DNA of 64,000 bases, from the NCBI RefSeq assembly GCF_900113045.1, contig NZ_FONY01000027.1, positions 1 through 64,000 of the forward strand, given 5' to 3'. The position numbers were made by a program, and so were the translations under genes. This stretch comes from Thermoflexibacter ruber. GTDB lineage: Bacteria > Bacteroidota > Bacteroidia > Cytophagales > Thermoflexibacteraceae. The notes below the pieces were generated by a model, which saw nothing but the letters and a program-made list of their open reading frames with translations, had not been told where the DNA came from and did not search any database. Positions within the stretch are counted from its first letter, which is position 1; every line of letters starts with the position of its first letter. Shown here piece after piece: positions 1 to 64,000 of the stretch.

Positions 1-333
1 AAGGGTTATATTACTGCACTAAAAGAAGAATTTGCAGAAAGAAACTTGCACTTAATCACTAAGTTAAGAGCTAATATGAAGAAAAATCAAGTATTAACAG
101 AACCACAAGCCTATTATTTAAGGCATAGAGGATTGATAGAAACTGCTTTCGATGTACTTAAAAATCAACTAAATATAGAACATTCAAGGCACAGAAGCCC
201 TAAAAATTTTCTTATTAATTTGCTGGCAGGCTTAATTGCTTATACATTTTTGGAAAAAACACCAAACATAAAAGCATATCCACAAAAATTAGAGGACAAA
301 CAAATTGTATTTATTCAAGAAAATGTAAAATAA
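1..333 (+). CDS. IS982 family transposase, C-terminal part
   Basis: The frame is open from base 1 with no start codon in the window, giving about 110 residues of the C-terminal half of an IS982 transposase (full-length proteins are usually 250-300 residues). It begins with KGYI, the end of the family's GDKGYI motif, then has RANMKK, a region around IETAF that carries the third acidic DDE residue, and the typical HSRHRSPKNF and NLLAGLIAYTF block near the C-terminus. The enzyme catalyses DDE-type transposition. The visible part has no frameshift, so the copy could be intact upstream. It lies in the same orientation as the broken mpgS gene that follows. Confidence 0.85.
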   Translation, partial: KGYITALKEEFAERNLHLITKLRANMKKNQVLTEPQAYYLRHRGLIETAFDVLKNQLNIEHSRHRSPKNFLINLLAGLIAYTFLEKTPNIKAYPQKLEDKQIVFIQENVK

Positions 334-340
334 TTCACGT
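1..340 (+). mobile_element. 3' end of an IS982-family insertion sequence
   Basis: The window opens inside an IS982-type element; its left end lies outside the window. The element covers the transposase reading frame and probably ends a few bases after its stop codon, near AATTCACGT, because a conserved mannosyl-3-phosphoglycerate synthase frame resumes at about 342. The exact boundary and the target duplication cannot be determined without the left end. No second copy of the element was seen in the window. Confidence 0.7.
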
Positions 341-845
341 TAATTACTATCTGAATAGACTCATTAGCCTTTACACAGGCTTTGAAACAGACGTCATCAA
401 AACAGGAAACTCAGGCGAACATGCTCTCACCACTAATTTGGCGATGCTATTAGATTATTCCGCAGGGTTTTCTATTGAAACTTATCATTTTATCAATTTA
501 ATAGAACAGTTTGGTGGAGTATTGGAAAGCAAGTACCCCGAGGTTATGCAAAAAGCAGTCGAGATTTACCAAGTCGAGTCCCGTAATCCGCACCTACACG
601 AGGTAAAAGACGAAGACCACATCAAGGAAATGATAGAAAGTTCTTTAAGCGTTATTTTCCACTCAGCCATTAGTCCAAGTGAACTGAAAAAAGAAGTGCT
701 AAGAGAACTCAGAAAACTCAAAATCATAAACAAAGAAGAAGTACCCAACCAGCCTACTAAATACAAAGCCTTGAACTTAATTGACTTAGAAAAGTTTTTT
801 CAAGAAATAGATTTAGAAAAGTATTGCAATTTCTCCAACAACTAA
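334..845 (+). pseudogene. mpgS: Mannosyl-3-phosphoglycerate synthase, 5'-truncated by IS982
   Basis: The frame is open from the transposase end to 845, giving about 168 codons that match the C-terminal part of GT78 mannosyl-3-phosphoglycerate synthase, which transfers mannose from GDP-mannose to 3-phosphoglycerate. Recognisable blocks are NYYLNRLIS, YTGFETDVIKTGNSGEHAL, YSAGFSIETYHFINLIEQFGG and ESRNPHLHE. The enzyme is normally about 390-430 residues, so the N-terminal GDP-mannose-binding half is missing here and is presumably left of the IS element. The TTG at 438 gives an apparent start, but family similarity runs upstream of it, so it is not a real N-terminus. The next gene, 12 bases downstream, is the pathway phosphatase, which strongly supports the identity. 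Confidence 0.85.
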
Positions 846-857
846 CCCGCATTGCCC

Positions 858-1667
858 ATGAACCAATACGTTGTTTATACAGACTTAGACGGCACGCTTT
901 TAGACATCAATACCTACTCTTTTGACCTTGCCAAAGAAGCAGTTGGCGAACTCAATGCCCATCAGATTCCTCTGGTTTTTTGCTCTACCAAGACCTTTGC
1001 TGAGCAGATTTACTATCAGCATGAATTAGGCGTTACCGCTCCCTTCATTGTAGAAAACGGGAGTGCTATTTTTATCCCTCAAAACTATTTTTCTTTCCCT
1101 TATCACTTTGATAGCCAAGTAGAAAGCTATCAGGTCATAGAATTAGGCAAGCCTGTTTCCCTGATTCGTAAGGCTATGCGCGACATCAATAGAAATCTGG
1201 GAATGAGATTGAGAGGTTTTAATGATATGCCTATGGACGAGTTGGAGCGTTTGTTGGGCTTAGACAAGGACAAAATACATAAGGCTTTGGCAAAGTCGTA
1301 CACCAAGACGCTTCTGAACAGCCTAAGCGAGAAAGAAGTATTGAAAATCAAAGAAGAACTCTTAAAAAGTGGGCTAACTATCGCCAAAGGAAGTAAATTC
1401 TACTCTGTCATGTCTATAGATACCGACAAGGGAAAAGCCGTAAAAATTTTGAATGAACTTTTTGCAAAAAAATACAAACAGTTCACTTCCGTAGGAATAG
1501 GGGACGGACTGAACGATTTCCCCATGCTAAAAGTAGTAGATAGACCATTTTTGGTGCAAAGACACAAAGGCTTTTGGGAAAACCTCAACCATGGCAACAT
1601 AGAAAAAATAGAGGCTGTCAGTTCGCAAGGGTTTAGTAAGGTCATTCAGCTACTTTTAGCACAATAA
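858..1667 (+). CDS. mpgP: Mannosyl-3-phosphoglycerate phosphatase
   Basis: HAD-superfamily phosphatase of 269 residues that removes phosphate from mannosyl-3-phosphoglycerate to give the compatible solute mannosylglycerate. HAD motif I is TDLDGTLLD with Asp9 and Asp11, motif II is in FCSTKT, and motif IV is GDGLND at about 215-220. The cap between motifs is the C2 type of the MPGP/Cof group. The ATG at 858 is preferred to a TTG at 852 because it puts motif I at the usual distance from the N-terminus. It follows the mpgS remnant by 12 bases and was probably co-transcribed with it, so insertion of the IS may have made the phosphatase redundant or put it under IS-derived transcription. Confidence 0.88.
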   Translation: MNQYVVYTDLDGTLLDINTYSFDLAKEAVGELNAHQIPLVFCSTKTFAEQIYYQHELGVTAPFIVENGSAIFIPQNYFSFPYHFDSQVESYQVIELGKPVSLIRKAMRDINRNLGMRLRGFNDMPMDELERLLGLDKDKIHKALAKSYTKTLLNSLSEKEVLKIKEELLKSGLTIAKGSKFYSVMSIDTDKGKAVKILNELFAKKYKQFTSVGIGDGLNDFPMLKVVDRPFLVQRHKGFWENLNHGNIEKIEAVSSQGFSKVIQLLLAQ

Positions 1668-1722
1668 AAAATATATTTTATCATATTTTGGGTTTTATGC
1701 TAAAAATGCCAAATTAATTCCC

Positions 1723-1730
1723 TACCTTTG
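1723..1730 (+). promoter_or_regulatory. -7 promoter box for the RRM gene
   Basis: TACCTTTG matches the Bacteroidota sigma-A -7 consensus TAnnTTTG and lies 27 bases before the ATG at 1758. No clear TTTG -33 box sits at the expected distance, so the assignment rests on the -7 box and its position. Confidence 0.45.
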
Positions 1731-1757
1731 AAACGTTAAACTTTAATTTGTTATTTA

Positions 1758-2114
1758 ATGAATATTTATGTTTCTAACATTTCCTTCAAACTTACTGAGG
1801 GAGAGTTGCAAGAGGCTTTCGCCGAGTTCGGTGAAGTTTCATCTGTAAAAATTATCACAGATAAATTTACAGGAAAGTCTAAGGGCTTTGGTTTTATCGA
1901 AATGGAAAATGATGATGAAGCCGCTAATGCTATCGAGCAATTAAATGGTATTGAACTCGGTGGAAGAGAAATTCAAGTTAAAAAGGCACTTCCTAAAACT
2001 GAAAACAGTGGAAGCAGAGGCGGTTACGGCAACGACAATCGCTACGGCTCATCAGACAGAGGAGGTTACAAACGCAACAACAGTTACGATTCAAAGAAGA
2101 ACAACAGATACTAA
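1758..2114 (+). CDS. RRM-domain RNA-binding protein with Gly/Arg-rich tail
   Basis: 118-residue protein with one RNA recognition motif. RNP2 is IYVSNI at 3-8 and RNP1 is KSKGFGFIEM at 40-49, with the aromatic residues that stack on RNA bases. After residue 84 the chain becomes a low-complexity tail rich in Gly, Arg, Asn, Tyr and Ser, like the small glycine-rich RNA-binding proteins of cyanobacteria and Bacteroidota, which are often induced by cold or act as RNA chaperones. That role is inferred from the family. The gene has its own promoter-like -7 box and ends at a strong hairpin, so it is probably monocistronic. Confidence 0.92.
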   Translation: MNIYVSNISFKLTEGELQEAFAEFGEVSSVKIITDKFTGKSKGFGFIEMENDDEAANAIEQLNGIELGGREIQVKKALPKTENSGSRGGYGNDNRYGSSDRGGYKRNNSYDSKKNNRY

Positions 2115-2152
2115 TCGATATACAGGTTATTTGAAATTTGGTCTTATTTGAA

Positions 2153-2187
2153 AAAAAAGCCTACAATCTGAAAATTGTGGGCTTTTT
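2153..2187. terminator. Bidirectional intrinsic terminator
   Basis: A hairpin with arms AGCCTACAAT and ATTGTGGGCT (one G-T wobble), loop CTGAAA, is flanked by an A-run on the left and a T-run on the right. It lies between the convergent RRM and alpha/beta hydrolase genes and can terminate both. Confidence 0.85.
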
Positions 2188-2191
2188 CTTT

Positions 2192-2986
2192 TTACACAAT
2201 GACTTGATTGTTAAAATGATGCACCAATTGATGATGCCCACATTCTAAGACTTTGATTTCACGCTTTGCCAATCTATACTGCAAAGGCTTGATAGTCTGT
2301 ATATTGATTAGCCTATCATACTTACCTACATAGAAAAAAACTTTTATTTCCGCTCTATTGAGCACCTTGGCTAATTCTTTGACATCTACCTCCAAAAAGC
2401 GGTACAGCATCCATGTCTGATAGACCTTTCTGCGTTTTTGAGGAGTTCTCATTTCGGTATCTGCTAACTTTAAGACGGTCTTATGGATTAGTCCGTATTT
2501 GCCTAAACGTTTTACCGTTTTTCTATAAAAATCTGTTTCTGTGTGTGTAAAATATTTGAAAATTTTTTGTAAAGGTGGAAATTTTGTCGCTACTCTATAC
2601 CAAGCATTGATTTGAATACCGTCTGGGGCGAGCAGATAAAGCGAATGGACTTTTTCAGGGAAAAGAAAAGCACTCACCAAAGCTATTCTTCCTCCCATGG
2701 AAAACCCAATCAAATCAAAAGTAGTTATCTGGTTATCAGATAAGAAATTGGCTAAAATTTGTTTCCACACTGAAAAATTCAGATGGCTTAAATTTCCTTT
2801 CCATTCACTTTTCCCATGAAAAAATAGGTCAATACTGTAAATAGTATGCCCAGGAAAACTTTTAGTAACTTCTTGAAAAACAATGCTTTCTTGACCGTAT
2901 CCATGAAAAGCTAATAATTTTTTATCTCCTTTCCCAAACACTTGGAAGGCGAGCGTATAGCTATCTTGTTGAATAAAAGAATACAT
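2192..2986 (-). CDS. Alpha/beta hydrolase
   Basis: 264-residue alpha/beta-hydrolase-fold protein. FHGYG at 28-32 supplies the oxyanion-hole segment, GFSMGG at 94-99 is the nucleophile elbow with Ser96, an Asp lies in GKYDRLIN, and the catalytic His is probably in ECGHHQLVHH near the C-terminus. There is no signal peptide, so it is probably cytoplasmic. The substrate cannot be told from sequence; relatives include esterases, peptidases and MenH-like enzymes. It ends against the shared terminator with the RRM gene and faces a 420-base non-coding region, so it appears to be transcribed alone. Confidence 0.85.
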   Translation of the reverse strand: MYSFIQQDSYTLAFQVFGKGDKKLLAFHGYGQESIVFQEVTKSFPGHTIYSIDLFFHGKSEWKGNLSHLNFSVWKQILANFLSDNQITTFDLIGFSMGGRIALVSAFLFPEKVHSLYLLAPDGIQINAWYRVATKFPPLQKIFKYFTHTETDFYRKTVKRLGKYGLIHKTVLKLADTEMRTPQKRRKVYQTWMLYRFLEVDVKELAKVLNRAEIKVFFYVGKYDRLINIQTIKPLQYRLAKREIKVLECGHHQLVHHFNNQVIV

Positions 2987-3043
2987 AGAGAATAAATTTT
3001 TGCCAAAGTTTAGCTTTTATGTTGTAAATTTGCAATTTAAATT

Positions 3044-3270
3044 GGTTCTCTGACACTTTACTGTGTAAAACTTATGTTTTTAGTCTGCCATTGACTAACA
3101 CCGTAGGTGTGCTATTATTGTAGAAAATAATGAATAAAACCGCGTAGCGGTGGTATATTTTACGCCTATGGCGTTGCTGTATATTGGGCTTGCTCTTTTC
3201 CACAAAGATGACAGCCCCACGGGCTTAATTTACATGTAGTATCTAACTCCACTACAAGTGTCAAAGAACC
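3044..3270. repeat. MITE-like cassette with terminal inverted repeats and four mini-palindromes
   Basis: The 421-base gap between the hydrolase and dusB holds a 227-base non-coding unit bounded by inverted repeats: GGTTCTCTGACACTT at 3044-3058 and AAGTGTCAAAGAACC at 3256-3270 (14 of 15 positions pair). Inside are four palindromes with the same design, a 5-base arm, 3-base loop and 5-base arm: ACACC/GTA/GGTGT (3098-3110), ACCGC/GTA/GCGGT (3139-3151), ACGCC/TAT/GGCGT (3162-3174) and AGCCC/CAC/GGGCT (3213-3225). No open frame is present. It resembles a non-autonomous mobile repeat carrying REP-like hairpins. The rest of the gap (2987-3043 and 3271-3407) shows nothing recognisable. Confidence 0.65.
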
Positions 3271-3407
3271 CCTTAAATTTTGCTTATGAGCTATCTGAGA
3301 AGTATGTTTAATATCTCTTCTGGTGTATTTTAAGCAGGTCAGACGATAGTTAGACCGAATTTCTTAGAAAGTTTCATAGCATGTAAAGCACAAAATAAAC
3401 TAAATAT

Positions 3408-4457
3408 ATGAAAATAGGAGAGGTAATTTTGCCAGATTTTCCCTTACTGCTCGCACCTATGGAGGACGTAAGCGACCCGCCTTTTAGGGCAGTTTGTAAG
3501 GAAAATGGAGTAGATTTGATGTACACGGAGTTTATCTCGGCAGAAGGACTGATTAGAGATGCGGCAAAAAGTATTCAGAAATTAGATATTTTTGAATACG
3601 AGCGACCTATTGGCATACAAATTTTTGGCGACAAAGTGGAGGTCATGAGAGAGGCAGCGGCAATAGCCGATGCGACTAATCCTGAGTTAGTGGACATTAA
3701 CTACGGCTGTCCCGTGAAAAACGTAGCTTGCAAGGGAGCCGGAGCGGGTTTGCTCAAAGACCTTCCTAAAATGCAGAAAATCACAGAAGAAATCGTCAAA
3801 ATCTGCAAAAGACCTGTAACAGTCAAAACTCGCTTGGGCTGGGACGATAATTCCATCAATATACACGAGGCGGTAAAAAGACTACAAGATGTAGGCGTAC
3901 AAGCAATCACTATCCATGCTCGCACAAGGTCGCAGATGTATAAAGGCGTAGCAGATTGGCGTTGGATTGCAGAAATCAAAGAGAGAGCAGACATTCACAT
4001 TCCTATTTTTGGGAATGGCGACATAGATTCTCCAGAAAAAGCCCTCGAGTACAAAAATAAGTATGGCGTGGATGGCATGATGATTGGGCGTGCAGCTATT
4101 GGCTATCCTTGGATTTTTAGGGAAGTCAAACACTTTTTCCAAACAGGGGAAAAACTCCCCCCGCCTACCTTCCAAGAAAGAATAGAAACTTGCAAAAAGC
4201 ACTTGGATTTTTCTGTGCGGTGGAAAGGAGAAAAATTGGGAATTTTTGAAATGAGAAGGCATTATACAAGCTATTTTAAAAATTTACCAGACTTTAAACC
4301 TTTTCGCACCAGATTAGTCGAAGCCCCTACATACAGCCAAGTCTTAGAAATTTTGGAAGAGGTAAGTGAAAAATATGCAAATAATTATCTTTCTTTGATA
4401 GAAGAAAAAGAACAAACTGAGGCTGTAGAAAATATAGACTTTTGTATGGCTTTATGA
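3408..4457 (+). CDS. dusB: tRNA-dihydrouridine synthase (DusB type)
   Basis: 349-residue flavoenzyme of the Dus family, which reduces specific uridines in tRNA to dihydrouridine using FMN and NADPH. Family motifs are in order: APMEDVSDPPFR at 16-27, NYGCPVKNV with catalytic Cys101, IHARTRSQMYKG, GNGDI, and MMIGRAAIGYPWIF near the FMN phosphate site. The length fits the family. Its TGA stop overlaps the ATG of the next glycosyltransferase gene (ATGA), so the two are probably translationally coupled despite having no obvious shared pathway. Confidence 0.93.
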   Translation: MKIGEVILPDFPLLLAPMEDVSDPPFRAVCKENGVDLMYTEFISAEGLIRDAAKSIQKLDIFEYERPIGIQIFGDKVEVMREAAAIADATNPELVDINYGCPVKNVACKGAGAGLLKDLPKMQKITEEIVKICKRPVTVKTRLGWDDNSINIHEAVKRLQDVGVQAITIHARTRSQMYKGVADWRWIAEIKERADIHIPIFGNGDIDSPEKALEYKNKYGVDGMMIGRAAIGYPWIFREVKHFFQTGEKLPPPTFQERIETCKKHLDFSVRWKGEKLGIFEMRRHYTSYFKNLPDFKPFRTRLVEAPTYSQVLEILEEVSEKYANNYLSLIEEKEQTEAVENIDFCMAL

Positions 4458-5689
4458 AAAAACCCAAAATTTTAGTACTTTCTCCTTGGTATCCCTCGCT
4501 GGCGAACCCTGTGCAGGGTATTTTTGTGCAAGAGCAGTCTGCCTTGATGACTGAAGATTTTGATGTAAGAGTATTAGTAGGAAAGCCTATATACATTTCT
4601 CGCTTTGATTTTTTACTGCAAAAAATCAAAACCAAATACCTAAAGCAAAATCTTCCAAGCAAAATCAGCCCATACCCTATCGCTCCTCCAGCAGCCTACG
4701 AAGCGACTTATTTCTACTCTCCTGACTTAGAAGCCCATCATAACCTTTACCTCATGGAAGAGTGTTTTAAAACTGCACTCAATTATTGGATAGAAAAGGA
4801 AAATTGGAAGCCTGATTTGATACATGCGCATGTTACGAATCCCTCTGGCATTGTAGCAAGTGTATTACAACAGAGTTTTGATATACCATTTATTATTACA
4901 GAGCATACGAGCACCTTTTTATTACATGAGTATTCTTATTATTTAAGTAATAGAATCATTCATAACTTGTTAAATGCTAATGCTGTTTTGGTAGTAAGTA
5001 ATCATCAAAAACATCTTTTATTGATACATAAAATTTACCGTCCAATAGATGTAGTGGGCAACTTAGTAGATGAATCTCATTTTTTTATAAAAAATCAAAT
5101 AAGTGAAAAAAGTAAATTTGTAATTTTAAACACAGTACGTCCTTCTTTTGAAAAGGATTTAAAAACATTTTTGTATTCAGTAAATGAGCTGATAAAAGCA
5201 GGACACGAAGACATTAAGGTTGAAATCATCTTATCGAGAAGTAGAGAAGATACTATTCAGTTTGAAGATTATGAAAAAATATGCAAAGACTTAGGCATAG
5301 CCCAATTTTGTCATTTTCACTATATAATTCCAAGAGAGGAGATAGTTAGTTTTTATCAAAACTGTGATGTTTTTGTCTCTTCGAGTATTGTAGAGTCATT
5401 TGGGGTCGCAGTTTGCGAAGCTCTCATGTGTGGCAAACCTATAGTTTCTACGGCAAACGGAGGTGTAGAAGATATGGTCAATCAAGAAAACGGCATCATC
5501 GTTCCCCTTCAAGACTATCAAGCAATGGCAGAAGCTATCCTTAAAATCAAAAATAAAGAAATAGTTTTTGACCCTCAAAAAATTAGGGAAAGTGTAGTAG
5601 GCAAGTATGGAAAAGAGGCTTTTAAAAATAGGCTAAGTAAGATTTATATTGACCTTGTGAACTTAAATCAAATCTCCTCGACCACATAA
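4454..5689 (+). CDS. GT4-family glycosyltransferase
   Basis: 411-residue GT-B-fold glycosyltransferase. The N-terminal half has the acceptor-side pattern LVLSPWYPSLANPVQGIFV, with DLIHAHVTNPSG and ITEHT, and the C-terminal half has the nucleotide-sugar-binding E-x7-E motif in SSIVESFGVAVCEALMCG. Family members build cell-surface polysaccharides or glycolipids from NDP-sugars; donor and acceptor are unknown here. I chose the ATG at 4454, which overlaps the dusB stop, over a TTG at 4442. Its 3' end overlaps that of the convergent hpt gene by 22 bases. Confidence 0.88.
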   Translation: MKKPKILVLSPWYPSLANPVQGIFVQEQSALMTEDFDVRVLVGKPIYISRFDFLLQKIKTKYLKQNLPSKISPYPIAPPAAYEATYFYSPDLEAHHNLYLMEECFKTALNYWIEKENWKPDLIHAHVTNPSGIVASVLQQSFDIPFIITEHTSTFLLHEYSYYLSNRIIHNLLNANAVLVVSNHQKHLLLIHKIYRPIDVVGNLVDESHFFIKNQISEKSKFVILNTVRPSFEKDLKTFLYSVNELIKAGHEDIKVEIILSRSREDTIQFEDYEKICKDLGIAQFCHFHYIIPREEIVSFYQNCDVFVSSSIVESFGVAVCEALMCGKPIVSTANGGVEDMVNQENGIIVPLQDYQAMAEAILKIKNKEIVFDPQKIRESVVGKYGKEAFKNRLSKIYIDLVNLNQISSTT

Positions 5690-6198
5690 ATATCTTGCAG
5701 ATTCCTTCCGTAGCCGTCATAGTCTAAACCATAGCCCACTACAAACTTATTCTCAATCTCAAAACCCACATATTTGATTTGTACTTCTTTTTTTAATGCA
5801 GAAGGCTTCATCAGCAAAGTAACTACTTCTAAAGACTCAGGGCGAAACCTTTTTAACTCTTGCATAATCTCAGAAATGGTCAGTCCCGTATCTACTATAT
5901 CTTCTATTAGTACTACGTGGCGTTGGAATACGTCATCGTCAAAGCCAAGAATTTGGTCGACTTTTCCTGTGCTTTGCATGGATTCATAAGAAGTAAATTT
6001 GACAAAAGTAATCTCAGACACAATATCTATCTGGCGAATCAGGTCTGCAGCGAAAATAAAAGCCCCATTTAAGATAGTAATAAACAAAGGATTAAGGTCT
6101 TGATAGTCCCGTGCTATCTGCTTGCTTAGTTCAGAGATACGTTGCTGAATTTTTGCTTGTGGAATAAATAAATTGAAATTTTTGTCTTTGACTAACAT
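5668..6198 (-). CDS. hpt: Hypoxanthine phosphoribosyltransferase
   Basis: 176-residue purine-salvage enzyme converting hypoxanthine (and usually guanine) plus PRPP to IMP or GMP. The PRPP-binding loop VVLIEDIVDTGLTI at about 95-108 is clear, TILNGAFIF at 41-49 forms the pyrophosphate loop, and KFTSYESMQSTG is the flexible active-site loop. Length and motif order match bacterial Hpt. The gene reads towards the GT4 gene and the two coding regions share 22 bases at their 3' ends, so no separate terminator fits between them. Confidence 0.93.
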   Translation of the reverse strand: MLVKDKNFNLFIPQAKIQQRISELSKQIARDYQDLNPLFITILNGAFIFAADLIRQIDIVSEITFVKFTSYESMQSTGKVDQILGFDDDVFQRHVVLIEDIVDTGLTISEIMQELKRFRPESLEVVTLLMKPSALKKEVQIKYVGFEIENKFVVGYGLDYDGYGRNLQDIYVVEEI

Positions 6199-6412
6199 GA
6201 TAAAAACTAAGTTAGTTTATGCTGATGAATAGCATAAGAGTTTTTTACTTATGCGTTTAGCTATTTTTAACTTTCTGAAAACGAAGTTATCTAAAACCTT
6301 GTAAATAAGTCTGAGATTTCAGTTTTTTTTGTTTAAAATTTTTCAAATCTCAATTTAACATAGCAATTTTGTAAGAAGTTTAATATTTAGCGACGACTTA
6401 TTACTTTCATAC

Positions 6413-7384
6413 ATGGCGAGAATACTTACAGGTATCCAAAGCTCGGGCAGACCACATTTAGGCAATTTATTGGGGGCAATCATTCCGGCTATTGAGCTTT
6501 CCAAATCAGAGCAAAACGAATCTTTTTTCTTTATAGCGGACTTACATTCGCTTACTACTATCAAAGACGGAGAAAAACGCAAAGAATATATCTATGCTGT
6601 AGCGGCCGCATGGCTTGCATTTGGCTTTGATACACAAAAAAATACCTTTTGGAGGCAGTCGCGCGTGCCTGCACATACCGAATTAGCATGGTACTTAAAC
6701 TGTTTTACTCCCTACCCAATGCTGGCAAATGCTACTTCTTTCAAAGATAAGTCTGAGAAATTAGCCGATGTCAATGCAGGGCTTTTTACGTATCCTGTGC
6801 TACAGGCAGCGGACATCTTGCTCTACGATGCCAATTTTGTTCCCGTAGGTAAAGACCAGAAGCAACACTTAGAAATTACCAGAGATATTGCTGAAAAGTT
6901 CAATGCAGAATATGGAGAGGTTTTTGTAGTACCAGAAGCAAAAATTAGCGAGGAGGTCATGGTCATTCCCGGTACAGATGGGCAAAAAATGAGTAAATCC
7001 TACAACAATACCATTGACATTTTTCTCTCAGACAAAGACCTCAAAAAACAAGTCATGAGTATCGTTACAGACAGTACTCCTTTGGAAGAACCAAAAAATC
7101 CAGACACTTGTAATGTCTTTAAAATTTATGCTTTGTTAGGAAGTGATGAACAAGTTGCAAAAATGAGAGTTAATTACTTAGCTGGCAATTATGGGTATGG
7201 ACATGCTAAAACTGAACTTTTAGAACTTATTAAAGCTAAGTTTGCTAAGGAAAGAGAAGTTTTTAATTATTACATGAGCCATCTTCCTGAGTTGGACAAA
7301 AAATTGAATGAGGGAGAAGAAAAAGCAAAAGCCATCGCACAAAGGGTATTGGACAAGGTTCGCAAAAAATTAGGATTTGCATAG
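6413..7384 (+). CDS. trpS: Tryptophanyl-tRNA synthetase
   Basis: 323-residue class I aminoacyl-tRNA synthetase that charges tRNA-Trp. The HIGH-like signature is PHLGN at 14-18 and the KMSKS signature is at 192-196, with the Rossmann-fold catalytic core between them and the family's GKDQKQHLE segment. Length is typical of compact bacterial TrpRS. The 214-base gap upstream holds no clear regulatory structure; no T-box or trp leader was recognised. The histidine kinase gene starts 19 bases downstream and may be co-transcribed. Confidence 0.95.
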   Translation: MARILTGIQSSGRPHLGNLLGAIIPAIELSKSEQNESFFFIADLHSLTTIKDGEKRKEYIYAVAAAWLAFGFDTQKNTFWRQSRVPAHTELAWYLNCFTPYPMLANATSFKDKSEKLADVNAGLFTYPVLQAADILLYDANFVPVGKDQKQHLEITRDIAEKFNAEYGEVFVVPEAKISEEVMVIPGTDGQKMSKSYNNTIDIFLSDKDLKKQVMSIVTDSTPLEEPKNPDTCNVFKIYALLGSDEQVAKMRVNYLAGNYGYGHAKTELLELIKAKFAKEREVFNYYMSHLPELDKKLNEGEEKAKAIAQRVLDKVRKKLGFA

Positions 7385-7403
7385 CATCTCTTACCAAACA
7401 CTA

Positions 7404-8876
7404 ATGGGTAACAACTATCAAAATAATAGTACTATTTACAATCTGATTGAAAATGGGAAAGAGGCAGACTTTATTCAAAAGCTGCTTGTGACGATTCCAC
7501 ATTTGGTATATGTATATGATGTAAGCCAAAGCAAATATGTATATGTAAATCATCATATCAAAAAATTATTTGGTTATGAAGTAGAGCAGATTTTGGGAAA
7601 TTCTGCCCAAAAGGTAGTTGAGCAAACGTTGCAAGTACACCCGCAAGACATAGAAATGCTCTATGATACTTGGGAAAAAGTGAGGAATCTTTCCCAAGAT
7701 GAGGTAGTAGTAGGAGAATATAGGGTAAAAAATGCTGATGAGCAGTGGATTTGGGTGAGAGATAATATTAGAGTTTTTGCTAAAAATGAACAAGGAGAAG
7801 TAACCAAAGTCATAGGATACGTAGAGAATATTACCCCACAGAAAGATGCGGAAAAAGATATTCAAAAACTGCTTAGACATTATGCCCATCACATCAAAAA
7901 ACTCAAAGAGCAGAACCAAATTCTTGCCGAGCATGAGCATAAACTAATGTCGGCAAACGAAGAACTTATCAGCCAGCAAGAAGACCTTAAAATGGCATTA
8001 AGTGAATTATCTGTGAAGCACAAAGAATTAGATGCAGTAAATGAGGAACTCCTAAGCCAGCAAGAAAACCTCAAAATTGCGTTTGATGCACTTACTACCA
8101 AAAATCAAGAATTAGATAAAGCCAATGAGGTCTTGATGGCACAGAAAGAAGAGATGACAAAGTTGGTCAAAGAACTCTCTGATAGAAACTTCGAGCTTGA
8201 CCAGTTTGTCTATAAGATTTCTCACGATATTCGTTCTCCTTTTACCTCTATTTTGGGATTAGTCAATCTGATGAAGGTAGAAACCGACCCCCAACGCCTG
8301 CATGAATCAGTCAAGCACATAGAGAAAAGCGTCTTGCGTTTGGATTCTTTTGTCAAGTCCATGCTCAACTTTGCCCGAATTAGTAGGGAAGAATTTAATC
8401 CAGAGGAGATTTTCTTTTATATACTCATAGACGAGTGCTTGAATGACTTTAAATATTTAGAAAATTTTGATAAAATTGCAGTAGATATCAACATAGAAGA
8501 CCAAGAAAGCAAGTTTTATAGTGATTCATTGAGAGTAAATAGCATCTTCCGCAACATTATTTCCAATGCTATCAAGTACCGAAAGCCATACATTGAGCAA
8601 AGTTTTTTAAGCATAGATATTCAAGTTACACCCGAATACGCCAATATTACTTTCACAGACAACGGCATAGGCATCAAAGAAGAATACCTTAATAAGGTTT
8701 TCGGCATGTTTGTAAGGGCTACCGAACGCTCCGATGGCTCAGGTTTGGGGCTTTACATCGTAAAGCAATCCGTAGAACGCATGAATGGGACTATCCAAAT
8801 CCAAAGCAAGTATGGAGAAGGTACAATTATCAACATCATACTTCCCAACCTAATAAATCAGGTAGCAGGCGGATAA
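7404..8876 (+). CDS. PAS-domain sensor histidine kinase with coiled-coil stalk
   Basis: 490-residue hybrid of a PAS/PAC sensor (about 15-140), a long coiled coil (about 140-270), a HisKA domain with phospho-acceptor His274 in KISHDIRSPFTSIL, and a HATPase_c domain with N box NIISNAIKY, G1 DNGIGI and G2 GSGLGLYIVK. No transmembrane segment or receiver domain is present, so it is a cytosolic kinase with its response regulator elsewhere. The coiled coil contains three near-identical 28-residue units starting at about residues 184, 212 and 240. ATG at 7404 is preferred to a TTG inside the trpS end. The signal sensed is unknown. Confidence 0.9.
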   Translation: MGNNYQNNSTIYNLIENGKEADFIQKLLVTIPHLVYVYDVSQSKYVYVNHHIKKLFGYEVEQILGNSAQKVVEQTLQVHPQDIEMLYDTWEKVRNLSQDEVVVGEYRVKNADEQWIWVRDNIRVFAKNEQGEVTKVIGYVENITPQKDAEKDIQKLLRHYAHHIKKLKEQNQILAEHEHKLMSANEELISQQEDLKMALSELSVKHKELDAVNEELLSQQENLKIAFDALTTKNQELDKANEVLMAQKEEMTKLVKELSDRNFELDQFVYKISHDIRSPFTSILGLVNLMKVETDPQRLHESVKHIEKSVLRLDSFVKSMLNFARISREEFNPEEIFFYILIDECLNDFKYLENFDKIAVDINIEDQESKFYSDSLRVNSIFRNIISNAIKYRKPYIEQSFLSIDIQVTPEYANITFTDNGIGIKEEYLNKVFGMFVRATERSDGSGLGLYIVKQSVERMNGTIQIQSKYGEGTIINIILPNLINQVAGG

Positions 8877-8958
8877 AAACACTCAACTAAGGATAAAATC
8901 AAAAATATTTCTTAAATTAGAGGCTTTGATTCCATTTCCGAATAAAACTAATACAAAC

Positions 8959-9345
8959 ATGAAACTTTTTAAAAAAATATTATGGATTAGCTTAGCAGTC
9001 GTTGTCTTAGGTACTGCGGGCTTCTTTACCTTTGCTTATAATGTAGAATATAGCACAGGTTTTCGAGCAGGCAAAATCACCAAATTTACGCGTAAAGGCT
9101 ATATTTTCAAAACCTACGAAGGTTCGGTAGATGTGGGTGGTATCAATAGCAGCAGAGGAATGGTAAGTAGTACATGGGACTTTTCAGTTGATGGAAGCCG
9201 CAAAGATGTCATTCAAGCCATCGAGAAAGCCATGTTAGACGGTTCTCACGTCAAATTATCCTATGAAGAGAAGTTTTTTCAATTTTTTTGGCGTGGAGAT
9301 ACTAAATATTTCATCACCAAAGTAGAAAGCCATGACGTAAAATGA
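8959..9345 (+). CDS. Small membrane-anchored protein, uncharacterised Bacteroidota family
   Basis: 128 residues from the ATG at 8959, with one N-terminal hydrophobic segment (about 5-26) and a soluble C-terminal part containing YSTGFRAGKITKFTRKGYIFKTYEG. I recognise this as a family widespread in Bacteroidota that is sometimes labelled 6-phosphogluconate dehydrogenase in databases, although it is far too short and lacks a Rossmann fold, so that name looks wrong. The protein is probably anchored in the inner membrane with the domain in the periplasm. Function unknown. It stands alone, 82 bases after the kinase gene. Confidence 0.7.
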   Translation: MKLFKKILWISLAVVVLGTAGFFTFAYNVEYSTGFRAGKITKFTRKGYIFKTYEGSVDVGGINSSRGMVSSTWDFSVDGSRKDVIQAIEKAMLDGSHVKLSYEEKFFQFFWRGDTKYFITKVESHDVK

Positions 9346-9730
9346 AACATCTACCTATGTTTTCAAACATTTTTCAAAAATCAAATTGGCAAGAAAACTC
9401 AATCTAATTTTATGATATTGTGTCAGTATTAAGGGTTCTGCTTTTTATAAAAACTGACATATTGTCTTTGTCTTTGCAATAAATTTTAAACAACTCTTGG
9501 TATAAGTGGGATTTTGTAGTTAATTATTCTTAATGCAGAGGGTTGTAAGGTCAATGTTACTTTTTTTGTATAGATATTGTTAAATAAGCTAACAAAGTGA
9601 AAATAGAATTGTATTTATTCATATGGGTAACTTTTCTAAGCATTTACAAACATATAAATACAGTTTTAGATTTGTGAAATTAACCATAACGAATAATCTA
9701 ATAAAACAAAACATTGATAGATAAAAACTT
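9346..9730. other. 385-base intergenic region upstream of the HtrA protease
   Basis: No gene, tRNA or riboswitch was recognised. A weak inverted repeat TGTCAGT/ACTGACA lies at about 9420-9460, and a promoter-like box TAGATTTG at 9667-9674. The region is AT-rich and otherwise unremarkable. Confidence 0.5.
9667..9674 (+). promoter_or_regulatory. -7 promoter box for the HtrA protease gene
   Basis: TAGATTTG matches TAnnTTTG and lies 56 bases before the ATG. The -33 position has only a weak ATTT match, so this is a tentative call. Confidence 0.35.
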
Positions 9731-11203
9731 ATGAAAAAAATAATGATAACATTGCTCATTGCCTTGGTAGGCGGTGCAGCAAGCATAGGTCTATACAAAC
9801 TGGCAGGATTTGATAAAAAAGAAATCATCTTCCAACAAGTTACAAGTAGCCCTTCTACTCTAACACGCTTTGGAGAAGGGGGATTAGCTGATTTTACTAT
9901 AGTAGCGGAAAAAGCTAATCCTGCCGTAGTGCATATCAAATCTACTTTTGGTAGCACACGTACCTCAGAACGTCGTCGTCAGCCCCAATCTTTAGAAGAT
10001 TTGTTTGACTTGTTTGGAGAAAACCCCTTTGAAAACAGAAGAATACCTCAACAAGGGGCAGGTTCGGGGGTGATTATCAGTAGTGATGGCTTCATCGTTA
10101 CCAATAATCACGTGATTGATAACGCCGACCAAGTGGAAGTAACCTTGTACGACAAACGTTCATACAAAGGAACCATTATTGGTACCGACCCTTCTACTGA
10201 CTTGGCACTCATTAAAATTAATGAAAAAGATTTGCCTACACTTCCTTTTGGCAATTCTGATGCGGTAAGAGTAGGCGAATGGGTGGTAGCTGTTGGTAAT
10301 CCTTTTAATCTAACCTCGACTGTAACCGCAGGGATTGTGAGTGCCAAAGCTCGTAATATCAATATTTTGCGAAGCCAAGACAACTCTGCTATAGAGTCTT
10401 TTATCCAAACTGATGCAGCAGTAAATCCCGGCAATAGTGGCGGTGCTTTGGTCAATATGAACGGGGAACTCATAGGAATCAATACCGCAATTGCTTCGCA
10501 AACAGGTTCTTTTGCTGGTTATTCTTTTGCTGTACCTTCTAATTTGGTAAAAAAAGTAACTGAGGACATCAAAAAGTTTGGTTCGGTACAAAGAGGCTAT
10601 TTGGGTATCATTATCAGAAACTTAGATGCAAAGCTGGCTAAGGAGTTAGACTTGAATATTACCGAAGGGGTCTATGTAGATAGCCTGATGGCGAACGGCT
10701 CTGCAGCAGCGGCAGGTGTAAAGCCACAAGACGTAATTATCAAAGTAGATGGAACACCTGTAAAATCTGTTCCCGAACTCCAAGAGTTTGTAGGAAGGCA
10801 TCGTCCCGGTGATGTAGTAACGCTACTGCTCATCAGAGATGGCAAAGAAAAGGAAATCAAAGTAACCTTGAAAACAAGGGAAGGAAGCACAGAAGTAGCT
10901 AAAAAACCTGTAACTCAGACTAAGTTTGACTTGTTGGGTATTGAGTTAGAGAAAGTATCAGAAAAAGAATTGAAGCGTTTGGAAATAGAAGGTGGGGCTA
11001 AGGTAAAGTCAGTAGGTCGTGGCAAAATTAGCAAGCATACTGACATCAGAGAAGGCTTTATCATTACACGCATAGGTAATAAATTGATAAAAAGTCCTGA
11101 AGATGTGGTCAAAGCCTTAGAAGGAGCAAAGGGAGGGATCATGATAGAGGGCATACACCCTGAAGAAGGCGAAATACGTTACTATGCTTTTGGAATAGAT
11201 TAA
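9731..11203 (+). CDS. degP: HtrA/DegP-type periplasmic serine protease with two PDZ domains
   Basis: 490-residue Do-family protease for quality control of envelope proteins. An N-terminal hydrophobic segment (about 3-22) exports or anchors it. The trypsin-like domain has catalytic His127 (TNNHVID), Asp157 (STDLALI) and Ser236 (NPGNSGGAL). Two PDZ domains follow: the first around 280-390 with GYLGIIIRNLD, the second from about 395 to the end. In the family they bind substrate and drive oligomerisation. A Q-linker with RRRQPQ near 77-82 precedes the protease core, as in the LA loop of DegP. It appears monocistronic and ends just before a large inverted repeat. Confidence 0.93.
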   Translation: MKKIMITLLIALVGGAASIGLYKLAGFDKKEIIFQQVTSSPSTLTRFGEGGLADFTIVAEKANPAVVHIKSTFGSTRTSERRRQPQSLEDLFDLFGENPFENRRIPQQGAGSGVIISSDGFIVTNNHVIDNADQVEVTLYDKRSYKGTIIGTDPSTDLALIKINEKDLPTLPFGNSDAVRVGEWVVAVGNPFNLTSTVTAGIVSAKARNINILRSQDNSAIESFIQTDAAVNPGNSGGALVNMNGELIGINTAIASQTGSFAGYSFAVPSNLVKKVTEDIKKFGSVQRGYLGIIIRNLDAKLAKELDLNITEGVYVDSLMANGSAAAAGVKPQDVIIKVDGTPVKSVPELQEFVGRHRPGDVVTLLLIRDGKEKEIKVTLKTREGSTEVAKKPVTQTKFDLLGIELEKVSEKELKRLEIEGGAKVKSVGRGKISKHTDIREGFIITRIGNKLIKSPEDVVKALEGAKGGIMIEGIHPEEGEIRYYAFGID

Positions 11204-11245
11204 CAGATAGATAAGATAGCAAATAAAATCTTTTAGATAACTTTA

Positions 11246-11325
11246 AGAACACAGATTTGACAAATAAAACTGATTTTCGCAGATAAAACTGTGATTACTT
11301 AGTTAATATCCCAAATCTGTGTTCT
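11246..11325. repeat. 14-bp inverted repeat downstream of degP
   Basis: AGAACACAGATTTG at 11246-11259 pairs perfectly with CAAATCTGTGTTCT at 11312-11325, with 52 bases between that also contain shorter CAGATAAAACTG-like repeats. There is no long T-run directly after, so it is more like a dispersed intergenic repeat than a simple terminator, although it could end degP transcription. Confidence 0.6.
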
Positions 11326-11444
11326 GTATTTATTTTGTAAAGGCATAAATATTTTGCTTAAAGCAATTGAAATGAGCATTTGATTAATTTTATCTGCTAT
11401 CTATTTCAAAACTCGAAAAATTAGAAAATCTCAATTAATTTTCG

Positions 11445-11452
11445 CAACTTTG
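11445..11452 (+). promoter_or_regulatory. -7 promoter-like box for the PurF-family gene
   Basis: CAACTTTG differs from TAnnTTTG only at the first base and lies 30 bases before the ATG at 11483. Because it overlaps the alternative TTG start at 11450, it supports the ATG as the real start. Confidence 0.4.
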
Positions 11453-11482
11453 CAGTATCAATTTTCTGCACTGCAATTTTTT

Positions 11483-13381
11483 ATGACTGATACAGTAAAC
11501 CATGAGTGCGGTATAGCACTTATCAGACTTCGTAAACCTCTTTCTTATTATATAGAGAAATACGGTACACCTACTTATGCCTTAGATAAGTTGTACTTAC
11601 TAATGGAAAAACAGCATAATCGTGGACAAGACGGCGCAGGTGTAGCGAATATCGTACTCAATTCCAAACCCGGCTATCCTTATATTTTCAGAGAACGCTC
11701 CGTAAAGTCCCAACCTATTGCAGATATTTTTAAAAAAATCTATAAAAAATTTAATAAGGCAAAAAGTAATTTTCACAAAGAATACCTGAATGCTCACTGG
11801 CTTCATCACAATGTGCCGTTCTCTGGAGAATTGCTATTAGGGCATTTGCGGTACGGAACACATGGGGAAAATTCCATAGAAAATTGCCACCCGTTTATTA
11901 GGAAAAATAACTGGCGCAGTAGAAACTTGGTGGTAGCAGGGAATTTTAATATGACCAATGTAGATGAACAGTTCGATAAATTGGTTAGTTTAGGTCAGCA
12001 CCCCAAAGCGATGGCAGACACAGTTACCGTATTGGAAAAAATAGGGCATTTCTTGGATATGGAAAACCAGCGTTTATTTGATATTTTTAACGAACAGGGA
12101 TATACTAACCAAGAAATCACAGACTTGCTTTCAGAACACATTGATTTGCAGAGAGTTTTACAACGCTCTTGCAAAGATTTTGATGGAGGTTACGTGATGG
12201 CAGGTTTGACGGGATATGGTGCGGCTTTCGTAGCAAGAGACCCCGCAGGGATTCGCCCTGCTTATTACTATGCCGATGAGGAAGTGGTAGTGGTAGCTTC
12301 TGAAAAACCTGCCATTAAGACTGCGTTTGACGTGCAGTACAGTGAAATCAAGGAAATTAGTCCTGCACATGCGCTTATTATTCAACGTAGTGGGGAGTTA
12401 GGCGAGTTTCAGTTTACAGAAGTCTTGGAAAAAAAATCTTGTAGTTTTGAACGCATCTACTTTTCAAGAGGCACAGATCCCGATATTTACCGCGAAAGAA
12501 AAGAATTAGGAAGGCTTTTGACAGATAACATACTGAAAGCCATAGACTACGACTTAGAAAATACCGTTTTTTCATATATTCCTAATACCGCAGAAACGGC
12601 TTTCTTGGGCTTAACCAAAGGCGTAGAACGCTTTTTGATAGACCAAAGGAAAAAAGCGATTATCTCAGGCAAACTCTCCCACGAAGAGATAGAGAAAGTG
12701 CTGTCTTTTAGACCAAGAGTAGAAAAATTGGTCATCAAAGATGCCAAGATGCGTACTTTTATTACTGACGATAGACACAGAGAGGACTTGGTAGCTCACG
12801 TATATGATACTACTTATGAGGTAATTAGAAAGCGAATAGATACAGTGGTGGTCATAGATGATTCCATAGTTAGAGGGACAACTTTGGAAAAAAGTATTAT
12901 CAACATGCTGGAGAAATTAGAACCCAAACGTATAGTCATCGTTTCTTCTGCCCCTCAAATCCGCTATCCTGACTGCTACGGTATAGATATGTCGCGAATG
13001 CAAGATTTTGTTGCTTTTCGTGCTGCTCTTGCCTTGCTCAAAGAAACCAAAAGCCAATATTTATTAGAAGAAGTTTATCATAAATGCTTAGACTCTTTAA
13101 AGTTAGAAAAACATAAAGTTAAGAACTATGTCAAGGAAATTTATGCTCCTTTTACTGACGAGCAGATTTCTGACAAGATTGCAGAAATCGTAAAGCCTAA
13201 GCACGTAAAAGCCGAAGTCAAAGTTGTATTCCAAACCGTAGAAAACCTGCATAAAGCCTGTCCTAACCACTCAGGAGATTGGTATTTCACAGGGGATTAC
13301 CCTACCGCAGGTGGGAATAGAGTAGTGAACCGTGCTTTTATTAATTTCATGGAAGGGAAAAATCAAAGAGCTTACTTATAA
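11483..13381 (+). CDS. purF: Amidophosphoribosyltransferase-like protein, long Bacteroidota form
   Basis: 632-residue class II glutamine amidotransferase fused to a phosphoribosyltransferase domain. The N-terminal domain begins MTDTVNHECGIALIRL, then has KQHNRGQDGAG and LGHLRYGTHG, all typical of PurF glutaminase. The PRPP loop is IDDSIVRGTT at about 458-467. Compared with classical PurF (about 470-505 residues) it has a C-terminal extension of about 100 residues and internal expansions, as in the second PurF-like protein I know from Bacteroidota. The nucleophile would be Cys9, so activity would need removal of an eight-residue propeptide. It may be the purine-pathway enzyme or a paralogue with another amine product. 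Confidence 0.82.
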   Translation: MTDTVNHECGIALIRLRKPLSYYIEKYGTPTYALDKLYLLMEKQHNRGQDGAGVANIVLNSKPGYPYIFRERSVKSQPIADIFKKIYKKFNKAKSNFHKEYLNAHWLHHNVPFSGELLLGHLRYGTHGENSIENCHPFIRKNNWRSRNLVVAGNFNMTNVDEQFDKLVSLGQHPKAMADTVTVLEKIGHFLDMENQRLFDIFNEQGYTNQEITDLLSEHIDLQRVLQRSCKDFDGGYVMAGLTGYGAAFVARDPAGIRPAYYYADEEVVVVASEKPAIKTAFDVQYSEIKEISPAHALIIQRSGELGEFQFTEVLEKKSCSFERIYFSRGTDPDIYRERKELGRLLTDNILKAIDYDLENTVFSYIPNTAETAFLGLTKGVERFLIDQRKKAIISGKLSHEEIEKVLSFRPRVEKLVIKDAKMRTFITDDRHREDLVAHVYDTTYEVIRKRIDTVVVIDDSIVRGTTLEKSIINMLEKLEPKRIVIVSSAPQIRYPDCYGIDMSRMQDFVAFRAALALLKETKSQYLLEEVYHKCLDSLKLEKHKVKNYVKEIYAPFTDEQISDKIAEIVKPKHVKAEVKVVFQTVENLHKACPNHSGDWYFTGDYPTAGGNRVVNRAFINFMEGKNQRAYL

Positions 13382-13460
13382 TACTTACTAAACTTGATAA
13401 AATTTTACAAAATCTTTTAGGAAAAACTAATTATTTAGTTTATTATTAATTTTTTAATTT

Positions 13461-14117
13461 ATGAAACAGTTTTATCTTTTGGGCATTATCAGTATTTTTA
13501 TTTTAACTGCTTGCGGGGAAGATTTGAACGAAAGAGATAGAAAAATAAAGCAAACACTAATGAAAATGGCAGATGGTGTGCCTTGTATTTCTTTGACTGT
13601 AGCACCTGATTCTCTCAATAAAGACATTTTGGTAGCTGTTGGCATCATGGAAGACAGCTCTCGCATAGAGGCTTTGCTCAAAAAAGATGATGCCTCAGAC
13701 GGATACATTGGTAGGGAAACCTTTGGCTCAGCTTTAGCTCGGGACATGAGCAAGAATATAGGTATGAGAGTTACCGACCTAAGTATGCAAAAAGCAGACG
13801 AGCAGGGAACTTTTAAAGGCAAAGCCTTGCTAAAAACAGGAGAGAAAATCTCTTTTATCGCTCACCCCGAGAAAGGCTGGTATCCTGAAAATGACCTTAA
13901 TGTATTACAAACCATTACCAAGTATCAAATTATCAAAAGTTTAGAAAAAGGTAAAGAACTCATTGATTTTAGTATTGCTCCAGAAAATTCAGGAACTTAC
14001 AGGGGTAAATATACGCTTAAATCGGGAGAGGAGCAGTGGGTATATGTAGTACATACAGGCGAGGGCTTCACTTGGAACTTATCCGAAGCCTATACACCTC
14101 CAACAAAAGGAAATTAG
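13461..14117 (+). CDS. Uncharacterised lipoprotein
   Basis: 218-residue protein with a lipoprotein signal peptide: a hydrophobic core followed by lipobox LTAC, making Cys19 the probable lipidated residue. The mature part has no motif I recognise; it contains two similar stretches, GTFKGKALLKTGEKISFIAH and GTYRGKYTLKSGEEQWVYVV, suggesting an internal duplication of a small beta-rich unit at about 115-137 and 182-204. It is probably exposed on the periplasmic side or outer membrane. It lies 79 bases after the PurF gene with no recognised terminator between them. Function unknown. Confidence 0.75.
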   Translation: MKQFYLLGIISIFILTACGEDLNERDRKIKQTLMKMADGVPCISLTVAPDSLNKDILVAVGIMEDSSRIEALLKKDDASDGYIGRETFGSALARDMSKNIGMRVTDLSMQKADEQGTFKGKALLKTGEKISFIAHPEKGWYPENDLNVLQTITKYQIIKSLEKGKELIDFSIAPENSGTYRGKYTLKSGEEQWVYVVHTGEGFTWNLSEAYTPPTKGN

Positions 14118-14272
14118 GGCTTTTAGCTTGCTTAGTCTGCAAGGCGGTGTTGAGCCAATAATGTCGGAATGTTATTATGTAGCATCATTGTCTGCGGCAT
14201 TACATTTTTGACTCTACCTAAATCAAGTAATATAAGCGGCTCTGTCCCTACCAAATATAACATTTGTAATTC

Positions 14273-15169
14273 ATGTTCAGAGATTACTTGCAGTTACACT
14301 TTTTAGTCTTACTTTGGGGATTTACGGCTATCTTAGGGAGGCTGATTCATGTGCCTTCTACTGAGTTAGTGCTTTACAGAACCTTACTTGCTTCTCTTGG
14401 CTTGTTGTTTTTTCTCTATCTTCGCAAAGAAAAAATAAGGATAGACAAAGCGGGCATCATTAAGATTATGCTTACAGGCGGTCTGATTTCGGTACATTGG
14501 ATATTGTTCTTTGAGGCAGCACGCGTAGCCAACGTATCAGTTTGTTTGGCAGGCATGGCGACAAGTTCTTTGTGGACTTCTATCATAGAACCTTTAGTTT
14601 CCAAGAAAAATATAAAATGGTACGAGGTAGTGCTGGGCTTGGTAGTAATTTTAGGCTTGTATATTGTCTTTCACTTTGAATTTCATTACATTGGCGGATT
14701 GCTCATGGCGGTTGCTTCTGCTCTGTTAGCTTCTATTTTTAGCATTATCAATGCCAAATTTACTTTCAAGTACAATCACTTTACCATTACTTTCTACGAA
14801 ATGCTTGGGGCATTTTTAGTAACGGCGATTTTAATACCCGTATATCAGTATTTACTCTATCAAAATATTGGTTTCCAATCACTTCCTAATGGCATGGATT
14901 GGCTTTATCTCTCTATTTTGGCTTTAGTTTGTACGGTATATGCCTATTCAGTAGCCGTAGAACTGATGAAGAGGATTTCTGCTTTTGCCGTCAATTTGAC
15001 GGTAAACTTAGAGCCTGTGTATGGAATTTTGTTGGCAGTACTCTTTTTTAATGAGCATCAAGTAATGAGCAAAGAGTTTTACGTAGGCACTTTGATTATT
15101 TTACTAGCAGTGTTGATATACCCGAGCATCAAAAAATGGGACGAGAAAAGAAAATTAGCGAGAGGTTAA
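14273..15169 (+). CDS. DMT-superfamily transporter (EamA type)
   Basis: 298-residue integral membrane protein with about ten hydrophobic segments arranged as two EamA repeats, the arrangement of drug/metabolite exporters. The first repeat opens with LHFLVLLWGFTAILGRL and the second with GGLLMAVASALLASIFSIIN, typical of the family. Substrates of such proteins are often amino acids, metabolites or nucleotide sugars and cannot be assigned here. The queG gene starts 9 bases downstream, so the two are probably one transcript. Confidence 0.88.
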   Translation: MFRDYLQLHFLVLLWGFTAILGRLIHVPSTELVLYRTLLASLGLLFFLYLRKEKIRIDKAGIIKIMLTGGLISVHWILFFEAARVANVSVCLAGMATSSLWTSIIEPLVSKKNIKWYEVVLGLVVILGLYIVFHFEFHYIGGLLMAVASALLASIFSIINAKFTFKYNHFTITFYEMLGAFLVTAILIPVYQYLLYQNIGFQSLPNGMDWLYLSILALVCTVYAYSVAVELMKRISAFAVNLTVNLEPVYGILLAVLFFNEHQVMSKEFYVGTLIILLAVLIYPSIKKWDEKRKLARG

Positions 15170-15178
15170 AACTGATAA

Positions 15179-16114
15179 ATGCTTAAAAAACAGGATTATA
15201 CAACTTTTATTAAGCAAAAAGCCAAAGAATTAGGTTTTGACTTTTGTGGAATTTCCAAAGCTGAATTTTTGGAAGAGGAAGCCCCTCGCTTGGAAAAATG
15301 GCTCAACCAAAAAATGCACGGACAAATGAGCTACATGGAAAATCACTTTGACAAAAGGCTTGACCCGCGCCTGCTCGTTCCCGATGCAAAGTCAGTAGTT
15401 TCCTTGCTTTACAACTATTATCCTTCTAAAAAAATACTGCACACTGACGAAACGCTAAAAATTTCTAAATATGCGTATGGAGCTGATTATCACTTTGTTA
15501 TCAAAGATAAGTTAAAAACTTTTTTCAAAGCTATCCAAGACCAAATAGGGGAGGTAAGCGGGAGAGTATTTGTAGATTCTGCTCCCGTCATGGACAAAGT
15601 CTGGGCGGCAAAAAGTGGCTTAGGGTGGATAGGGAAACATACCAATCTACTTAATAGAGAAAGGGGTAGTTTTTTCTTTGTGGCAGAGTTGATTTTAGAC
15701 TTAGAATTGGAAGTTGATGCCCCAACCAAAGATTATTGTGGGACTTGCACGCGTTGCATAGATGCCTGCCCTACGGAAGCTATCGTAAGCCCTTATGTAG
15801 TTGATGGAAGCAAGTGCATTTCTTACTTTACCATTGAGTTAAAAGACGAAATTCCAGAGGATTACAAAGGAAAATTTGAGAACTGGATATTTGGTTGTGA
15901 TATTTGTCAAGATGTTTGCCCTTGGAACAGATTTGCTAAACCGCATCAAGAGCCTCAATTTGAGCCAAGCGAGGACTTAGCTAAAATGAAAAAGAACGAC
16001 TGGAAAGATATTACAGAAGAAATATTCCATAATATTTTCAAAAAGTCAGCCGTTCATCGAACAAAACTAATGGGACTAAAACGGAACATTAATTTTGTTA
16101 CAGAACAAAAGTAA
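15179..16114 (+). CDS. queG: Epoxyqueuosine reductase
   Basis: 311-residue iron-sulfur and cobalamin-dependent enzyme that reduces epoxyqueuosine to queuosine in tRNA, the last step of Q biosynthesis. Two 4Fe-4S cluster motifs are present: [12 protein letters not shown] at about 184-195, and [16 protein letters not shown] at about 241-256. The N-terminal DUF1730-like part has [13 protein letters not shown] and YGADYH. Length matches shorter QueG forms lacking the C-terminal HEAT repeats. Its need for cobalamin is worth noting because icmF in this window also needs B12. Confidence 0.93.
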
Positions 16115-16236
16115 GATTTGTTGAATTAAAATCCTAATTTTACGCAAAATTTTTGTAAAAAAATTAAACAAAAGTGTTTAATTTTAAAGGATTTAAGTTA
16201 AACAAAATAAAATATTACATCAATATTACACTTTTT

Positions 16237-17070
16237 ATGCTTAAAATAGGCAGGTTCAATACACTTAAAGTAGTAAAAAAAACGCCACAAGGTTTGTATC
16301 TGGACTCGGACAGAGGCGAGATTTTATTGCCTAACAAATACATTCCCCAAGGCACTACTATTGGCAGTAAGGTAGAAGTTTTTATCTATTCGGACTCCGA
16401 AGACCGCCTCATTGCTACGACTTTGAAGCCCTATGCCCAAGAGGGAGAATTTGCCTGCTTGCAAGTAAAAGAAGTTACAAAAATGGGGGCTTTTATGGAG
16501 TGGGGCTTAGAAAAAGACCTATTCGTGCCTATCAAAGAGCAACATAAACCTATGGCAGTGGGCGAAAAGCACGTAGTTAGGGTTTGCTTGGACTTGCGTA
16601 CTGACCGCCTACTTGGGGTAGCAAAGTTAGGCTCGTTCTTAGAAAAAGATACCAGCAACTTACAGATAGGAGAGGAAGTACATCTTTTAGTATATGAGTT
16701 TACTACGCTTGGAATTATGTGCATCGTAAACAATCTTTACGCAGGAATGTTATATAAAAATGAAGTTTTTAAAGAACTAACTATTGGTGAAAAAATCAAA
16801 GGCTATGTTAAAAATATTCGTGAAGAAGACGGAAAAATAGACCTTAGCTTGCGCAAAGAAGGTTTTGAGGGTATCAAAGACCAATCAGAAATCATCTTGA
16901 AAAATCTCCAGCAAAACGGTGGCTTCCTCCCTTACGGCGACAATAGCTCCCCAGAGGAAATAAAAAAACAGTTCCAAATGAGCAAAAAAACATTTAAAAG
17001 ATTGATAGGGAACTTGTATAAACAGGGCAAAATCGTAATTTTGGAGCATGGAATTAGATTAAAAGCCTAA
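16237..17070 (+). CDS. CvfB/YitL-like S1-domain RNA-binding protein
   Basis: 277 residues from the ATG at 16237. An in-frame GTG at 16174 would add a 21-residue extension absent from the family. The protein has the CvfB layout: tandem S1-type OB folds (about 1-65 with LKVVKKTPQGLYL, 70-135 with VTKMGAFMEWG, 145-210 with GIMCIVNNLYAGML) and a C-terminal winged-helix domain from about 225 containing PEEIKKQFQMSKKTFKRLIG. Staphylococcal CvfB binds RNA and affects virulence-gene expression; in this organism the role is unknown. It follows queG by 122 bases. Confidence 0.85.
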   Translation: MLKIGRFNTLKVVKKTPQGLYLDSDRGEILLPNKYIPQGTTIGSKVEVFIYSDSEDRLIATTLKPYAQEGEFACLQVKEVTKMGAFMEWGLEKDLFVPIKEQHKPMAVGEKHVVRVCLDLRTDRLLGVAKLGSFLEKDTSNLQIGEEVHLLVYEFTTLGIMCIVNNLYAGMLYKNEVFKELTIGEKIKGYVKNIREEDGKIDLSLRKEGFEGIKDQSEIILKNLQQNGGFLPYGDNSSPEEIKKQFQMSKKTFKRLIGNLYKQGKIVILEHGIRLKA

Positions 17071-17115
17071 TAAAATAGAACCTAAAAGCGTATGAATTAA
17101 GCTATATTAAGATTT

Positions 17116-17748
17116 ATGATAAAAAACGAAAACCTCCTGACTTTACAAGACAAGTACGAACTCTTAGAAAAAATAATGAACAATATCTCGGTCATTATTT
17201 ACATTATGTCCGTAGAAACCTTAGGCATGGAGTACATGAGCAGAGAAGTACGAAACTTGTTAGGATACAGTGAACAAGAATTCATCAATCAGCCTGATTT
17301 TTCTTTAAGCCTCTATCATTCCGAAGACTACCCCAACGTAGCAGCAAATATTCGACATTCTATGTCTATGAAAGACAACGAGTTAAATGCTTTTTCCTAT
17401 CGTATTCGTCACAGAAGCGGCGAGTACCGATGGTTTGAAAGTAAAGAATTGGTATTTGAAAGAGATAGCTACGGTAACGCTACCAAAATACTCGGCTTTG
17501 CTCAGGATATTACTGATAAAGTAAACTATATCAATGAGTTAGAAAAGAAAAACGAACAACTTGCCGAAATAGCCCGTCTTAATTCACATGAAATTCGCCG
17601 TCCTCTGGCAAATATTTTAGGTTTGGTTGCCTTGTTTAACAGAGAAGACCCCGCAGATGAGTTTAATATAGAAGTACTTGACAAAATGGACAAATCCGCC
17701 CGCGAACTTGACGAGGTTATTCATCGAATTGTGGATAATACGTATTAA
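17116..17748 (+). CDS. PAS-HisKA protein without an ATPase domain
   Basis: 210-residue protein with a PAS/PAC domain (about 15-140, including RNLLGYSEQEF and RIRHRSGEYRWFE) followed by a HisKA dimerisation helix carrying a phospho-acceptor histidine in NSHEIRRPLANILGL. It stops with HRIVDNTY, where a full kinase would continue into HATPase_c. The bases downstream contain no ATPase remnant in any frame that I can see, so it is not obviously a recent truncation. Short PAS-HisKA proteins of this kind are seen elsewhere in Bacteroidota. It may be phosphorylated in trans or dimerise with a full kinase; this is inference. Confidence 0.8.
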   Translation: MIKNENLLTLQDKYELLEKIMNNISVIIYIMSVETLGMEYMSREVRNLLGYSEQEFINQPDFSLSLYHSEDYPNVAANIRHSMSMKDNELNAFSYRIRHRSGEYRWFESKELVFERDSYGNATKILGFAQDITDKVNYINELEKKNEQLAEIARLNSHEIRRPLANILGLVALFNREDPADEFNIEVLDKMDKSARELDEVIHRIVDNTY

Positions 17749-17796
17749 ATAGTAAACAAAGAAGTGTTTTTAAAGATAATATAGAAAGCATTAACA

Positions 17797-17830
17797 AAAA
17801 AAACAGTCCCTCCGCAAAGCAAAAGGACTG
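17797..17830 (-). terminator. Terminator-like hairpin facing the minus strand
   Basis: CAGTCC at 17804-17809 pairs with GGACTG at 17825-17830. On the minus strand it is followed by a run of eight T residues, the form of an intrinsic terminator; on the plus strand there is no T-run. No minus-strand gene is known to end here. The stem is only six base pairs. Confidence 0.4.
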
Positions 17831-18027
17831 AATGTCATTTGTTTCAAATTTACCCCCTTAATAAATATTTTCAAGGCATTTTTACTGCCTCTAAATATCA
17901 TTTTTGATATTACAAAATTACAAGGTTTTTCATTGCCAGCCAATAGCATCATTTGCTCAAAAATCATAAGTAGAAATCCTTAAATTTTTGCTAAGTAAAT
18001 CCATTCGTTAGATTAGGATAAATTTCC

Positions 18028-18035
18028 TACTTTTG
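18028..18035 (+). promoter_or_regulatory. -7 promoter box for icmF
   Basis: TACTTTTG matches TAnnTTTG. Transcription would start near 18042, giving a leader of about 120 bases that contains the two inverted repeats listed next. The -33 region near 18004 has only a weak match. Confidence 0.45.
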
Positions 18036-18052
18036 CATAGATAATACTTTGG

Positions 18053-18130
18053 CTTTTCATGTGATAACACATGAAAAGATGATTGTGCATTATTTCACGT
18101 ATTATCTCTCGGTATGAAGTACGTGAAATA
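18053..18130. promoter_or_regulatory. Two inverted repeats in the icmF leader
   Basis: A perfect palindrome has arms CTTTTCATGTG (18053-18063) and CACATGAAAAG (18068-18078) around ATAA. A second pair has arms TATTTCACGTA (18091-18101) and TACGTGAAATA (18120-18130) around 18 bases, and TATTTCAC recurs near 18137. They lie just after the predicted transcription start, so they could be operator sites or leader hairpins controlling icmF. The rest of 17749-18161 contains no gene that I can see. Confidence 0.5.
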
Positions 18131-18161
18131 CTAACTATTTCACTCATAACTCCAAAACGCC

Positions 18162-21100
18162 ATGACAACGCCCAATAAAATACTCAATCCTCAAAATCAT
18201 CAGCTCATTGCCCAACTCATCAGCTTGGCAGAAAACTATCCTGACCAATACGAAAAAATCAGGGAACATTTATCAATTGACAATGAGCAATCAACAACTA
18301 ACAACCAACAACCAACAACTTCAAACCATCGCAACAGCGAACCGTTCAAGCCATCGCAAACCCCTGTATTAGGCATCACAGGCACAGGCGGGGCGGGTAA
18401 GTCCTCTTTGGTAGATGAGTTGGTACGTAGGTTTCTTTTATACACAGAAGAAAAAACCGTAGCTATTATCTCTGTCGACCCTTCCAAGCGCAAAACGGGA
18501 GGCGCACTGCTTGGCGACCGTATCCGTATGAATAGCATTAATAATCAGCGAGTTTATATGCGTTCTTTGGCGACTCGTCAGTCCAATCTGGCACTAAGCA
18601 AGTACGTCAAAGATGCCATAGACATCTGCAAGGCGGCAGGTTTTGACCTCATTATTGTAGAAACTTCGGGCATTGGGCAGTCCGATACAGAAATTACCGA
18701 ACACGCTGACGTTTCTCTTTACGTCATGACCAGCGAATACGGGGCAGCTACGCAGCTGGAAAAGATTGATATGCTGGATTTTGCAGATCTGATTGCAATT
18801 AATAAGTTTGATAAAAGAGGCTCGCTTGATGCCCTCAGAGATGTGAGAAAGCAGTATCGCCGCAACCGCAACTATTGGGAAGGCAAAGATGAAGACCTGC
18901 CTGTGTACGGAACTATCGCCAGCCAATTCAACGACTTGGGAATGAATATTTTGTTTGGAAAAGTCATGGAAAAGTTGGGTATTAATTACAAATTACTAAT
19001 GAATAATGACCAAGCACAGTCTGACAATCTAATAACGGCAAACAACCAACAATTAACAACCGCAAACAATCTCAATCAACTTCAAACAAATGTAATCATT
19101 CCCCCCAACCGAGTACGCTACTTAGCAGAAATTGCAGAAAATAGTGATAGCTATGACCGTTTTGTAGAAGAGCAAGTGCATTTAGCACGAAAAGCCTACA
19201 ATTTATATGGAACTATCGAGACCTGCAAGGTTTCCAAAACCTTACAGGTCTTAGTATTACCTGAGAAAATAGAAAACTTGGAAAACGAATCAGAAATCGT
19301 CAAATTCTTAGCACAGGAATACGAAAAAACGGTTTCCCAAATAGACTATGCGTGTCGTCAAAAACTACAAAATTGGGCAAAAACAAAAGCACTTTTCACT
19401 GCGGAAAAATATCAATTCAAAGTACGTGATAAAATCATAGAGCAAGACCTTTATACAGAAACACTCTCTCACCTCAAAATTCCCAAAGTTGCCCTGCCCA
19501 AATATCAAGATTGGGGAGATATTTTGAAGTGGATTCTGACCGAAAATGTAGCGGGAGAGTTCCCGTATTCCGCAGGTGTTTTCCCACTCAAACGAGAAGG
19601 CGAAGACCCTGCGCGTATGTTTGCAGGCGAAGGTAACGCAGAGCGTACTAACAAAAGATTTCATTTCTTGTCTATGGGAATGCCCGCCAAAAGGCTTTCC
19701 ACCGCTTTTGATTCTGTAACTTTGTACGGAGAAAATCCAGACCGCCGTCCTGACATTTACGGAAAAGTAGGCAACTCTGGCGTAAGCATTTTTACCCTTA
19801 ACGAAGCCAAAAAATTGTACTCTGGCTTTAACCTTTGCAATCCAAATACCTCCGTTTCCATGACTATCAACGGTCCCGCCCCTATGATTTTGGCTTTTTT
19901 CATGAATACAGCAATAGACCAACAATGCGAAATTTACATTAGAAAAAATGGATTATTGGAAGAAGTGGAAAGAAAGATAAAAGAAATATATGCCAATTTA
20001 CACTTGACAGGTTTTAAAAACCTGTCAGGTGTGAAACCTCAATATAACGCCCCCCTTCCCGAAGGTAATGACGGTTTAGGCTTGCTACTTTTAGGCGTAA
20101 CAGGCGACCAAGTGCTTGATAGAGAAGTCTATGAAAAAATAAAAGCAGAAACCTTGCAAGTAGTTCGTGGAACGGTGCAAGCTGATATTTTGAAAGAAGA
20201 CCAAGCTCAAAATACCTGTATTTTCTCTACGGAATTTGCCTTGCGAATGATGGGAGATATTCAAGAATACTTTGTCAATCATAAAGTTAGAAATTTTTAC
20301 TCTGTTTCTATTTCAGGTTATCATATTGCCGAAGCAGGGGCAAACCCCATTTCTCAGTTGGCATTTACCTTAGCCAATGGTTTTACTTTTGTAGAATATT
20401 ACCTAAGCAGAGGTATGCACATTGATGATTTTGCACCAAATTTGTCTTTCTTTTTCTCCAATGGCATGGACCCCGAATATTCGGTCATGGGCAGGGTAGC
20501 TCGCCGAATCTGGGCTAAGGCAATGAAATACAAGTACAAAGGCAACGACAGAAGCCAAAAACTCAAATACCATATCCAAACCTCTGGTCGCAGTTTGCAC
20601 GCTCAAGAAATCGCTTTCAATGACATCAGGACAACTTTACAAGCCCTCTATGCAATTTATGATAACTGTAACTCCTTGCATACCAACGCTTATGATGAGG
20701 CAATTACTACCCCAACAGAGGAAAGTGTAAGACGTGCCTTAGCGATTCAGTTGATTATCAACCACGAGTTAGGCTTAGCTAAAAATGAAAATCCTTTACA
20801 AGGCTCTTTTATCATAGAAGAACTCACAGACTTAGTAGAACAAGCTGTTTTACAAGAATTTAGAAATATCTCAGAGCGTGGCGGCGTACTTGGGGCGATG
20901 GAGCGAATGTACCAACGCAGTAAAATCCAAGAGGAAAGCCTCTACTACGAAACCCTCAAACACGAAGGCAAACTCCCTATCATTGGGGTAAATACTTTTC
21001 TTGACCCTAATGGCAGCCCTACAATTATCCCACAAGAGGTAATTCGTAGTACTATAGAAGAAAAAGAACTCACCATCAAAGACTTAGAAAACTTCCATGC

Positions 21101-21266
21101 CTTTCATGCAGAAGAAGCAAAAATAGCCTTGAAAAACCTACAAAGCACTGCCGTAAACAACGGAAATATCTTTGAAAGCCTGATGGAAGCGGCAAAAGTC
21201 TGTTCTTTGGGGCAGATGAGCCAAGCTTTATACGAAGTAGGTGGGCAGTATCGCAGGAATATGTAA
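18162..21266 (+). CDS. icmF: Fused acyl-CoA mutase IcmF lacking the B12-binding domain
   Basis: 1034-residue fusion of a MeaI-type G-protein chaperone and an acyl-CoA mutase, the IcmF architecture that interconverts isobutyryl-CoA and butyryl-CoA. The P-loop GTGGAGKSS is at 74-82, followed by [26 protein letters not shown] and INKFDKRG. The mutase barrel runs from about 470 to the end ([58 protein letters not shown]). Normal IcmF starts with a 130-145 residue cobalamin-binding domain with DxHxxG; here it is absent and no such motif is in the chain. Four in-frame inserts coincide with DNA repeats. Promoter and leader palindromes lie upstream. Confidence 0.88.
18274..18326 (+). repeat. AAC-rich repeat tract inside icmF, copy 1
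   Basis: An AACAACCAACAA-type tract ending in CAACTTCAAAC encodes the Asn/Gln/Thr-rich residues at about 38-55, just before the P-loop. The same words recur at 19000-19091. The composition is unlike the flanking conserved coding sequence and resembles simple intergenic repeats of Bacteroidota. Confidence 0.55.
19000..19091 (+). repeat. AAC-rich repeat tract inside icmF, copy 2
   Basis: Contains AACAACCAACAA and CAACTTCAAAC like copy 1, and encodes an Asn/Gln/Thr-rich linker at about residues 280-310 between the G-protein domain and the following helical region. The frame stays open. Confidence 0.55.
19220..19250. repeat. REP-like hairpin inside icmF
   Basis: GACCTGCAAGGTTT (19220-19233) and AAACCTTACAGGTC (19237-19250) pair at 13 of 14 positions around a 3-base loop. 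The hairpin encodes about residues 353-363 ([11 protein letters not shown]). The shape is that of an intergenic palindromic repeat rather than a protein-driven sequence. Confidence 0.65.
20001..20031. repeat. Second REP-like hairpin inside icmF
   Basis: CACTTGACAGGTTTT (20001-20015) and AAAACCTGTCAGGTG (20017-20031) pair at 14 of 15 positions around a single base. It encodes about residues 614-623 ([10 protein letters not shown]), placed just before the conserved [20 protein letters not shown] segment, where other IcmF proteins as I recall them have no such insert. Confidence 0.65.
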
Positions 21267-21309
21267 GGAATTTTGCTATCTTTCGTAAACTTGAAAATGA
21301 AATAATAAC

Positions 21310-23934
21310 ATGATATTAAAACCGAATCGCCGTAAGTTCCTGCAACAACTGACCGCGGGGACTTCTCTGACCTTGCTTGCAGAGCAGGTCAATGCAGATG
21401 AATGGGAAGGAACAGAGCCACAAGAATTGTTCTCCCCAGAATACATAGTACATTATCAACTTTCTCAAACCTACGGCAAGCCGCTTAATCTCACTCCTGC
21501 ACAGTGGATTTGGCTTCCCGCAGGACGTACTTTGCCTAATACTTTCCTACTTTTCAGGAAAGTTTTTACCTTGAACGAGCAGGTAAGCAAGGCGACAGGC
21601 TGGATTTTAGGTGAAAGTAGGTACAAACTTTATCTCAATGCAGAGCGGATACAGTGGGGACCTGCCCCCTTTGACCCAAGGTGGGCAGAAGCAGACCCAA
21701 TGGATTTGACAGGAAAATTAATTCAAGGGAATAATATCATTGGGGTAGAGGTACTTTACTATGGTTTTGGTGATGGCACTATGCCCATAGGCAAGCCGGG
21801 TTTTATTTTTAAGTTGGACATAGAATACGCCTCTGGACGCAAAGCAAGTATTATTTCTGACGAAACTTGGCAGGTCAGCATAGCTGATGCTTGGAGAATA
21901 GGGCAGTACAAACGCTGGTATTTGCGCTCCCTCCAAGAGGAGTTTGATGCAAGATGGTATCCTTATGGCTGGAATACGCTTTCTTATTTAGATGAAAAAA
22001 AGGAAGAGCGAAAATGGTACTCGGCGACTCGTATTGCTGGGGCTTCCGCAGACAAACCTGTCATAGCCTCTTGGGCAAGGGACTACCTTTACGATGCAGG
22101 AGGGGCAAATCTCGCTGAGGTAGAGTTACGCCAAAGAAGCGTACCTATGCTCAAAGAAAACCTTGTACCCATCAAAAAACTTTCCGAACAATCTATACTA
22201 AAATGGAAAGTTGCTCCTGATGAGTTTTTCCAATTCAATATGCCCGAGTCTATTTGTTTTACTGCTTCTCGTGAAAATTTTGTCATCTCTATTACTGAGA
22301 ATCAGTATGTTTTTGAAGCCCAAAAGAAATTAGCTTATGCCCTTACTTTTGAGTTTGAGGTTCAGTCAGTAGGATTTCCTTATTTTACCATAGAAACCTC
22401 CGAAGGCACTATCGTTGAACTTTTAGTACACGAAGGGCATGACACACAAGGCGACTATTTTTTGCTTAATACCCACTTTAATTCTTGGAGCAAATTTACT
22501 TGCAAAGCAGGCATCAATAAATTTGAAATATTTGATTATGAAAGCCTTAGATGGTTACAACTCCATGTACATAATGCAGAAGGCACAGTTAAAATCTCAG
22601 AAGTAGGCATGAGGCGTAGGGAATATCCCTTTGCAAATCCTCCCCAATTCAAATGTTCAGACAAAAAGTTGGAGAAGCTATTTGATGCCTGCGTGAATAC
22701 TATTTACAACAACTCCCAAGAAACCATAGTAGATGGCATGGCAAGGGAACGACAGCAGTACAGCGGTGATATAGGACATATCTTGCATGGCATTGCGCGA
22801 GGGTTTGGCGATGTGCCTATCCTTGTGCGCTATTTGAATACATATAGCCAAGGACTAACTAAAACAGGTTTTTTTTTAGATACTTGGCCCGCCTATGACC
22901 GTCTTGCGCGTCTTATGGAGCGAGAAATCGGCATTACAGAGTGGGGACCACTCTTAGACCATGGAGTAGGCTTCAATTTTGATTGTTACTATTATTACCT
23001 CTACCACGCTGATACTTTTGCACTCCAAGAAGTATATCCTCGCCTAAAAATATTTTTTAACTACCTCAAAAGTATCCAAAAGCCTGAGGGAACGATGCCC
23101 GTAGAAAATTTGGGTATCCCGACGGTTTGGATTGACCATATTGCCTATAAAAAACAAAAACATAAAGAATGTGCTTTCAGCTTGTACGTAGCGGGAATGT
23201 GTAGAGAGGCTCTTTCCAAACTTGCTTTGGCAATGAACGAACCTGCCTTTGCTAAGGAAGTAATTGCTTTCGGAGAAAAAGTCTTAGCTGCTACTCAAAA
23301 AAAATTCTGGGACGAGAAGCGGAAAATATACATTTGTAACAAACCTTGGATAGGAGAAGAAAACGAAATTCGCTACTGCGACCGCTCTTTGAGCATGGCA
23401 GTTCTTTATGGATTAAATATTGGAAATCAAGATGATAATGCTATAAAAATACTTGCTGAAACACCTAACGAATTAGGTATTTCTTACCCAACCAATGCAG
23501 TGTGGAGGTACTGGGCATTAGCCAAAGGTAAGCGCATAGACATACTACTCAAAGAGTTTAGAACGCAGTGGTACGAAGCCCCTTCCGTACAACTTAACAA
23601 CGTCTTGGCAGAGTTTTTAGAGGTCAAACCTGATACGAACAACCAGTGGAGTCATGCTTCTATCGCTCCTTTCTTTGCTCTTTACATAGACATAGCAGGG
23701 GTAAAGCCTCTCAAAGCAGGGTACGAAGAAGTAGAAATCGCTCCACAATTAGCGGATATTCAGGAATTTTCTATTACAAATTATACTATCAAAGGAGCTA
23801 TCTATCTTGACTTTAAACATCAGGCAGGTAAATTGAAGGCAGAAATTCACCTGCCAGAAGGCATCAAAGGTGTATTCGTTTGGAAAGATAAAAAGTACAT
23901 TTTGAAAAGCAGGGAAAACAAGTTAGAGATATGA
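21310..23934 (+). CDS. GH78 alpha-L-rhamnosidase-like protein, Tat-exported
   Basis: 874-residue protein with a twin-arginine signal (NRRKFLQQLTAG, Arg7-Arg8), so it is probably folded before export. After it come beta-rich domains with the rhamnosidase N-terminal features (FRKVFTLNEQV, GESRYKLYLNAERI) and an (alpha/alpha)6 barrel from about 450, with ETIVDGMARERQQYSGD corresponding to the GH78 catalytic acid region. A C-terminal beta domain follows. GH78 enzymes release L-rhamnose from polysaccharides or glycosides; whether this divergent member does so is not shown. It follows icmF by 43 bases with no recognised terminator between, but has no evident functional link to it. Confidence 0.82.
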   Translation: MILKPNRRKFLQQLTAGTSLTLLAEQVNADEWEGTEPQELFSPEYIVHYQLSQTYGKPLNLTPAQWIWLPAGRTLPNTFLLFRKVFTLNEQVSKATGWILGESRYKLYLNAERIQWGPAPFDPRWAEADPMDLTGKLIQGNNIIGVEVLYYGFGDGTMPIGKPGFIFKLDIEYASGRKASIISDETWQVSIADAWRIGQYKRWYLRSLQEEFDARWYPYGWNTLSYLDEKKEERKWYSATRIAGASADKPVIASWARDYLYDAGGANLAEVELRQRSVPMLKENLVPIKKLSEQSILKWKVAPDEFFQFNMPESICFTASRENFVISITENQYVFEAQKKLAYALTFEFEVQSVGFPYFTIETSEGTIVELLVHEGHDTQGDYFLLNTHFNSWSKFTCKAGINKFEIFDYESLRWLQLHVHNAEGTVKISEVGMRRREYPFANPPQFKCSDKKLEKLFDACVNTIYNNSQETIVDGMARERQQYSGDIGHILHGIARGFGDVPILVRYLNTYSQGLTKTGFFLDTWPAYDRLARLMEREIGITEWGPLLDHGVGFNFDCYYYYLYHADTFALQEVYPRLKIFFNYLKSIQKPEGTMPVENLGIPTVWIDHIAYKKQKHKECAFSLYVAGMCREALSKLALAMNEPAFAKEVIAFGEKVLAATQKKFWDEKRKIYICNKPWIGEENEIRYCDRSLSMAVLYGLNIGNQDDNAIKILAETPNELGISYPTNAVWRYWALAKGKRIDILLKEFRTQWYEAPSVQLNNVLAEFLEVKPDTNNQWSHASIAPFFALYIDIAGVKPLKAGYEEVEIAPQLADIQEFSITNYTIKGAIYLDFKHQAGKLKAEIHLPEGIKGVFVWKDKKYILKSRENKLEI

Positions 23935-23962
23935 TAAAAGCAGTTTTTATAAAAATCTCCTG

Positions 23963-23970
23963 TATATTTG
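23963..23970 (+). promoter_or_regulatory. -7 promoter box for the DUF3667 gene
   Basis: TATATTTG matches TAnnTTTG and lies 42 bases before the ATG at 24013. It may also drive the 5-oxoprolinase gene, which follows closely. Confidence 0.45.
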
Positions 23971-24012
23971 TAAGATGTAGCAAAGAGTTACCAACCCATT
24001 AAAGAGTACCTG

Positions 24013-25146
24013 ATGAAAAAACTGCGAAAAGGAGAAAACTGCTTAAACTGTGGGCTAAAATTAGACAAAAAATACAATTATTGTCCTCAATGTGGTCAAG
24101 AAAATACAGACAACAAAGTGTCTTTAAGGACTTTGATAGCAGATACTATTTTAAACTACTTTAATTTTGATATGCTTCTGGGGCGAAGCCTGCTACCCTT
24201 TCTTTTCCGCCCAGGCTATTTGGTCAAAGAATTTTTAGAGGGTAAACGAGTAGGGCATATCCACCCTGTCCGCTTATATTTGATAGTCAATTTTTTATTT
24301 TTTCTTGTATTTGTTCATACCATTGATTTAAGCATCATCGATAAAAAGTTAGCTTTGACAGAGAAAAGAACCCAACCTAACAAAGTGAAAAAAGTAGTAG
24401 TTTTTGGAGAAAAAGATACCACAACGCTGACAATGAAGCAGTTTGCTCAGAAATGGGAAATAGACACGCAAAAGCTAAGAGGAGATTCCTTAGCTAATTT
24501 TTTAGCCCGAGAAATAGAAAAAAGGAAAATTCCTATCAAATACGCAATCAAAGAGTCTGAAGAAGAAGACATGATTGATGTCGGCTTAGGAGCAGACGAA
24601 AAATTGAGTTGGCAAAGGTTTGTCAAATATATAGGCAGAAAAGACCTCCCGCCAGAGGCATTTTTGGACTCTGTTGGTATCAAAAGCAGAACTTCTTTTG
24701 CTATCAAAGCCGCCGAGCAGTCTATGAAAATAGGACGCAACGACCTGTCTATGTTTATTTTAAATGTGGTGGAGAATATCCCTTTGATGATGATTATTAT
24801 GCTGCCCCTGCTTGCATTTTACCTCAAATTTTTTTACCTTTTTTCCAAGCGATTATACATCGAGCATCTGGTTTTTACCTTTCATTTTCAATCATTTAAC
24901 TATCTACTTTTAGGAGCTGTCTTGCTTATTGCCAATATTAAAGGAATCCCAGACGATGCGGTAGAGAGTGTTGCTGGCTGGTCAGTGCTGATATGGATTG
25001 TGTATAATTATTTCGCTTTCAAGAGAGTATATCAGCAATCTTGGTGGTTTACGCTATTCAAGGTTTTTTGGATAAATATTTTTTATATTACTACCCTGAG
25101 TTTTTTCCTATTAGCAGATTTAGTTTATTCATTTTTTACCTATTAA
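24013..25146 (+). CDS. DUF3667 zinc-ribbon membrane protein
   Basis: 377-residue protein opening with a zinc ribbon (CLNCG at about 9-13 and CPQCGQ at about 23-28), then the DUF3667 signature around RSLLPFLFRPGYLVKEFLEG and HPVRLYLIVNFLFFLVF, and several transmembrane helices, mainly in the C-terminal third. A charged soluble loop of about 150 residues separates the first helix from the rest. The family is confined mainly to Bacteroidota and has no known function. The 5-oxoprolinase gene begins 6 bases downstream, suggesting co-transcription, though a functional link is not established. Confidence 0.85.
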   Translation: MKKLRKGENCLNCGLKLDKKYNYCPQCGQENTDNKVSLRTLIADTILNYFNFDMLLGRSLLPFLFRPGYLVKEFLEGKRVGHIHPVRLYLIVNFLFFLVFVHTIDLSIIDKKLALTEKRTQPNKVKKVVVFGEKDTTTLTMKQFAQKWEIDTQKLRGDSLANFLAREIEKRKIPIKYAIKESEEEDMIDVGLGADEKLSWQRFVKYIGRKDLPPEAFLDSVGIKSRTSFAIKAAEQSMKIGRNDLSMFILNVVENIPLMMIIMLPLLAFYLKFFYLFSKRLYIEHLVFTFHFQSFNYLLLGAVLLIANIKGIPDDAVESVAGWSVLIWIVYNYFAFKRVYQQSWWFTLFKVFWINIFYITTLSFFLLADLVYSFFTY

Positions 25147-25152
25147 ACAGAT

Positions 25153-28100
25153 ATGATGGCTTGGCAAATTTGGATTGATACAGGAGGTACTTTTACCGAT
25201 TGCATCGCCATCGCTCCTGATGGCAAAGAACAGTATATCAAAGTATTAAGTAATGGAAGCCTGAGAGGGAAGATTTTGGAACAGGTAGCAGAAAACACTT
25301 TTAAAATTCAAATCCATTGGCAAACTACAAAAGACATTTTCCAAAATTATGAATTTCATTTATTACAAAAAACAATCACTAATCAAGAGGAAAAGCTCAT
25401 AGTTGAGCAGATAGATATTGAAAATCAATCACTTACTCTGAACAAAGGATTTTCTATTGGAAAAAACAAAATTCCCTTAGATTTTGCTATTACGGCAAAT
25501 GAAGAAGCCCCTATTTTATCCGCAAGAATTGCTACACAAACTTCTCTTTATCAAGCACTCCCCCCTATACAGATGCGACTTGGCTCTACCAAAGGAACGA
25601 ATGCACTTTTGGAAAGGAAAGGAGCAAAAGTTACTTTGCTGATAACCAAAGGATTCAAAGATTTATTAAAAATTGGTACGCAACAACGCCCCCACCTTTT
25701 TGCCTTAAATATTGTCAAACCCGCTCCTTTGTACGAAAATGTGATAGAGGTAGAAGAACGCTTGGATAGCAAAGGAAATATTTTAATACACTTGACTGAT
25801 AGCGAAATAGATAGAATAATAAAAACGCTCCAAACTCAGCAAGTCGAAACCATTGCAATTGCACTTTTGCATAGCTATCTCAACCCAAGTCATGAGCATT
25901 TGCTCAAAGAAAGATTGGAAAAAGAAGGTTTTAGCTTTGTTTCCCTTTCCTCAGACTTAGCCAATGCCATCAAAATTTTGCCAAGAGCGCAAACAGCAGT
26001 AGTCAATGCCTATCTTACACCTGTAATTCATCATTATCTTACTTCTATAAAAAATACAATTTTTCTTCCCACCCAAAATATCTCTTTAGATGCAAAAAAC
26101 TCTCTTAAAGTCATGACAAGTGCGGGAGGCTTGGTAGAAGCAGATTTTTTTAATCCTAAAGACAGCCTGCTCAGCGGTCCCGCAGGTGGAATCATTGGGG
26201 CAGTAGAAACAGCTAAATACGCAGGGTTTCAACAAATAATTACCTTTGACATGGGAGGCACAAGCACCGATGTTGCTCGCTATGATGGTAGTTTTGACTA
26301 CCAATTTGAAACAAAAATAAATGATATACAAATACTTAGCCCAAGTTTAGCCATAGAAACTGTAGCCGCAGGAGGTGGCTCACTCTGTCAGTTTGATGGC
26401 TTTAAACTTACGGTAGGTCCCGAGAGTGTAGGGGCGAATCCCGGTCCCGCTTGCTACGGTATTGGGAAGCAATTGGCAATTACTGACGTAAATTTGCTCT
26501 TAGGGCGATTGCTTCCTGACAATTTTAATATTCCTATTGATAAAAAATATGCCCAAGTAGCTCTTGAAAAAGTACAAAAACAAGTCTATGAAAGTACAGG
26601 CAATTTACTGAAACAAACAGAAATCTTAGAGGGATTTGTGCAAATTGCCAATGAGAAAATGGCAGAGGCTATCCGCAAAATTTCTGTCAGCAAGGGCTAC
26701 AATCCAGAGGACTATGCCTTGCTTGCCTTTGGGGGGGCAGGGGGACAGCACGCCTGCGGGGTAGCGAATTTGCTCAATATCAAGCAAATTATTATTCCTT
26801 ACAAGGCAGGCTTGCTCAGTGCCTTTGGCATGGGCATGGCACAAATAGAACGCTTTGCTTCTTTGCAAGTACTCCAACTTTTGCAAGATTTTGAAAGCCA
26901 ATTAAGCCTGACTATTCAACAGTTAGCAGACAAAGCACTCCAAGACCTTCATAAGGAAGGTTTTGATAAAACACAAATTGGAATTAAAAATATTTACCTC
27001 TACCTGCGTTTCAAAGGGCAAGATAGTACTATTGAGGTTGATGTATCTAAGCATGAAACTATTACTGCCCAAACCATCAAAAATAGCTTTCAAAAAAAAT
27101 ACGAAAAAATCTATGGTCATTGGGTAGGAGATATACAAGCCATTGAAATAGAATCTATTAAAGTGATTGGAGCTACTTTGAAACAGGAAAGTCAAAACCA
27201 AAGTTTTTCTAAAAATACTCCTGTTTATTTTCCTGAAAGTGAGCAAATTACACAAACCTATTGTAGAGGAAGTTTTCAAGATACGCCTGTTTTTGTGTGG
27301 GAAAAACTACAAACAGGAGCAAGTATCAAAGGAACAGCAATTTTACTTTCTCAGAATAGTACTATTTTCATAGAGCCTAATTGGGAACTGACCATAGACG
27401 AAGCAAATAATGCGGTATTGAGATTAAGTGAAAATATCGTTGTTGGAGAAACTGATAACACCCAAATAGAGGAAAATGATAGTTTGAAAGCGATTGATTT
27501 GGAGTTATTTACCAATCGCTTTGTCAATATTGCAGAGGAAATGGGGGCTTTGCTGCAGCGTACTTCTTTTTCGGTCAATGTCAAAGAACGCTTGGATTTT
27601 TCTTGTGCGGTATTAGATGCTCAAGGCGAACTCATTGTGAATGCACCTCATATTCCTGTACATTTGGGAAGTTTGGGAATCTGCGTAAGAACTTTGAAAA
27701 GTACAATTCAGATGCAAGAAGGTGATGTCATCATTACCAATCACCCTAAGTTTGGAGGCTCGCATCTCCCTGATATTACCTTAATTGCACCTGTATTTTA
27801 TGATAATCAATTAGTTGGCTATGTGGCGAATAGAGCGCACCATGCGGAGATAGGCGGGAAACGCCCTGGTTCTATGCCTCCCAATGCTACCTCTTTGGCA
27901 GAGGAAGGAGTAGTAATTTCGCCTACTTACTTAATTAAAAACTTTGAGCCTCAATGGGATAGCATAAAAAATATCTTGCTTTCTGCTCCTTTCCCTACCA
28001 GAGCTATCCACGAAAACTTAGCGGACTTAAACGGGGCTTTGGCTTCTATCAAAGCTGGGATAGATGCCTTACAAGCACTTTGTCAAAAGTTTGGTATAGA

Positions 28101-29082
28101 AAAAATACAATTTTATATGCAAGCCCTGAAAGACCATGCTTTTCAAAGTTTGCAAAAAAGTTTGGACAATTTTACTGCTCTGAAAACTCCTGCAGTAGCC
28201 CTATTTAGTGGTTTTGTATCAAGGAATGTTTTGCTTTCTGCTACTGAAAACTTAGACGATGGAACAAAACTTTGTGTGCAGTTAGATATCAGCCAAGATG
28301 AAGACGATGAGTATATGGTGCTTATTGATTTTCGTGGCACATCTGTAACTCATCAAGGGAACTTGAACGCTACCCCAGCGATTGTCAATAGTGCAGTGAT
28401 TTATGTGTTGCGTCTGCTTTTAGATGCTGATATTCCTCTCAATGAGGGAATTATGAAGAAAGTGCAGCTTAAAATACCTAAGAATACCTTGCTGAATCCC
28501 GCTTTCCCCGATGATATTTCCCAATGCCCTGCAGTAGTAGGAGGCAATACAGAAACGAGCCAACGTTTGGTTGATACACTCTTGAAGGCTTTGGGTTTGG
28601 CGGCGTGTAGTCAAGGGACAATGAACAACTTACTCTTTGGTAATGAGCATTTTGGCTACTACGAAACTATTTGTGGAGGTACAGGTGCGGGCGAAGGCTT
28701 CAAGGGGTGCGATGCCGTCCACCAACACATGACCAATACCAGAATCACAGATGCTGAGGTATTGGAATTACGCTATCCTGTTCGTTTAGAGCGATTTGCC
28801 ATAAGAGAAAACTCAGGAGGCAAAGGAAAGTGGCAAGGAGGCAATGGCATAATTAGAGAACTTACTTTTTTGGAAAATGTATCTTTAAGTGTACTCACTC
28901 AGCATAGAAAAGTTGCTCCTTACGGTTTGGAGGGTGGAAAAAACGGACAAGTAGGCAAGCAATATGTCATTTGCAAAGACGGAACGGTAGAAACTTTGAA
29001 AGGTTTGGACAAGAGAGAAATGGAGGCAGGGGATAAGATAATTATAGAAACGCCTGGTGGAGGAGGTTTTGGGGTAAAATAA
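25153..29082 (+). CDS. 5-oxoprolinase, fused HyuA-HyuB form
   Basis: 1309-residue cytosolic enzyme of the ATP-dependent 5-oxoprolinase/hydantoinase family, which opens 5-oxoproline to glutamate. The N-terminal HyuA half starts with WIDTGGTFTDCIA (phosphate-binding fold) and has TKGTNALLERKG, SGPAGGIIGAVETAK, TFDMGGTSTDVAR and GGAGGQHA. The HyuB half starts at about 780 (DLELFTNRFVNIAEEMGALL) and includes HPKFGGSHLPDITL and NRAHHAEIGGKRPGSMPPNA. The fused full-length form favours 5-oxoprolinase over separate hydantoinase subunits. A tandem ATG leaves the first residue uncertain by one. Confidence 0.9.
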   Translation: MMAWQIWIDTGGTFTDCIAIAPDGKEQYIKVLSNGSLRGKILEQVAENTFKIQIHWQTTKDIFQNYEFHLLQKTITNQEEKLIVEQIDIENQSLTLNKGFSIGKNKIPLDFAITANEEAPILSARIATQTSLYQALPPIQMRLGSTKGTNALLERKGAKVTLLITKGFKDLLKIGTQQRPHLFALNIVKPAPLYENVIEVEERLDSKGNILIHLTDSEIDRIIKTLQTQQVETIAIALLHSYLNPSHEHLLKERLEKEGFSFVSLSSDLANAIKILPRAQTAVVNAYLTPVIHHYLTSIKNTIFLPTQNISLDAKNSLKVMTSAGGLVEADFFNPKDSLLSGPAGGIIGAVETAKYAGFQQIITFDMGGTSTDVARYDGSFDYQFETKINDIQILSPSLAIETVAAGGGSLCQFDGFKLTVGPESVGANPGPACYGIGKQLAITDVNLLLGRLLPDNFNIPIDKKYAQVALEKVQKQVYESTGNLLKQTEILEGFVQIANEKMAEAIRKISVSKGYNPEDYALLAFGGAGGQHACGVANLLNIKQIIIPYKAGLLSAFGMGMAQIERFASLQVLQLLQDFESQLSLTIQQLADKALQDLHKEGFDKTQIGIKNIYLYLRFKGQDSTIEVDVSKHETITAQTIKNSFQKKYEKIYGHWVGDIQAIEIESIKVIGATLKQESQNQSFSKNTPVYFPESEQITQTYCRGSFQDTPVFVWEKLQTGASIKGTAILLSQNSTIFIEPNWELTIDEANNAVLRLSENIVVGETDNTQIEENDSLKAIDLELFTNRFVNIAEEMGALLQRTSFSVNVKERLDFSCAVLDAQGELIVNAPHIPVHLGSLGICVRTLKSTIQMQEGDVIITNHPKFGGSHLPDITLIAPVFYDNQLVGYVANRAHHAEIGGKRPGSMPPNATSLAEEGVVISPTYLIKNFEPQWDSIKNILLSAPFPTRAIHENLADLNGALASIKAGIDALQALCQKFGIEKIQFYMQALKDHAFQSLQKSLDNFTALKTPAVALFSGFVSRNVLLSATENLDDGTKLCVQLDISQDEDDEYMVLIDFRGTSVTHQGNLNATPAIVNSAVIYVLRLLLDADIPLNEGIMKKVQLKIPKNTLLNPAFPDDISQCPAVVGGNTETSQRLVDTLLKALGLAACSQGTMNNLLFGNEHFGYYETICGGTGAGEGFKGCDAVHQHMTNTRITDAEVLELRYPVRLERFAIRENSGGKGKWQGGNGIIRELTFLENVSLSVLTQHRKVAPYGLEGGKNGQVGKQYVICKDGTVETLKGLDKREMEAGDKIIIETPGGGGFGVK

Positions 29083-29137
29083 GCAAACCCACAATAAAAA
29101 TAGACTCTTTAGGGATTAATTTTTAAAAATTATGCAG

Positions 29138-29152
29138 TATGTTTGCAACATA
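29138..29152. promoter_or_regulatory. Candidate ArsR operator
   Basis: TATGTTtgcAACATA is a perfect palindrome with 6-base arms, ending 10 bases before the ATG of the ArsR-family gene, where autoregulatory sites of such repressors are commonly found. Confidence 0.45.
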
Positions 29153-29162
29153 TTTATAACTT

Positions 29163-29498
29163 ATGCAAGCAAAGATAAATAATTTTAGTAGAGAACAGCA
29201 AACCCTCTCGCAGTTTGCTAAATTGATTTCTCACCCCGCAAGGATAGCTATTGTCCAACTTTTAGCGGAAAAAAAAACGTGTATTTCAGGAGATATTTCT
29301 AAGGAAATACCTCAACTCAATAGAGTTACTATTTCTCAGCATTTGCAGGAGTTGAAAAATTTTGGCTTAATCAAAGGAGAGATTGAGGGAGTAAAAGTAA
29401 ATTATTGTATTGATAATGAGAAACTTATAGAGTATCAAACGCTATTTCACTCTTTTTTCAAACAAATTATTTCAAATATTCAAAATCATTGTTGCTAA
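29163..29498 (+). CDS. ArsR-family transcriptional regulator
   Basis: 111-residue winged-helix protein. The DNA-binding region is in ISHPARIAIVQLLAEKKTCISGDIS followed by the recognition helix around NRVTISQHLQELKNFGLI, then the wing KGEIEGVKVNYCID. It ends in HCC; together with Cys at about 40 and 92 these are potential thiol ligands, but the classical ELCVCDL metal-binding motif is absent. Its stop overlaps the next ATG (TAATG), so it is coupled to a phosphatase/arsenate-reductase-like gene, consistent with an arsenic- or thiol-responsive operon. A palindrome upstream is a likely binding site. Confidence 0.88.
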   Translation: MQAKINNFSREQQTLSQFAKLISHPARIAIVQLLAEKKTCISGDISKEIPQLNRVTISQHLQELKNFGLIKGEIEGVKVNYCIDNEKLIEYQTLFHSFFKQIISNIQNHCC

Positions 29499-30205
29499 TG
29501 AAAACTTTATTTATCACACTCATTTTAATTGCTTATACTATGAACACGGAAACCAAACTTTTCCCAGAGTTGGAAGCCTATTGTAAAACCTTAGAAGGCG
29601 AATTTTCTCGGATTTCAGAGGAAAGGAAGGAAAATTTGAAAAAAATTGCAGGATTTATTGGTGAAAAGTATAAAAAAGGAGAAACCGTAAACCTAACTTT
29701 CATCTGTACGCACAACTCTCGCCGTAGCCAATTTGGGCAAGTTTGGGCAAAAATAGCCGCAGGATATTATGGATTTGACCTGAGCAGAATCCAAACTTAC
29801 TCTGGGGGAACAGAAGCTACCGCTTGCAATCCCCGTACCGTAGCCGCTTTGCGAAGGGCAGGAGTAAAAATAGAGGAAGTTCATCAACTTTCTGCCCCAG
29901 TTACAGTAGCTAACAACCCTCGCTATGAAGTTCGTTTTGCAGAAAAAATTTCTCCATTTTTCCTATTTTCAAAGAAATATGATGACGAGCAGAATCCGCA
30001 GAAAAACTACGGGGCTATTTTGGTCTGTTCGCAAGCAGATGAAGCCTGCCCTATTGTTTTTGGAGCAGAGATACGCATTTACAACGGCTATGAAGACCCC
30101 AAAAGGTCAGACGGAACAGCAGAGGAAGGTAAAGTTTATGATGAAACTTGCAGACTTATAGCCCGAGAATTATTTTATGTATTTTATCTTTGTAAAGCTA
30201 CTTAG
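29498..30205 (+). CDS. Low-molecular-weight phosphatase/arsenate-reductase-like protein
   Basis: 235 residues from the ATG overlapping the arsR stop. It has the LMW phosphatase loop CTHNSRRS, near the middle of the first third, and SGGTEATACNPRTVAALRRAG, SKKYDD and CSQADEACP with YEDPKRSDGT, the acidic catalytic segment. It belongs to the Bacteroidota protein-tyrosine-phosphatase family related to ArsC. The extra Cys residues could act in thiol-disulfide arsenate reduction. The ATG at 29540 is an alternative start that removes a hydrophobic N-terminus not typical of the family. Coupling to ArsR supports a role in arsenate handling, but this is inference. Confidence 0.85.
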   Translation: MKTLFITLILIAYTMNTETKLFPELEAYCKTLEGEFSRISEERKENLKKIAGFIGEKYKKGETVNLTFICTHNSRRSQFGQVWAKIAAGYYGFDLSRIQTYSGGTEATACNPRTVAALRRAGVKIEEVHQLSAPVTVANNPRYEVRFAEKISPFFLFSKKYDDEQNPQKNYGAILVCSQADEACPIVFGAEIRIYNGYEDPKRSDGTAEEGKVYDETCRLIARELFYVFYLCKAT

Positions 30206-30259
30206 GAATTAATTTTCTAAATTGCACTTATTTAGATACAATACATAAATATAGTAAAT

Positions 30260-31975
30260 ATGGGAATACTTGGAACAGCAAAGCAAAAAATGACTTATGA
30301 TGCCATAGTAATAGGTTCTGGCATCAGTGGCGGTTGGGCGGCAAAAGAACTCTGCGAAAAAGGCTTGAAAACCTTAGTCTTAGAGAGAGGAAGAATGGTC
30401 AAACATCGCGAAGATTATCCTACAGCCATGAAACACCCTTGGGAATTGGACAATAGGGGACAGACTACCGCCCAATTCAAAGCAGAAAACCCTATTGCAA
30501 GTAGGTGCTATGCCTTAGATACAGCTACTCAACACTTTTTCGTCAAAGATAAAGACCACCCCTATATCCAAGAAAAGCCTTTTGACTGGATTAGAGGCTA
30601 TCAAGTGGGAGGAAAATCTTTGCTTTGGGCAAGGCAGGTACAGCGATGGAGTAAGTTTGATTTTGAGGCACCTGCACGAGATGGCTTTGCTATTCCTTGG
30701 CCTATTACTTATGACGATTTGGCACCTTGGTACAGCTATGTAGAGAAGTTTGCAGGCATTTCTGGTAACAAAGATGGTTTAGAAAATCTACCTGATGGAG
30801 AGTTTCTGCCTCCTTTTGAGATGAATTGCTTAGAGAAGGAGATGCAAAAAAGTATCATGAAAAACTACAAAGACCGTCCTGTTATCATTGGTCGCTGCGC
30901 TCACCTGACTAAACCTCAAGCCCATCACCTCCAATTAGGGCGTGGGCAGTGCATGGCTCGACATCTTTGCTATCGAGGGTGTCCTTATGGAGCATATTTT
31001 AGCTCCAACTCTGCGAGCTTACCTGCGGCGGAGAGAACGGGAAACTTAACCCTTCGCCCTGATTCTGTGGTTCATTCTATTATTTACGATGAGCAGAAGC
31101 AAAAAGCAGTAGGTGTAAGAGTCATAGATGCCAATACCAAAGAATCCGCAGAATACTATGCCAACATCATTTTTGTCAATGCCGCCTGCCTCAATACCAA
31201 TTTAATTTTGCTTAACTCTACTTCTAATCGCTTTCCTAATGGCTTAGGAAATGACAATGGCTTACTTGGCAAATACATTGCTTTTCATAATTATAGAGGC
31301 TCATTGACGGCGAGTTACGAAGGCTTAAAAGATAGCATAGACTATGGTCGCCGTCCTACTATGTGTTTTATGCCTTCGTTCAGGAATTTGCGCAAGCAAG
31401 AAATGGATTTTATGCGTGGGTATATGGTGGCATTCTCAGCAAATCGCGGGAATAACTGGGGCAGTGGGAACTGGAAAGAAGGCTTTGGGGCGGAATGGAA
31501 AGATAGCCTTTCTGGATTTTCTGATTGGAGCGTGTATATGATGATGCAAGGTGAAACTATCCCTAAGGAAAGCAACCATGTTCGTCTAAGCACTGACCAA
31601 AAAGACCAATGGGGGATTCCTCTGTTGATTACTTCAGTGGGCTACGATGAGAATGATGAAAAGATGCTACAAGATTTCTTGACTCAAGGTGCGGAGATGT
31701 TAGAAAGTGCAGGTTGTAAAAATATTAGTCCTCGCGATTCTGGGCAAGCGCCGGGTTTGGACATACACGAAATGGGGGGAGTACGCATGGGCAAAGACCC
31801 TAAAACTTCTCTCTTGAATAAGTGGAATCAGTTGCACGCTTGCAAAAATGTATTTGTAACCGATGGAGCTTGCATGGTTTCTACAGGCATACAAAATCCT
31901 TCGCTGACTTTCATGGCTTTGACGGCAAGAGCGGCAAATTATGCAGTAGAAGAGTTAAAAAGAGGGAATTTGTAA
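30260..31975 (+). CDS. GMC-family oxidoreductase
   Basis: 571-residue flavoprotein. The FAD-binding Rossmann motif is VIGSGISGGWAAKEL at about 17-31, with the ERGR segment after it; the GMC C-terminal domain contains DIHEMGGVRMGKDPKTS and ends in TGIQNPSLTFMALTARAANYA, a conserved FAD-contact region. Relatives oxidise sugars, polyols or lactols, often donating electrons to cytochromes. There is no signal peptide in this sequence, although many relatives are exported. Substrate unknown. It starts 54 bases after the phosphatase gene and ends at a bidirectional terminator. Confidence 0.87.
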   Translation: MGILGTAKQKMTYDAIVIGSGISGGWAAKELCEKGLKTLVLERGRMVKHREDYPTAMKHPWELDNRGQTTAQFKAENPIASRCYALDTATQHFFVKDKDHPYIQEKPFDWIRGYQVGGKSLLWARQVQRWSKFDFEAPARDGFAIPWPITYDDLAPWYSYVEKFAGISGNKDGLENLPDGEFLPPFEMNCLEKEMQKSIMKNYKDRPVIIGRCAHLTKPQAHHLQLGRGQCMARHLCYRGCPYGAYFSSNSASLPAAERTGNLTLRPDSVVHSIIYDEQKQKAVGVRVIDANTKESAEYYANIIFVNAACLNTNLILLNSTSNRFPNGLGNDNGLLGKYIAFHNYRGSLTASYEGLKDSIDYGRRPTMCFMPSFRNLRKQEMDFMRGYMVAFSANRGNNWGSGNWKEGFGAEWKDSLSGFSDWSVYMMMQGETIPKESNHVRLSTDQKDQWGIPLLITSVGYDENDEKMLQDFLTQGAEMLESAGCKNISPRDSGQAPGLDIHEMGGVRMGKDPKTSLLNKWNQLHACKNVFVTDGACMVSTGIQNPSLTFMALTARAANYAVEELKRGNL

Positions 31976-31997
31976 AAGTTTAACCGAAGTATTTTGA

Positions 31998-32035
31998 AAT
32001 AAAAGCCCATGTTTTTACAACTATGGGCTTTTATT
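31998..32035. terminator. Bidirectional intrinsic terminator
   Basis: AATAAAAGCCCAT (31998-32010) and ATGGGCTTTTATT (32023-32035) form a perfect 13-bp stem with T-rich flanks, placed between the convergent GMC and gmk genes. The right arm touches the gmk stop codon. Confidence 0.88.
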
Positions 32036-32610
32036 TATAAGGTATTGTTTTTGAAATCATTATATAGTTTTTGTGCTTTGGTTAAGGCTTCTTCTAAATT
32101 ATCGTTTTCTATTACTACATCGAAAAGTTTTTCGTACATGAGTTCTTTGACTGCTTTGGCGATGCGTTCTGCTCGTTTTGCTTCGGTTTCTGTATTTCTG
32201 TTATTTAGGCGTTCTTTTAGTACTTCTACTGAACTTACTTTTACAAATATAGCCAGCGCATCTTGTTGATAGAGTTTTTTAATTTTTAGTCCGCCTTCTA
32301 CGTCCACATCAAAAATAAGGTTTTTTCCTTCCTTACGTAAGCGTTCTATTTCAGATTTTAGGGTGCCGTAGTAGGTGCCTTGGTAAACCTGTTCGTACTC
32401 GGCAAACTCGTTATTCTTAATTTTTTCCTCGAATTCTTCTTTGGAAAGAAAATAATAATCTTTCCCGTCGACTTCATAAGAGCGACGCTCGCGGGTAGTG
32501 GCGGAAACAGAAAAAGCCAATTCAGGATTATTTGCTAATAAGTGTCTAACAATCGTAGTCTTACCTGCGCCAGAGGGAGCTGAAAAAATAATCAGTTTGG
32601 TATTGTCCAT
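32035..32610 (-). CDS. gmk: Guanylate kinase
   Basis: 191-residue enzyme phosphorylating GMP to GDP. The P-loop is SAPSGAGKTT at about 10-19, followed by the GMP-binding segment SVSATTRERRSYEVDGKDYY and the YGTLKSEIERL region. Length and motif order are those of bacterial Gmk. It lies 26 bases downstream of the Anbu peptidase gene on the same strand, so the two may share a transcript; no functional link is known. Confidence 0.95.
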   Translation of the reverse strand: MDNTKLIIFSAPSGAGKTTIVRHLLANNPELAFSVSATTRERRSYEVDGKDYYFLSKEEFEEKIKNNEFAEYEQVYQGTYYGTLKSEIERLRKEGKNLIFDVDVEGGLKIKKLYQQDALAIFVKVSSVEVLKERLNNRNTETEAKRAERIAKAVKELMYEKLFDVVIENDNLEEALTKAQKLYNDFKNNTL

Positions 32611-32636
32611 ACATACTAAGAAATTATAAAATGCGG

Positions 32637-33377
32637 TTATTGGTGGTGTATCTTATGAACCTTATCTATGATAGGGCGCATCCAATCTTCAGGCATCCGA
32701 TTGATAGATTCTGTTACGCCTCTGTTCCATTCTTGGGAAATAGCTTGTAAGTCATGTTCCTCAAAACGATGTTCAACGATGTGAAAACTATTATTTTCAT
32801 AAATAATTACATCAATAGGATAGCCTACATCGTTACAACTCAAGCGAGTAGCATCAAAAGATAAAAACCCTGTTTTTAAGGCAAACTCAATGCTTGATTC
32901 ATACGTTAAACTCCTGACTAAGACAGGTTTACCATAGCCATAATTACCTATGATGAAGTATGGAGAACTTTGCCCTACTTCTACCCAGTTTCCCTCAGGA
33001 TAGAGCAAATACAATTTGGGTTCGGGGTCATGTTCTAACTGTCCTCCTATGATAGCGTAGAGGTTAAAAAACAAGCCTGATTCTGCCAAAGCTGCCTTGT
33101 CCTCTCTTGCTACTGCCCTGACCTGTGCGGCAATAGCATTGACCGCTTTATACATTTTATCAAAATTGGCTGTTCCGTCTTCTATGGTTTCATTAAAGTA
33201 GGTAATCGCTTTATCTCTGACTGAGCGTAAGCCAGAGGTCATAATAAAAAGAGAATGATTATCTCTTTGATGTATAGTAACTTTGCGAGCAATAGAAAAT
33301 TCGTTGCCCGAAGTAAGTCGTGTATCTGCCAGACCTACAATTCCTGATTTTACTTTGATAGCCAAACAATATGTCAT
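32637..33377 (-). CDS. Anbu-type proteasome-like peptidase
   Basis: 246-residue Ntn-hydrolase of the Anbu (ancestral beta subunit) group, a bacterial relative of HslV and proteasome beta subunits. The N-terminus MTYCLAIKVKSGIVGLADTR places the catalytic Thr at position 2, exposed after Met removal; SPYFIIGNYGYGKPVLVRSL and SFDATRLSCNDVGYPID are family blocks. Anbu proteins form a ring or helical assembly in published structures. They usually sit with ATP-grasp, alpha-E and transglutaminase-like genes; none is adjacent here. Neighbours are gmk and a TPR-SpoIIE phosphatase on the same strand. No proteolytic substrate can be proposed. Confidence 0.85.
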   Translation of the reverse strand: MTYCLAIKVKSGIVGLADTRLTSGNEFSIARKVTIHQRDNHSLFIMTSGLRSVRDKAITYFNETIEDGTANFDKMYKAVNAIAAQVRAVAREDKAALAESGLFFNLYAIIGGQLEHDPEPKLYLLYPEGNWVEVGQSSPYFIIGNYGYGKPVLVRSLTYESSIEFALKTGFLSFDATRLSCNDVGYPIDVIIYENNSFHIVEHRFEEHDLQAISQEWNRGVTESINRMPEDWMRPIIDKVHKIHHQ

Positions 33378-33425
33378 ACTTGTCTTTTTTGATTTTGGAT
33401 TTTCAAAGCTAAGGATTTTTTTAAT

Positions 33426-35813
33426 TTATACGCGCACCCCAATCCATAAAATATCATCTCTTTGCTCTACATCTTTCATGTGGGCATCAAGGGTATTTTC
33501 CAGTATTTGTTTTTGTGCTGCTAAGGGCAGGTGGCAATTTTCTTCTAAAATTTGAATAATCTGTTTTTCTCCAAACCTAACGCGTTCTGTATTATTTTGG
33601 TCTTGGAGTCCATCGCTCCCCGCATAGATAAGACTATTTTTAGGAAGGATAATTTCATGATTTTCAAATACTTTGTTTGGATTTTGCTTGCCCCCTATAG
33701 ACTTTCTTGTTCCTTTCAAAATCTGTACTGAGGGTTCATGGGAGGCAATGATATAGTATAGATTGCTTTTTGCCCCTGAGAAAATAATTTTAGTGTTATC
33801 TTCACTTTCTTTTTCCATACAAATCACGACCAAATCCATGCCGTCATCGTTTTTGGTATCATCTTGGCGAAGGACAATTGCTATCTCCTCATGCAAGCGA
33901 TTGAGGATTTGGGTAGGGTTAGTAATGTCCCAAACTCTTACTATCTTGTCTAATAAAGTATTGCCTATCAAAGTCATAAATGCACCTTGTACGCTGTGCC
34001 CTGTGCAGTCTGCTACGACTAATATTGTTTTTTCACCAATTTTGTTGAGCCAATAGAAATCGCCAGAAACTACATCTTTAGGGCGATAAATAATGAAATA
34101 ATCTTTAAGTAATTCATCTAATTTTTCCTTGTAAGGCAAGATTGCTTGCTGAATATTGAGAGCCGCTCCTATGCTTTTTTGAATGAAACGATTGCGATTT
34201 TCTAATTCCAAATTTTTATCTGCAATGGCATCTCTTTGGGCTAAGATTTCTTCTTGATTTTGGAAAAGCTCTTCGTTTTGAGATTGGATTTCTATGCTTT
34301 GTTCTTCTATGATTTTATTTTGCTTGGCTAATCTTTTGGCAGTTTTCCGAGCATTGACAAAGCTAATAATCATAACAATAAGGGTAATACCTATCAATCC
34401 CAATACAATGTAGCCAAATTGACGCATCTGTTGTTCTTGCTCTAATTGTTTTTCTTGTTGTTGTTTCTGGCTCTCGGCTAATTGACGCGCTGTTTTTTCT
34501 TTTTCCATTTGGGCATTGGCTTTTTCTCGCTCTATGCGTTCTTTTTCTGCTAATAGTGTTTGTTTTTCTACTTCTCGAGCCTGCTCGGCGGAGCGTGCTT
34601 GTTGTTGAGCAATGACTAATAACTGCCTAATACGCTCTTTTTCCAATTCTTGTGCTTTTAGTTGTGCTTGCTGAAGTTCTTGCTCTCTTTTGAGTAAAGC
34701 CAATTCTTTTTCTTGCTTTTGTCGCTCTAATTCTGCCTGTGCTAAAGACATAGCTTGTTTTTCTCTCTCGGAAATCAGGCTTCTAATCTCACTCTCTTTT
34801 TTTTCTATTTCTAACTGCTTAGCTGACTGTTCTTGCTCTGTTTTTCGTTTTTGTTCTCTGATTTTCTCTGCAAGCTGATTACTTTGGTTTTGGTATTGTT
34901 GCGACTGTACTATTTCTCCCTCTACCTGATAAGCCATTGCCAAAATTTGATAACTCACTAGCAAAGTTTCCTCATCGTTGTTCAAGCGGGCTAACTCTGC
35001 GGCTTGTTGGGCATAGCTAATAGCATCAGAGTTATTCCCTGCTACGTAAAAGTTAGCGGCGAGGTAGTTGCGGACTTGGGCTATTTTGTGTGCATTTTTT
35101 TGTTTCTCCCAAATTTCTAAGGCTTTGATAAAGTTGTATTTAGCAGATTGGAAATCGCCTAAGTGCGTAAAAGTAGTTCCTAAGTTGAGGTATAGAGTGG
35201 CTTTTTGACTTAGTTCTTTCAAGGTCTGCTCTAACTGCAAGCCCAAATTAAGTCCTTTTTGAAAAGAGTTCATTGCCTCTGTAGTACTGCCATTTTCTTG
35301 ATAAAGCACACCTAAGTTGTTATAGGCTTGGACAAGTTCTAAGTTGTTTTTGCTGTTTTCCAGATGAGCTATTTGGGTTTGGGTATAGTGTATGGCTTTG
35401 GAGTAGTCATTGGCTTGCTTGGCTAAAAGAGCCAGCTGGGTATAGATATTGTTTTTTTGCTGATTATCAAGGTTATTTAGTCGCAAGAGTTCCTCCAAAG
35501 AATTGATTGCTGCCGTAGGTCTGCTCAACTGAATATAATTATAGGCAAGGGCTTTGAGAATGTCTTGTCTTTTTCCTATATCTATACCTTTTTGCAGGTC
35601 ATCAGCTTTTTGAAAATACTCTATGGCTTTTAAGTAGGCTTTGTCATTTTGATAATAAAAAGCAATTTGCTTATAAAATGCTAACTTTTCTTCTGTTTTG
35701 GTAGTAGCGTCTAATTTCATCAGCAATTTTTCTATTTCTTGCTGTGCAAAACAAGTAGGCACAGAAAATAATTTAATTAAAACAAGTAAAATGGAGAAAT
35801 TTAATTTTTTCAT
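33426..35813 (-). CDS. TPR and SpoIIE-type PP2C phosphatase
   Basis: 795 residues from the ATG at 35813. A signal peptide (cleavage near FAQQ) is followed by TPR repeats (about 30-330), a Glu/Gln/Lys-rich coiled coil (about 320-470), a transmembrane helix with GYIVLGLIGITLIVMIISFV, a second short coiled coil, and a cytoplasmic PP2C/SpoIIE domain with GDFYWL, ADCTGHSVQGAFMTLIG and YAGSDGLQDQN. This suggests periplasmic TPR sensing coupled to cytosolic serine/threonine phosphatase output, typically acting on STAS-domain anti-anti-sigma factors. No such partner gene is in the window. Confidence 0.88.
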   Translation of the reverse strand: MKKLNFSILLVLIKLFSVPTCFAQQEIEKLLMKLDATTKTEEKLAFYKQIAFYYQNDKAYLKAIEYFQKADDLQKGIDIGKRQDILKALAYNYIQLSRPTAAINSLEELLRLNNLDNQQKNNIYTQLALLAKQANDYSKAIHYTQTQIAHLENSKNNLELVQAYNNLGVLYQENGSTTEAMNSFQKGLNLGLQLEQTLKELSQKATLYLNLGTTFTHLGDFQSAKYNFIKALEIWEKQKNAHKIAQVRNYLAANFYVAGNNSDAISYAQQAAELARLNNDEETLLVSYQILAMAYQVEGEIVQSQQYQNQSNQLAEKIREQKRKTEQEQSAKQLEIEKKESEIRSLISEREKQAMSLAQAELERQKQEKELALLKREQELQQAQLKAQELEKERIRQLLVIAQQQARSAEQAREVEKQTLLAEKERIEREKANAQMEKEKTARQLAESQKQQQEKQLEQEQQMRQFGYIVLGLIGITLIVMIISFVNARKTAKRLAKQNKIIEEQSIEIQSQNEELFQNQEEILAQRDAIADKNLELENRNRFIQKSIGAALNIQQAILPYKEKLDELLKDYFIIYRPKDVVSGDFYWLNKIGEKTILVVADCTGHSVQGAFMTLIGNTLLDKIVRVWDITNPTQILNRLHEEIAIVLRQDDTKNDDGMDLVVICMEKESEDNTKIIFSGAKSNLYYIIASHEPSVQILKGTRKSIGGKQNPNKVFENHEIILPKNSLIYAGSDGLQDQNNTERVRFGEKQIIQILEENCHLPLAAQKQILENTLDAHMKDVEQRDDILWIGVRV

Positions 35814-35980
35814 ATCATTTTGCGCTATCCAAAGCAAGAAAGTTATACAAATTCACAACAAAAATACGTTTAATTTTAGAAATTTATTTTACTTTGCCCT
35901 GCAATTCTAAGTTTTTCTAAGTCAATCAATAGTTTATCCTACCTTTACTTATAGTCAACGAGTTCTAAAATCATTCCATC

Positions 35981-38200
35981 ATGTTCTTATACAGATACCT
36001 TATTGTTTTATTTTTTCTCTTTGTGTTTTTAGTAAAAGAGGGCTATGCCCAAACAGATACCTTGCCTAAGCTATTAGAAACTCCTGTGCAAAGCATCTTA
36101 AAACTTCCTGTGAGAGGGTTAAGGGGGTTAGAAATAGTAAGTGCGTCAAAAAAATCAGAAAGTATTTTTGATGCCCCTGTAGCTATTGCAGCTATTACCA
36201 GAGAGGAAATACAGCAAGCGGGAGCTTTGAGCATTATGGAGGCTTTGCGTCTGCTTCCGGGAATGATAGTGAGAGAGGTCTCGTCGGGCAACTATGACAT
36301 TAATGTTCGTGGCTTGAACAATATGCCGCCGGGTTCTGACTTCTATGCCGCAGACAATAGCAATACCTTAGTAATGATAGATAATCGTCCGATTTACAAC
36401 TACTTCTCAGGGGGAACTTTTTGGGAAGCTTTGCCCATAGACATTCATGACATAGAGCGAATAGAGTTGGTACGTGGGGCGTCCTCGGCGCTTTATGGTA
36501 GTAATGCGGTTACGGGGGTCATACACATCATCACGCGCAAGCTCAATAGAGAAGGATTCAGTACCTCTGGGAACTTAGAGTATGGAAGTTTAGGAACAGT
36601 AAGGGCAAGTGCCTCTGGCGGCTACGCTCCCAGCCCTAAATTACAGGTAATGGCATCATTCAACTACACTCAGAGAAAGCGAACCACAGATGAGTTTTAT
36701 AGTTTAGTGAGTCAGAGATACTTGAATCCTATCAATAGTGCAGTAGGCATTCCAAGCTATCAAATAGGTTCTTCTGTTATAAAAGGCTATGAGAGTGTGC
36801 TGAGAAAGTACCCGCAGTTAGATGTAAGCATGGACAGGTATGGATTCAATACTTTTTTTAATTATACTCCTAATACGAATGTTTCTATTGATGCTACTTT
36901 GGGCTTAGAAGATTCTTATAGTGTGCGCACTTTTGCAGAAAATAGATACACTCCTCTTTCTGCTATGACTTCGCAAACAAAATACATTGATTTAAGAAGT
37001 AGGCTCAAAGATGGAGATATACAACTTTCTTATTGGTTTGGTAAACAGCGTCCTGGCATAGAAGCCATAGGAGCAGCATACGACTTTGGAGTATTAGATT
37101 TGCAGGCAGATTATAACTTAACATGGAAAAGATTTAACCTCAAACCTAGTTTTTCTTATAGGAATAGCATTTATGATGATAGTAAGTATTTCACCAATCA
37201 AGATGTGGAAACAGGATTGATTAGTGGAAGAAAGGGAATCAGCATCATAAGTCCTTCTATGCGTTTGGATTACACTCATAAGAACTTGCGTTTAATAGCT
37301 GCTGCACTTTATTCTAAATTTAGCACGCCCGATGCAGGGTATCTTTCTTATCAGTTGATAGGAACTTATAAAGTCAAAGAAAAGCATATTTTTCGTGCAG
37401 TATATGCTCAGGCAAATAGGGGAGCATTTATTACTCAAATTTTTGCTAATTATAGGTCTGCCTTACGACAAACCTCTGCTACTACTTTTACTTATGACAT
37501 GGTAAGTGGGAATGAGAATTTGACGCTAATGACTTCCAAAAGTGTAGAAATAGGTTATCGTTTTCAAGCACAAGACAAGCTATCTATTGATGTGGACTTT
37601 TTTCGCTCTGATGCTAAGGATTATGGCGCGCTGATAGCAAGGGTTGATAATATCAATGAACCTACAAGAAGAATACAAAGGCGCGCGCTATTTCAAACAA
37701 AAATACCTGCCAGAGGAATCCAGCGAGGCGTAACTTTGACTTTTGCTTATAACTTTTCTTCAAAATTGCAAACAAGGCTATTTTTTACCCTTCAGCAAAC
37801 TGAGGTAAAAGATTATTCGCCGTCTAATTTTGACGTATCTTTTAACCCAACTATTAATTATCTTGTACTCTCCAATATAGACAATTACAAAGGAACGCCG
37901 AGGCTTTATGGAGGATTTGTTTTTAATTATGCTATTAACAAATTTAATATTAACTTAAATGGCTATTATTTTGACCAGCAAGAACTTACCCATATTTCTG
38001 ATTCTTTTTTAAATAGACCTTCAATAAGATGTATCATTGAGAGTAAGTTGCTGCTGAATTTGAAAGTAGGGTATCGCCCCTTCAAGCAGTTCCTCTTTTA
38101 TGCCAACGTCAGAAATATTTTGCAGCAAGATACTTTTGAATATTACTTTACTGACAGAGTAGGTAGCACTGTATCAGGGGGAATTAATTATGATTTTTAG
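35981..38200 (+). CDS. TonB-dependent outer-membrane receptor
   Basis: 739-residue outer-membrane protein with a signal peptide (cleaved near EGYAQ), a plug domain (about 45-165, with IMEALRLLPGMIVREVSSGN, INVRGLNN and GASSALYGSNAVTGVIHII) and a 22-strand beta-barrel ending in the aromatic GGINYDF. It imports a ligand with energy from TonB-ExbBD. It lacks the carboxypeptidase-regulatory repeat common in SusC-like receptors and no SusD gene is adjacent, so a siderophore, vitamin or metal ligand is more likely than a polysaccharide; this is inference. Confidence 0.88.
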   Translation: MFLYRYLIVLFFLFVFLVKEGYAQTDTLPKLLETPVQSILKLPVRGLRGLEIVSASKKSESIFDAPVAIAAITREEIQQAGALSIMEALRLLPGMIVREVSSGNYDINVRGLNNMPPGSDFYAADNSNTLVMIDNRPIYNYFSGGTFWEALPIDIHDIERIELVRGASSALYGSNAVTGVIHIITRKLNREGFSTSGNLEYGSLGTVRASASGGYAPSPKLQVMASFNYTQRKRTTDEFYSLVSQRYLNPINSAVGIPSYQIGSSVIKGYESVLRKYPQLDVSMDRYGFNTFFNYTPNTNVSIDATLGLEDSYSVRTFAENRYTPLSAMTSQTKYIDLRSRLKDGDIQLSYWFGKQRPGIEAIGAAYDFGVLDLQADYNLTWKRFNLKPSFSYRNSIYDDSKYFTNQDVETGLISGRKGISIISPSMRLDYTHKNLRLIAAALYSKFSTPDAGYLSYQLIGTYKVKEKHIFRAVYAQANRGAFITQIFANYRSALRQTSATTFTYDMVSGNENLTLMTSKSVEIGYRFQAQDKLSIDVDFFRSDAKDYGALIARVDNINEPTRRIQRRALFQTKIPARGIQRGVTLTFAYNFSSKLQTRLFFTLQQTEVKDYSPSNFDVSFNPTINYLVLSNIDNYKGTPRLYGGFVFNYAINKFNINLNGYYFDQQELTHISDSFLNRPSIRCIIESKLLLNLKVGYRPFKQFLFYANVRNILQQDTFEYYFTDRVGSTVSGGINYDF

Positions 38201-38209
38201 CTAATAAAG

Positions 38210-39736
38210 TTATTTTTTCAAGATTTTCATCTCCACCCTTCTGTTTTTCTGTCTTCCCGGTTCCGTCCTATTGTCTGCGATAGGTCTGTCGCCGCCGTAA
38301 GCTACCGTTTTGATACGAGATTCTTTGATGCCTTCCTTAATCAGATAATTTTTAACGACAATAACCCTTTGTTCGGAAAGTTTTTGATTTTTTGCGGGGT
38401 CGCCTACGTTGTCTGTATGCCCTGAAAGTTCTATTTCTACTTTGGGGTACTTTTTCATAAACTCCAATAGTTTTTTCAATTCATCATAGGAACTTGGCAA
38501 AAGTTCTGGGCGACTTTGCCTGAACAAGATATTTTCTAATTGAATAATATCTCCTTCATGTACTTCCTCAATCTTGATGTCTTTCAATACATCTTTCTTA
38601 GGTTCTTCTTTGACAGGTGGCGTAATTACCACTACGGGAGGTTCTTCTTTTTTAGGTTCTTCCTTCACGGGAGGTGGCGTAATCACTGCAACAGGAGGAG
38701 TTTCTTCTTCTTTTTTCTCTCTCCATAGGTTTACTGTGCCGTCATAGCTTGCGGTAGCGATGACATTTTCCGTGGGGCTAAAGCGAGAAATTCTCACTAT
38801 GCGTGTATGACCTGTTAGCGTGCTAATTTGCTTCCCGCTCCCTACGTCCCAAAGTTTGGCAACTGTCCCTGAGGCAGAACTTACCAGATATTTGCCATCC
38901 TTACTAAAAGAAGCCCCACTGTAATTTCCCGGGACAGTTACTTGGAAGCTATTGGTAATTTGCCCTGTGGCACTGTTCCATATATTGACCTTTCCGTCAT
39001 CGCTCCAAGTAGCTACTGTATTGAGTTGCGGTCCTACTACTACGTCGTTCAAATAACCCTCGTCATAGCGAAAATATTTGGCTAAAACATCAGTTTTCAG
39101 GTCAATAAAATCCACCAGATGTCCTACGGTAATCACCAAGTATTTTTCATCTCCAGAGATACACCCTCCTGTAATTGTACCATACCAACGTCCATCTTCG
39201 TAATTGGTGGAGAATACTGCATCGGCAGGGCGAATACTTCCTGAGGCATCAGGCTGTATTTGTCCTTTCATAATGTAGCCATTATCTCCCCCAAAATAGA
39301 CATATCTACTGTCAGGAGAAAACACGACAAAGGAAGAGGAAACAAGCTCTCTCCCGTCATAGTTTACAAAGGGTTTGTTTTTGAAGGTGGCTAAAAGTCT
39401 CCAAGATTTAGTATCCCAAACTGCTACACTTCCGTCTTCGCTTGTGCTTGCCAGCATAGAACCACTTTTATTGAAAGTTACTTCTAATACTCTCCTTGTA
39501 TGACCATTGATAGATTTTTCTAATTTTCCTGTTTTTACATTCCAAATCAGGATATTACCAAACTGGTCGCCACCTGCCAAATATCTGCCATCTGGATTAA
39601 ATCTTATATTTTGGACTTCGCCTTTATTACCTTGTAGGTTAAATTCTATCTTGTACTCCTGTGCCTTTCCCTTCCTAAAAGGCAAAACAGCCCCAAGTAA
39701 TAAAAAAGCTAATAGGAAAAATCTGTGTCTTATCAT
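38210..39736 (-). CDS. WD40 repeat and OmpA-domain fusion protein
   Basis: 508-residue exported protein. A signal peptide is followed by a WD40 propeller (about 30-345) with repeats ending IWNVKTGK, VWDTKSWR, IWNSATGQ, LWDVGSGK and NLWREKK, then a Pro/Glu/Lys-rich linker (repeated PPPVKEEPKKEEPP-type units), then a C-terminal OmpA/MotB domain with ELSGHTDNVGDPAKN, LSEQRVIVVKNYL and NRRVEMKIL that should bind peptidoglycan. The architecture suggests a periplasmic interaction platform tethered to the cell wall. It ends 9 bases from the convergent TonB receptor gene. Confidence 0.85.
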   Translation of the reverse strand: MIRHRFFLLAFLLLGAVLPFRKGKAQEYKIEFNLQGNKGEVQNIRFNPDGRYLAGGDQFGNILIWNVKTGKLEKSINGHTRRVLEVTFNKSGSMLASTSEDGSVAVWDTKSWRLLATFKNKPFVNYDGRELVSSSFVVFSPDSRYVYFGGDNGYIMKGQIQPDASGSIRPADAVFSTNYEDGRWYGTITGGCISGDEKYLVITVGHLVDFIDLKTDVLAKYFRYDEGYLNDVVVGPQLNTVATWSDDGKVNIWNSATGQITNSFQVTVPGNYSGASFSKDGKYLVSSASGTVAKLWDVGSGKQISTLTGHTRIVRISRFSPTENVIATASYDGTVNLWREKKEEETPPVAVITPPPVKEEPKKEEPPVVVITPPVKEEPKKDVLKDIKIEEVHEGDIIQLENILFRQSRPELLPSSYDELKKLLEFMKKYPKVEIELSGHTDNVGDPAKNQKLSEQRVIVVKNYLIKEGIKESRIKTVAYGGDRPIADNRTEPGRQKNRRVEMKILKK

Positions 39737-39878
39737 CTCATTATATAGTTATACGATTGTATGAAAAAGGACATTAGAATATATAAAAAGTTGCTTGTAT
39801 CGTCTTTTTCTACAAAAATACAAAACTAATCCATGTACTTTTCATAAAGAAAAACAAAATTTAATCCAAGACAAATGC

Positions 39879-39896
39879 TATCTTTGTCTATTTTTG
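39879..39896 (+). promoter_or_regulatory. Promoter boxes for proB
   Basis: Two overlapping candidate -7 boxes, TATCTTTG (39879-39886) and TATTTTTG (39889-39896), lie 47-64 bases before the proB ATG. Neither has a clear TTTG at the -33 spacing. Confidence 0.45.
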
Positions 39897-39942
39897 AATA
39901 TTTAACAAAGTAAAAATTTGTTTCGCTAACAGCTTATCATTC

Positions 39943-41013
39943 ATGCTTTATAAAAAAATTGTAGTCAAAGTCGGTTCTAATGTACTTACCCAAGCAGATG
40001 GCTTGCCTGATTTGCTGAGAATGAAAAATTTGGTTCGGCAAATCGCAGATTTAAAAAAACAACACATAGCTATCATTTTAGTTTCTTCAGGAGCGGTGGC
40101 TTTTGGACGGAGCATTGTCCAAGCCTCAGAAAAAAATGACACTATTGCTCAAAGACAGCTATTCTCCTCTGTGGGGCAGGTAAAACTCATGCAAAAATAC
40201 AGTGAACTTTTTGCTGAGCAGGGACTTGCCTGCGCACAAGTCTTAGTTACCAAAGAGGATTTTAGGGATAGAAGGCACTACCTGAACATGAAAAACTGTT
40301 TGGATACTTTACTTCAAAACAATATCGTCCCTATTATTAATGAGAACGATGTTATTTCTATCACAGAACTGATGTTTACTGACAATGACGAATTGGCAGG
40401 TTTGCTTACGAGCATGATGAACGTAGAAGCCCTCTTTATCCTTACCAATGTCAATGGCATCTACAACGGCAATCCTAAAGACCCTCAATCTCAGCTAATT
40501 CCTGTGATAGATAATCATATACTTGATTTTGAATCCTTCATTTCTACCGAAAAATCTAACTTTGGTAGGGGAGGTATGGTAACAAAAAGTAATATCGCCA
40601 AAAGAGTAGCTAAGTTAGGCATTGCCGTACACATTGTTAATGGGAAAACAGATTTTATTCTTACCGAAACGATGCAAGGCAAATCTCACGGAACATTTTT
40701 TAAGCCTCACAAAGAATCATCAAGCATAAAAAAATGGTTGGCTCATGCTGATGGCTTTGTAAAAGGCATGGTCTATATCAATGAAGGAGCAAAGCAAGCA
40801 TTATTTGAGAATAAAGCAAACAGTTTGCTTTTAGTAGGTATTACAAAAATAGAAGGACAGTTTGACAAGGGAGATATTCTGAAGATAGTAGATGAAAAAG
40901 GCTCTTTATTGGGCTTGGGAATTTCGCAGTATGACGACGAGAAAGCCATAGAAAGAATGGGTTGGAAAAATCAAAAACCACTGATTCACTATGATTATTT
41001 GTTTCTGTACTGA
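39943..41013 (+). CDS. proB: Glutamate 5-kinase
   Basis: 356-residue first enzyme of proline biosynthesis, phosphorylating glutamate. The amino-acid-kinase domain starts VVKVGSNVLTQADG, with LVSSGAVAFGR, ENDVISITELMFTDND and TNVNGIYNGNP; FGRGGMVTK is the nucleotide-site segment. A C-terminal PUA domain (about 270-345) is present, as in the bacterial enzyme subject to proline feedback. proA is not adjacent; proC lies about 5.7 kb downstream on the same strand, so the pathway genes are dispersed here. Confidence 0.93.
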   Translation: MLYKKIVVKVGSNVLTQADGLPDLLRMKNLVRQIADLKKQHIAIILVSSGAVAFGRSIVQASEKNDTIAQRQLFSSVGQVKLMQKYSELFAEQGLACAQVLVTKEDFRDRRHYLNMKNCLDTLLQNNIVPIINENDVISITELMFTDNDELAGLLTSMMNVEALFILTNVNGIYNGNPKDPQSQLIPVIDNHILDFESFISTEKSNFGRGGMVTKSNIAKRVAKLGIAVHIVNGKTDFILTETMQGKSHGTFFKPHKESSSIKKWLAHADGFVKGMVYINEGAKQALFENKANSLLLVGITKIEGQFDKGDILKIVDEKGSLLGLGISQYDDEKAIERMGWKNQKPLIHYDYLFLY

Positions 41014-41029
41014 ATAAATGCTAATCTGT

Positions 41030-42370
41030 TTATTTTATTGCCTTTACTATGTCTTTCACAAACTGGTTTCGGTCAAAATCATTTTCATTGGGCGTGCAAC
41101 CTAAACGCACAATGACCAATTCCTTAGAAGGAATGATAGTTACGGACTGTCCCTCAAAGCCTAATGCCATGAAAGCATCTTTGGGAAAATCCTTATCTCT
41201 CGCCTCGAGCCAAAACTGAGCTGCATACCTGCCGTTGGATTTGGGGGTAGGGGTCTCAGAGTATTTTACCCAACCTTCGGGAAGGATTCTTTCACCTTGC
41301 CATATCCCATCTTGGAGAAATAACTGCCCAAATTTAGCCCAGTCTCTTGCGGTAGCGTACATAAATGAAGAACCTATAAACGTTCCCAAAGCATCAACTT
41401 CCATGACTGCACTTTTCATTCCTATTTTTTGGAAAAGAGATAGGTAAGGAAAGGCAAGGTAATCTATATGGTTGGGAAACTGTCTGCGTATGATTTCTTG
41501 TAAAATATTGCTCGTTCCGCTTGAGTAGTACCATACTTGGTCGGGTTCATTCGCTAACTTACTTGAAAGTGCATACACTCCAGCTCCTTTTTTGCGAAAA
41601 AGCATTCGGGTCGCATCGCTGGGTTTGGCATAGTTTTCTTCAAAAGATAAACCACTGCTCATTCGCAAGAGTTGGTCGGTAGTAATGGCTTTGCGTTCAT
41701 CATTTTTCCATTCGTCTATGGGTGCGGGTTGGTAGATGTTTATTTTCCCTGCCTTGACCAATAACCCCACCATAGCGTTGGTAACGCTCTTGGTCATAGA
41801 CCAGCCTAAGAGAGGAGTCTGCGGGCTGATAGTGGGTGCGTATTTTTCTGCAATAAGATGCCCCTTGTAAAGCACTACTACTGCTCTGGTGCGAATGATA
41901 CGGCTTTTTTCTTTCTCCTCGAAAGCATTGTCGATGGCTTGTTGGAGTATATTAACATCAACATTTGGAGGAATAGAATCCAAAGTAAAATCTTGTATGG
42001 GCAAAGTGTCTATTACCTGTAAATTAGCTTGCTGTCTTATCTCGGTTTCGGAAATTTCATTGACTAAGGTACACCCCAGTCCTTTCCTGTAAATAGCTTT
42101 TGCTTCTGCAAGATGATAGACTTTTGCTATTACCTCTTGCTTAGTTTCATCTATTTGTACCTCTGCCATAGGTACGGCATACAAGTCCTCCGATTTGACG
42201 GATTCAAAGGTGCGTCCTGAAACAAAAACACAGGAACATACTGTTTTAGCCGCATAGGAGGCGGCGATATTAGCATATTCTAAGCCAAAATTGAATCCAT
42301 AGCCCAAACCGATTGACAAAATAATTAGACTACTGATAATAATTTTTTTTCTTTTAGATAATTGTAACAC
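41030..42370 (-). CDS. Beta-lactamase-fold serine hydrolase
   Basis: 446-residue class C-type serine hydrolase. The SxxK motif is SMTK with Ser191 and Lys194, the second motif is YSSGT (Tyr in place of YxN), and GFEGQSV near the C-terminus stands where the KTG-like triad is expected. A membrane anchor spans about 8-28. This pattern fits the 6-aminohexanoate-dimer hydrolase/esterase branch rather than a true beta-lactamase. The start is GTG. It lies 16 bases from the convergent proB end, and there is no clear terminator between the two. Confidence 0.85.
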   Translation of the reverse strand: MLQLSKRKKIIISSLIILSIGLGYGFNFGLEYANIAASYAAKTVCSCVFVSGRTFESVKSEDLYAVPMAEVQIDETKQEVIAKVYHLAEAKAIYRKGLGCTLVNEISETEIRQQANLQVIDTLPIQDFTLDSIPPNVDVNILQQAIDNAFEEKEKSRIIRTRAVVVLYKGHLIAEKYAPTISPQTPLLGWSMTKSVTNAMVGLLVKAGKINIYQPAPIDEWKNDERKAITTDQLLRMSSGLSFEENYAKPSDATRMLFRKKGAGVYALSSKLANEPDQVWYYSSGTSNILQEIIRRQFPNHIDYLAFPYLSLFQKIGMKSAVMEVDALGTFIGSSFMYATARDWAKFGQLFLQDGIWQGERILPEGWVKYSETPTPKSNGRYAAQFWLEARDKDFPKDAFMALGFEGQSVTIIPSKELVIVRLGCTPNENDFDRNQFVKDIVKAIK

Positions 42371-42430
42371 AAGTATATAGTTGTAATTAGTTCTTTTGAT
42401 TTTTTTATTGAAAAACTCCTGATAAATTTA

Positions 42431-43291
42431 CTACTCGACCTTGATTTTCATGCCTCTTACTCCCATATCTACGACATTTTCATTTTCTAAAGGCTCCCAT
42501 ATCCCATTAGCATTAGTATCTCTCCACTCAAAACTTTTATTGGTGGACAAGGAAATAGTGATGACAATATCTTTATTTTCTTTACCTGCAATTATCAAAG
42601 GCGTATCAAATTTAGCAGTAACTACACAAGAACCTGCGGGGATAGGCGAGGTAGCAAAAAGTGGATTGGGAACTGTGGTACGAGCCGCCTGCCCACTGCT
42701 AACTCCATAAGGAGTTTCAAATGCCCAATAACCTTGCGAACGATTCCCATTGACTATCAAGCTACTTTCCTTGATTCTATGACTTTTAATATAAGTGCGA
42801 AAGCCAATAAAAGACGCTACAGTTCCTTCCAAATCCATATTTAAAGCCCTAAATTTCACACTATAATTTTGATAAGCTAAGGAAACTCTTAAATATTCAT
42901 ACTGCCCAGCGACAATATCTTTGATAGGAATTTCTAAGGCAACTTCTCCTTCTTTTACATTTTTACTTCGTTCAAAATCAATGGCATTTTCTCCACCAGT
43001 AGCTACTTCGGGGGCTTGATAAAGAATAGCTCCTTTCCCCAAAGCAGTAAAGGCGGTAGGACTTAGTTCATAATAATGAGCACTTATCAAATTAAAAGCG
43101 GGAGATTGTCCTGCATTTCCAGTAGGTATATTAGCAATATTGCCCAAATTATCTAAACGTTCTTGCTGAGGGTCAAATTTGAACTTAAAAATTAATTTTC
43201 CCGTGCCTTCTTGCAAAGGATTCGGGTCGCTTTCCTTTTGGCAACTCCATAAAAGTACGATAATGATTAGATAAGAGAAGAGATATTTCAT
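42431..43291 (-). CDS. Uncharacterised lipoprotein
   Basis: 286 residues from the ATG at 43291; a longer in-frame start adds an unlikely second hydrophobic stretch. The signal peptide ends in lipobox LLWSC, so it is a probable lipoprotein. The mature chain is beta-rich, with no catalytic motif I recognise. Near the C-terminus DTNANGIWEPLENENVVD resembles calcium-binding DxNxDG-type loops, with Asn in place of one Asp. It follows xylB on the same strand, separated by a hairpin repeat. Function unknown. Confidence 0.7.
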   Translation of the reverse strand: MKYLFSYLIIIVLLWSCQKESDPNPLQEGTGKLIFKFKFDPQQERLDNLGNIANIPTGNAGQSPAFNLISAHYYELSPTAFTALGKGAILYQAPEVATGGENAIDFERSKNVKEGEVALEIPIKDIVAGQYEYLRVSLAYQNYSVKFRALNMDLEGTVASFIGFRTYIKSHRIKESSLIVNGNRSQGYWAFETPYGVSSGQAARTTVPNPLFATSPIPAGSCVVTAKFDTPLIIAGKENKDIVITISLSTNKSFEWRDTNANGIWEPLENENVVDMGVRGMKIKVE

Positions 43292-43416
43292 AAACTTTAC
43301 TGCTAATTTTTTAATTTTAAGTAGCAATTTAACAGCCAGAATGCACAAGAAGCTGAACAAGAAAGTTGATATAAATTTTTAAACTAATACCTGACAAGCC
43401 TAATGGTTTTTCTCGG

Positions 43417-43454
43417 AAGCATCTCCGCCAAGCTAAGACTTGGCGGAAATGCTT
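43417..43454. repeat. REP-like hairpin between xylB and the lipoprotein gene
   Basis: AAGCATCTCCGCCAAG (43417-43432) and CTTGGCGGAAATGCTT (43439-43454) pair at 15 of 16 positions around CTAAGA. No T-run follows on either strand, so it looks like a dispersed palindromic repeat more than a terminator. Confidence 0.6.
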
Positions 43455-43482
43455 GTTTAATTTTGTGATTTGAGTATCTTCA

Positions 43483-44955
43483 TCAAGCAATCAAAGAGTT
43501 AAGTTTGCTTAGCCAATTTTGATAGACTTCCTCATATTTTTCTTTTAAGTCTGCTTGTGGCTCTATGGTTTGGGTTTTGTGCAGACCTACAAAAGCCTCT
43601 AAAAAAGAGGGATATATGCCTGCACCTACTCCGCCTGCTCTCGCTGCCCCTTGCGAGCCATCTGTGTTATAAAGTTCTACCACGGTATTGGTAGCATTAG
43701 CAAAAGTTTGAGCAAAAAGAGGACTTAAAAACATATTGGCATCTCCTGCTTTGACGGTTTTTGCATGCACATCTATCCCTTTCATTACATCGAAGCCGTA
43801 ACGCAGGGCAAAAACAATTCCCTCTTGGACAGCCCTTGCCAAATGTGCTTTGGTGTGTAGGTTAAATTGCAAACCTAAAATATTTCCTCCTATTTCCTTG
43901 TTAGCCAATACTCTCTCAGACCCATTACCAAAGGGAAGGATACAAAGTCCATCTGCCCCTATTGGTGCTTGGCTGGCTAATTGGTTGATGGCTTGGTAGG
44001 AGGTCTGCTCAGAAAATACATTTCTTCTCAGCCAAGAGTTTAAGATACCTGTTCCATTGATACAGAGAAGAATACCTGCTTTGTGATTGACGTGTAAGAA
44101 AGTATTTACCCTTGAAAGTTTATCGTACTGGAAGCTATCACTTACGCCATATACTACGCCAGAAGTGCCTGCGGTAGCGGCTACTTCCCCCGCATTTAGC
44201 ACATTAAGAGAAAAAGCATTATTTGGCTGGTCGCCAGCGCGATAAGCTATCCAAGTTCCTGCTTCTAAACCCAACTCTTCGCTTGCTTTTTTACCTAATT
44301 GGGCTTGCTGTCCAAAAGAAGGCACGATAGTAGGCACTAAGAATCTGTCAATGCCGTAGTATGCCAAAAGAAAATCTGCTATCTTCTTTTCTTTGAAATC
44401 CCACAAGATTCCCTCAGATAAGCCCGAGGCGGTGGTTTGTACTTCCCCACTCATTTTCATAGCGATATAATCTCCCGGAAGCATGAATCTATACGCTTGG
44501 GCATATAAATCTGGCTCGTTTTCTTTTACCCATTTTAGCTTAGAAGCGGTAAAATTAGCTGGTGAGTTGAGTAAGTGAGCCAGACACTGCTCTTCTCCAA
44601 TCTCACCAAAAGCTTTCTCCCCAATTTGCACTGCCCTACTATCGCACCAAATAATAGAGGGACGGAGTGGTTGCAAATCTTTGTTTACCACTACCAAGCC
44701 GTGCATTTGATAAGAAATTCCTATGGATTTGATGTCTTGCTTGCTTACTCCTGATTGGTGCAGTAGTTGTTGGGTAGCCTGTTTGACGTACTCCCACCAT
44801 TTGTCAGGGTGTTGCTCTGCCCAGCCTGCTTTGAGGGCAATCATTTCCATTTCGCTTGAGGGTGCGGTAGCAGAGGCTTTTACCTTGCCTGTCTCAGCTT
44901 CTAACAAGGTGGCTTTGATAGAAGAACTACCAATATCATAACCTAAGAGATACAT
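43483..44955 (-). CDS. xylB: FGGY-family sugar kinase, probably xylulokinase
   Basis: 490-residue cytosolic sugar kinase. The FGGY N-terminal domain opens with LLGYDIGSSSIKATLLEAE (phosphate loop), then WCDSRA and a sugar-binding segment; the C-terminal domain has TAGTSGVVYG and GDANMFLSPLFAQTFAN plus GAARAGGVGAG. Xylulokinase phosphorylates D-xylulose for the pentose phosphate pathway. No xylose isomerase or transporter is adjacent, so the exact sugar is inferred from similarity. It is transcribed alone or with the downstream lipoprotein gene. Confidence 0.8.
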   Translation of the reverse strand: MYLLGYDIGSSSIKATLLEAETGKVKASATAPSSEMEMIALKAGWAEQHPDKWWEYVKQATQQLLHQSGVSKQDIKSIGISYQMHGLVVVNKDLQPLRPSIIWCDSRAVQIGEKAFGEIGEEQCLAHLLNSPANFTASKLKWVKENEPDLYAQAYRFMLPGDYIAMKMSGEVQTTASGLSEGILWDFKEKKIADFLLAYYGIDRFLVPTIVPSFGQQAQLGKKASEELGLEAGTWIAYRAGDQPNNAFSLNVLNAGEVAATAGTSGVVYGVSDSFQYDKLSRVNTFLHVNHKAGILLCINGTGILNSWLRRNVFSEQTSYQAINQLASQAPIGADGLCILPFGNGSERVLANKEIGGNILGLQFNLHTKAHLARAVQEGIVFALRYGFDVMKGIDVHAKTVKAGDANMFLSPLFAQTFANATNTVVELYNTDGSQGAARAGGVGAGIYPSFLEAFVGLHKTQTIEPQADLKEKYEEVYQNWLSKLNSLIA

Positions 44956-45133
44956 TTTGAAATAGTTATAATTTGAGAAAGATATAAGTTATTAGTTTAG
45001 GCTTTGAAGTTAGAGATTTTTTGAATGAAATTACTTATTTCTAACAAAAAGCAATATGTTTCGTTAAGATATAAAACTATATCAACATTTGGCTTTGCTT
45101 TTTTCTTTAACCACTTTAAAAATTGAATTGACT

Positions 45134-46351
45134 ATGGAAAAACAAATCAAATTTTCTTCAATCATCTTATTAGCTTTCTTACTGCTCGTGATAGTAGGTG
45201 TTTGCGCTTGTAAAAAAGAGGCTCAAGAACCTGATATTGTAGATACAACCCCTTTGAACCCCGCACAATGGCAAACTTTTGATGCTTTCCCTACACTTTC
45301 GTTTCGCGCCCCTGTGGACATGACTCATGCGGGCGATGGAACGAATCGTATTTTTGTGGTAGAGCAGGCAGGAAGGATACAAGTATTTCCGAACTCTACT
45401 AACGCTACTCAAAGTACGTTTTTAGATATTACTTCAAGAGTGCTTTCTGGAGGTGAATTAGGTTTGTTGGGCTTAGCATTTCACCCTGACTATCGCAACA
45501 ATGGGCTACTTTTTATCAATTACACGCGAAGGAATACCAGCGGTCAGACAGAATCTGTTATCTCTCGTTTTAGGGTAAATAGTGCCAATCCCAATCAGGC
45601 AGATGCAAATAGCGAACAGATTTTACTTACTTTTCCGCAACCCTTTGCCAATCACAACGGCGGGTCTATTTTCTTTGGCAACGATGGGTTCTTGTATATT
45701 GCCTCTGGCGATGGTGGCAGTGGAGGCGACCCTCAAAACAACTCTCAGAACTTGGGTAATTTGCTTGGTAAGATTTTGCGGATAGACGTAAATCGTACCG
45801 AAGGTAACTTGCAATATGCTATTCCCTCTGACAATCCTTTTGTTAGTACGCCTAATGCACGCAGAGAAATCTATGCCTACGGACTTCGCAATCCTTGGAA
45901 AACTTCTCTGGACAGACAATCAGGGCGTATTTGGTCGGCAGATGTAGGACAAAATGCAAGAGAAGAAGTAAACTTAATAGAAAAAGGAGGGAACTATGGC
46001 TGGAGATTTCGCGAAGGGAAAATTTGCTACAATCCTGCGGCTAACTGTCCCTCACAAGACTTGGTAGAGCCGATTTGGGATTATAGCCATGCTGAGGGTC
46101 GGTCTGTAACAGGAGGATATGTATATAGAGGAAGAAAGTTCCCAGAACTGAGAGGAAAATACATTTATGGAGATTACATCAGTGGTAAAGTTTGGGTACT
46201 TACTTACGATGAGGCTAACAAAACAGTAAAAAACGAAGACCTACTCCAAGTCTTAGGGGCTATTTCTTCTTTTGGGCAAGACGAGGAGGGAGAAGTTTAT
46301 GTTTGTAATTATCAGTCAGGCAAAATATTAGGCATTAGGAAAACTCAATAA
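45134..46351 (+). CDS. PQQ-type glucose/sorbosone dehydrogenase-like lipoprotein
   Basis: 405 residues from the ATG at 45134; a longer frame from 45089 lacks family support. A signal with lipobox GVCAC precedes a six-bladed propeller of the soluble glucose dehydrogenase (GSDH) group, with AGRIQVFPN, LLGLAFHPDYRNNGLLFINY, NHNGGSIFFGNDGFLYIASG, GNLLGKILRIDVN and YAYGLRNPWKTSLDRQSG. Family enzymes oxidise aldoses using PQQ. The conserved His in NHNGG and the Arg in GLRNPW are at active-site positions. Whether PQQ is made by this organism cannot be seen here. Confidence 0.87.
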   Translation: MEKQIKFSSIILLAFLLLVIVGVCACKKEAQEPDIVDTTPLNPAQWQTFDAFPTLSFRAPVDMTHAGDGTNRIFVVEQAGRIQVFPNSTNATQSTFLDITSRVLSGGELGLLGLAFHPDYRNNGLLFINYTRRNTSGQTESVISRFRVNSANPNQADANSEQILLTFPQPFANHNGGSIFFGNDGFLYIASGDGGSGGDPQNNSQNLGNLLGKILRIDVNRTEGNLQYAIPSDNPFVSTPNARREIYAYGLRNPWKTSLDRQSGRIWSADVGQNAREEVNLIEKGGNYGWRFREGKICYNPAANCPSQDLVEPIWDYSHAEGRSVTGGYVYRGRKFPELRGKYIYGDYISGKVWVLTYDEANKTVKNEDLLQVLGAISSFGQDEEGEVYVCNYQSGKILGIRKTQ

Positions 46352-46353
46352 GG

Positions 46354-46608
46354 CTATTTCTGCTTATACTTGAGTTCACCTCTGCCCATTTTCATGACCA
46401 ATACGGCTTGCTGTTTTTCATAAATTGTTGTCATTTCTTTTTCAATAGAGGTCATTACTTGGTTGATTTCTCCAAAAATCTGTGTACTCATACCATTGGT
46501 AATGACCTCTAATTGTGTGTTTTGGCGGATATTAGCAATAAAATCTAAAATAATCTGCTCGTAGTTTTCGCTAAGCGGATACAAGCTAATTTCTACACTA
46601 ATTTTCAT
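46354..46608 (-). CDS. YkoF/MTH1187-type thiamine-binding protein
   Basis: 84-residue protein with the ferredoxin-like fold expected of the thiamine-binding superfamily: VEISLYPLSENYEQIILDFI, then LEVITNGMSTQIFGEINQVM. Members bind thiamine or hydroxymethylpyrimidine, or act as small uncharacterised cytosolic proteins. The strand order and the pattern TxGMSTxIxG match the family well. It ends 2 bases from the sugar dehydrogenase gene, on the opposite strand. No thiamine riboswitch was seen nearby. Confidence 0.82.
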   Translation of the reverse strand: MKISVEISLYPLSENYEQIILDFIANIRQNTQLEVITNGMSTQIFGEINQVMTSIEKEMTTIYEKQQAVLVMKMGRGELKYKQK

Positions 46609-46640
46609 AAGTAAGCCTATATTTATTTGATAAAGTTCTC

Positions 46641-46648
46641 TATTTTTG
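46641..46648 (+). promoter_or_regulatory. -7 promoter box for proC
   Basis: TATTTTTG matches TAnnTTTG and lies 41 bases before the proC ATG. A TTTG upstream is spaced too closely to serve as -33. Confidence 0.4.
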
Positions 46649-46689
46649 AAGCCTTATTACAAATCTCATAAAAATTAATTAACAAACAA

Positions 46690-47490
46690 ATGAAGATTTT
46701 GATTATTGGCGGCGGAAACATGGGCAAGACTTATGCAGATAGTTTTCTCGCTAATCATGCTATTCAAAAAGATGACTTATACATTTTGGAGCATTTTGAG
46801 GAAAAAGTCAATTATTTCAAATCTATTGGCTTCAAGAATGTATTTTTCCAACCAGACGAATACATTAAAGCCATGGATTTGATTATTTTGGCTATCAAGC
46901 CCCAAGATACGCAAGCCCTTTTTCCTAAGATTAGTCCTTATATACAAGAAGGACAGACCGTGCTAAGCATCATGGCAGGGGTACGCATAGAAACCTTGAA
47001 AAAAGAACTCCCAACCAAGAAAATAGTTAGGGCGATGCCAAATCTTCCCGCTCAGATAGGTATGGGTATGACGGGCTTTACATCGGCAGAGGAAGTAAGC
47101 AAGGAAGAGGTTTTCAATATCCAAAACTTATTGAATACTACGGGTAAGTCTTTGTATTTTGATGATGAGAGCAAGTTAGATGCGGTTACGGCTATCTCAG
47201 GGAGTGGACCTGCCTATGTGTTTTATTTCATGGACGCTATGATAGAAACTGCTATGCAAATGGGCTTTACCAAAGTGCAAGCAGAATTATTGGTAGAGCA
47301 AACGTTCATGGGAGCAGTACATTTGCTTAATATTCACAATATTAGTTGCAAAGAATGGATAGCAAGGGTAGCCTCTAAGGGAGGTACTACTGAGGCGGCA
47401 TTGGTGCAGTTTGCTAACTTAAAACTCAGCAATGCAATTCAAGAGGGGCTAAAGGCGGCAAAGCAGCGAGCTACTGAATTAGGAAAGTAA
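46690..47490 (+). CDS. proC: Pyrroline-5-carboxylate reductase
   Basis: 266-residue NAD(P)H-dependent enzyme, the last step of proline synthesis. The Rossmann motif IIGGGNMGKTYADS is at about 4-17, AIKPQD follows, and VRAMPNLPAQIGMGMTG and ISGSGPAYVFYFMDAMIE are the signature regions, with SKGGTTEAAL at the C-terminal dimer interface. Length is typical. It stands alone, followed by the tandem direct repeat at 47541-47615. Confidence 0.94.
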   Translation: MKILIIGGGNMGKTYADSFLANHAIQKDDLYILEHFEEKVNYFKSIGFKNVFFQPDEYIKAMDLIILAIKPQDTQALFPKISPYIQEGQTVLSIMAGVRIETLKKELPTKKIVRAMPNLPAQIGMGMTGFTSAEEVSKEEVFNIQNLLNTTGKSLYFDDESKLDAVTAISGSGPAYVFYFMDAMIETAMQMGFTKVQAELLVEQTFMGAVHLLNIHNISCKEWIARVASKGGTTEAALVQFANLKLSNAIQEGLKAAKQRATELGK

Positions 47491-47540
47491 ATTTTTGTTA
47501 ATCGTGTAACTTTTAGGGTGGCTTTGATATTATGGTAATG

Positions 47541-47615
47541 TTTAGCCACGAATGACACGAATTTTCACGAATGGTTCAAGGTTTAGCCACGAATGACACG
47601 AATTTTCACGAATGG
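47541..47615. repeat. Tandem 34-bp repeat, two copies
   Basis: Two identical 34-bp units, starting TTTAGCCACGAATGACACG and ending TTCACGAATGG, at 47541-47574 and 47582-47615, period 41. Related 32-bp units occur at 59206-59283. The second copy lies just upstream of the DUF4837 start at 47638. Confidence 0.85.
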
Positions 47616-47637
47616 ATTTATAAATCAAAAAACAATA

Positions 47638-48732
47638 ATGAAATACACTATAGCTTTTATGAAACTTTGCTTACTTGCTTTTACTGCTATCTTTCTGTTT
47701 GCGTGTAGCATGGAGCGCAGCGCAGAAAATGGAAATTTAGTGCCTTCCAGAGGAGATAGTGGGGAAATTTTACTTTTCATGGACTCTACCAAGTGGGAAG
47801 GAGAGTTAGGTAAAGCAGTAAGAGAAGTATTCTCTGCACGCCTTGCGGGAACGCTGAGAGAGGAGCGAATTTTTACGCTCCGCTATATCAATCCATTAGC
47901 CCTGAATGATGTACTAAAATCACATAGAAATATTGTGATGGTTACTTCGTTGGAAAGCAGTTCTAAGGAAACACGCAAACTCAAAAGTTTTTATACCGAA
48001 GAAAGCCTAAAAACTATAGAGCAGACAGATAGCTTGTTTATGCTACTAAAATATGAGCAATTCGCCAAAGACCAGATTTTACTGTTTTTGTTTAGCAAAA
48101 CAGACCAAGGGCTTATTAAGCAGCTCAAAGCCAATAAGGAACGACTGCAAGAAATTTTTAACAGTGCAGAGGTTAGAAGACTATCGCAAAGACTTTATAA
48201 AGCCAAAGAGCAAACGAATATAAGCAAGCAAATAACAGAAAAACATGGATTCAAAGTAAGAATTCCTTTTGGTTATGAACAAGTTGTGAATGAGAAAAGT
48301 ACAGACGGTAAGGAGGGCTTCCTTTGGCATCGTTTGTTAGACCCTGAAATAGATAAGTCATTTTTTGTAGCTTACAAACCTTATGAAAACCAAAATCAGT
48401 TTGAAAAAGATAGTATTATCAGTTGGAGGAATCAAATCTGCAAAAAATACCTCTATGGCGACCCTGACAACAAAGAATCGTATGTAGTTACAGAAACTTT
48501 AGAACCTCCTGTATCTAAGCCCCTTATGGTCAAAGGTAGATATACTATGGAAACGCGCGGACTTTGGAAAACCAATAATATTTCTATGGGAGGCTCCTTT
48601 ATCAGCTATGTTTTTACAGACAATAAAAAAGGCAGAATTTATTACGCAGAAGGTTTTGTCTATGCCCCATCTAAGATGACTAAACGAGAGTATATCAGGG
48701 AGTTGCAAGTAATTCTGACGAGTATAGAGTAA
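47638..48732 (+). CDS. DUF4837 lipoprotein
   Basis: 364 residues from the ATG at 47638; an upstream frame extension to 47593 runs through the direct repeat and is not real. The signal ends in lipobox FLFAC. The mature part has the DUF4837 pattern SGEILLFMDSTKWEGELGKA, REVFSARLAGTLREERIF and FKVRIPFGYEQV, and ends in a hydrophobic tail-like strand. This is a Bacteroidota-specific lipoprotein family of unknown function. The next small membrane-protein gene follows by 100 bases. Confidence 0.83.
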   Translation: MKYTIAFMKLCLLAFTAIFLFACSMERSAENGNLVPSRGDSGEILLFMDSTKWEGELGKAVREVFSARLAGTLREERIFTLRYINPLALNDVLKSHRNIVMVTSLESSSKETRKLKSFYTEESLKTIEQTDSLFMLLKYEQFAKDQILLFLFSKTDQGLIKQLKANKERLQEIFNSAEVRRLSQRLYKAKEQTNISKQITEKHGFKVRIPFGYEQVVNEKSTDGKEGFLWHRLLDPEIDKSFFVAYKPYENQNQFEKDSIISWRNQICKKYLYGDPDNKESYVVTETLEPPVSKPLMVKGRYTMETRGLWKTNNISMGGSFISYVFTDNKKGRIYYAEGFVYAPSKMTKREYIRELQVILTSIE

Positions 48733-48832
48733 AGTTGATATAATTTTTCTAAGATTTTTATAATAACCAAACAAGATTTGCGTTTTTTTAACAAAATCTC
48801 TATCAACTATTTTACTTAAAATACGTAATACA

Positions 48833-49084
48833 ATGTTTGGTTGGTTTATTGCTTTTTTCCTAATAGTTACTTCTCTGGGAGGGGTAATTAGGATACTGAG
48901 AGAGAGGAACTACTCTCCTATGCTTACAGAATTTATTTTTGTGATTTTAGTGGTGGCTGTTTTTGCAGGGGCGTTTTATTTTTTCTGCTCATGGTTAGGG
49001 TGGGTAGGCATTATCCCTGCATTAATCTCTGCAAGTTTTGTTTTCCAAATCTTAGATAAGATGGGCTATGAGATGCCTAAATAA
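48833..49084 (+). CDS. Small membrane protein, uncharacterised
   Basis: 83 residues with three hydrophobic segments (about 2-18, 32-53 and 54-71) and a positively charged loop RILRERNY between the first two. No known family was recognised. It has a good ATG and a compact, highly hydrophobic frame in an otherwise empty stretch, which supports a real gene, though its shortness keeps the call modest. Confidence 0.6.
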   Translation: MFGWFIAFFLIVTSLGGVIRILRERNYSPMLTEFIFVILVVAVFAGAFYFFCSWLGWVGIIPALISASFVFQILDKMGYEMPK

Positions 49085-49148
49085 TTACTAAAATCCAGCG
49101 TCTAACATTTATCAAAACCAATCACTTCAATAAACTTTTATATCTAAA

Positions 49149-49619
49149 TTGCAAGAAAATAAATATCATAGTGAATCGCAAGACCTTACTTTTCAGAGAG
49201 TAACTTCTGAGGAAGCTAAAAAGGTTTTTGTGGCTCAACTAATAGAAGCCCAACTTCCCTATGCAGACTTAGGGGAAGCAACGGAACTTTTTGTACTACT
49301 TGATGCTGAGAATAAAGTCATAGGTACTGCGGGCTTAGAATGGTATGGGCAAAATATCCTACTTCGCTCAGTAAGTGTATCAAAGTGTTCTCAAGGCAAA
49401 GGTATTGGAAAACAAATTCTACTTGAAACAGAGGGTATTGCCCGTAGTCGTCAGGCAAAGGGTATTTATTTACTAACAGAAACCGCCAAGGACTTTTTTG
49501 AAAAGAATAACTATGTGATTACTCCTCGCCAATCCATTCCCCAAGAAGTACTTACTTCTCCACAATTCACCTCTACTTGTCCCTCTACGGCTACGGCTAT
49601 GGTGAAAATGCTTATCTGA
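49149..49619 (+). CDS. GNAT acetyltransferase, ArsN2-like
   Basis: 156-residue GNAT-fold protein from a TTG start; no ATG exists near the family N-terminus. The acetyl-CoA loop is in VSVSKCSQGKGIGKQIL (a QGKGIG pattern), preceded by IGTAGLEWYGQNILLRSV and followed by ARSRQAKGIYLLTETAKDFFEK. ArsN2-type proteins are found in arsenic operons and are thought to acetylate an arsenic compound; here the gene is not beside other arsenic genes (the ArsR/phosphatase pair is about 19 kb away). Confidence 0.8.
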   Translation: MQENKYHSESQDLTFQRVTSEEAKKVFVAQLIEAQLPYADLGEATELFVLLDAENKVIGTAGLEWYGQNILLRSVSVSKCSQGKGIGKQILLETEGIARSRQAKGIYLLTETAKDFFEKNNYVITPRQSIPQEVLTSPQFTSTCPSTATAMVKMLI

Positions 49620-49781
49620 CCTTTACAAATTCATCTTTTCTATGACTTTTGATAAAAATATGTTTTTTATCAAAAATTACCACTTCGAGTACTGAAATGT
49701 AGATACAAATTTTTATCATAGCAGACTCAAAGCAAGTAAAATTTGTAAGTACACTACATTACCATTTTTAACAGAGTAAAT

Positions 49782-51347
49782 ATGAAATTTTCAGAATTAG
49801 ACATTGCTGTTTTTGTTGGCTACTGTTTGCTCATAGTAGCCGTAGGTCTTTGGGTATCTCGCGACAAAAAAGGGCATCAAAAAGACTCCAAAGATTATTT
49901 TTTAGCAGGTAGTACGCTTCCTTGGTGGGCAATAGGTGCTTCGCTGATTGCCTCTAACATCTCTGCCGAGCAGTTTATCGGAATGTCAGGCTCAGGATAC
50001 GCTTTGGGCTTAGGCATAGCTACGTATGAGTGGATGGCAGCCGCTACCCTTTTGGTCGTGGGCAAGTTTTTTCTTCCCATTTTTTTAGATAAAAAAATTT
50101 ATACCATGCCCCAATTTTTAGAAATCCGCTACGATAAGCGCGTAAGAACGAGTTTAGCGGTTTATTGGCTTCTGGTATATATTTTTGTCAATCTGACATC
50201 TGTGTTGTATTTGGGAGCTTTGACCTTGAAAACGGTCATGGGCATAGATTTGACTATAGCCATTATTTGTTTGGCTATTTTTTCCTTAGTTTATTCTATA
50301 TATGGAGGGCTAATGGCTGTAGCTTGGACAGATGTAGTGCAGGTTGCCTTTTTGGTGCTGGGAGGTTTGATAACTACCTATTTGGCATTGGACACGCTGA
50401 GCGAAGGAGCAGGAGTATTTACAGGACTTTCTACTTTGCTGGCAAAAGCACCAGAGCGATTTGATATGATACTCGATAGTTCACACCCAAGCTACAAGGA
50501 CTTGCCCGGTATTAGCGTGCTGATAGGGGGAATGTGGATTGCTAACTTGAACTATTGGGGTTGTAATCAGTACATTACGCAAAGAGCCTTAGCCGCCAAA
50601 AATCTTTCAGAAGCACAGCGAGGGATTATCTTTGCAGGCTTCTTAAAACTCATTATGCCTTTGATAGTAGTGATTCCGGGGATTGTGGCTTTTGTGCTGA
50701 AGCCTGACCTACCTAAGGCAGACGAAGCCTATCCTTGGCTGTTGAATAGTTTTGTTCCTGTTGGGTTAAAAGGATTGGCATTTGCGGCATTGGTCGCCGC
50801 AGTAGTGTCTTCTTTGAGTTCGATGACCAATAGCATCGCCACTATTTTTTCTATGGACTTATATAAAGAATATATCAAAAAGGAAGCCAGCGAAGCAAAC
50901 TTAGTTTTTACTGGACGCATGATTGGGATAGCGGCTATGGTCGTAGCCATTGTAGTTGCTCCTTTCCTTTCTACCTTAGACCAAGCTTTCCAATTCATTC
51001 AGGAGTTTACAGGTTTTGTAAGTCCGGGGGTGGTAGCCATTTTCTTGCTTGGTCTTTTCTGGAAAAAGACTACGGCTAATGCGGCACTCTGGTCAGCTAT
51101 TTTGTCTGTGCCTGTATCCTTGCTGTTTAAGTTTCTGCTTCCAGACTTGCCTTTTTTAGACCGCATGGGCGTGATTTTTCTATCTTTATGTGCTTTGATG
51201 GTGGGTATTAGCTTGTATGAAAGCAAAGTAGAAAATCCCAAAGGCATTGTGCTGAATAAAAAACTTTTCCATACAGACATAGTATTTAATGTAGGGGCAA
51301 TCACTATTTGCATCATTCTTGCCTTTTTGTATGCACGCTTTTGGTAG
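49782..51347 (+). CDS. Sodium/solute symporter (SSS family)
   Basis: 521-residue inner-membrane protein with about 13-14 hydrophobic helices and the SLC5/LeuT-like layout. Landmarks are DYFLAGSTLPWWAIGASLIA, SNISAEQFIGMSGSGYA, WWAIGAS and YSIYGGLMAVAWTDVVQ, with SSLSSMTNSIATIFSMDLY in the middle, part of the Na2-site region. Substrates of this branch include sugars, inositol and sialic acid; the SglT-like sequence favours a sugar, by similarity only. No metabolic gene cluster is adjacent. Confidence 0.9.
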   Translation: MKFSELDIAVFVGYCLLIVAVGLWVSRDKKGHQKDSKDYFLAGSTLPWWAIGASLIASNISAEQFIGMSGSGYALGLGIATYEWMAAATLLVVGKFFLPIFLDKKIYTMPQFLEIRYDKRVRTSLAVYWLLVYIFVNLTSVLYLGALTLKTVMGIDLTIAIICLAIFSLVYSIYGGLMAVAWTDVVQVAFLVLGGLITTYLALDTLSEGAGVFTGLSTLLAKAPERFDMILDSSHPSYKDLPGISVLIGGMWIANLNYWGCNQYITQRALAAKNLSEAQRGIIFAGFLKLIMPLIVVIPGIVAFVLKPDLPKADEAYPWLLNSFVPVGLKGLAFAALVAAVVSSLSSMTNSIATIFSMDLYKEYIKKEASEANLVFTGRMIGIAAMVVAIVVAPFLSTLDQAFQFIQEFTGFVSPGVVAIFLLGLFWKKTTANAALWSAILSVPVSLLFKFLLPDLPFLDRMGVIFLSLCALMVGISLYESKVENPKGIVLNKKLFHTDIVFNVGAITICIILAFLYARFW

Positions 51348-51387
51348 GTTCGCTTTTTCAAAAAAGTAAAAAGTAAAATATTATATA

Positions 51388-51431
51388 TAAAGCCTCTCCT
51401 ATTTTCTTACCACAATTTTGGCTGAGGCTTT
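51388..51431. other. Weak hairpin upstream of the CtpA gene
   Basis: AAAGCCTC (51388-51395) pairs with GAGGCTTT (51424-51431) across 28 bases, after the symporter gene. It lacks a T-run, so termination is uncertain. The 263-base gap otherwise holds only the promoter-like box at 51435. Confidence 0.35.
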
Positions 51432-51434
51432 GCA

Positions 51435-51442
51435 TAACTTTG
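51435..51442 (+). promoter_or_regulatory. -7 promoter box for the CtpA-type protease gene
   Basis: TAACTTTG matches TAnnTTTG and lies 168 bases before the ATG at 51611, implying a long leader if used. Confidence 0.35.
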
Positions 51443-51610
51443 CTTAAAATTTGAATATTAGTACTAAAATACTTATTTTCGTTAGTCGAATTTATTTGAT
51501 AAAAACCATACTTGCTACAAGTGATTACTATAAACAAGACATAATCAACAAAACAATCTATTTATGTATATTCATCGCTTTTATTTTACAGCAAAATTTT
51601 AGTTTTTCTT

Positions 51611-53257
51611 ATGAAGAAAAAAACGCTTTACCTCTTTATTGCCGCTTCCTTATCGCTTTTAGTGGCATACAATTCACCTGACGACCATTACTTCGAGGTG
51701 ATGAAAAATTTAGAAATTTTTGGCTCTTTGTTCAAAGAAGTCAATACCTATTATGTAGATGAGATTAGCCCTAACGAACTCATGAATGAAGGTATTAATT
51801 CTATGCTCAACTCCTTAGACCCCTATACAAACTACATTCCCGAAGACCAGATAGAAGACTACCGCATCATGACTACAGGGCAGTATGCAGGTATAGGTAT
51901 AGAAACTATTACAAGAGAAGACGGGAAAACGCTGATTACCAAGCCTATGAAAGGCTTTGTAGGCGAAAAATCGGGTTTACTCATCGGCGACCAGATTTTA
52001 AAAATAGATGGCATTGATGTTACTACCAAAAATGGTAATGAAATTAGCCATTTGCTTAAAGGACAAGCTGGCTCTCCCATAGAAGTAGTAGTAAAGCGAT
52101 TTGGGAGTGATAAACCATTGACTTTCAAAATGGTCAGAGAAAAAATATCTACGACTAATGTGCCTTATTTCGGTATGGTGAGTAATGAAGTGGGGCTGAT
52201 TCAACTTACTGATTTTACCTATAATGCCAGCAAAGAGGTTAAAGATGCACTTTTAAAACTAAAAGAACAAGGGGCAAAAAATATCATTTTAGATTTAAGA
52301 GATAATCCTGGGGGCTTGCTGGGTGAGGCAGTAAATATTTCTAACCTATTTGTTCCCAAAGGAAGCGAGATTGTAAGCACTAAAGGCAAAGTAAAAGAAT
52401 GGAACAAAAAATACAACGCCCTGAACAATGCCTTAGATACAGACATACCTTTGACGGTGCTTATCAATAGCTCGAGTGCTTCTGCGGCAGAGATTGTTTG
52501 TGGAGTTATCCAAGATTACGATAGAGGGGTTCTCATAGGACAGAATAGCTTTGGAAAAGGTTTAGTACAGGTAACTCGTTCTCTTTCTTACAATTCTAAA
52601 CTTAAAGTTACCGTAGCCAAATATTATATCCCAAGTGGAAGGTGTATTCAAGCGGTAGATTACAGCAATCGCAATCCTGACGGAAGTGTGGGCAAAGTAC
52701 CTGATTCTCTCAGAGTAGCCTTCAAAACAAAAATAGGTAGAGTAGTATATGACGGCGGTGGAGTAAAACCAGACATAGAGAACGAAAAACCTCACGTTCC
52801 CCAAATTCTGTCTGTTATGCTTCGCAAGGGGCTTATTTTTGATTATGCCACGGAGTTTAGAGTAAAAAATGCAAGCATCGCTCCCGCCAAAGAGTTCAAA
52901 CTGTCTGATGCGCAATACCAAGATTTTGTTAAGTGGTTAGCTAACAAAGACTTGGACTATAAGACCAGAGTAGAGAGAACTATAGAAAGTCTTGAAAAAA
53001 CAGCCAAAGAGGAAAAATATTATGACGATATTAAGCCGCAACTCAATACGCTAAAAGATAAGCTATTCCACAACAAAGACAATGATTTGCAAAAGTTTAA
53101 ATCGGAAATCAAAGAAGAATTGGAAAAGGAAATAGCAAGTCGTTATTACTTTGCAGATGGACGTATGGAAGCCTCTTTTGATGATGACCCTGATATCAAA
53201 GCTGCTTTGGCACTTTTCAAAGATGAGTCAAAGTATAAAAAGATTTTATCAAAATAG
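51611..53257 (+). CDS. S41-family C-terminal processing protease
   Basis: 548-residue exported protease of the CtpA/Prc family. A signal peptide or anchor precedes an N-terminal helical cap, a PDZ domain (about 85-165, with QYAGIGIETITREDGKT and GLLIGDQILKIDG), and the S41 core, with LDLRDNPGG and the catalytic dyad Ser291 (SSSASAAEIV) and Lys316 (SFGKGLVQ), 25 residues apart as is usual. The C-terminal third is an added helical domain with much Lys/Glu. It cleaves C-terminal tails of envelope proteins. A terminator follows. Confidence 0.92.
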   Translation: MKKKTLYLFIAASLSLLVAYNSPDDHYFEVMKNLEIFGSLFKEVNTYYVDEISPNELMNEGINSMLNSLDPYTNYIPEDQIEDYRIMTTGQYAGIGIETITREDGKTLITKPMKGFVGEKSGLLIGDQILKIDGIDVTTKNGNEISHLLKGQAGSPIEVVVKRFGSDKPLTFKMVREKISTTNVPYFGMVSNEVGLIQLTDFTYNASKEVKDALLKLKEQGAKNIILDLRDNPGGLLGEAVNISNLFVPKGSEIVSTKGKVKEWNKKYNALNNALDTDIPLTVLINSSSASAAEIVCGVIQDYDRGVLIGQNSFGKGLVQVTRSLSYNSKLKVTVAKYYIPSGRCIQAVDYSNRNPDGSVGKVPDSLRVAFKTKIGRVVYDGGGVKPDIENEKPHVPQILSVMLRKGLIFDYATEFRVKNASIAPAKEFKLSDAQYQDFVKWLANKDLDYKTRVERTIESLEKTAKEEKYYDDIKPQLNTLKDKLFHNKDNDLQKFKSEIKEELEKEIASRYYFADGRMEASFDDDPDIKAALALFKDESKYKKILSK

Positions 53258-53287
53258 GGAATTGCAACTTGCGAAGCAGTTATTAGC

Positions 53288-53320
53288 AAAGAGGCAGTCC
53301 AAAAGTTGGATTGCCTCTTT
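53288..53320. terminator. Intrinsic terminator hairpin
   Basis: AAAGAGGCA...TCCA pairs with TGGA...TGCCTCTTT (one mismatch), loop AAAGT-like, between convergent genes. An A-run precedes and a T-containing run follows, so it can act in both directions. Confidence 0.75.
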
Positions 53321-53328
53321 GATATATT

Positions 53329-53955
53329 TTATTGAGGTGTTAGTGCCTTATTGTATTCATAAATAAAATAAGCTACTGCCATACCCACCATATCGTCGGG
53401 ATTAGTAAAAGGACGAGAAAAAATATCTTGTTTGACAAAATCAGAGGTCATGGTGTGGTTATTGTCAAAACATTCCTGCATATATCCGCTGGCTTCTATG
53501 CTTACTTGGTTAGTACTTAGGTTAAAAGTCAATTTAAGAAAATCATCTTTGCGGATTTCTACCGTATAACCTTTTTGATTCCAAAGGTTGATTTTGACTA
53601 TATACTCCTTACTCGTACCTCTATTGTCTATGGTAAAAATATCACCTGAATACATCAAGGTGCTTTGGTTTTTGATAGTAGCGTTTATCTTCAAATCTCT
53701 TTTCTTATCGCTTGATTTCAGTGCTACAAAAACATAGCTTGTTTCAGAAACTTTCCCTTTGATTTTAGACTTGCGTGTAAGGATACATCTTACCTCAGTA
53801 GGTTTTGTTTTAGTATTGCACCTATACAAAGTAGAAGAAGGCTTGTTTTTGCAATTACAATCACCTAAGTCTTTCGTAGTATGCAAGGAAAGGTTAGGAG
53901 AAATAAACGCACTGATAATAAGAAAAGTTAAAGAAAAAAAATGGGCTTTAAACAT
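53329..53955 (-). CDS. Uncharacterised exported protein
   Basis: 208-residue protein with a signal peptide (hydrophobic core about 6-22) and Cys residues soon after it in DCNCKNKPSSTLYRCN, which may form disulfides. The rest is predicted beta-rich with alternating strands; there is no recognised catalytic motif. Function unknown. It converges on the CtpA gene across the terminator. Confidence 0.65.
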   Translation of the reverse strand: MFKAHFFSLTFLIISAFISPNLSLHTTKDLGDCNCKNKPSSTLYRCNTKTKPTEVRCILTRKSKIKGKVSETSYVFVALKSSDKKRDLKINATIKNQSTLMYSGDIFTIDNRGTSKEYIVKINLWNQKGYTVEIRKDDFLKLTFNLSTNQVSIEASGYMQECFDNNHTMTSDFVKQDIFSRPFTNPDDMVGMAVAYFIYEYNKALTPQ

Positions 53956-54044
53956 AGTTTTTGGGGTTAATAATTAGAAATTTTTAACAAAATCTATTGC
54001 TAATTATTAACGAAAATCGAGCCAAAATGCCTGCAAATAGCTGA

Positions 54045-54770
54045 TTAATCTACTGCCTCGAATGTTTCTATGATGCTAAAATTAGAGCTTAGTGTTTCCG
54101 AATAGACCAGGCGTCTGTCAGTGAGTTCCAATATCGTCAATCTCCTTTCGCTCGCTCCGCCCGGAGTACCCCTAATAATTCCTCTGTTGTCAGAAGTTAC
54201 TGCCCATACATCGCCAGAAACCTCTAAACCTGCATTAGGACAACCGCTTCCTGCAAAAATTTTTACGAACCAATCTCTGCGAAAGGCATGTACTTGGCGA
54301 GAGAAACAGCTATTATCAGGCGTGTTATTGATGAGTTTATTCACCTGTCGCCAGCGTTTTTCGTATCTTCCTGCTATGGTATTGGCGATAGAAGACTTAA
54401 TTTTTACTTTCAAAGTGTGGCTTTGCTGTTCCAATCTTGCAAAAATTATTTGCGTTTTATCTTCCCAATTATTTTCGCCTCCTCGTTCTACACTTACGTA
54501 ATACTGAAAAATTTTCAAGTCTAAACCTTTGAAAATCACGTAGCCTCTGCGATTAGTTACTTCTTTTCTTACGGGATTAGCGTCTGTTCTAAAATCTTCT
54601 GCTGTGGCATATAATGTAACACTTGCTCCCTCTACCCCCATGTCAGCAGCATCAGTAACAAAAACTTCAAGTTCGTACCCTACCTCTATGACATCAGTAG
54701 GGCGACAAGCAAACAACAGGCTAAATAAGCAAAGAAAAAGCACTTTCTTGAAAGCCAATTTTTTAATCAT
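54045..54770 (-). CDS. Uncharacterised lipoprotein with N-terminal Ig-like domain
   Basis: 241-residue lipoprotein: signal ending in LLFAC, then a domain with YELEVFVTDAADMGVEGASVTLY and NRRGYVIFKGLD, the pattern of carboxypeptidase-regulatory or CNA-B-like beta domains. The C-terminal part has scattered Cys (DNSCFSRQVHAF and GSGCPNAG) and a compact beta-rich region. It is probably anchored in a membrane. It lies 89 bases upstream of the previous gene on the same strand and may be co-transcribed with it. Function unknown. Confidence 0.65.
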   Translation of the reverse strand: MIKKLAFKKVLFLCLFSLLFACRPTDVIEVGYELEVFVTDAADMGVEGASVTLYATAEDFRTDANPVRKEVTNRRGYVIFKGLDLKIFQYYVSVERGGENNWEDKTQIIFARLEQQSHTLKVKIKSSIANTIAGRYEKRWRQVNKLINNTPDNSCFSRQVHAFRRDWFVKIFAGSGCPNAGLEVSGDVWAVTSDNRGIIRGTPGGASERRLTILELTDRRLVYSETLSSNFSIIETFEAVD

Positions 54771-54884
54771 AACTCACGTAGTTCGTTAAAAATTTTCGCA
54801 AATTTATAGCTAATAATCAATTTTTTAGCAAAATGAATCAAGAAAATGATTTAGTAAAAAATTTTAGTTTACTAAGGACTTTCT

Positions 54885-56363
54885 CTATGCTCGCCCAAAC
54901 TCTTTGACTACTTCTTTAGCAACTACTTGTCCTGAAATCAACGAAGGAGGAACACCAGGTCCGGGTACGGTAAGCTGCCCTGTATAAAACAAGTTTTCTA
55001 CTTTTTTGCTTTTTAATGAGGGCTTTAAAATAGCTGTTTGTAGAAGTGTATTAGCCAAGCCGTAAGCATTGCCTTTGAAGGCATGATAATCCGCTATAAA
55101 ATCTTTGTGAGCGTAAGAACGCTTATATACAACTGATTCTCTGATACTTTGCTTGGTCAATCTTTCAAATCTGTCCATAACGATATGATAGTATTTTTCT
55201 CTGACTTCTTCTGTGTCCTCCAAAGTATGCGCTACAGGTATCAAGATAAAAACATTCTCGCAGCCCTCTGGCGCAACGCTCTTATCAGTTTTTGAAGGTA
55301 CAGAAACATAGAACAAGGGTTCTGAGGGCCACTTGGGGGTAGTATAGATTTCTTTGGCATGTTGCATAAAGTCCACATCAAAAAATAAGGTATGATGCAG
55401 GGTATTTTCTAATTTTTTATTCAATCCAAGATAGAAAATCAAGCAAGAGGGTGCAAGGGTACGGGAGTCCCAATAATTTTCTGAGTAAGAACGGTATTCT
55501 TTACTAAGAAGTTGGGTTTCTATGTGCTGATAGTCCGCCCCTCCTATCAAAATATCTGCTTCAAAAGTGCCTTTTGTAGTAATTACTTTTTTTGCTTGAT
55601 TCTTGGAAACCTCAATAGATTTTACTTCTTGATGATACAAAAACTTTACTCCTTTCTCCTCTGCTAAATTTACCATTCCTTTGATAATCTGGTGCATACC
55701 TCCCAAAGGGTACCAAGTACCTAAGCTAATGTCTGCATAATTCATAAGGCTATAGAGTGCAGGCGTATTCTCAGGCAAGGCTCCTAAGAATAGGATAGGA
55801 AACTCCATTAACTGAACAATTTTTGGGTGCTTAAAAAAGCGTCTGATGTGCTTGTGTATAGAAGTAAATACGTCCATGCGGAACAGGGCAAGCAAAAGTC
55901 GCATATCAGCAAACTCCCATATAGAACGACTTGGCTTATACACTAAGTCGTTGATACCCACTTTGTACTTATATGCCGCTTGTGCTAAAAATAGGTCTAA
56001 CTTGGAGGCACTGCCTTTTTCTAAAGACTCTAACATAGCCTTGAATTCTGTGAGGTCAGCAGGAATATCTAAGTAATCATCAGCTCCAAAAACTACTCTA
56101 TATGAAGGATTTAGACGCACAAGCTCATAGTAATCAGAAGGCTTTTTGCCAAACTTGCCGAAGTAGCTCTCAAAAACATCGGGCATCCAGTACCAACTCG
56201 GACCCATGTCATAGGTAAAACCTTCTGCTTCAAATACTCTGGCTCGCCCCCCTGCAATGTCATGCTTTTCTAATACGATAACTTCAAAGCCTTCATGTGC
56301 TAAATTGGTAGCGGCAGCAATTCCTGCAAAACCCGCCCCAATAACAATCACTTTCTTATTCAT
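54885..56363 (-). CDS. crtI: Phytoene desaturase
   Basis: 492-residue FAD enzyme of the CrtI family, introducing double bases into phytoene during carotenoid synthesis. The dinucleotide-binding motif VIGAGFAGIAAATNLAHEG is at about 6-24, GGRARVFEAEGFTYDMGPSWY follows, and the C-terminal signature PGPGVPPSLISGQVVAKEV is present. Length fits. No other carotenoid gene (such as crtB) is in the window. The neighbours do not indicate regulation; the start is an ATG with an AT-rich upstream region. Confidence 0.9.
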   Translation of the reverse strand: MNKKVIVIGAGFAGIAAATNLAHEGFEVIVLEKHDIAGGRARVFEAEGFTYDMGPSWYWMPDVFESYFGKFGKKPSDYYELVRLNPSYRVVFGADDYLDIPADLTEFKAMLESLEKGSASKLDLFLAQAAYKYKVGINDLVYKPSRSIWEFADMRLLLALFRMDVFTSIHKHIRRFFKHPKIVQLMEFPILFLGALPENTPALYSLMNYADISLGTWYPLGGMHQIIKGMVNLAEEKGVKFLYHQEVKSIEVSKNQAKKVITTKGTFEADILIGGADYQHIETQLLSKEYRSYSENYWDSRTLAPSCLIFYLGLNKKLENTLHHTLFFDVDFMQHAKEIYTTPKWPSEPLFYVSVPSKTDKSVAPEGCENVFILIPVAHTLEDTEEVREKYYHIVMDRFERLTKQSIRESVVYKRSYAHKDFIADYHAFKGNAYGLANTLLQTAILKPSLKSKKVENLFYTGQLTVPGPGVPPSLISGQVVAKEVVKEFGRA

Positions 56364-56533
56364 TGGGTTTATGTTTGATGTGTGTGTGTTTAAGCTAAAG
56401 GAAAAAAATAAATTGCTTGCCTTAATAAGACATCAAAGCAAATAAATGTTTTGATTTTATTCGTATTTTTACAATTCATAGCCAGAAGGCTATATAAAAT
56501 TGAATTTTTTAAAATTATCAAAACCCAAACACC

Positions 56534-56950
56534 ATGAAAAAAATACATATAGGTTACAAAATTGTACTTTTCTTGCTTTCAGGAATTTTATTGATTTTTG
56601 CTTCCCACTATTACGCTCAGGCTACGACAGCCTCTGAAAAGAAAAAATTGCTGCGTCATGTCGTTTTATTCAAGTTTAAAGACACCTCCTCGCCTGAAGA
56701 CATCAAAAAAGTGGAAGAGGCTTTCCGAGGACTTCCCTCCAAGATAAAGCAAATCAAAAGTTTAGAATGGGGTACTAACAATAGCCCAGAGAATCTAAAT
56801 CAGGGCTTTACACATTGCTTTTTTGTCACTTTTGCTTCTGAGAAAGATAGAGAGATTTATCTTCCTCACCCTGACCACAAGGCTTTCGGTGCTGTTTTAA
56901 GACCTCACTTGGACAAGGTGCTGGTAGTAGATTACTGGGCAGAGAAGTAA
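56534..56950 (+). CDS. Dabb-domain protein, exported or anchored
   Basis: 138-residue protein with an N-terminal hydrophobic segment (about 11-26, ending AQA) followed by a Dabb (dimeric alpha+beta barrel) domain: RHVVLFKFKDTSSPEDIKKV, LEWGTNNSPENLN, FVTFASEKDREIYLPHPDHKA. Dabb proteins form ferredoxin-like dimers and have been called stress-responsive. Its role in the envelope is unknown. Next to it are convergent genes separated by a REP-like hairpin. Confidence 0.83.
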   Translation: MKKIHIGYKIVLFLLSGILLIFASHYYAQATTASEKKKLLRHVVLFKFKDTSSPEDIKKVEEAFRGLPSKIKQIKSLEWGTNNSPENLNQGFTHCFFVTFASEKDREIYLPHPDHKAFGAVLRPHLDKVLVVDYWAEK

Positions 56951-56975
56951 GCCGTAATTTTATTTTTCAACGAAT

Positions 56976-57011
56976 CAACTTTGCCAAACTCAACATGGCT
57001 TGGCAAAGTTG
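56976..57011. repeat. REP-like hairpin between convergent genes
   Basis: CAACTTTGCCAA (56976-56987) and TTGGCAAAGTTG (57000-57011) pair perfectly over 12 bases around a 12-base loop. No T-run flanks it. It may stop both convergent transcripts, but its form is that of a dispersed palindrome. Confidence 0.6.
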
Positions 57012-57026
57012 GTAGTTTCTCTAATT

Positions 57027-57914
57027 TTAGCCCTTTCTAAATCTCTCAGCTACCATCATCTCCTTGCCTTGGTATTCATAAAATCCTCTGCCTGTTTTTG
57101 CGCCAAGATGCCCTGCTGTAACCATATTGACTAAGAGCGGACAAGGTGCGTATTTAGGATTACCGAAACCTTGGTACAAGACCTCTAAGATAGATTTGCA
57201 TACGTCTAAACCTATAAAATCTGCCAAATGCAAGGGACCCATAGGGTGTGCCATACCCAATTTCATTACACTATCTATTTCTTCTACGCCTGCTACTCCC
57301 TCGTAAAGCGTATAAATTGCTTCGTTTATCATAGGCATCAGGATACGATTAGAAACAAAACCCGGATAGTCATTAACTTCTACGGGCGTTTTTTGTATGC
57401 GTTCTGCCAAACTCATAATTACGCTACACGTTTCCTGAGAGGTGCTGTATCCGCGAATAATCTCCACAAGTTTCATAATAGGTACGGGGTTCATGAAGTG
57501 CATGCCTATCACTTTATCAGGTCTGCGAGTCGCGCTTGCGATTTTGGTAATAGAAATAGAGGAAGTATTGGTAGCTAAGATAGTCCCTTCTTCGCAAAAC
57601 TCATCTAAATCTCTAAAAATAGCAAGTTTGACTTGGGGATTTTCGGTAGCGGCTTCTATGACCAAATCCGCATTTTTAACGCCCTGCTCTGTATTTTTGA
57701 AAGTAGCTATGCGTTTTAAGGTGTCCACTTTTTCCTCTTCGGTCAAAATTTCTTTTTTTATTTGTCTATCTAAGTTTTTTTCTATGGTACTGAGTGCCTT
57801 GGCGAGAGCTTCTGGGGAAACATCTATCAAGGCTACTTGGAAACCAAACTGAGCAAAAGCATGAGCAATGCCGTTACCCATTGTTCCTGCTCCTATCACT
57901 GCAATATTTTTCAT
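57027..57914 (-). CDS. hbd: 3-hydroxyacyl-CoA dehydrogenase
   Basis: 295-residue NAD-dependent enzyme oxidising 3-hydroxybutyryl- or other 3-hydroxyacyl-CoA, in fatty-acid oxidation or butyrate metabolism. The Rossmann motif is GAGTMGNGIAHAFAQFG at about 8-24; MHFMNPVPIMKLVEIIRG holds the catalytic His with the Asn nearby, and DYPGFVSNRILMPMINEA is conserved. Length is that of the stand-alone 3-hydroxybutyryl-CoA dehydrogenase. There is no thiolase or crotonase gene next to it. Confidence 0.92.
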   Translation of the reverse strand: MKNIAVIGAGTMGNGIAHAFAQFGFQVALIDVSPEALAKALSTIEKNLDRQIKKEILTEEEKVDTLKRIATFKNTEQGVKNADLVIEAATENPQVKLAIFRDLDEFCEEGTILATNTSSISITKIASATRRPDKVIGMHFMNPVPIMKLVEIIRGYSTSQETCSVIMSLAERIQKTPVEVNDYPGFVSNRILMPMINEAIYTLYEGVAGVEEIDSVMKLGMAHPMGPLHLADFIGLDVCKSILEVLYQGFGNPKYAPCPLLVNMVTAGHLGAKTGRGFYEYQGKEMMVAERFRKG

Positions 57915-58103
57915 GATTGTGGGATTTGTTTTGAGTTATCTATTTTATGCTTTTTTATAAATATGCTTTTATATGAGTAATTGTACAATTTTAAGTGTTT
58001 TCTCAAACAAATATAGAAAATAACGCTTGGCAAAAGTAGAGAAAAGCGTTTTAATTTTTATGCCTTAACTTCTTTTGTCATACCAAATATAGACTTACTT
58101 AAT

Positions 58104-58111
58104 TATCTTTG
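58104..58111 (+). promoter_or_regulatory. -7 promoter box for rfbB
   Basis: TATCTTTG matches TAnnTTTG and lies 67 bases before the ATG at 58179. The nearest TTTG upstream is too far to be a normal -33. Confidence 0.4.
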
Positions 58112-58178
58112 CATCGGATTTTACCTTTGCTAATAAAAAAGGTACGCAGATATTGTATTGTATTATCAACTTAATCCC

Positions 58179-59192
58179 ATGAAATCTATTCTCATCACTG
58201 GCGGTGCTGGCTTCATTGGAAGCAATTTTTTGCCTTATTTCCTTGAAAAATATTCAGATTACTACTTAGTTAATTTGGACTTGCTTACTTATGCAGGCAA
58301 TTTAGACAACTTGAAAGAAATAGCCGACCACCCTCGCTATGAGTTTGTACAAGGTGATATTTGCGATAGGAGTTTGATAGAGAGTATTTTTAAGAAATTT
58401 GATATTCGTGGAGTTATACATTTTGCAGCCGAATCTCACGTGGACAACTCTATTGCTCGCCCTGATGCTTTTATTCAAACTAATGTGTATGGGACTTTTA
58501 CCTTGTTAGATGTTGCTCGCAGGCATTGGCTTCATGCTCCTTTTGAATACAAGCAGGGGTACGAAGATTGTCGCTTTCACCATATTTCTACCGATGAGGT
58601 GTACGGAACGCTTGGAGCGACAGGACTTTTCACAGAATCAACGCCCTATGCACCTAATAGCCCGTACAGTGCCTCTAAAGCCTCCAGCGATATGATAGTG
58701 AGGAGCTATCACCACACCTACGGAATGAATGTAGTTACTACTAACTGCTCGAATAACTATGGTCAGAAACAGCACGATGAGAAGTTGATTCCTGTCATTA
58801 TCCGCAAAGCCCTTCAGCATCAACCTATTCCGATTTATGGAGATGGCTTAAATGTGCGGGATTGGCTATACGTGCTTGACCACTGCAAGGGCATAGATTT
58901 GGTTTATCACAAGGGTAGGGCAGGGGAAACTTATAACATCGGAGGGAAAAATGAGCGAACTAACCTATACATAGTCAATAAGATATGTGAAATTTTAGAT
59001 GAGAAAAAGCCTGTACCTAATTTTTCTTATAAGTCGTTTATTACTTTTGTGAAAGATAGGGCGGGGCATGACCGCCGCTATGCCATAGATGCCTCAAAGA
59101 TAGAAAAAGAATTAGGCTGGAGGGCAGAGGAAAATTTTGAATCGGGGATTATGAAAACGATAGCTTGGTATGTAGCCAAGTACAGCCACTAA
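58179..59192 (+). CDS. rfbB: dTDP-glucose 4,6-dehydratase
   Basis: 337-residue NAD-dependent SDR enzyme making dTDP-4-keto-6-deoxyglucose, precursor of rhamnose and other deoxysugars. The GxxGxxG motif is TGGAGFIG at 7-14; ISTDEVYGTL supplies catalytic Asp/Glu; Tyr163 and Lys167 form the YxxxK motif in SPYSASKA; GDGLNVRDWLYVLDHC is the substrate-binding segment. ATG at 58179 gives the normal N-terminus. Other deoxysugar genes are absent, so it may belong to a surface-polysaccharide pathway encoded elsewhere. Its stop lies in a degenerate repeat. Confidence 0.93.
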   Translation: MKSILITGGAGFIGSNFLPYFLEKYSDYYLVNLDLLTYAGNLDNLKEIADHPRYEFVQGDICDRSLIESIFKKFDIRGVIHFAAESHVDNSIARPDAFIQTNVYGTFTLLDVARRHWLHAPFEYKQGYEDCRFHHISTDEVYGTLGATGLFTESTPYAPNSPYSASKASSDMIVRSYHHTYGMNVVTTNCSNNYGQKQHDEKLIPVIIRKALQHQPIPIYGDGLNVRDWLYVLDHCKGIDLVYHKGRAGETYNIGGKNERTNLYIVNKICEILDEKKPVPNFSYKSFITFVKDRAGHDRRYAIDASKIEKELGWRAEENFESGIMKTIAWYVAKYSH

Positions 59193-59283
59193 TTTTCATG
59201 ATTCATTTAGCCACTAATTGCACGAATTTTCACGAATAGGAGTAATATGTTTTTAGCCACTAATTGCACGAATTTTCACGAAT
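59183..59283. repeat. Direct repeat cluster between rfbB and deoC
   Basis: Two 32-bp units (59206-59237 and 59252-59283, period 46), each starting TTTAGCCACTAATTGCACG and ending TTCACGAAT, plus a degenerate partial copy at 59183-59197. They are variants of the units at 47541-47615. The cluster supplies the rfbB stop and the deoC C-terminus and stop. Confidence 0.85.
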
Positions 59284-59934
59284 TTGTGATTCTTTGAAGA
59301 TTTGAACGGCAGAGGAAGTACCTATTCTGTCTGCCCCCGCTTCAATCATTGATAAAGCCTGAGCGAGGTTTTTAATACCTCCAGAGGCTTTGATGCCTAC
59401 GTTGGCAGGCAAATGCTGTCGCATTAATTGGATATGGGTGACCTTAGCCCCTGCGGGAGCGAAACCTGTGGAAGTTTTTACGAAGTCTGCCCCTGCATCT
59501 GCACTGATTTTGCCTGCCCTGATGATTTCTTCTTCAGAAAGATAAGCCGTTTCTATGATGACTTTGAGCAAGGCATTAGCTTCGTGGCAGGCTTTAGCAA
59601 ATTGGGCTAATTCGCCTTTGACCCACATCATTACGCCCGTTTTAAAGGCAGAGAGGTTCATCACCACGTCTATTTCATCTGCTCCATCTTTCAGTGCGAT
59701 GTCTATTTCCCTCATTTTGACCTCGCTGCGCTGATAACCCAAGGGGAAGCCCACTACGGTAACTAATTTGACATTGGACTTACCTAAATCCCTTTTAGCT
59801 TTTTTTACCCAATAAGGTGGCACGCATACTCCTATAAAGTTAAATTCCATCGCCTCATTGACAAGCTGTTCGCAATCATTACTGTCAAAAATGGGACTGA
59901 GTTTGGTGTGTTCTAAGTATTGATTGATTTGCAT
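59260..59934 (-). CDS. deoC: Deoxyribose-phosphate aldolase
   Basis: 224-residue class I aldolase splitting 2-deoxyribose-5-phosphate. The Schiff-base lysine is Lys153 in GADFVKTSTGF; Asp89 and the Lys of VGIKASGGIK are the other active-site positions. The TIM-barrel length is normal. The last residues, IRENSCN, and the stop codon are encoded by a copy of the 32-bp intergenic repeat, so the native C-terminus is replaced or extended by repeat sequence. It converges on rfbB with the repeat cluster between. Confidence 0.93.
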   Translation of the reverse strand: MQINQYLEHTKLSPIFDSNDCEQLVNEAMEFNFIGVCVPPYWVKKAKRDLGKSNVKLVTVVGFPLGYQRSEVKMREIDIALKDGADEIDVVMNLSAFKTGVMMWVKGELAQFAKACHEANALLKVIIETAYLSEEEIIRAGKISADAGADFVKTSTGFAPAGAKVTHIQLMRQHLPANVGIKASGGIKNLAQALSMIEAGADRIGTSSAVQIFKESQIRENSCN

Positions 59935-60049
59935 ATTGATACGGTCTGATTCAGAGCAAAGATAAGCATTTTCTTGTTTCAGTCATTTAGCAGACAAGTT
60001 CAAAACAAATAGGATAGGGAAGGGTTTTAACTTTTAAAATAAAAATTTG

Positions 60050-60057
60050 TATCTTTG
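60050..60057 (+). promoter_or_regulatory. -7 promoter box for the Uma2-type gene
   Basis: TATCTTTG matches TAnnTTTG. It overlaps a TTG codon at 60055 that would otherwise look like a start, and so indicates the ATG at 60076 as the real start. Confidence 0.45.
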
Positions 60058-60075
60058 GGGAAAACAAAGAAAGCA

Positions 60076-60675
60076 ATGGTTACATCACTTTCGGAATTAG
60101 ATTTCAGCAAGCAATATAATTATGCAGATTACTTGACTTGGCAGTTGGGTGAGCGAATAGAGCTTATCAAAGGCTATATCAAAAAAATGGCTGCGCCTAC
60201 CCCTTTTCATCAAGAAATTAGCGGAGAGTTTTTTAATTATTTTAAAAATTACTTTAAAAGTACAAAAAGACAGTGCAAAGTCTTTACCGCCCCTTTTGAT
60301 GTGCGTTTGTATAATTATTCCAAATCGGCTATTACAGACAAAGATATTTACACAGTAGTACAGCCTGACCTTTCTATCATCTGCGACAAGAGCAAAATAG
60401 ATAGCAAAGGTTGCTTGGGTGCGCCAGACCTTATCATCGAAATCCTTTCTGAGAGCAATTCTAAAACAGATTTAAGAGATAAATTCCAACTCTATCAAGA
60501 AAATGCTGTGCAGGAGTATTGGATAGTTTTTCCTGCGGAAAAGGCTGTGCAGAAATTTCTTTTGACAGACGATAAATACCAATTAGAAAAAATTTATGTA
60601 GAAGATGACCTCATGAGTCCTACTCTTTTCCCTGATTTGGTCATAGACTTGGTACAAGTATTTGAAGAAATATGA
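60076..60675 (+). CDS. Uma2/DUF820-type endonuclease-fold protein
   Basis: 199 residues from the ATG at 60076. The restriction-endonuclease-like core has VVQPDLSIIC (PD), APDLIIEILS (ExK-type region) and then the characteristic DLRDKFQLYQENAVQEYWIV. It belongs to the Uma2/DUF820 family, whose members are abundant in cyanobacteria and Bacteroidota; many are thought to be endonucleases of uncertain role. No toxin-antitoxin or mobile partner is adjacent. Function in vivo is unknown. Confidence 0.85.
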   Translation: MVTSLSELDFSKQYNYADYLTWQLGERIELIKGYIKKMAAPTPFHQEISGEFFNYFKNYFKSTKRQCKVFTAPFDVRLYNYSKSAITDKDIYTVVQPDLSIICDKSKIDSKGCLGAPDLIIEILSESNSKTDLRDKFQLYQENAVQEYWIVFPAEKAVQKFLLTDDKYQLEKIYVEDDLMSPTLFPDLVIDLVQVFEEI

Positions 60676-60783
60676 AATAGTCCACTTCTTTAAAAGTTGA
60701 AAATTTACCAATAAATATCTTTTATAAGTGCTTATTTATTCGTTATTTAGTATTTTAAAAGCCATACACAGATTTTCTTATTT

Positions 60784-61389
60784 ATGCCTACTACCCAATA
60801 TACTGAAAGAGAGAAAGATATAGTATTCCAAAAAGAATTCCTGCCCTATGTGGATTCTATGTACAATTTTGCCTACAAACTCACCTTAGACGAAGACGAT
60901 GCTAAGGATTTGGTGCAGGATACCTACCTGAAAGCCTTTCGTTTTATCAATTCTTTTGAACAAGGAACTAATGCCAAAGCATGGTTGTTTAAAATATTAA
61001 AAAATAGCTTCATTAATGACTTCCGTAAGAAATCTCGCCAACCTGCTAAAGTTGATTATCAGGAAATAGAGAACGTTTACAATTCGGAAGATGTTGATGA
61101 AGATATTACGGTAGATTTGCGTTCGGAAACGGTGCAAGATTTGATAGGAGATGAAGTGAGTAATGCAATTAATTCTTTGGCGGTGGACTTTCGTACAGTG
61201 ATTATCTTGTGCGATTTGGAAGGATTTACTTACGAGGAGATGGCAAAGATTTTAGACATTCCTATCGGAACGGTTCGCTCTCGCCTGCATAGGGCGCGTT
61301 CTATTTTAAAACAAAAATTAGAACTTTATGCAAAAAAATTAGGTTATAATACAGACAATAACAGTAGTAGCTCTGAAGAACAAAATTAA
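60784..61389 (+). CDS. ECF-type sigma-70 factor
   Basis: 201-residue extracytoplasmic-function-type sigma factor. Region 2 includes DEDDAKDLVQDTYLKAFRFI and KAWLFKILKNSFINDFRKK; region 4 includes CDLEGFTYEEMAKILDIPIGTVRSRLHRAR, the helix-turn-helix that reads the -35 element. It lacks region 3 and the N-terminal 1.1 region. It is followed 48 bases downstream by a small cysteine/histidine protein, probably its anti-sigma factor, so the pair likely forms a signal-responsive switch. Confidence 0.9.
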   Translation: MPTTQYTEREKDIVFQKEFLPYVDSMYNFAYKLTLDEDDAKDLVQDTYLKAFRFINSFEQGTNAKAWLFKILKNSFINDFRKKSRQPAKVDYQEIENVYNSEDVDEDITVDLRSETVQDLIGDEVSNAINSLAVDFRTVIILCDLEGFTYEEMAKILDIPIGTVRSRLHRARSILKQKLELYAKKLGYNTDNNSSSSEEQN

Positions 61390-61437
61390 AATCTTACACT
61401 TTTAACTATTAATCTGTAAATTAAAATTTTTACTACA

Positions 61438-61686
61438 ATGGAAAAGCTTACTGATAAACAGAAGTATTTTAAAAGTATCATAGATTTGGTATTAGACGGT
61501 GAAGGGGACAGGCATCAGGTAGATTTTTGTATGAATCAGGTAGTACATTGTCCTTATTGCCGAACTAAATACGAACAAGAAAAAGCAGTTCGTGAATGTA
61601 TCAAACGCTACAATCCTTATGTATCCGCCCCACAAGACTTACTCCTTTCTATCCAATCTATTACTCAAAAAGCCGTTTATAGCTAA
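61438..61686 (+). CDS. Putative small anti-sigma factor
   Basis: 82-residue soluble protein with H-Q-V-D-F-C then CPYC (about 26-41) in HQVDFCMNQVVHCPYC and EKAVRECIKRY after it. This arrangement resembles zinc-binding anti-sigma domains of Bacteroidota, which occur just downstream of ECF sigma genes. It lacks a membrane segment, so it would act in the cytosol. Role inferred from position and Cys/His pattern. Confidence 0.65.
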   Translation: MEKLTDKQKYFKSIIDLVLDGEGDRHQVDFCMNQVVHCPYCRTKYEQEKAVRECIKRYNPYVSAPQDLLLSIQSITQKAVYS

Positions 61687-61759
61687 ATCATTTTCATTCA
61701 AAGCATGGTAGATTTTTTATTTGCTACGAGATGAGCAAACCAAAGACGTATTTTAGTAT

Positions 61760-62104
61760 ATGAAAATCTCAGGAAAAGAAGGAGAAGAAATAGCAGAAAC
61801 TTACCTGATTCAGAAGGGCTACCAAATCCTGATGCGAAATTTTAAAGTAAAAAAGCAAGAAATAGACCTTGTTGCTCAACAAGAAAATACGGTGGTCTTT
61901 GTGGAGGTAAAAAGCAGAAGCAGTGCAGACTTTGGATTTCCTGAGAATTTCCTTAGTCCTCAACAAGAGGGAAGAATTAGGAGTGCTGCTATATATTACC
62001 TCAATGAACAAAACATCAATCCCCAGCATATCCGTTTTGATATTATCAGTATTTTAAAAACAGGAGAAAAGATAGAAATAGAGCATTTTGAAGATGCTTT
62101 TTAA
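61760..62104 (+). CDS. YraN/UPF0102-family nuclease-fold protein
   Basis: 114-residue protein with the YraN pattern: GKEGEEIAETYLIQKGYQIL at about 4-23, then VKKQEIDLVAQQ and VFVEVKSRSS, the last being an endonuclease-like ExK motif. The family is almost universal in bacteria and has a Holliday-junction-resolvase-like fold but no settled function. The gene lies 73 bases after the putative anti-sigma gene and 79 before the TerD gene. Confidence 0.88.
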   Translation: MKISGKEGEEIAETYLIQKGYQILMRNFKVKKQEIDLVAQQENTVVFVEVKSRSSADFGFPENFLSPQQEGRIRSAAIYYLNEQNINPQHIRFDIISILKTGEKIEIEHFEDAF

Positions 62105-62113
62105 ATTATCTTT

Positions 62114-62145
62114 TTTGTAGTTTTGTCCGTTTATCTCTATTTTTG
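62114..62145 (+). promoter_or_regulatory. Full promoter for the TerD-type gene
   Basis: TTTG (62114-62117), a 20-base spacer, and TATTTTTG (62138-62145) fit the Bacteroidota sigma-A -33/-7 pattern. It lies 38 bases before the ATG at 62184. This is the best-spaced promoter found in the window. Confidence 0.6.
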
Positions 62146-62183
62146 ATAAAAAACTTTAACCTAAAAAATCCAATTGCAAAACT

Positions 62184-62810
62184 ATGGCAGAAACCAATAC
62201 AGGGGTAAATCTCTCCAAAGGAAGTTCTATATCTCTCGTTAAGCAGCAAAAAAAATTAGAAGAAATTTGTGTAGGCATCAATTGGGGGGCTATACATAAA
62301 AAATACCTCATTAGCTTTTTTAATGAAACCGAAACGGTGGATTTAGATGCAAGCGTGAGTATGTTTGACGAAGAAGGTAATATGGTGGATACGGTATATT
62401 ATAGGAAACTAATTTCCAAAGACCAATCCATCAGACACAGTGGAGATGACCGCAAGGGGGATTTAGACAAAGCTGATGATTTTGACAATGAGGTGATTAT
62501 GGTCAATCTCCCAAAAGTAAGTGATGATGTAAAACAGATTTTCTTTTATATCAATTCTTTCAAGGGGCAGGACTTTGAGATGATTCCTTACTCGAAAATT
62601 CGCATCTTCGAGGGCTCGCCTGCTCACGTAGTTTCCGTTTTTGCTACTTTTAACCTTTCTTCTGAGCCAAACTTTGCAGGTAAAATTTCTATGGTCATGG
62701 GCAAACTTGTCCGAGAGGGTGTAGGCTGGAAATTTGTAACTATTGGAGAAGCAATAGATGCAAGAAACATAGACGAAACCATTAAAGCTATTCAAGAAAA
62801 GTATTTGTAA
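62184..62810 (+). CDS. TerD-family protein
   Basis: 208-residue protein of the TerD/TerZ/CABP group: NLSKGSSISLVKQQ at the N-terminus, then VGINWG, DLDASVSMFDEEGNMVDTV, HSGDDRKGDLDKADDFDNEV with Asp residues that form the family's calcium sites, and FYINSFKG. The family is linked to tellurite resistance and to surface or stress functions, often with several ter genes. Here it is the only ter gene, so a general stress or metal role is all that can be proposed. Confidence 0.87.
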   Translation: MAETNTGVNLSKGSSISLVKQQKKLEEICVGINWGAIHKKYLISFFNETETVDLDASVSMFDEEGNMVDTVYYRKLISKDQSIRHSGDDRKGDLDKADDFDNEVIMVNLPKVSDDVKQIFFYINSFKGQDFEMIPYSKIRIFEGSPAHVVSVFATFNLSSEPNFAGKISMVMGKLVREGVGWKFVTIGEAIDARNIDETIKAIQEKYL

Positions 62811-62820
62811 GTAAAGAAGT

Positions 62821-63597
62821 TTATTTTTTATTTAACTCTTTGATTTTCAGGCAAAAATCTTGAAAAATTTGCGGGTTTTCTTCTATGACACTGCCTACTA
62901 CTACCATGTCTGCCCCTGCTAAATAGGCTTTTTCTAAGGCGTTTACACTTTTTATCCCACCTCCTACAATGAGAGGAATATTTGTGGCTTGTCTAACTGC
63001 TTGTATCATCTCCTCGCTGATAGCTTGCTTCGCTCCGCTTCCGCCGTCCATATAAATCATTCTTAGCCCAAGCATTTCGCCTGCCATAGCCGTACAAACT
63101 GCAATATCGTTTTTCTCGTAGGGAATAGGAGTAGTATTGCTAATGTAAGCAACTGTAGTCTGGTTGCCACAGTTTACCAAGATATAGCCCGTAGGCATTA
63201 TCTCCAACTTACTCTGTCTTAAAAGAGGAGCAGCGATGACATGATTGCCAATCAAGTAATCAGGATTACGACCAGAAATAAGCGACAAAAACAAAATTCC
63301 ATCAGCTTTTTCAGAAATATGCAAATAGCTATTAGGAAATAAAATGACGGGGATGTGGGCAGTATAAGGGTGATTTTTGATACATAAGACGATTTTTTCT
63401 AACTCATTATTGGTAATTAAACTCCCGCCAACCATGAAAAAATCGGGGCTTGTTTCTTGACAAAAATTTAATAATTCACTACATTTTTTTTCATTTGTTT
63501 TATCAGGGTCAATCAAAATTGACAAAGATTTAATTCCTTTCTCCTTTTTTTTTAGCAAACTATTGTAAATTGCATTGTTATCTATGGTATTTTGCAT
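62821..63597 (-). CDS. Geranylgeranylglyceryl-phosphate-synthase-like (PcrB/GGGPS family)
   Basis: 258-residue TIM-barrel protein of the PcrB/GGGPS family, which attaches a polyprenyl group to sn-glycerol-1-phosphate. The barrel includes LSILIDPDKTNEKK, DFFMVGGSLITNNE, PVILFPNS, TAMAGEMLGLRMIYMDGGSGAKQA and PLIVGGGIKSVNALEKAYLAGADMVVVGS, the phosphate-binding part. Bacteroidota carry such enzymes of unclear lipid role. It converges on the TerD gene with a 10-base gap. The prenyl length cannot be read off safely. Confidence 0.85.
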   Translation of the reverse strand: MQNTIDNNAIYNSLLKKKEKGIKSLSILIDPDKTNEKKCSELLNFCQETSPDFFMVGGSLITNNELEKIVLCIKNHPYTAHIPVILFPNSYLHISEKADGILFLSLISGRNPDYLIGNHVIAAPLLRQSKLEIMPTGYILVNCGNQTTVAYISNTTPIPYEKNDIAVCTAMAGEMLGLRMIYMDGGSGAKQAISEEMIQAVRQATNIPLIVGGGIKSVNALEKAYLAGADMVVVGSVIEENPQIFQDFCLKIKELNKK

Positions 63598-63616
63598 AAA
63601 ATTTTGAATTTGCGTA

Positions 63617-63624
63617 CAAAAATA
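63617..63624 (-). promoter_or_regulatory. -7 promoter box for the GGGPS-like gene
   Basis: On the minus strand the sequence reads TATTTTTG, matching TAnnTTTG, 20 bases before the start at 63597. A palindrome GTAAGT-AAT-ACTTAC (63626-63640) lies directly upstream, between the divergent GGGPS-like and pyk genes, and could be an operator. Confidence 0.4.
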
Positions 63625-63692
63625 GGTAAGTAATACTTACTTTAAAACACTTTAAACTCAAAAACAAGAAACTATAAACATGATAAAAAAAT

Positions 63693-64000
63693 ATGCTAAA
63701 CAAATTACATAATAGAACCAAAATTGTTGCCACAGTAGGTCCTGCCTCTAATAGTAAAGAAAAATTGTTGGAATTGATGATTGCAGGGGTTGATGTTTTT
63801 AGGTTAAATTTTTCTCATGGCACACACGAGGAGCATCAGAAAGTAATCAATCATATCAGAGAACTCAATGCCAAGTTTGGAGGGAATGTAGCTATCTTGC
63901 AAGACTTGCAAGGTCCTAAAATTCGTCTTAGGGAGATAGAAGGAGGCTCTATTACGGTAGCCAAAGACGAAACTGTAGTGATTGCTTATGAAAAAGAAGT
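63693..64000 (+). CDS. pyk: Pyruvate kinase, 5' part
   Basis: The first 102 codons of pyruvate kinase run off the window's right edge. The sequence has [37 protein letters not shown] (the active-site region with RLNFSHG) and [11 protein letters not shown] (the K+/Mg2+ and ADP region). The enzyme makes pyruvate and ATP from phosphoenolpyruvate in glycolysis. It is divergent from the GGGPS-like gene, sharing a 95-base intergenic region. Completeness cannot be judged. Confidence 0.93.

Follow-up and report, generated by a model that had tools for sequence, protein, structure and literature searches.

The icmF gene of Thermoflexibacter ruber encodes a fused isobutyryl-CoA mutase, and four short stretches of its coding sequence have the appearance of repeats. 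The question raised by this locus is whether such stretches represent ordinary protein sequence or dispersed repeats that have entered a conserved gene at the DNA level while its reading frame was kept. RPE elements of Rickettsia are palindromes lying in frame inside genes of diverse function, where they are tolerated as extra peptide, and a first-pass annotation of the present locus had named them as the closest precedent. The window referred to below is the whole stretch of 64,000 nucleotides that was analysed (positions 1 to 64,000 of contig NZ_FONY01000027.1), and the repeats of icmF were followed from it into the rest of the genome and into the genomes of relatives.

Methods

Contigs of T. 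ruber are designated by C and a number and genomes by G and a number; G001 and G002 belong to the same genus as T. ruber (G000), G003 to another genus of the same family, G004, G007, G009 and G011 to the same family and G014 to another family. The census of palindromes was performed using BLAST with a two-copy consensus, and 43 places were classified; as 40 of the 46 candidates (elsewhere 40 of 102) were scored, the 43 places are a lower bound. A palindrome was scored automatically as genic when it lay in an open reading frame (ORF) of at least 150 aa with 15 codons on either side.

For the statistical controls, 227 ORFs were codon-shuffled in a sample of 304 kb, consisting of the window and 240 kb of contig C75; the sample is not blind, the window containing the finding and C75 having been known beforehand to contain matches. 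The reversed-pattern control gave 7+21 matches in the T. ruber genome against 16+19 for the heptamer pattern, and since YAACNNN arrays overlap with CAAYNNN it is not independent, so that codon shuffles were used instead. In several other genomes the reversed control exceeds the pattern, and the per-genome counts there are therefore not readable as counts of the CAAYNNN family.

Results and discussion

The icmF gene and its four repeat sites

The gene, a related domain encoded elsewhere and the four sites are as follows.

icmF, 18162..21266, + strand: 1034 aa, fused isobutyryl-CoA mutase (GTPase + mutase part)
Separate B12-binding domain, C57:104869-105294 (L426): open frame, 171 aa, away from icmF
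Site 1, 18274..18326, + strand: sense heptamer (CAAYNNN) array, 18-residue peptide, before the G domain; pattern matches, TRF period 7
Site 2, 19038..19091, + strand: degenerate heptamer/CTCAAAC array, 18-residue peptide, after the G domain
Site 3, 19220..19250, + strand: palindrome, 10-residue peptide, in a linker
Site 4, 20001..20031, + strand: palindrome of the ACCTGACAGGTTT family, 11-residue peptide; many genomic copies

A domain profile search places the G domain (PF03308) and the mutase domain (PF01642) in one chain, as in fused IcmF proteins; the NF045497 model scores 1492.7 bits on the product, slightly under its cut-off of 1500, and 4xc6 is among the related solved structures. The N-terminal B12-binding domain that also characterises fused IcmF is missing from the icmF of the window. 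This domain is split off in T. ruber, G002 and G009, and fused in G003 and most of the other relatives aligned.

Two AAC-rich tracts with common strings had been reported in the gene, and the counts bear this out: AACAACCAACAA occurs three times in the window, in icmF only (18300, 18307 and 19041; 0.01 expected from shuffles), and CAACTTCAAAC twice, at 18316 and 19077 (0.02 expected). The tracts are best described as 7-base arrays with the unit CAAYNNN. The units of site 1 read CAATTGA, CAATGAG, CAATCAA, CAACTAA, CAACCAA, CAACCAA and so on, with a TRF period of 7 over 18288-18319, while the tract at 19038-19091 is more degenerate, with three clean units accompanied by CTCAAAC-like units. The two near-perfect hairpins lie exactly where they had been annotated, at 19220-19250 and 20001-20031, and are palindromes with 14-base arms and at most one mismatch. 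As RNA, the first folds at -19.8 kcal/mol (z -6.3) and the second at -25.0 kcal/mol (z -6.9). Six palindromes of that grade (loops of up to 6 bases) are present in the window, the icmF pair being the only genic ones.

All four sites are variable linkers in an alignment of 30 IcmF proteins. Their description as linkers at domain boundaries holds for sites 1, 2 and 4, which lie at or near such boundaries, but not for the 19220 hairpin, whose linker falls between predicted helices of a poor model. The AlphaFold model, computed from 30 sequences with a mean pLDDT of 60.7 and too poor to prove disorder, places the inserts in predicted coil and gives pLDDT values below 50 to residues 45-64, 277-319 and 359-362, as it does to conserved parts too. 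Identity to both same-genus proteins amounts to 33-40 of 40 aa per block in residues 641-1000, against 12 of 36 and 13 of 39 in residues 281-320. Residues 361-400 (window 19240-19360) match G003 at 29 of 39 positions and the same-genus proteins at 6 of 20 and 6 of 23; being closer to G003 than to its own genus, this segment may reflect local exchange or recombination, or loss in the sister species.

The corresponding positions in the relatives are occupied by a variety of sequences, the types of hairpin and repeat being assigned by eye. In G001 and G002, sites 1 and 2 are filled by different CAAY-rich tracts, and the position of the T. ruber hairpin of site 3 by heptamers. Site 4 holds a AACCCTTAGGGTTTTACAAAACCCTAAGGGTT palindrome in G001, a CTCCC...GGGAG-type repeat in G002 and short linkers in most of the 29 relatives aligned. 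Hairpins are found in G003 at sites 2, 3 and 4 (CCTTGnnAGG type) and in G009 at sites 3 and 4 (CnCCGCAAGGGCTTAAAGCCCTTGCGGnG type). A search for hairpins of the site 3 type returned one match in T. ruber and 13 per strand in G003, so that this subfamily is mainly that of G003. The same residues encoded by different DNA, which would have spoken for ordinary protein sequence, were not encountered, the aligned relatives being without those residues there. The stretches had not been known from other IcmF proteins; their residues are absent from the relatives aligned, but the 19220 hairpin has a positional counterpart in G003 and is thus not private to the species. No sign was seen that the repeats spread within the gene, as the first-pass annotation had proposed: the pattern resembles independent arrivals in tolerant linkers, where sister species have other repeats.

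The palindrome family

Both kinds of repeat have further copies in the genome, both icmF hairpins as well as the heptamers. The palindrome is about 31-38 bases long (by-eye consensus TTTACACCTGACAGGTTTnnAAACCTGTCAGGTGTAAA). Ten of the 43 places lie in a sufficiently long ORF and 33 do not, a few of the latter having weak stems. Seven were accepted as genic:

icmF
C41: N6-methylase
C121: valyl-tRNA synthetase (ValRS)
C77: CHAT protein
C75:113763: methylase-like
C52: FAD/FeS oxidase
C20: PSD1 protein

Three candidates were dropped, namely C77:108895, whose doubtful 155-aa ORF is built from the repeat region, C24:53838, whose ORF start is doubtful, and C75:256320, which has no real hairpin and also lies outside the 42-copy tag count given below. 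A further genic palindrome, CCCTGCCCCCTCCCCGAAGGAGAGGGGGCAGGG, is present at G000:C75:81696-81728, with a CTCCC...GGGAG look as in genes of G002.

The reading frame through the genic palindromes gives (H)LTGFxNLSG(V) in six of the seven, that of C52 giving KPVRSLRPGRS. As the coding fraction of the sample is 0.89-0.90 and most of the palindrome places are non-genic, the palindromes are depleted from genes. Those in genes number five in the 304 kb, against 0, 2, 0, 0, 0, 0, 0, 0, 0 and 0 in ten codon shuffles (mean 0.2). Of 59 genomes of the order, that of T. ruber included, 11 contain the exact pattern CCTGNCAGGTN{2,9}ACCTGNCAGG and none the reversed control.

A RAYT-type transposase gene at about C77:108269-108883 has copies of the palindrome on both flanks. 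The NF047646 model matches it with 52.3 bits (E 5.6e-14), below the NCBIfam cut-off of 80, and PF01797 gives no match to it. Two other Y1_Tnp genes of T. ruber lie near an unrelated palindrome (C116) and apart from any (C59). Among the four Y1_Tnp loci scanned in relatives, those of G001, G002 and G009 have no palindrome within about 1.5 kb, and that of G007 has palindromes at a distance of about 1 kb. A reverse transcriptase gene (RVT_1) stands just upstream of the RAYT-like gene in the 107-109 kb region of C77 (L070:225-1217; 1575-2189).

The palindromes share with REPs a length of 20-40 bases, many mostly intergenic copies and their presence on both sides of a RAYT gene. The tag GTAG (CTAC on the opposite side) is found within 6 bases of a stem end in four of 42 copies, including the copy behind the RAYT and the CHAT copy, and CGTC in none of the 42, two apparent instances being joins of the left and right flanks; by this tag test the family is neither a GTAG nor a CGTC REP. 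The RAYT is probably the mover of the palindromes, this being the simplest reading.

Heptamer arrays: census and strand

The 4-unit pattern identifies 14 arrays in the T. ruber genome, 13 of them in ORFs and all of these in sense orientation, one intergenic (C64) and none antisense. The initial description of the stretches as intergenic repeats therefore suits the palindromes, which are mostly intergenic, but not the strong heptamer arrays of this genome, most of which lie in genes. Genes carrying heptamer arrays include the following.

C27: uvrA
C40: RND pump
C42: metG
C61: OmpA-like protein
C77: smc
C78: TauE exporter
C80: FG-GAP protein
C112: polA

In the same genus, 4 of 5 arrays of G001 and 8 of 14 of G002 lie in ORFs (12 of 19 in total), again all sense, and no antisense array was found in genes among the strong arrays of the genus (T. 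ruber, G001 and G002). These counts are non-independent where arrays lie in orthologous or paralogous genes, and the arrays at C75:172910 and in C149 of G002 are so close to the beginning of their ORFs that they may be upstream of the real start codon. The first unit begins in codon phase 0, 1 and 2 in six, five and four of 15 entries, an even spread as expected of a DNA-level origin.

The less stringent 3-unit pattern gives 77 matches in T. ruber. The two antisense genic ones (C63 and C78:93448) have units unlike those of true arrays, and the sense matches C33:8371, C52 and C75:54340 also look like chance. Intergenic arrays flanked by tandem genes differ from genic ones in having no clear preference for a strand, 24 being co-directed with the genes and 15 opposed.

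The 4-unit pattern is absent from 33 of the 59 genomes, T. ruber being among the 59. Outside the genus, arrays can be entirely intergenic: with ORFs of at least 150 aa and the loci taken, the genic arrays number 0 of 15 in G040 (9 loci), 7 of 23 in G037 (20 loci) and 0 of 7 in G015. G014 has 9 sense and 11 intergenic arrays in 17 loci examined from 84 pattern matches. When the ORF limit is set at 100 aa and the loci are in part different, one antisense genic array is found in G040, nine sense in G037 and five sense in G014. In four loci of G030 and G020, a self-complementary array (L359) was counted once as sense and once as antisense, and three arrays are intergenic. In the ORFs L399, L420, L421 and L425 of G014 the arrays stand just before a C-terminal YPNPN- or HPNPN-type motif, which we take to be a type IX secretion sorting domain.

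Two other repeats were noticed in the window, namely a CACGAATGACACGAATTTT array at 47547-47614, which overlaps a 379-aa ORF at its 5' end, and a 57-base repeat of about two copies at 38592-38698, in a 508-aa ORF on the minus strand.

Other genes compared with relatives

Fourteen other insert-bearing segments were compared with relatives. In nine of them a net insertion is apparent when they are set against one or more relatives (UvrA, RND pump, MetRS, SMC, TauE, methylase, ValRS, CHAT and FAD oxidase), four show none against the relatives aligned (C80a, C110h, C112h and C20p), and no relative was found for one (C75p). To judge from the four segments without net insertion, there may be arrays that took the place of earlier linker residues or converted them.

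The insert of the valyl-tRNA synthetase comprises 13 residues absent from 1gax and is 12 residues longer than its G003 counterpart, G009 having TPQGLEALAGL at this spot. A single stretch of the SMC head exceeds that of 3zgx by 58 residues; the SMC loop that bears the insert contains a CTCCCAGAAGGGGAGGG repeat in G002, and in G003 and G009 it is just a short native one. The FAD oxidase carries the palindrome in G001, another repeat in G002 and neither in G003. Different repeat families thus occupy one site among sister species in valyl-tRNA synthetase, SMC, FAD oxidase and icmF. Neither an empty site within one species nor a target duplication was seen. In polA of G002 (L435), GAGCGGAGTGCCGCCCACACTGACAACGGC occurs twice in frame in the linker which holds heptamers in T. 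ruber.

Origin of the repeats in icmF

We regard it as highly probable that the four stretches are dispersed repeats which entered icmF at the DNA level and were kept as frame-preserving, tolerable linkers. Repeats would arrive at the DNA level, and the survivors would be those that keep the frame and encode a tolerable linker. The palindromes, mostly intergenic and probably moved by the RAYT, have open frames, and a few of their copies have persisted inside genes. The same tolerant loops would be struck repeatedly, which would allow repeats of different families to occupy one site in sister species.

For the heptamers the length of the unit has a particular consequence. Since 7 equals 1 modulo 3, a regular array yields one heptapeptide cycle in all three sense frames; the frame is thus of little matter for the peptide, while the array as a whole must still have a length divisible by three. 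The sense peptide is hydrophilic (TTNNQQP-like), whereas an antisense array would give a hydrophobic one (GCWLLVV-like). The insert peptides are presumably translated, to judge from the sequence, and selection for soluble linkers would be enough to account for the strand bias, no special mechanism being needed. A stronger proposal, that the genus has a standing process which writes at least four unrelated repeat families into shared hot-spot loops of housekeeping proteins, with sense-only heptamers arising through strand-biased, transcription- or RNA-linked insertion and not through selection alone, appears unlikely.

An alternative to the entry of dispersed repeats is that only the palindromes are mobile and that each array grew where it stands, a short CAA-rich seed having been lengthened by replication slippage. 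Neither a transposase nor common flanks were seen with the heptamers, the arrays are degenerate and unlike from site to site, and they build up where linkers tolerate growth, all of which would suit slippage. A slip of one unit (7 bases) nevertheless breaks the frame, and yet arrays are present in many genes, and a common vocabulary of units is found in unrelated genes and between genes. Growth in place is accordingly a possible origin of the arrays, to be held tentatively.

It could also be argued that the AAC tracts are ordinary N/Q/T-rich linkers shaped by pressure on the protein, their 7-base look being a by-product of codon use. The sense codons AAC, CAA and ACA favour such strings, and the relatives of C80a, C110h and C112h have linkers of like length and other sequence. 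However, the 304 kb contain 10 sense and no antisense genic 3-unit matches, where 200 codon shuffles give 0.22 and 0.15, and five genic 4-unit matches, where the shuffles give none; as matches overlap, the 10 represent five arrays (two in icmF and three in C75, one of these probably by chance) and the five represent two. The heptamer unit moreover stands in all three codon phases, similar arrays are found between genes, and the five same-family genomes (G003, G004, G007, G009 and G011, two of them about 89% complete) have no 4-unit match. An origin from pressure on the protein is on these grounds improbable.

That the icmF hairpins serve as functional RNA or DNA signals, in translation pausing, mRNA processing or as regulator sites, and are translated only incidentally, might be suggested by their strong RNA folds and by the counterpart of the 19220 hairpin in another genus. 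Against this, site 3 of G001 and G002 has heptamers and no hairpin, most of the 29 relatives aligned have short linkers at site 4, and the sites of other genes are filled by different repeat families; this function is very improbable. Artefacts of assembly or binning, conceivable for a draft genome of 123 contigs whose nearest named relatives are metagenome bins, are scarcely credible given the intact frame in seven palindrome-bearing and about ten heptamer-bearing genes and the like behaviour, partly at identical loops, of three same-genus genomes.

Relation to known repeat systems

Entry of dispersed repeats into genes has several parallels. The likeness to RPE, drawn from their description, is that of a palindrome in frame in unrelated conserved genes and absent from relatives, which holds for ValRS, N6-methylase, CHAT and FAD oxidase against G003 or G009 and for icmF by alignment; the difference is that the present repeats belong to environmental Cytophagales and are mixed with a tandem heptamer family using like loops. 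The Rickettsia precedent remains valid, although REPs inside genes have a wider distribution, being described in uvrA, polA and tRNA synthetases of other bacteria (PMC3733652), and the palindromes described here are, to that extent, a new case of known behaviour. The resemblance to the REP/RAYT system lies in short hairpins, mostly intergenic with a minority in ORFs, and in a RAYT-like gene flanked by copies (PMC3733652), whereas the GTAG/CGTC tag is missing from most of the palindrome copies.

Direct heptamer repeats of the TAACTGA type are recorded from Beggiatoaceae, Cyanobacteria and Bacteroidetes; their forward array contains an in-frame stop and most lie between genes, as do 12 of the 14 sets in F. 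litoralis (PMC4679880). The present arrays resemble them as 7-base tandem units in Bacteroidetes genomes, but have the unit CAAYNNN, are sense and open, and lie in ORFs in 13 of 14 strong T. ruber cases, so that they are not of the TAACTGA type (PMC4679880). The RU elements of enterobacteria are likewise intergenic repeats with open frames forming part of genes, but are MITE-like units of 103-168 bp (PMC2759123), unlike the 31-base palindromes and 7-base arrays in linkers considered here. Among the papers listed in literature searches, none describes CAAY heptamer arrays in coding genes of Bacteroidota by title or abstract, and heptamer arrays that are exclusively sense and lie at shared hot spots have the look of a new variant.

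The present analysis extends protein-coding palindromes from Rickettsia and the other species listed in PMC3733652 to an environmental genus of Bacteroidota. To these it adds a family of tandem heptamers, all sense frames of which are equivalent by virtue of the period. With different repeats in loops shared by sister species, the rate of repeat entry into genes becomes measurable, and the same loops could also show which loops of SMC, UvrA, MetRS, ValRS and IcmF tolerate insertion.
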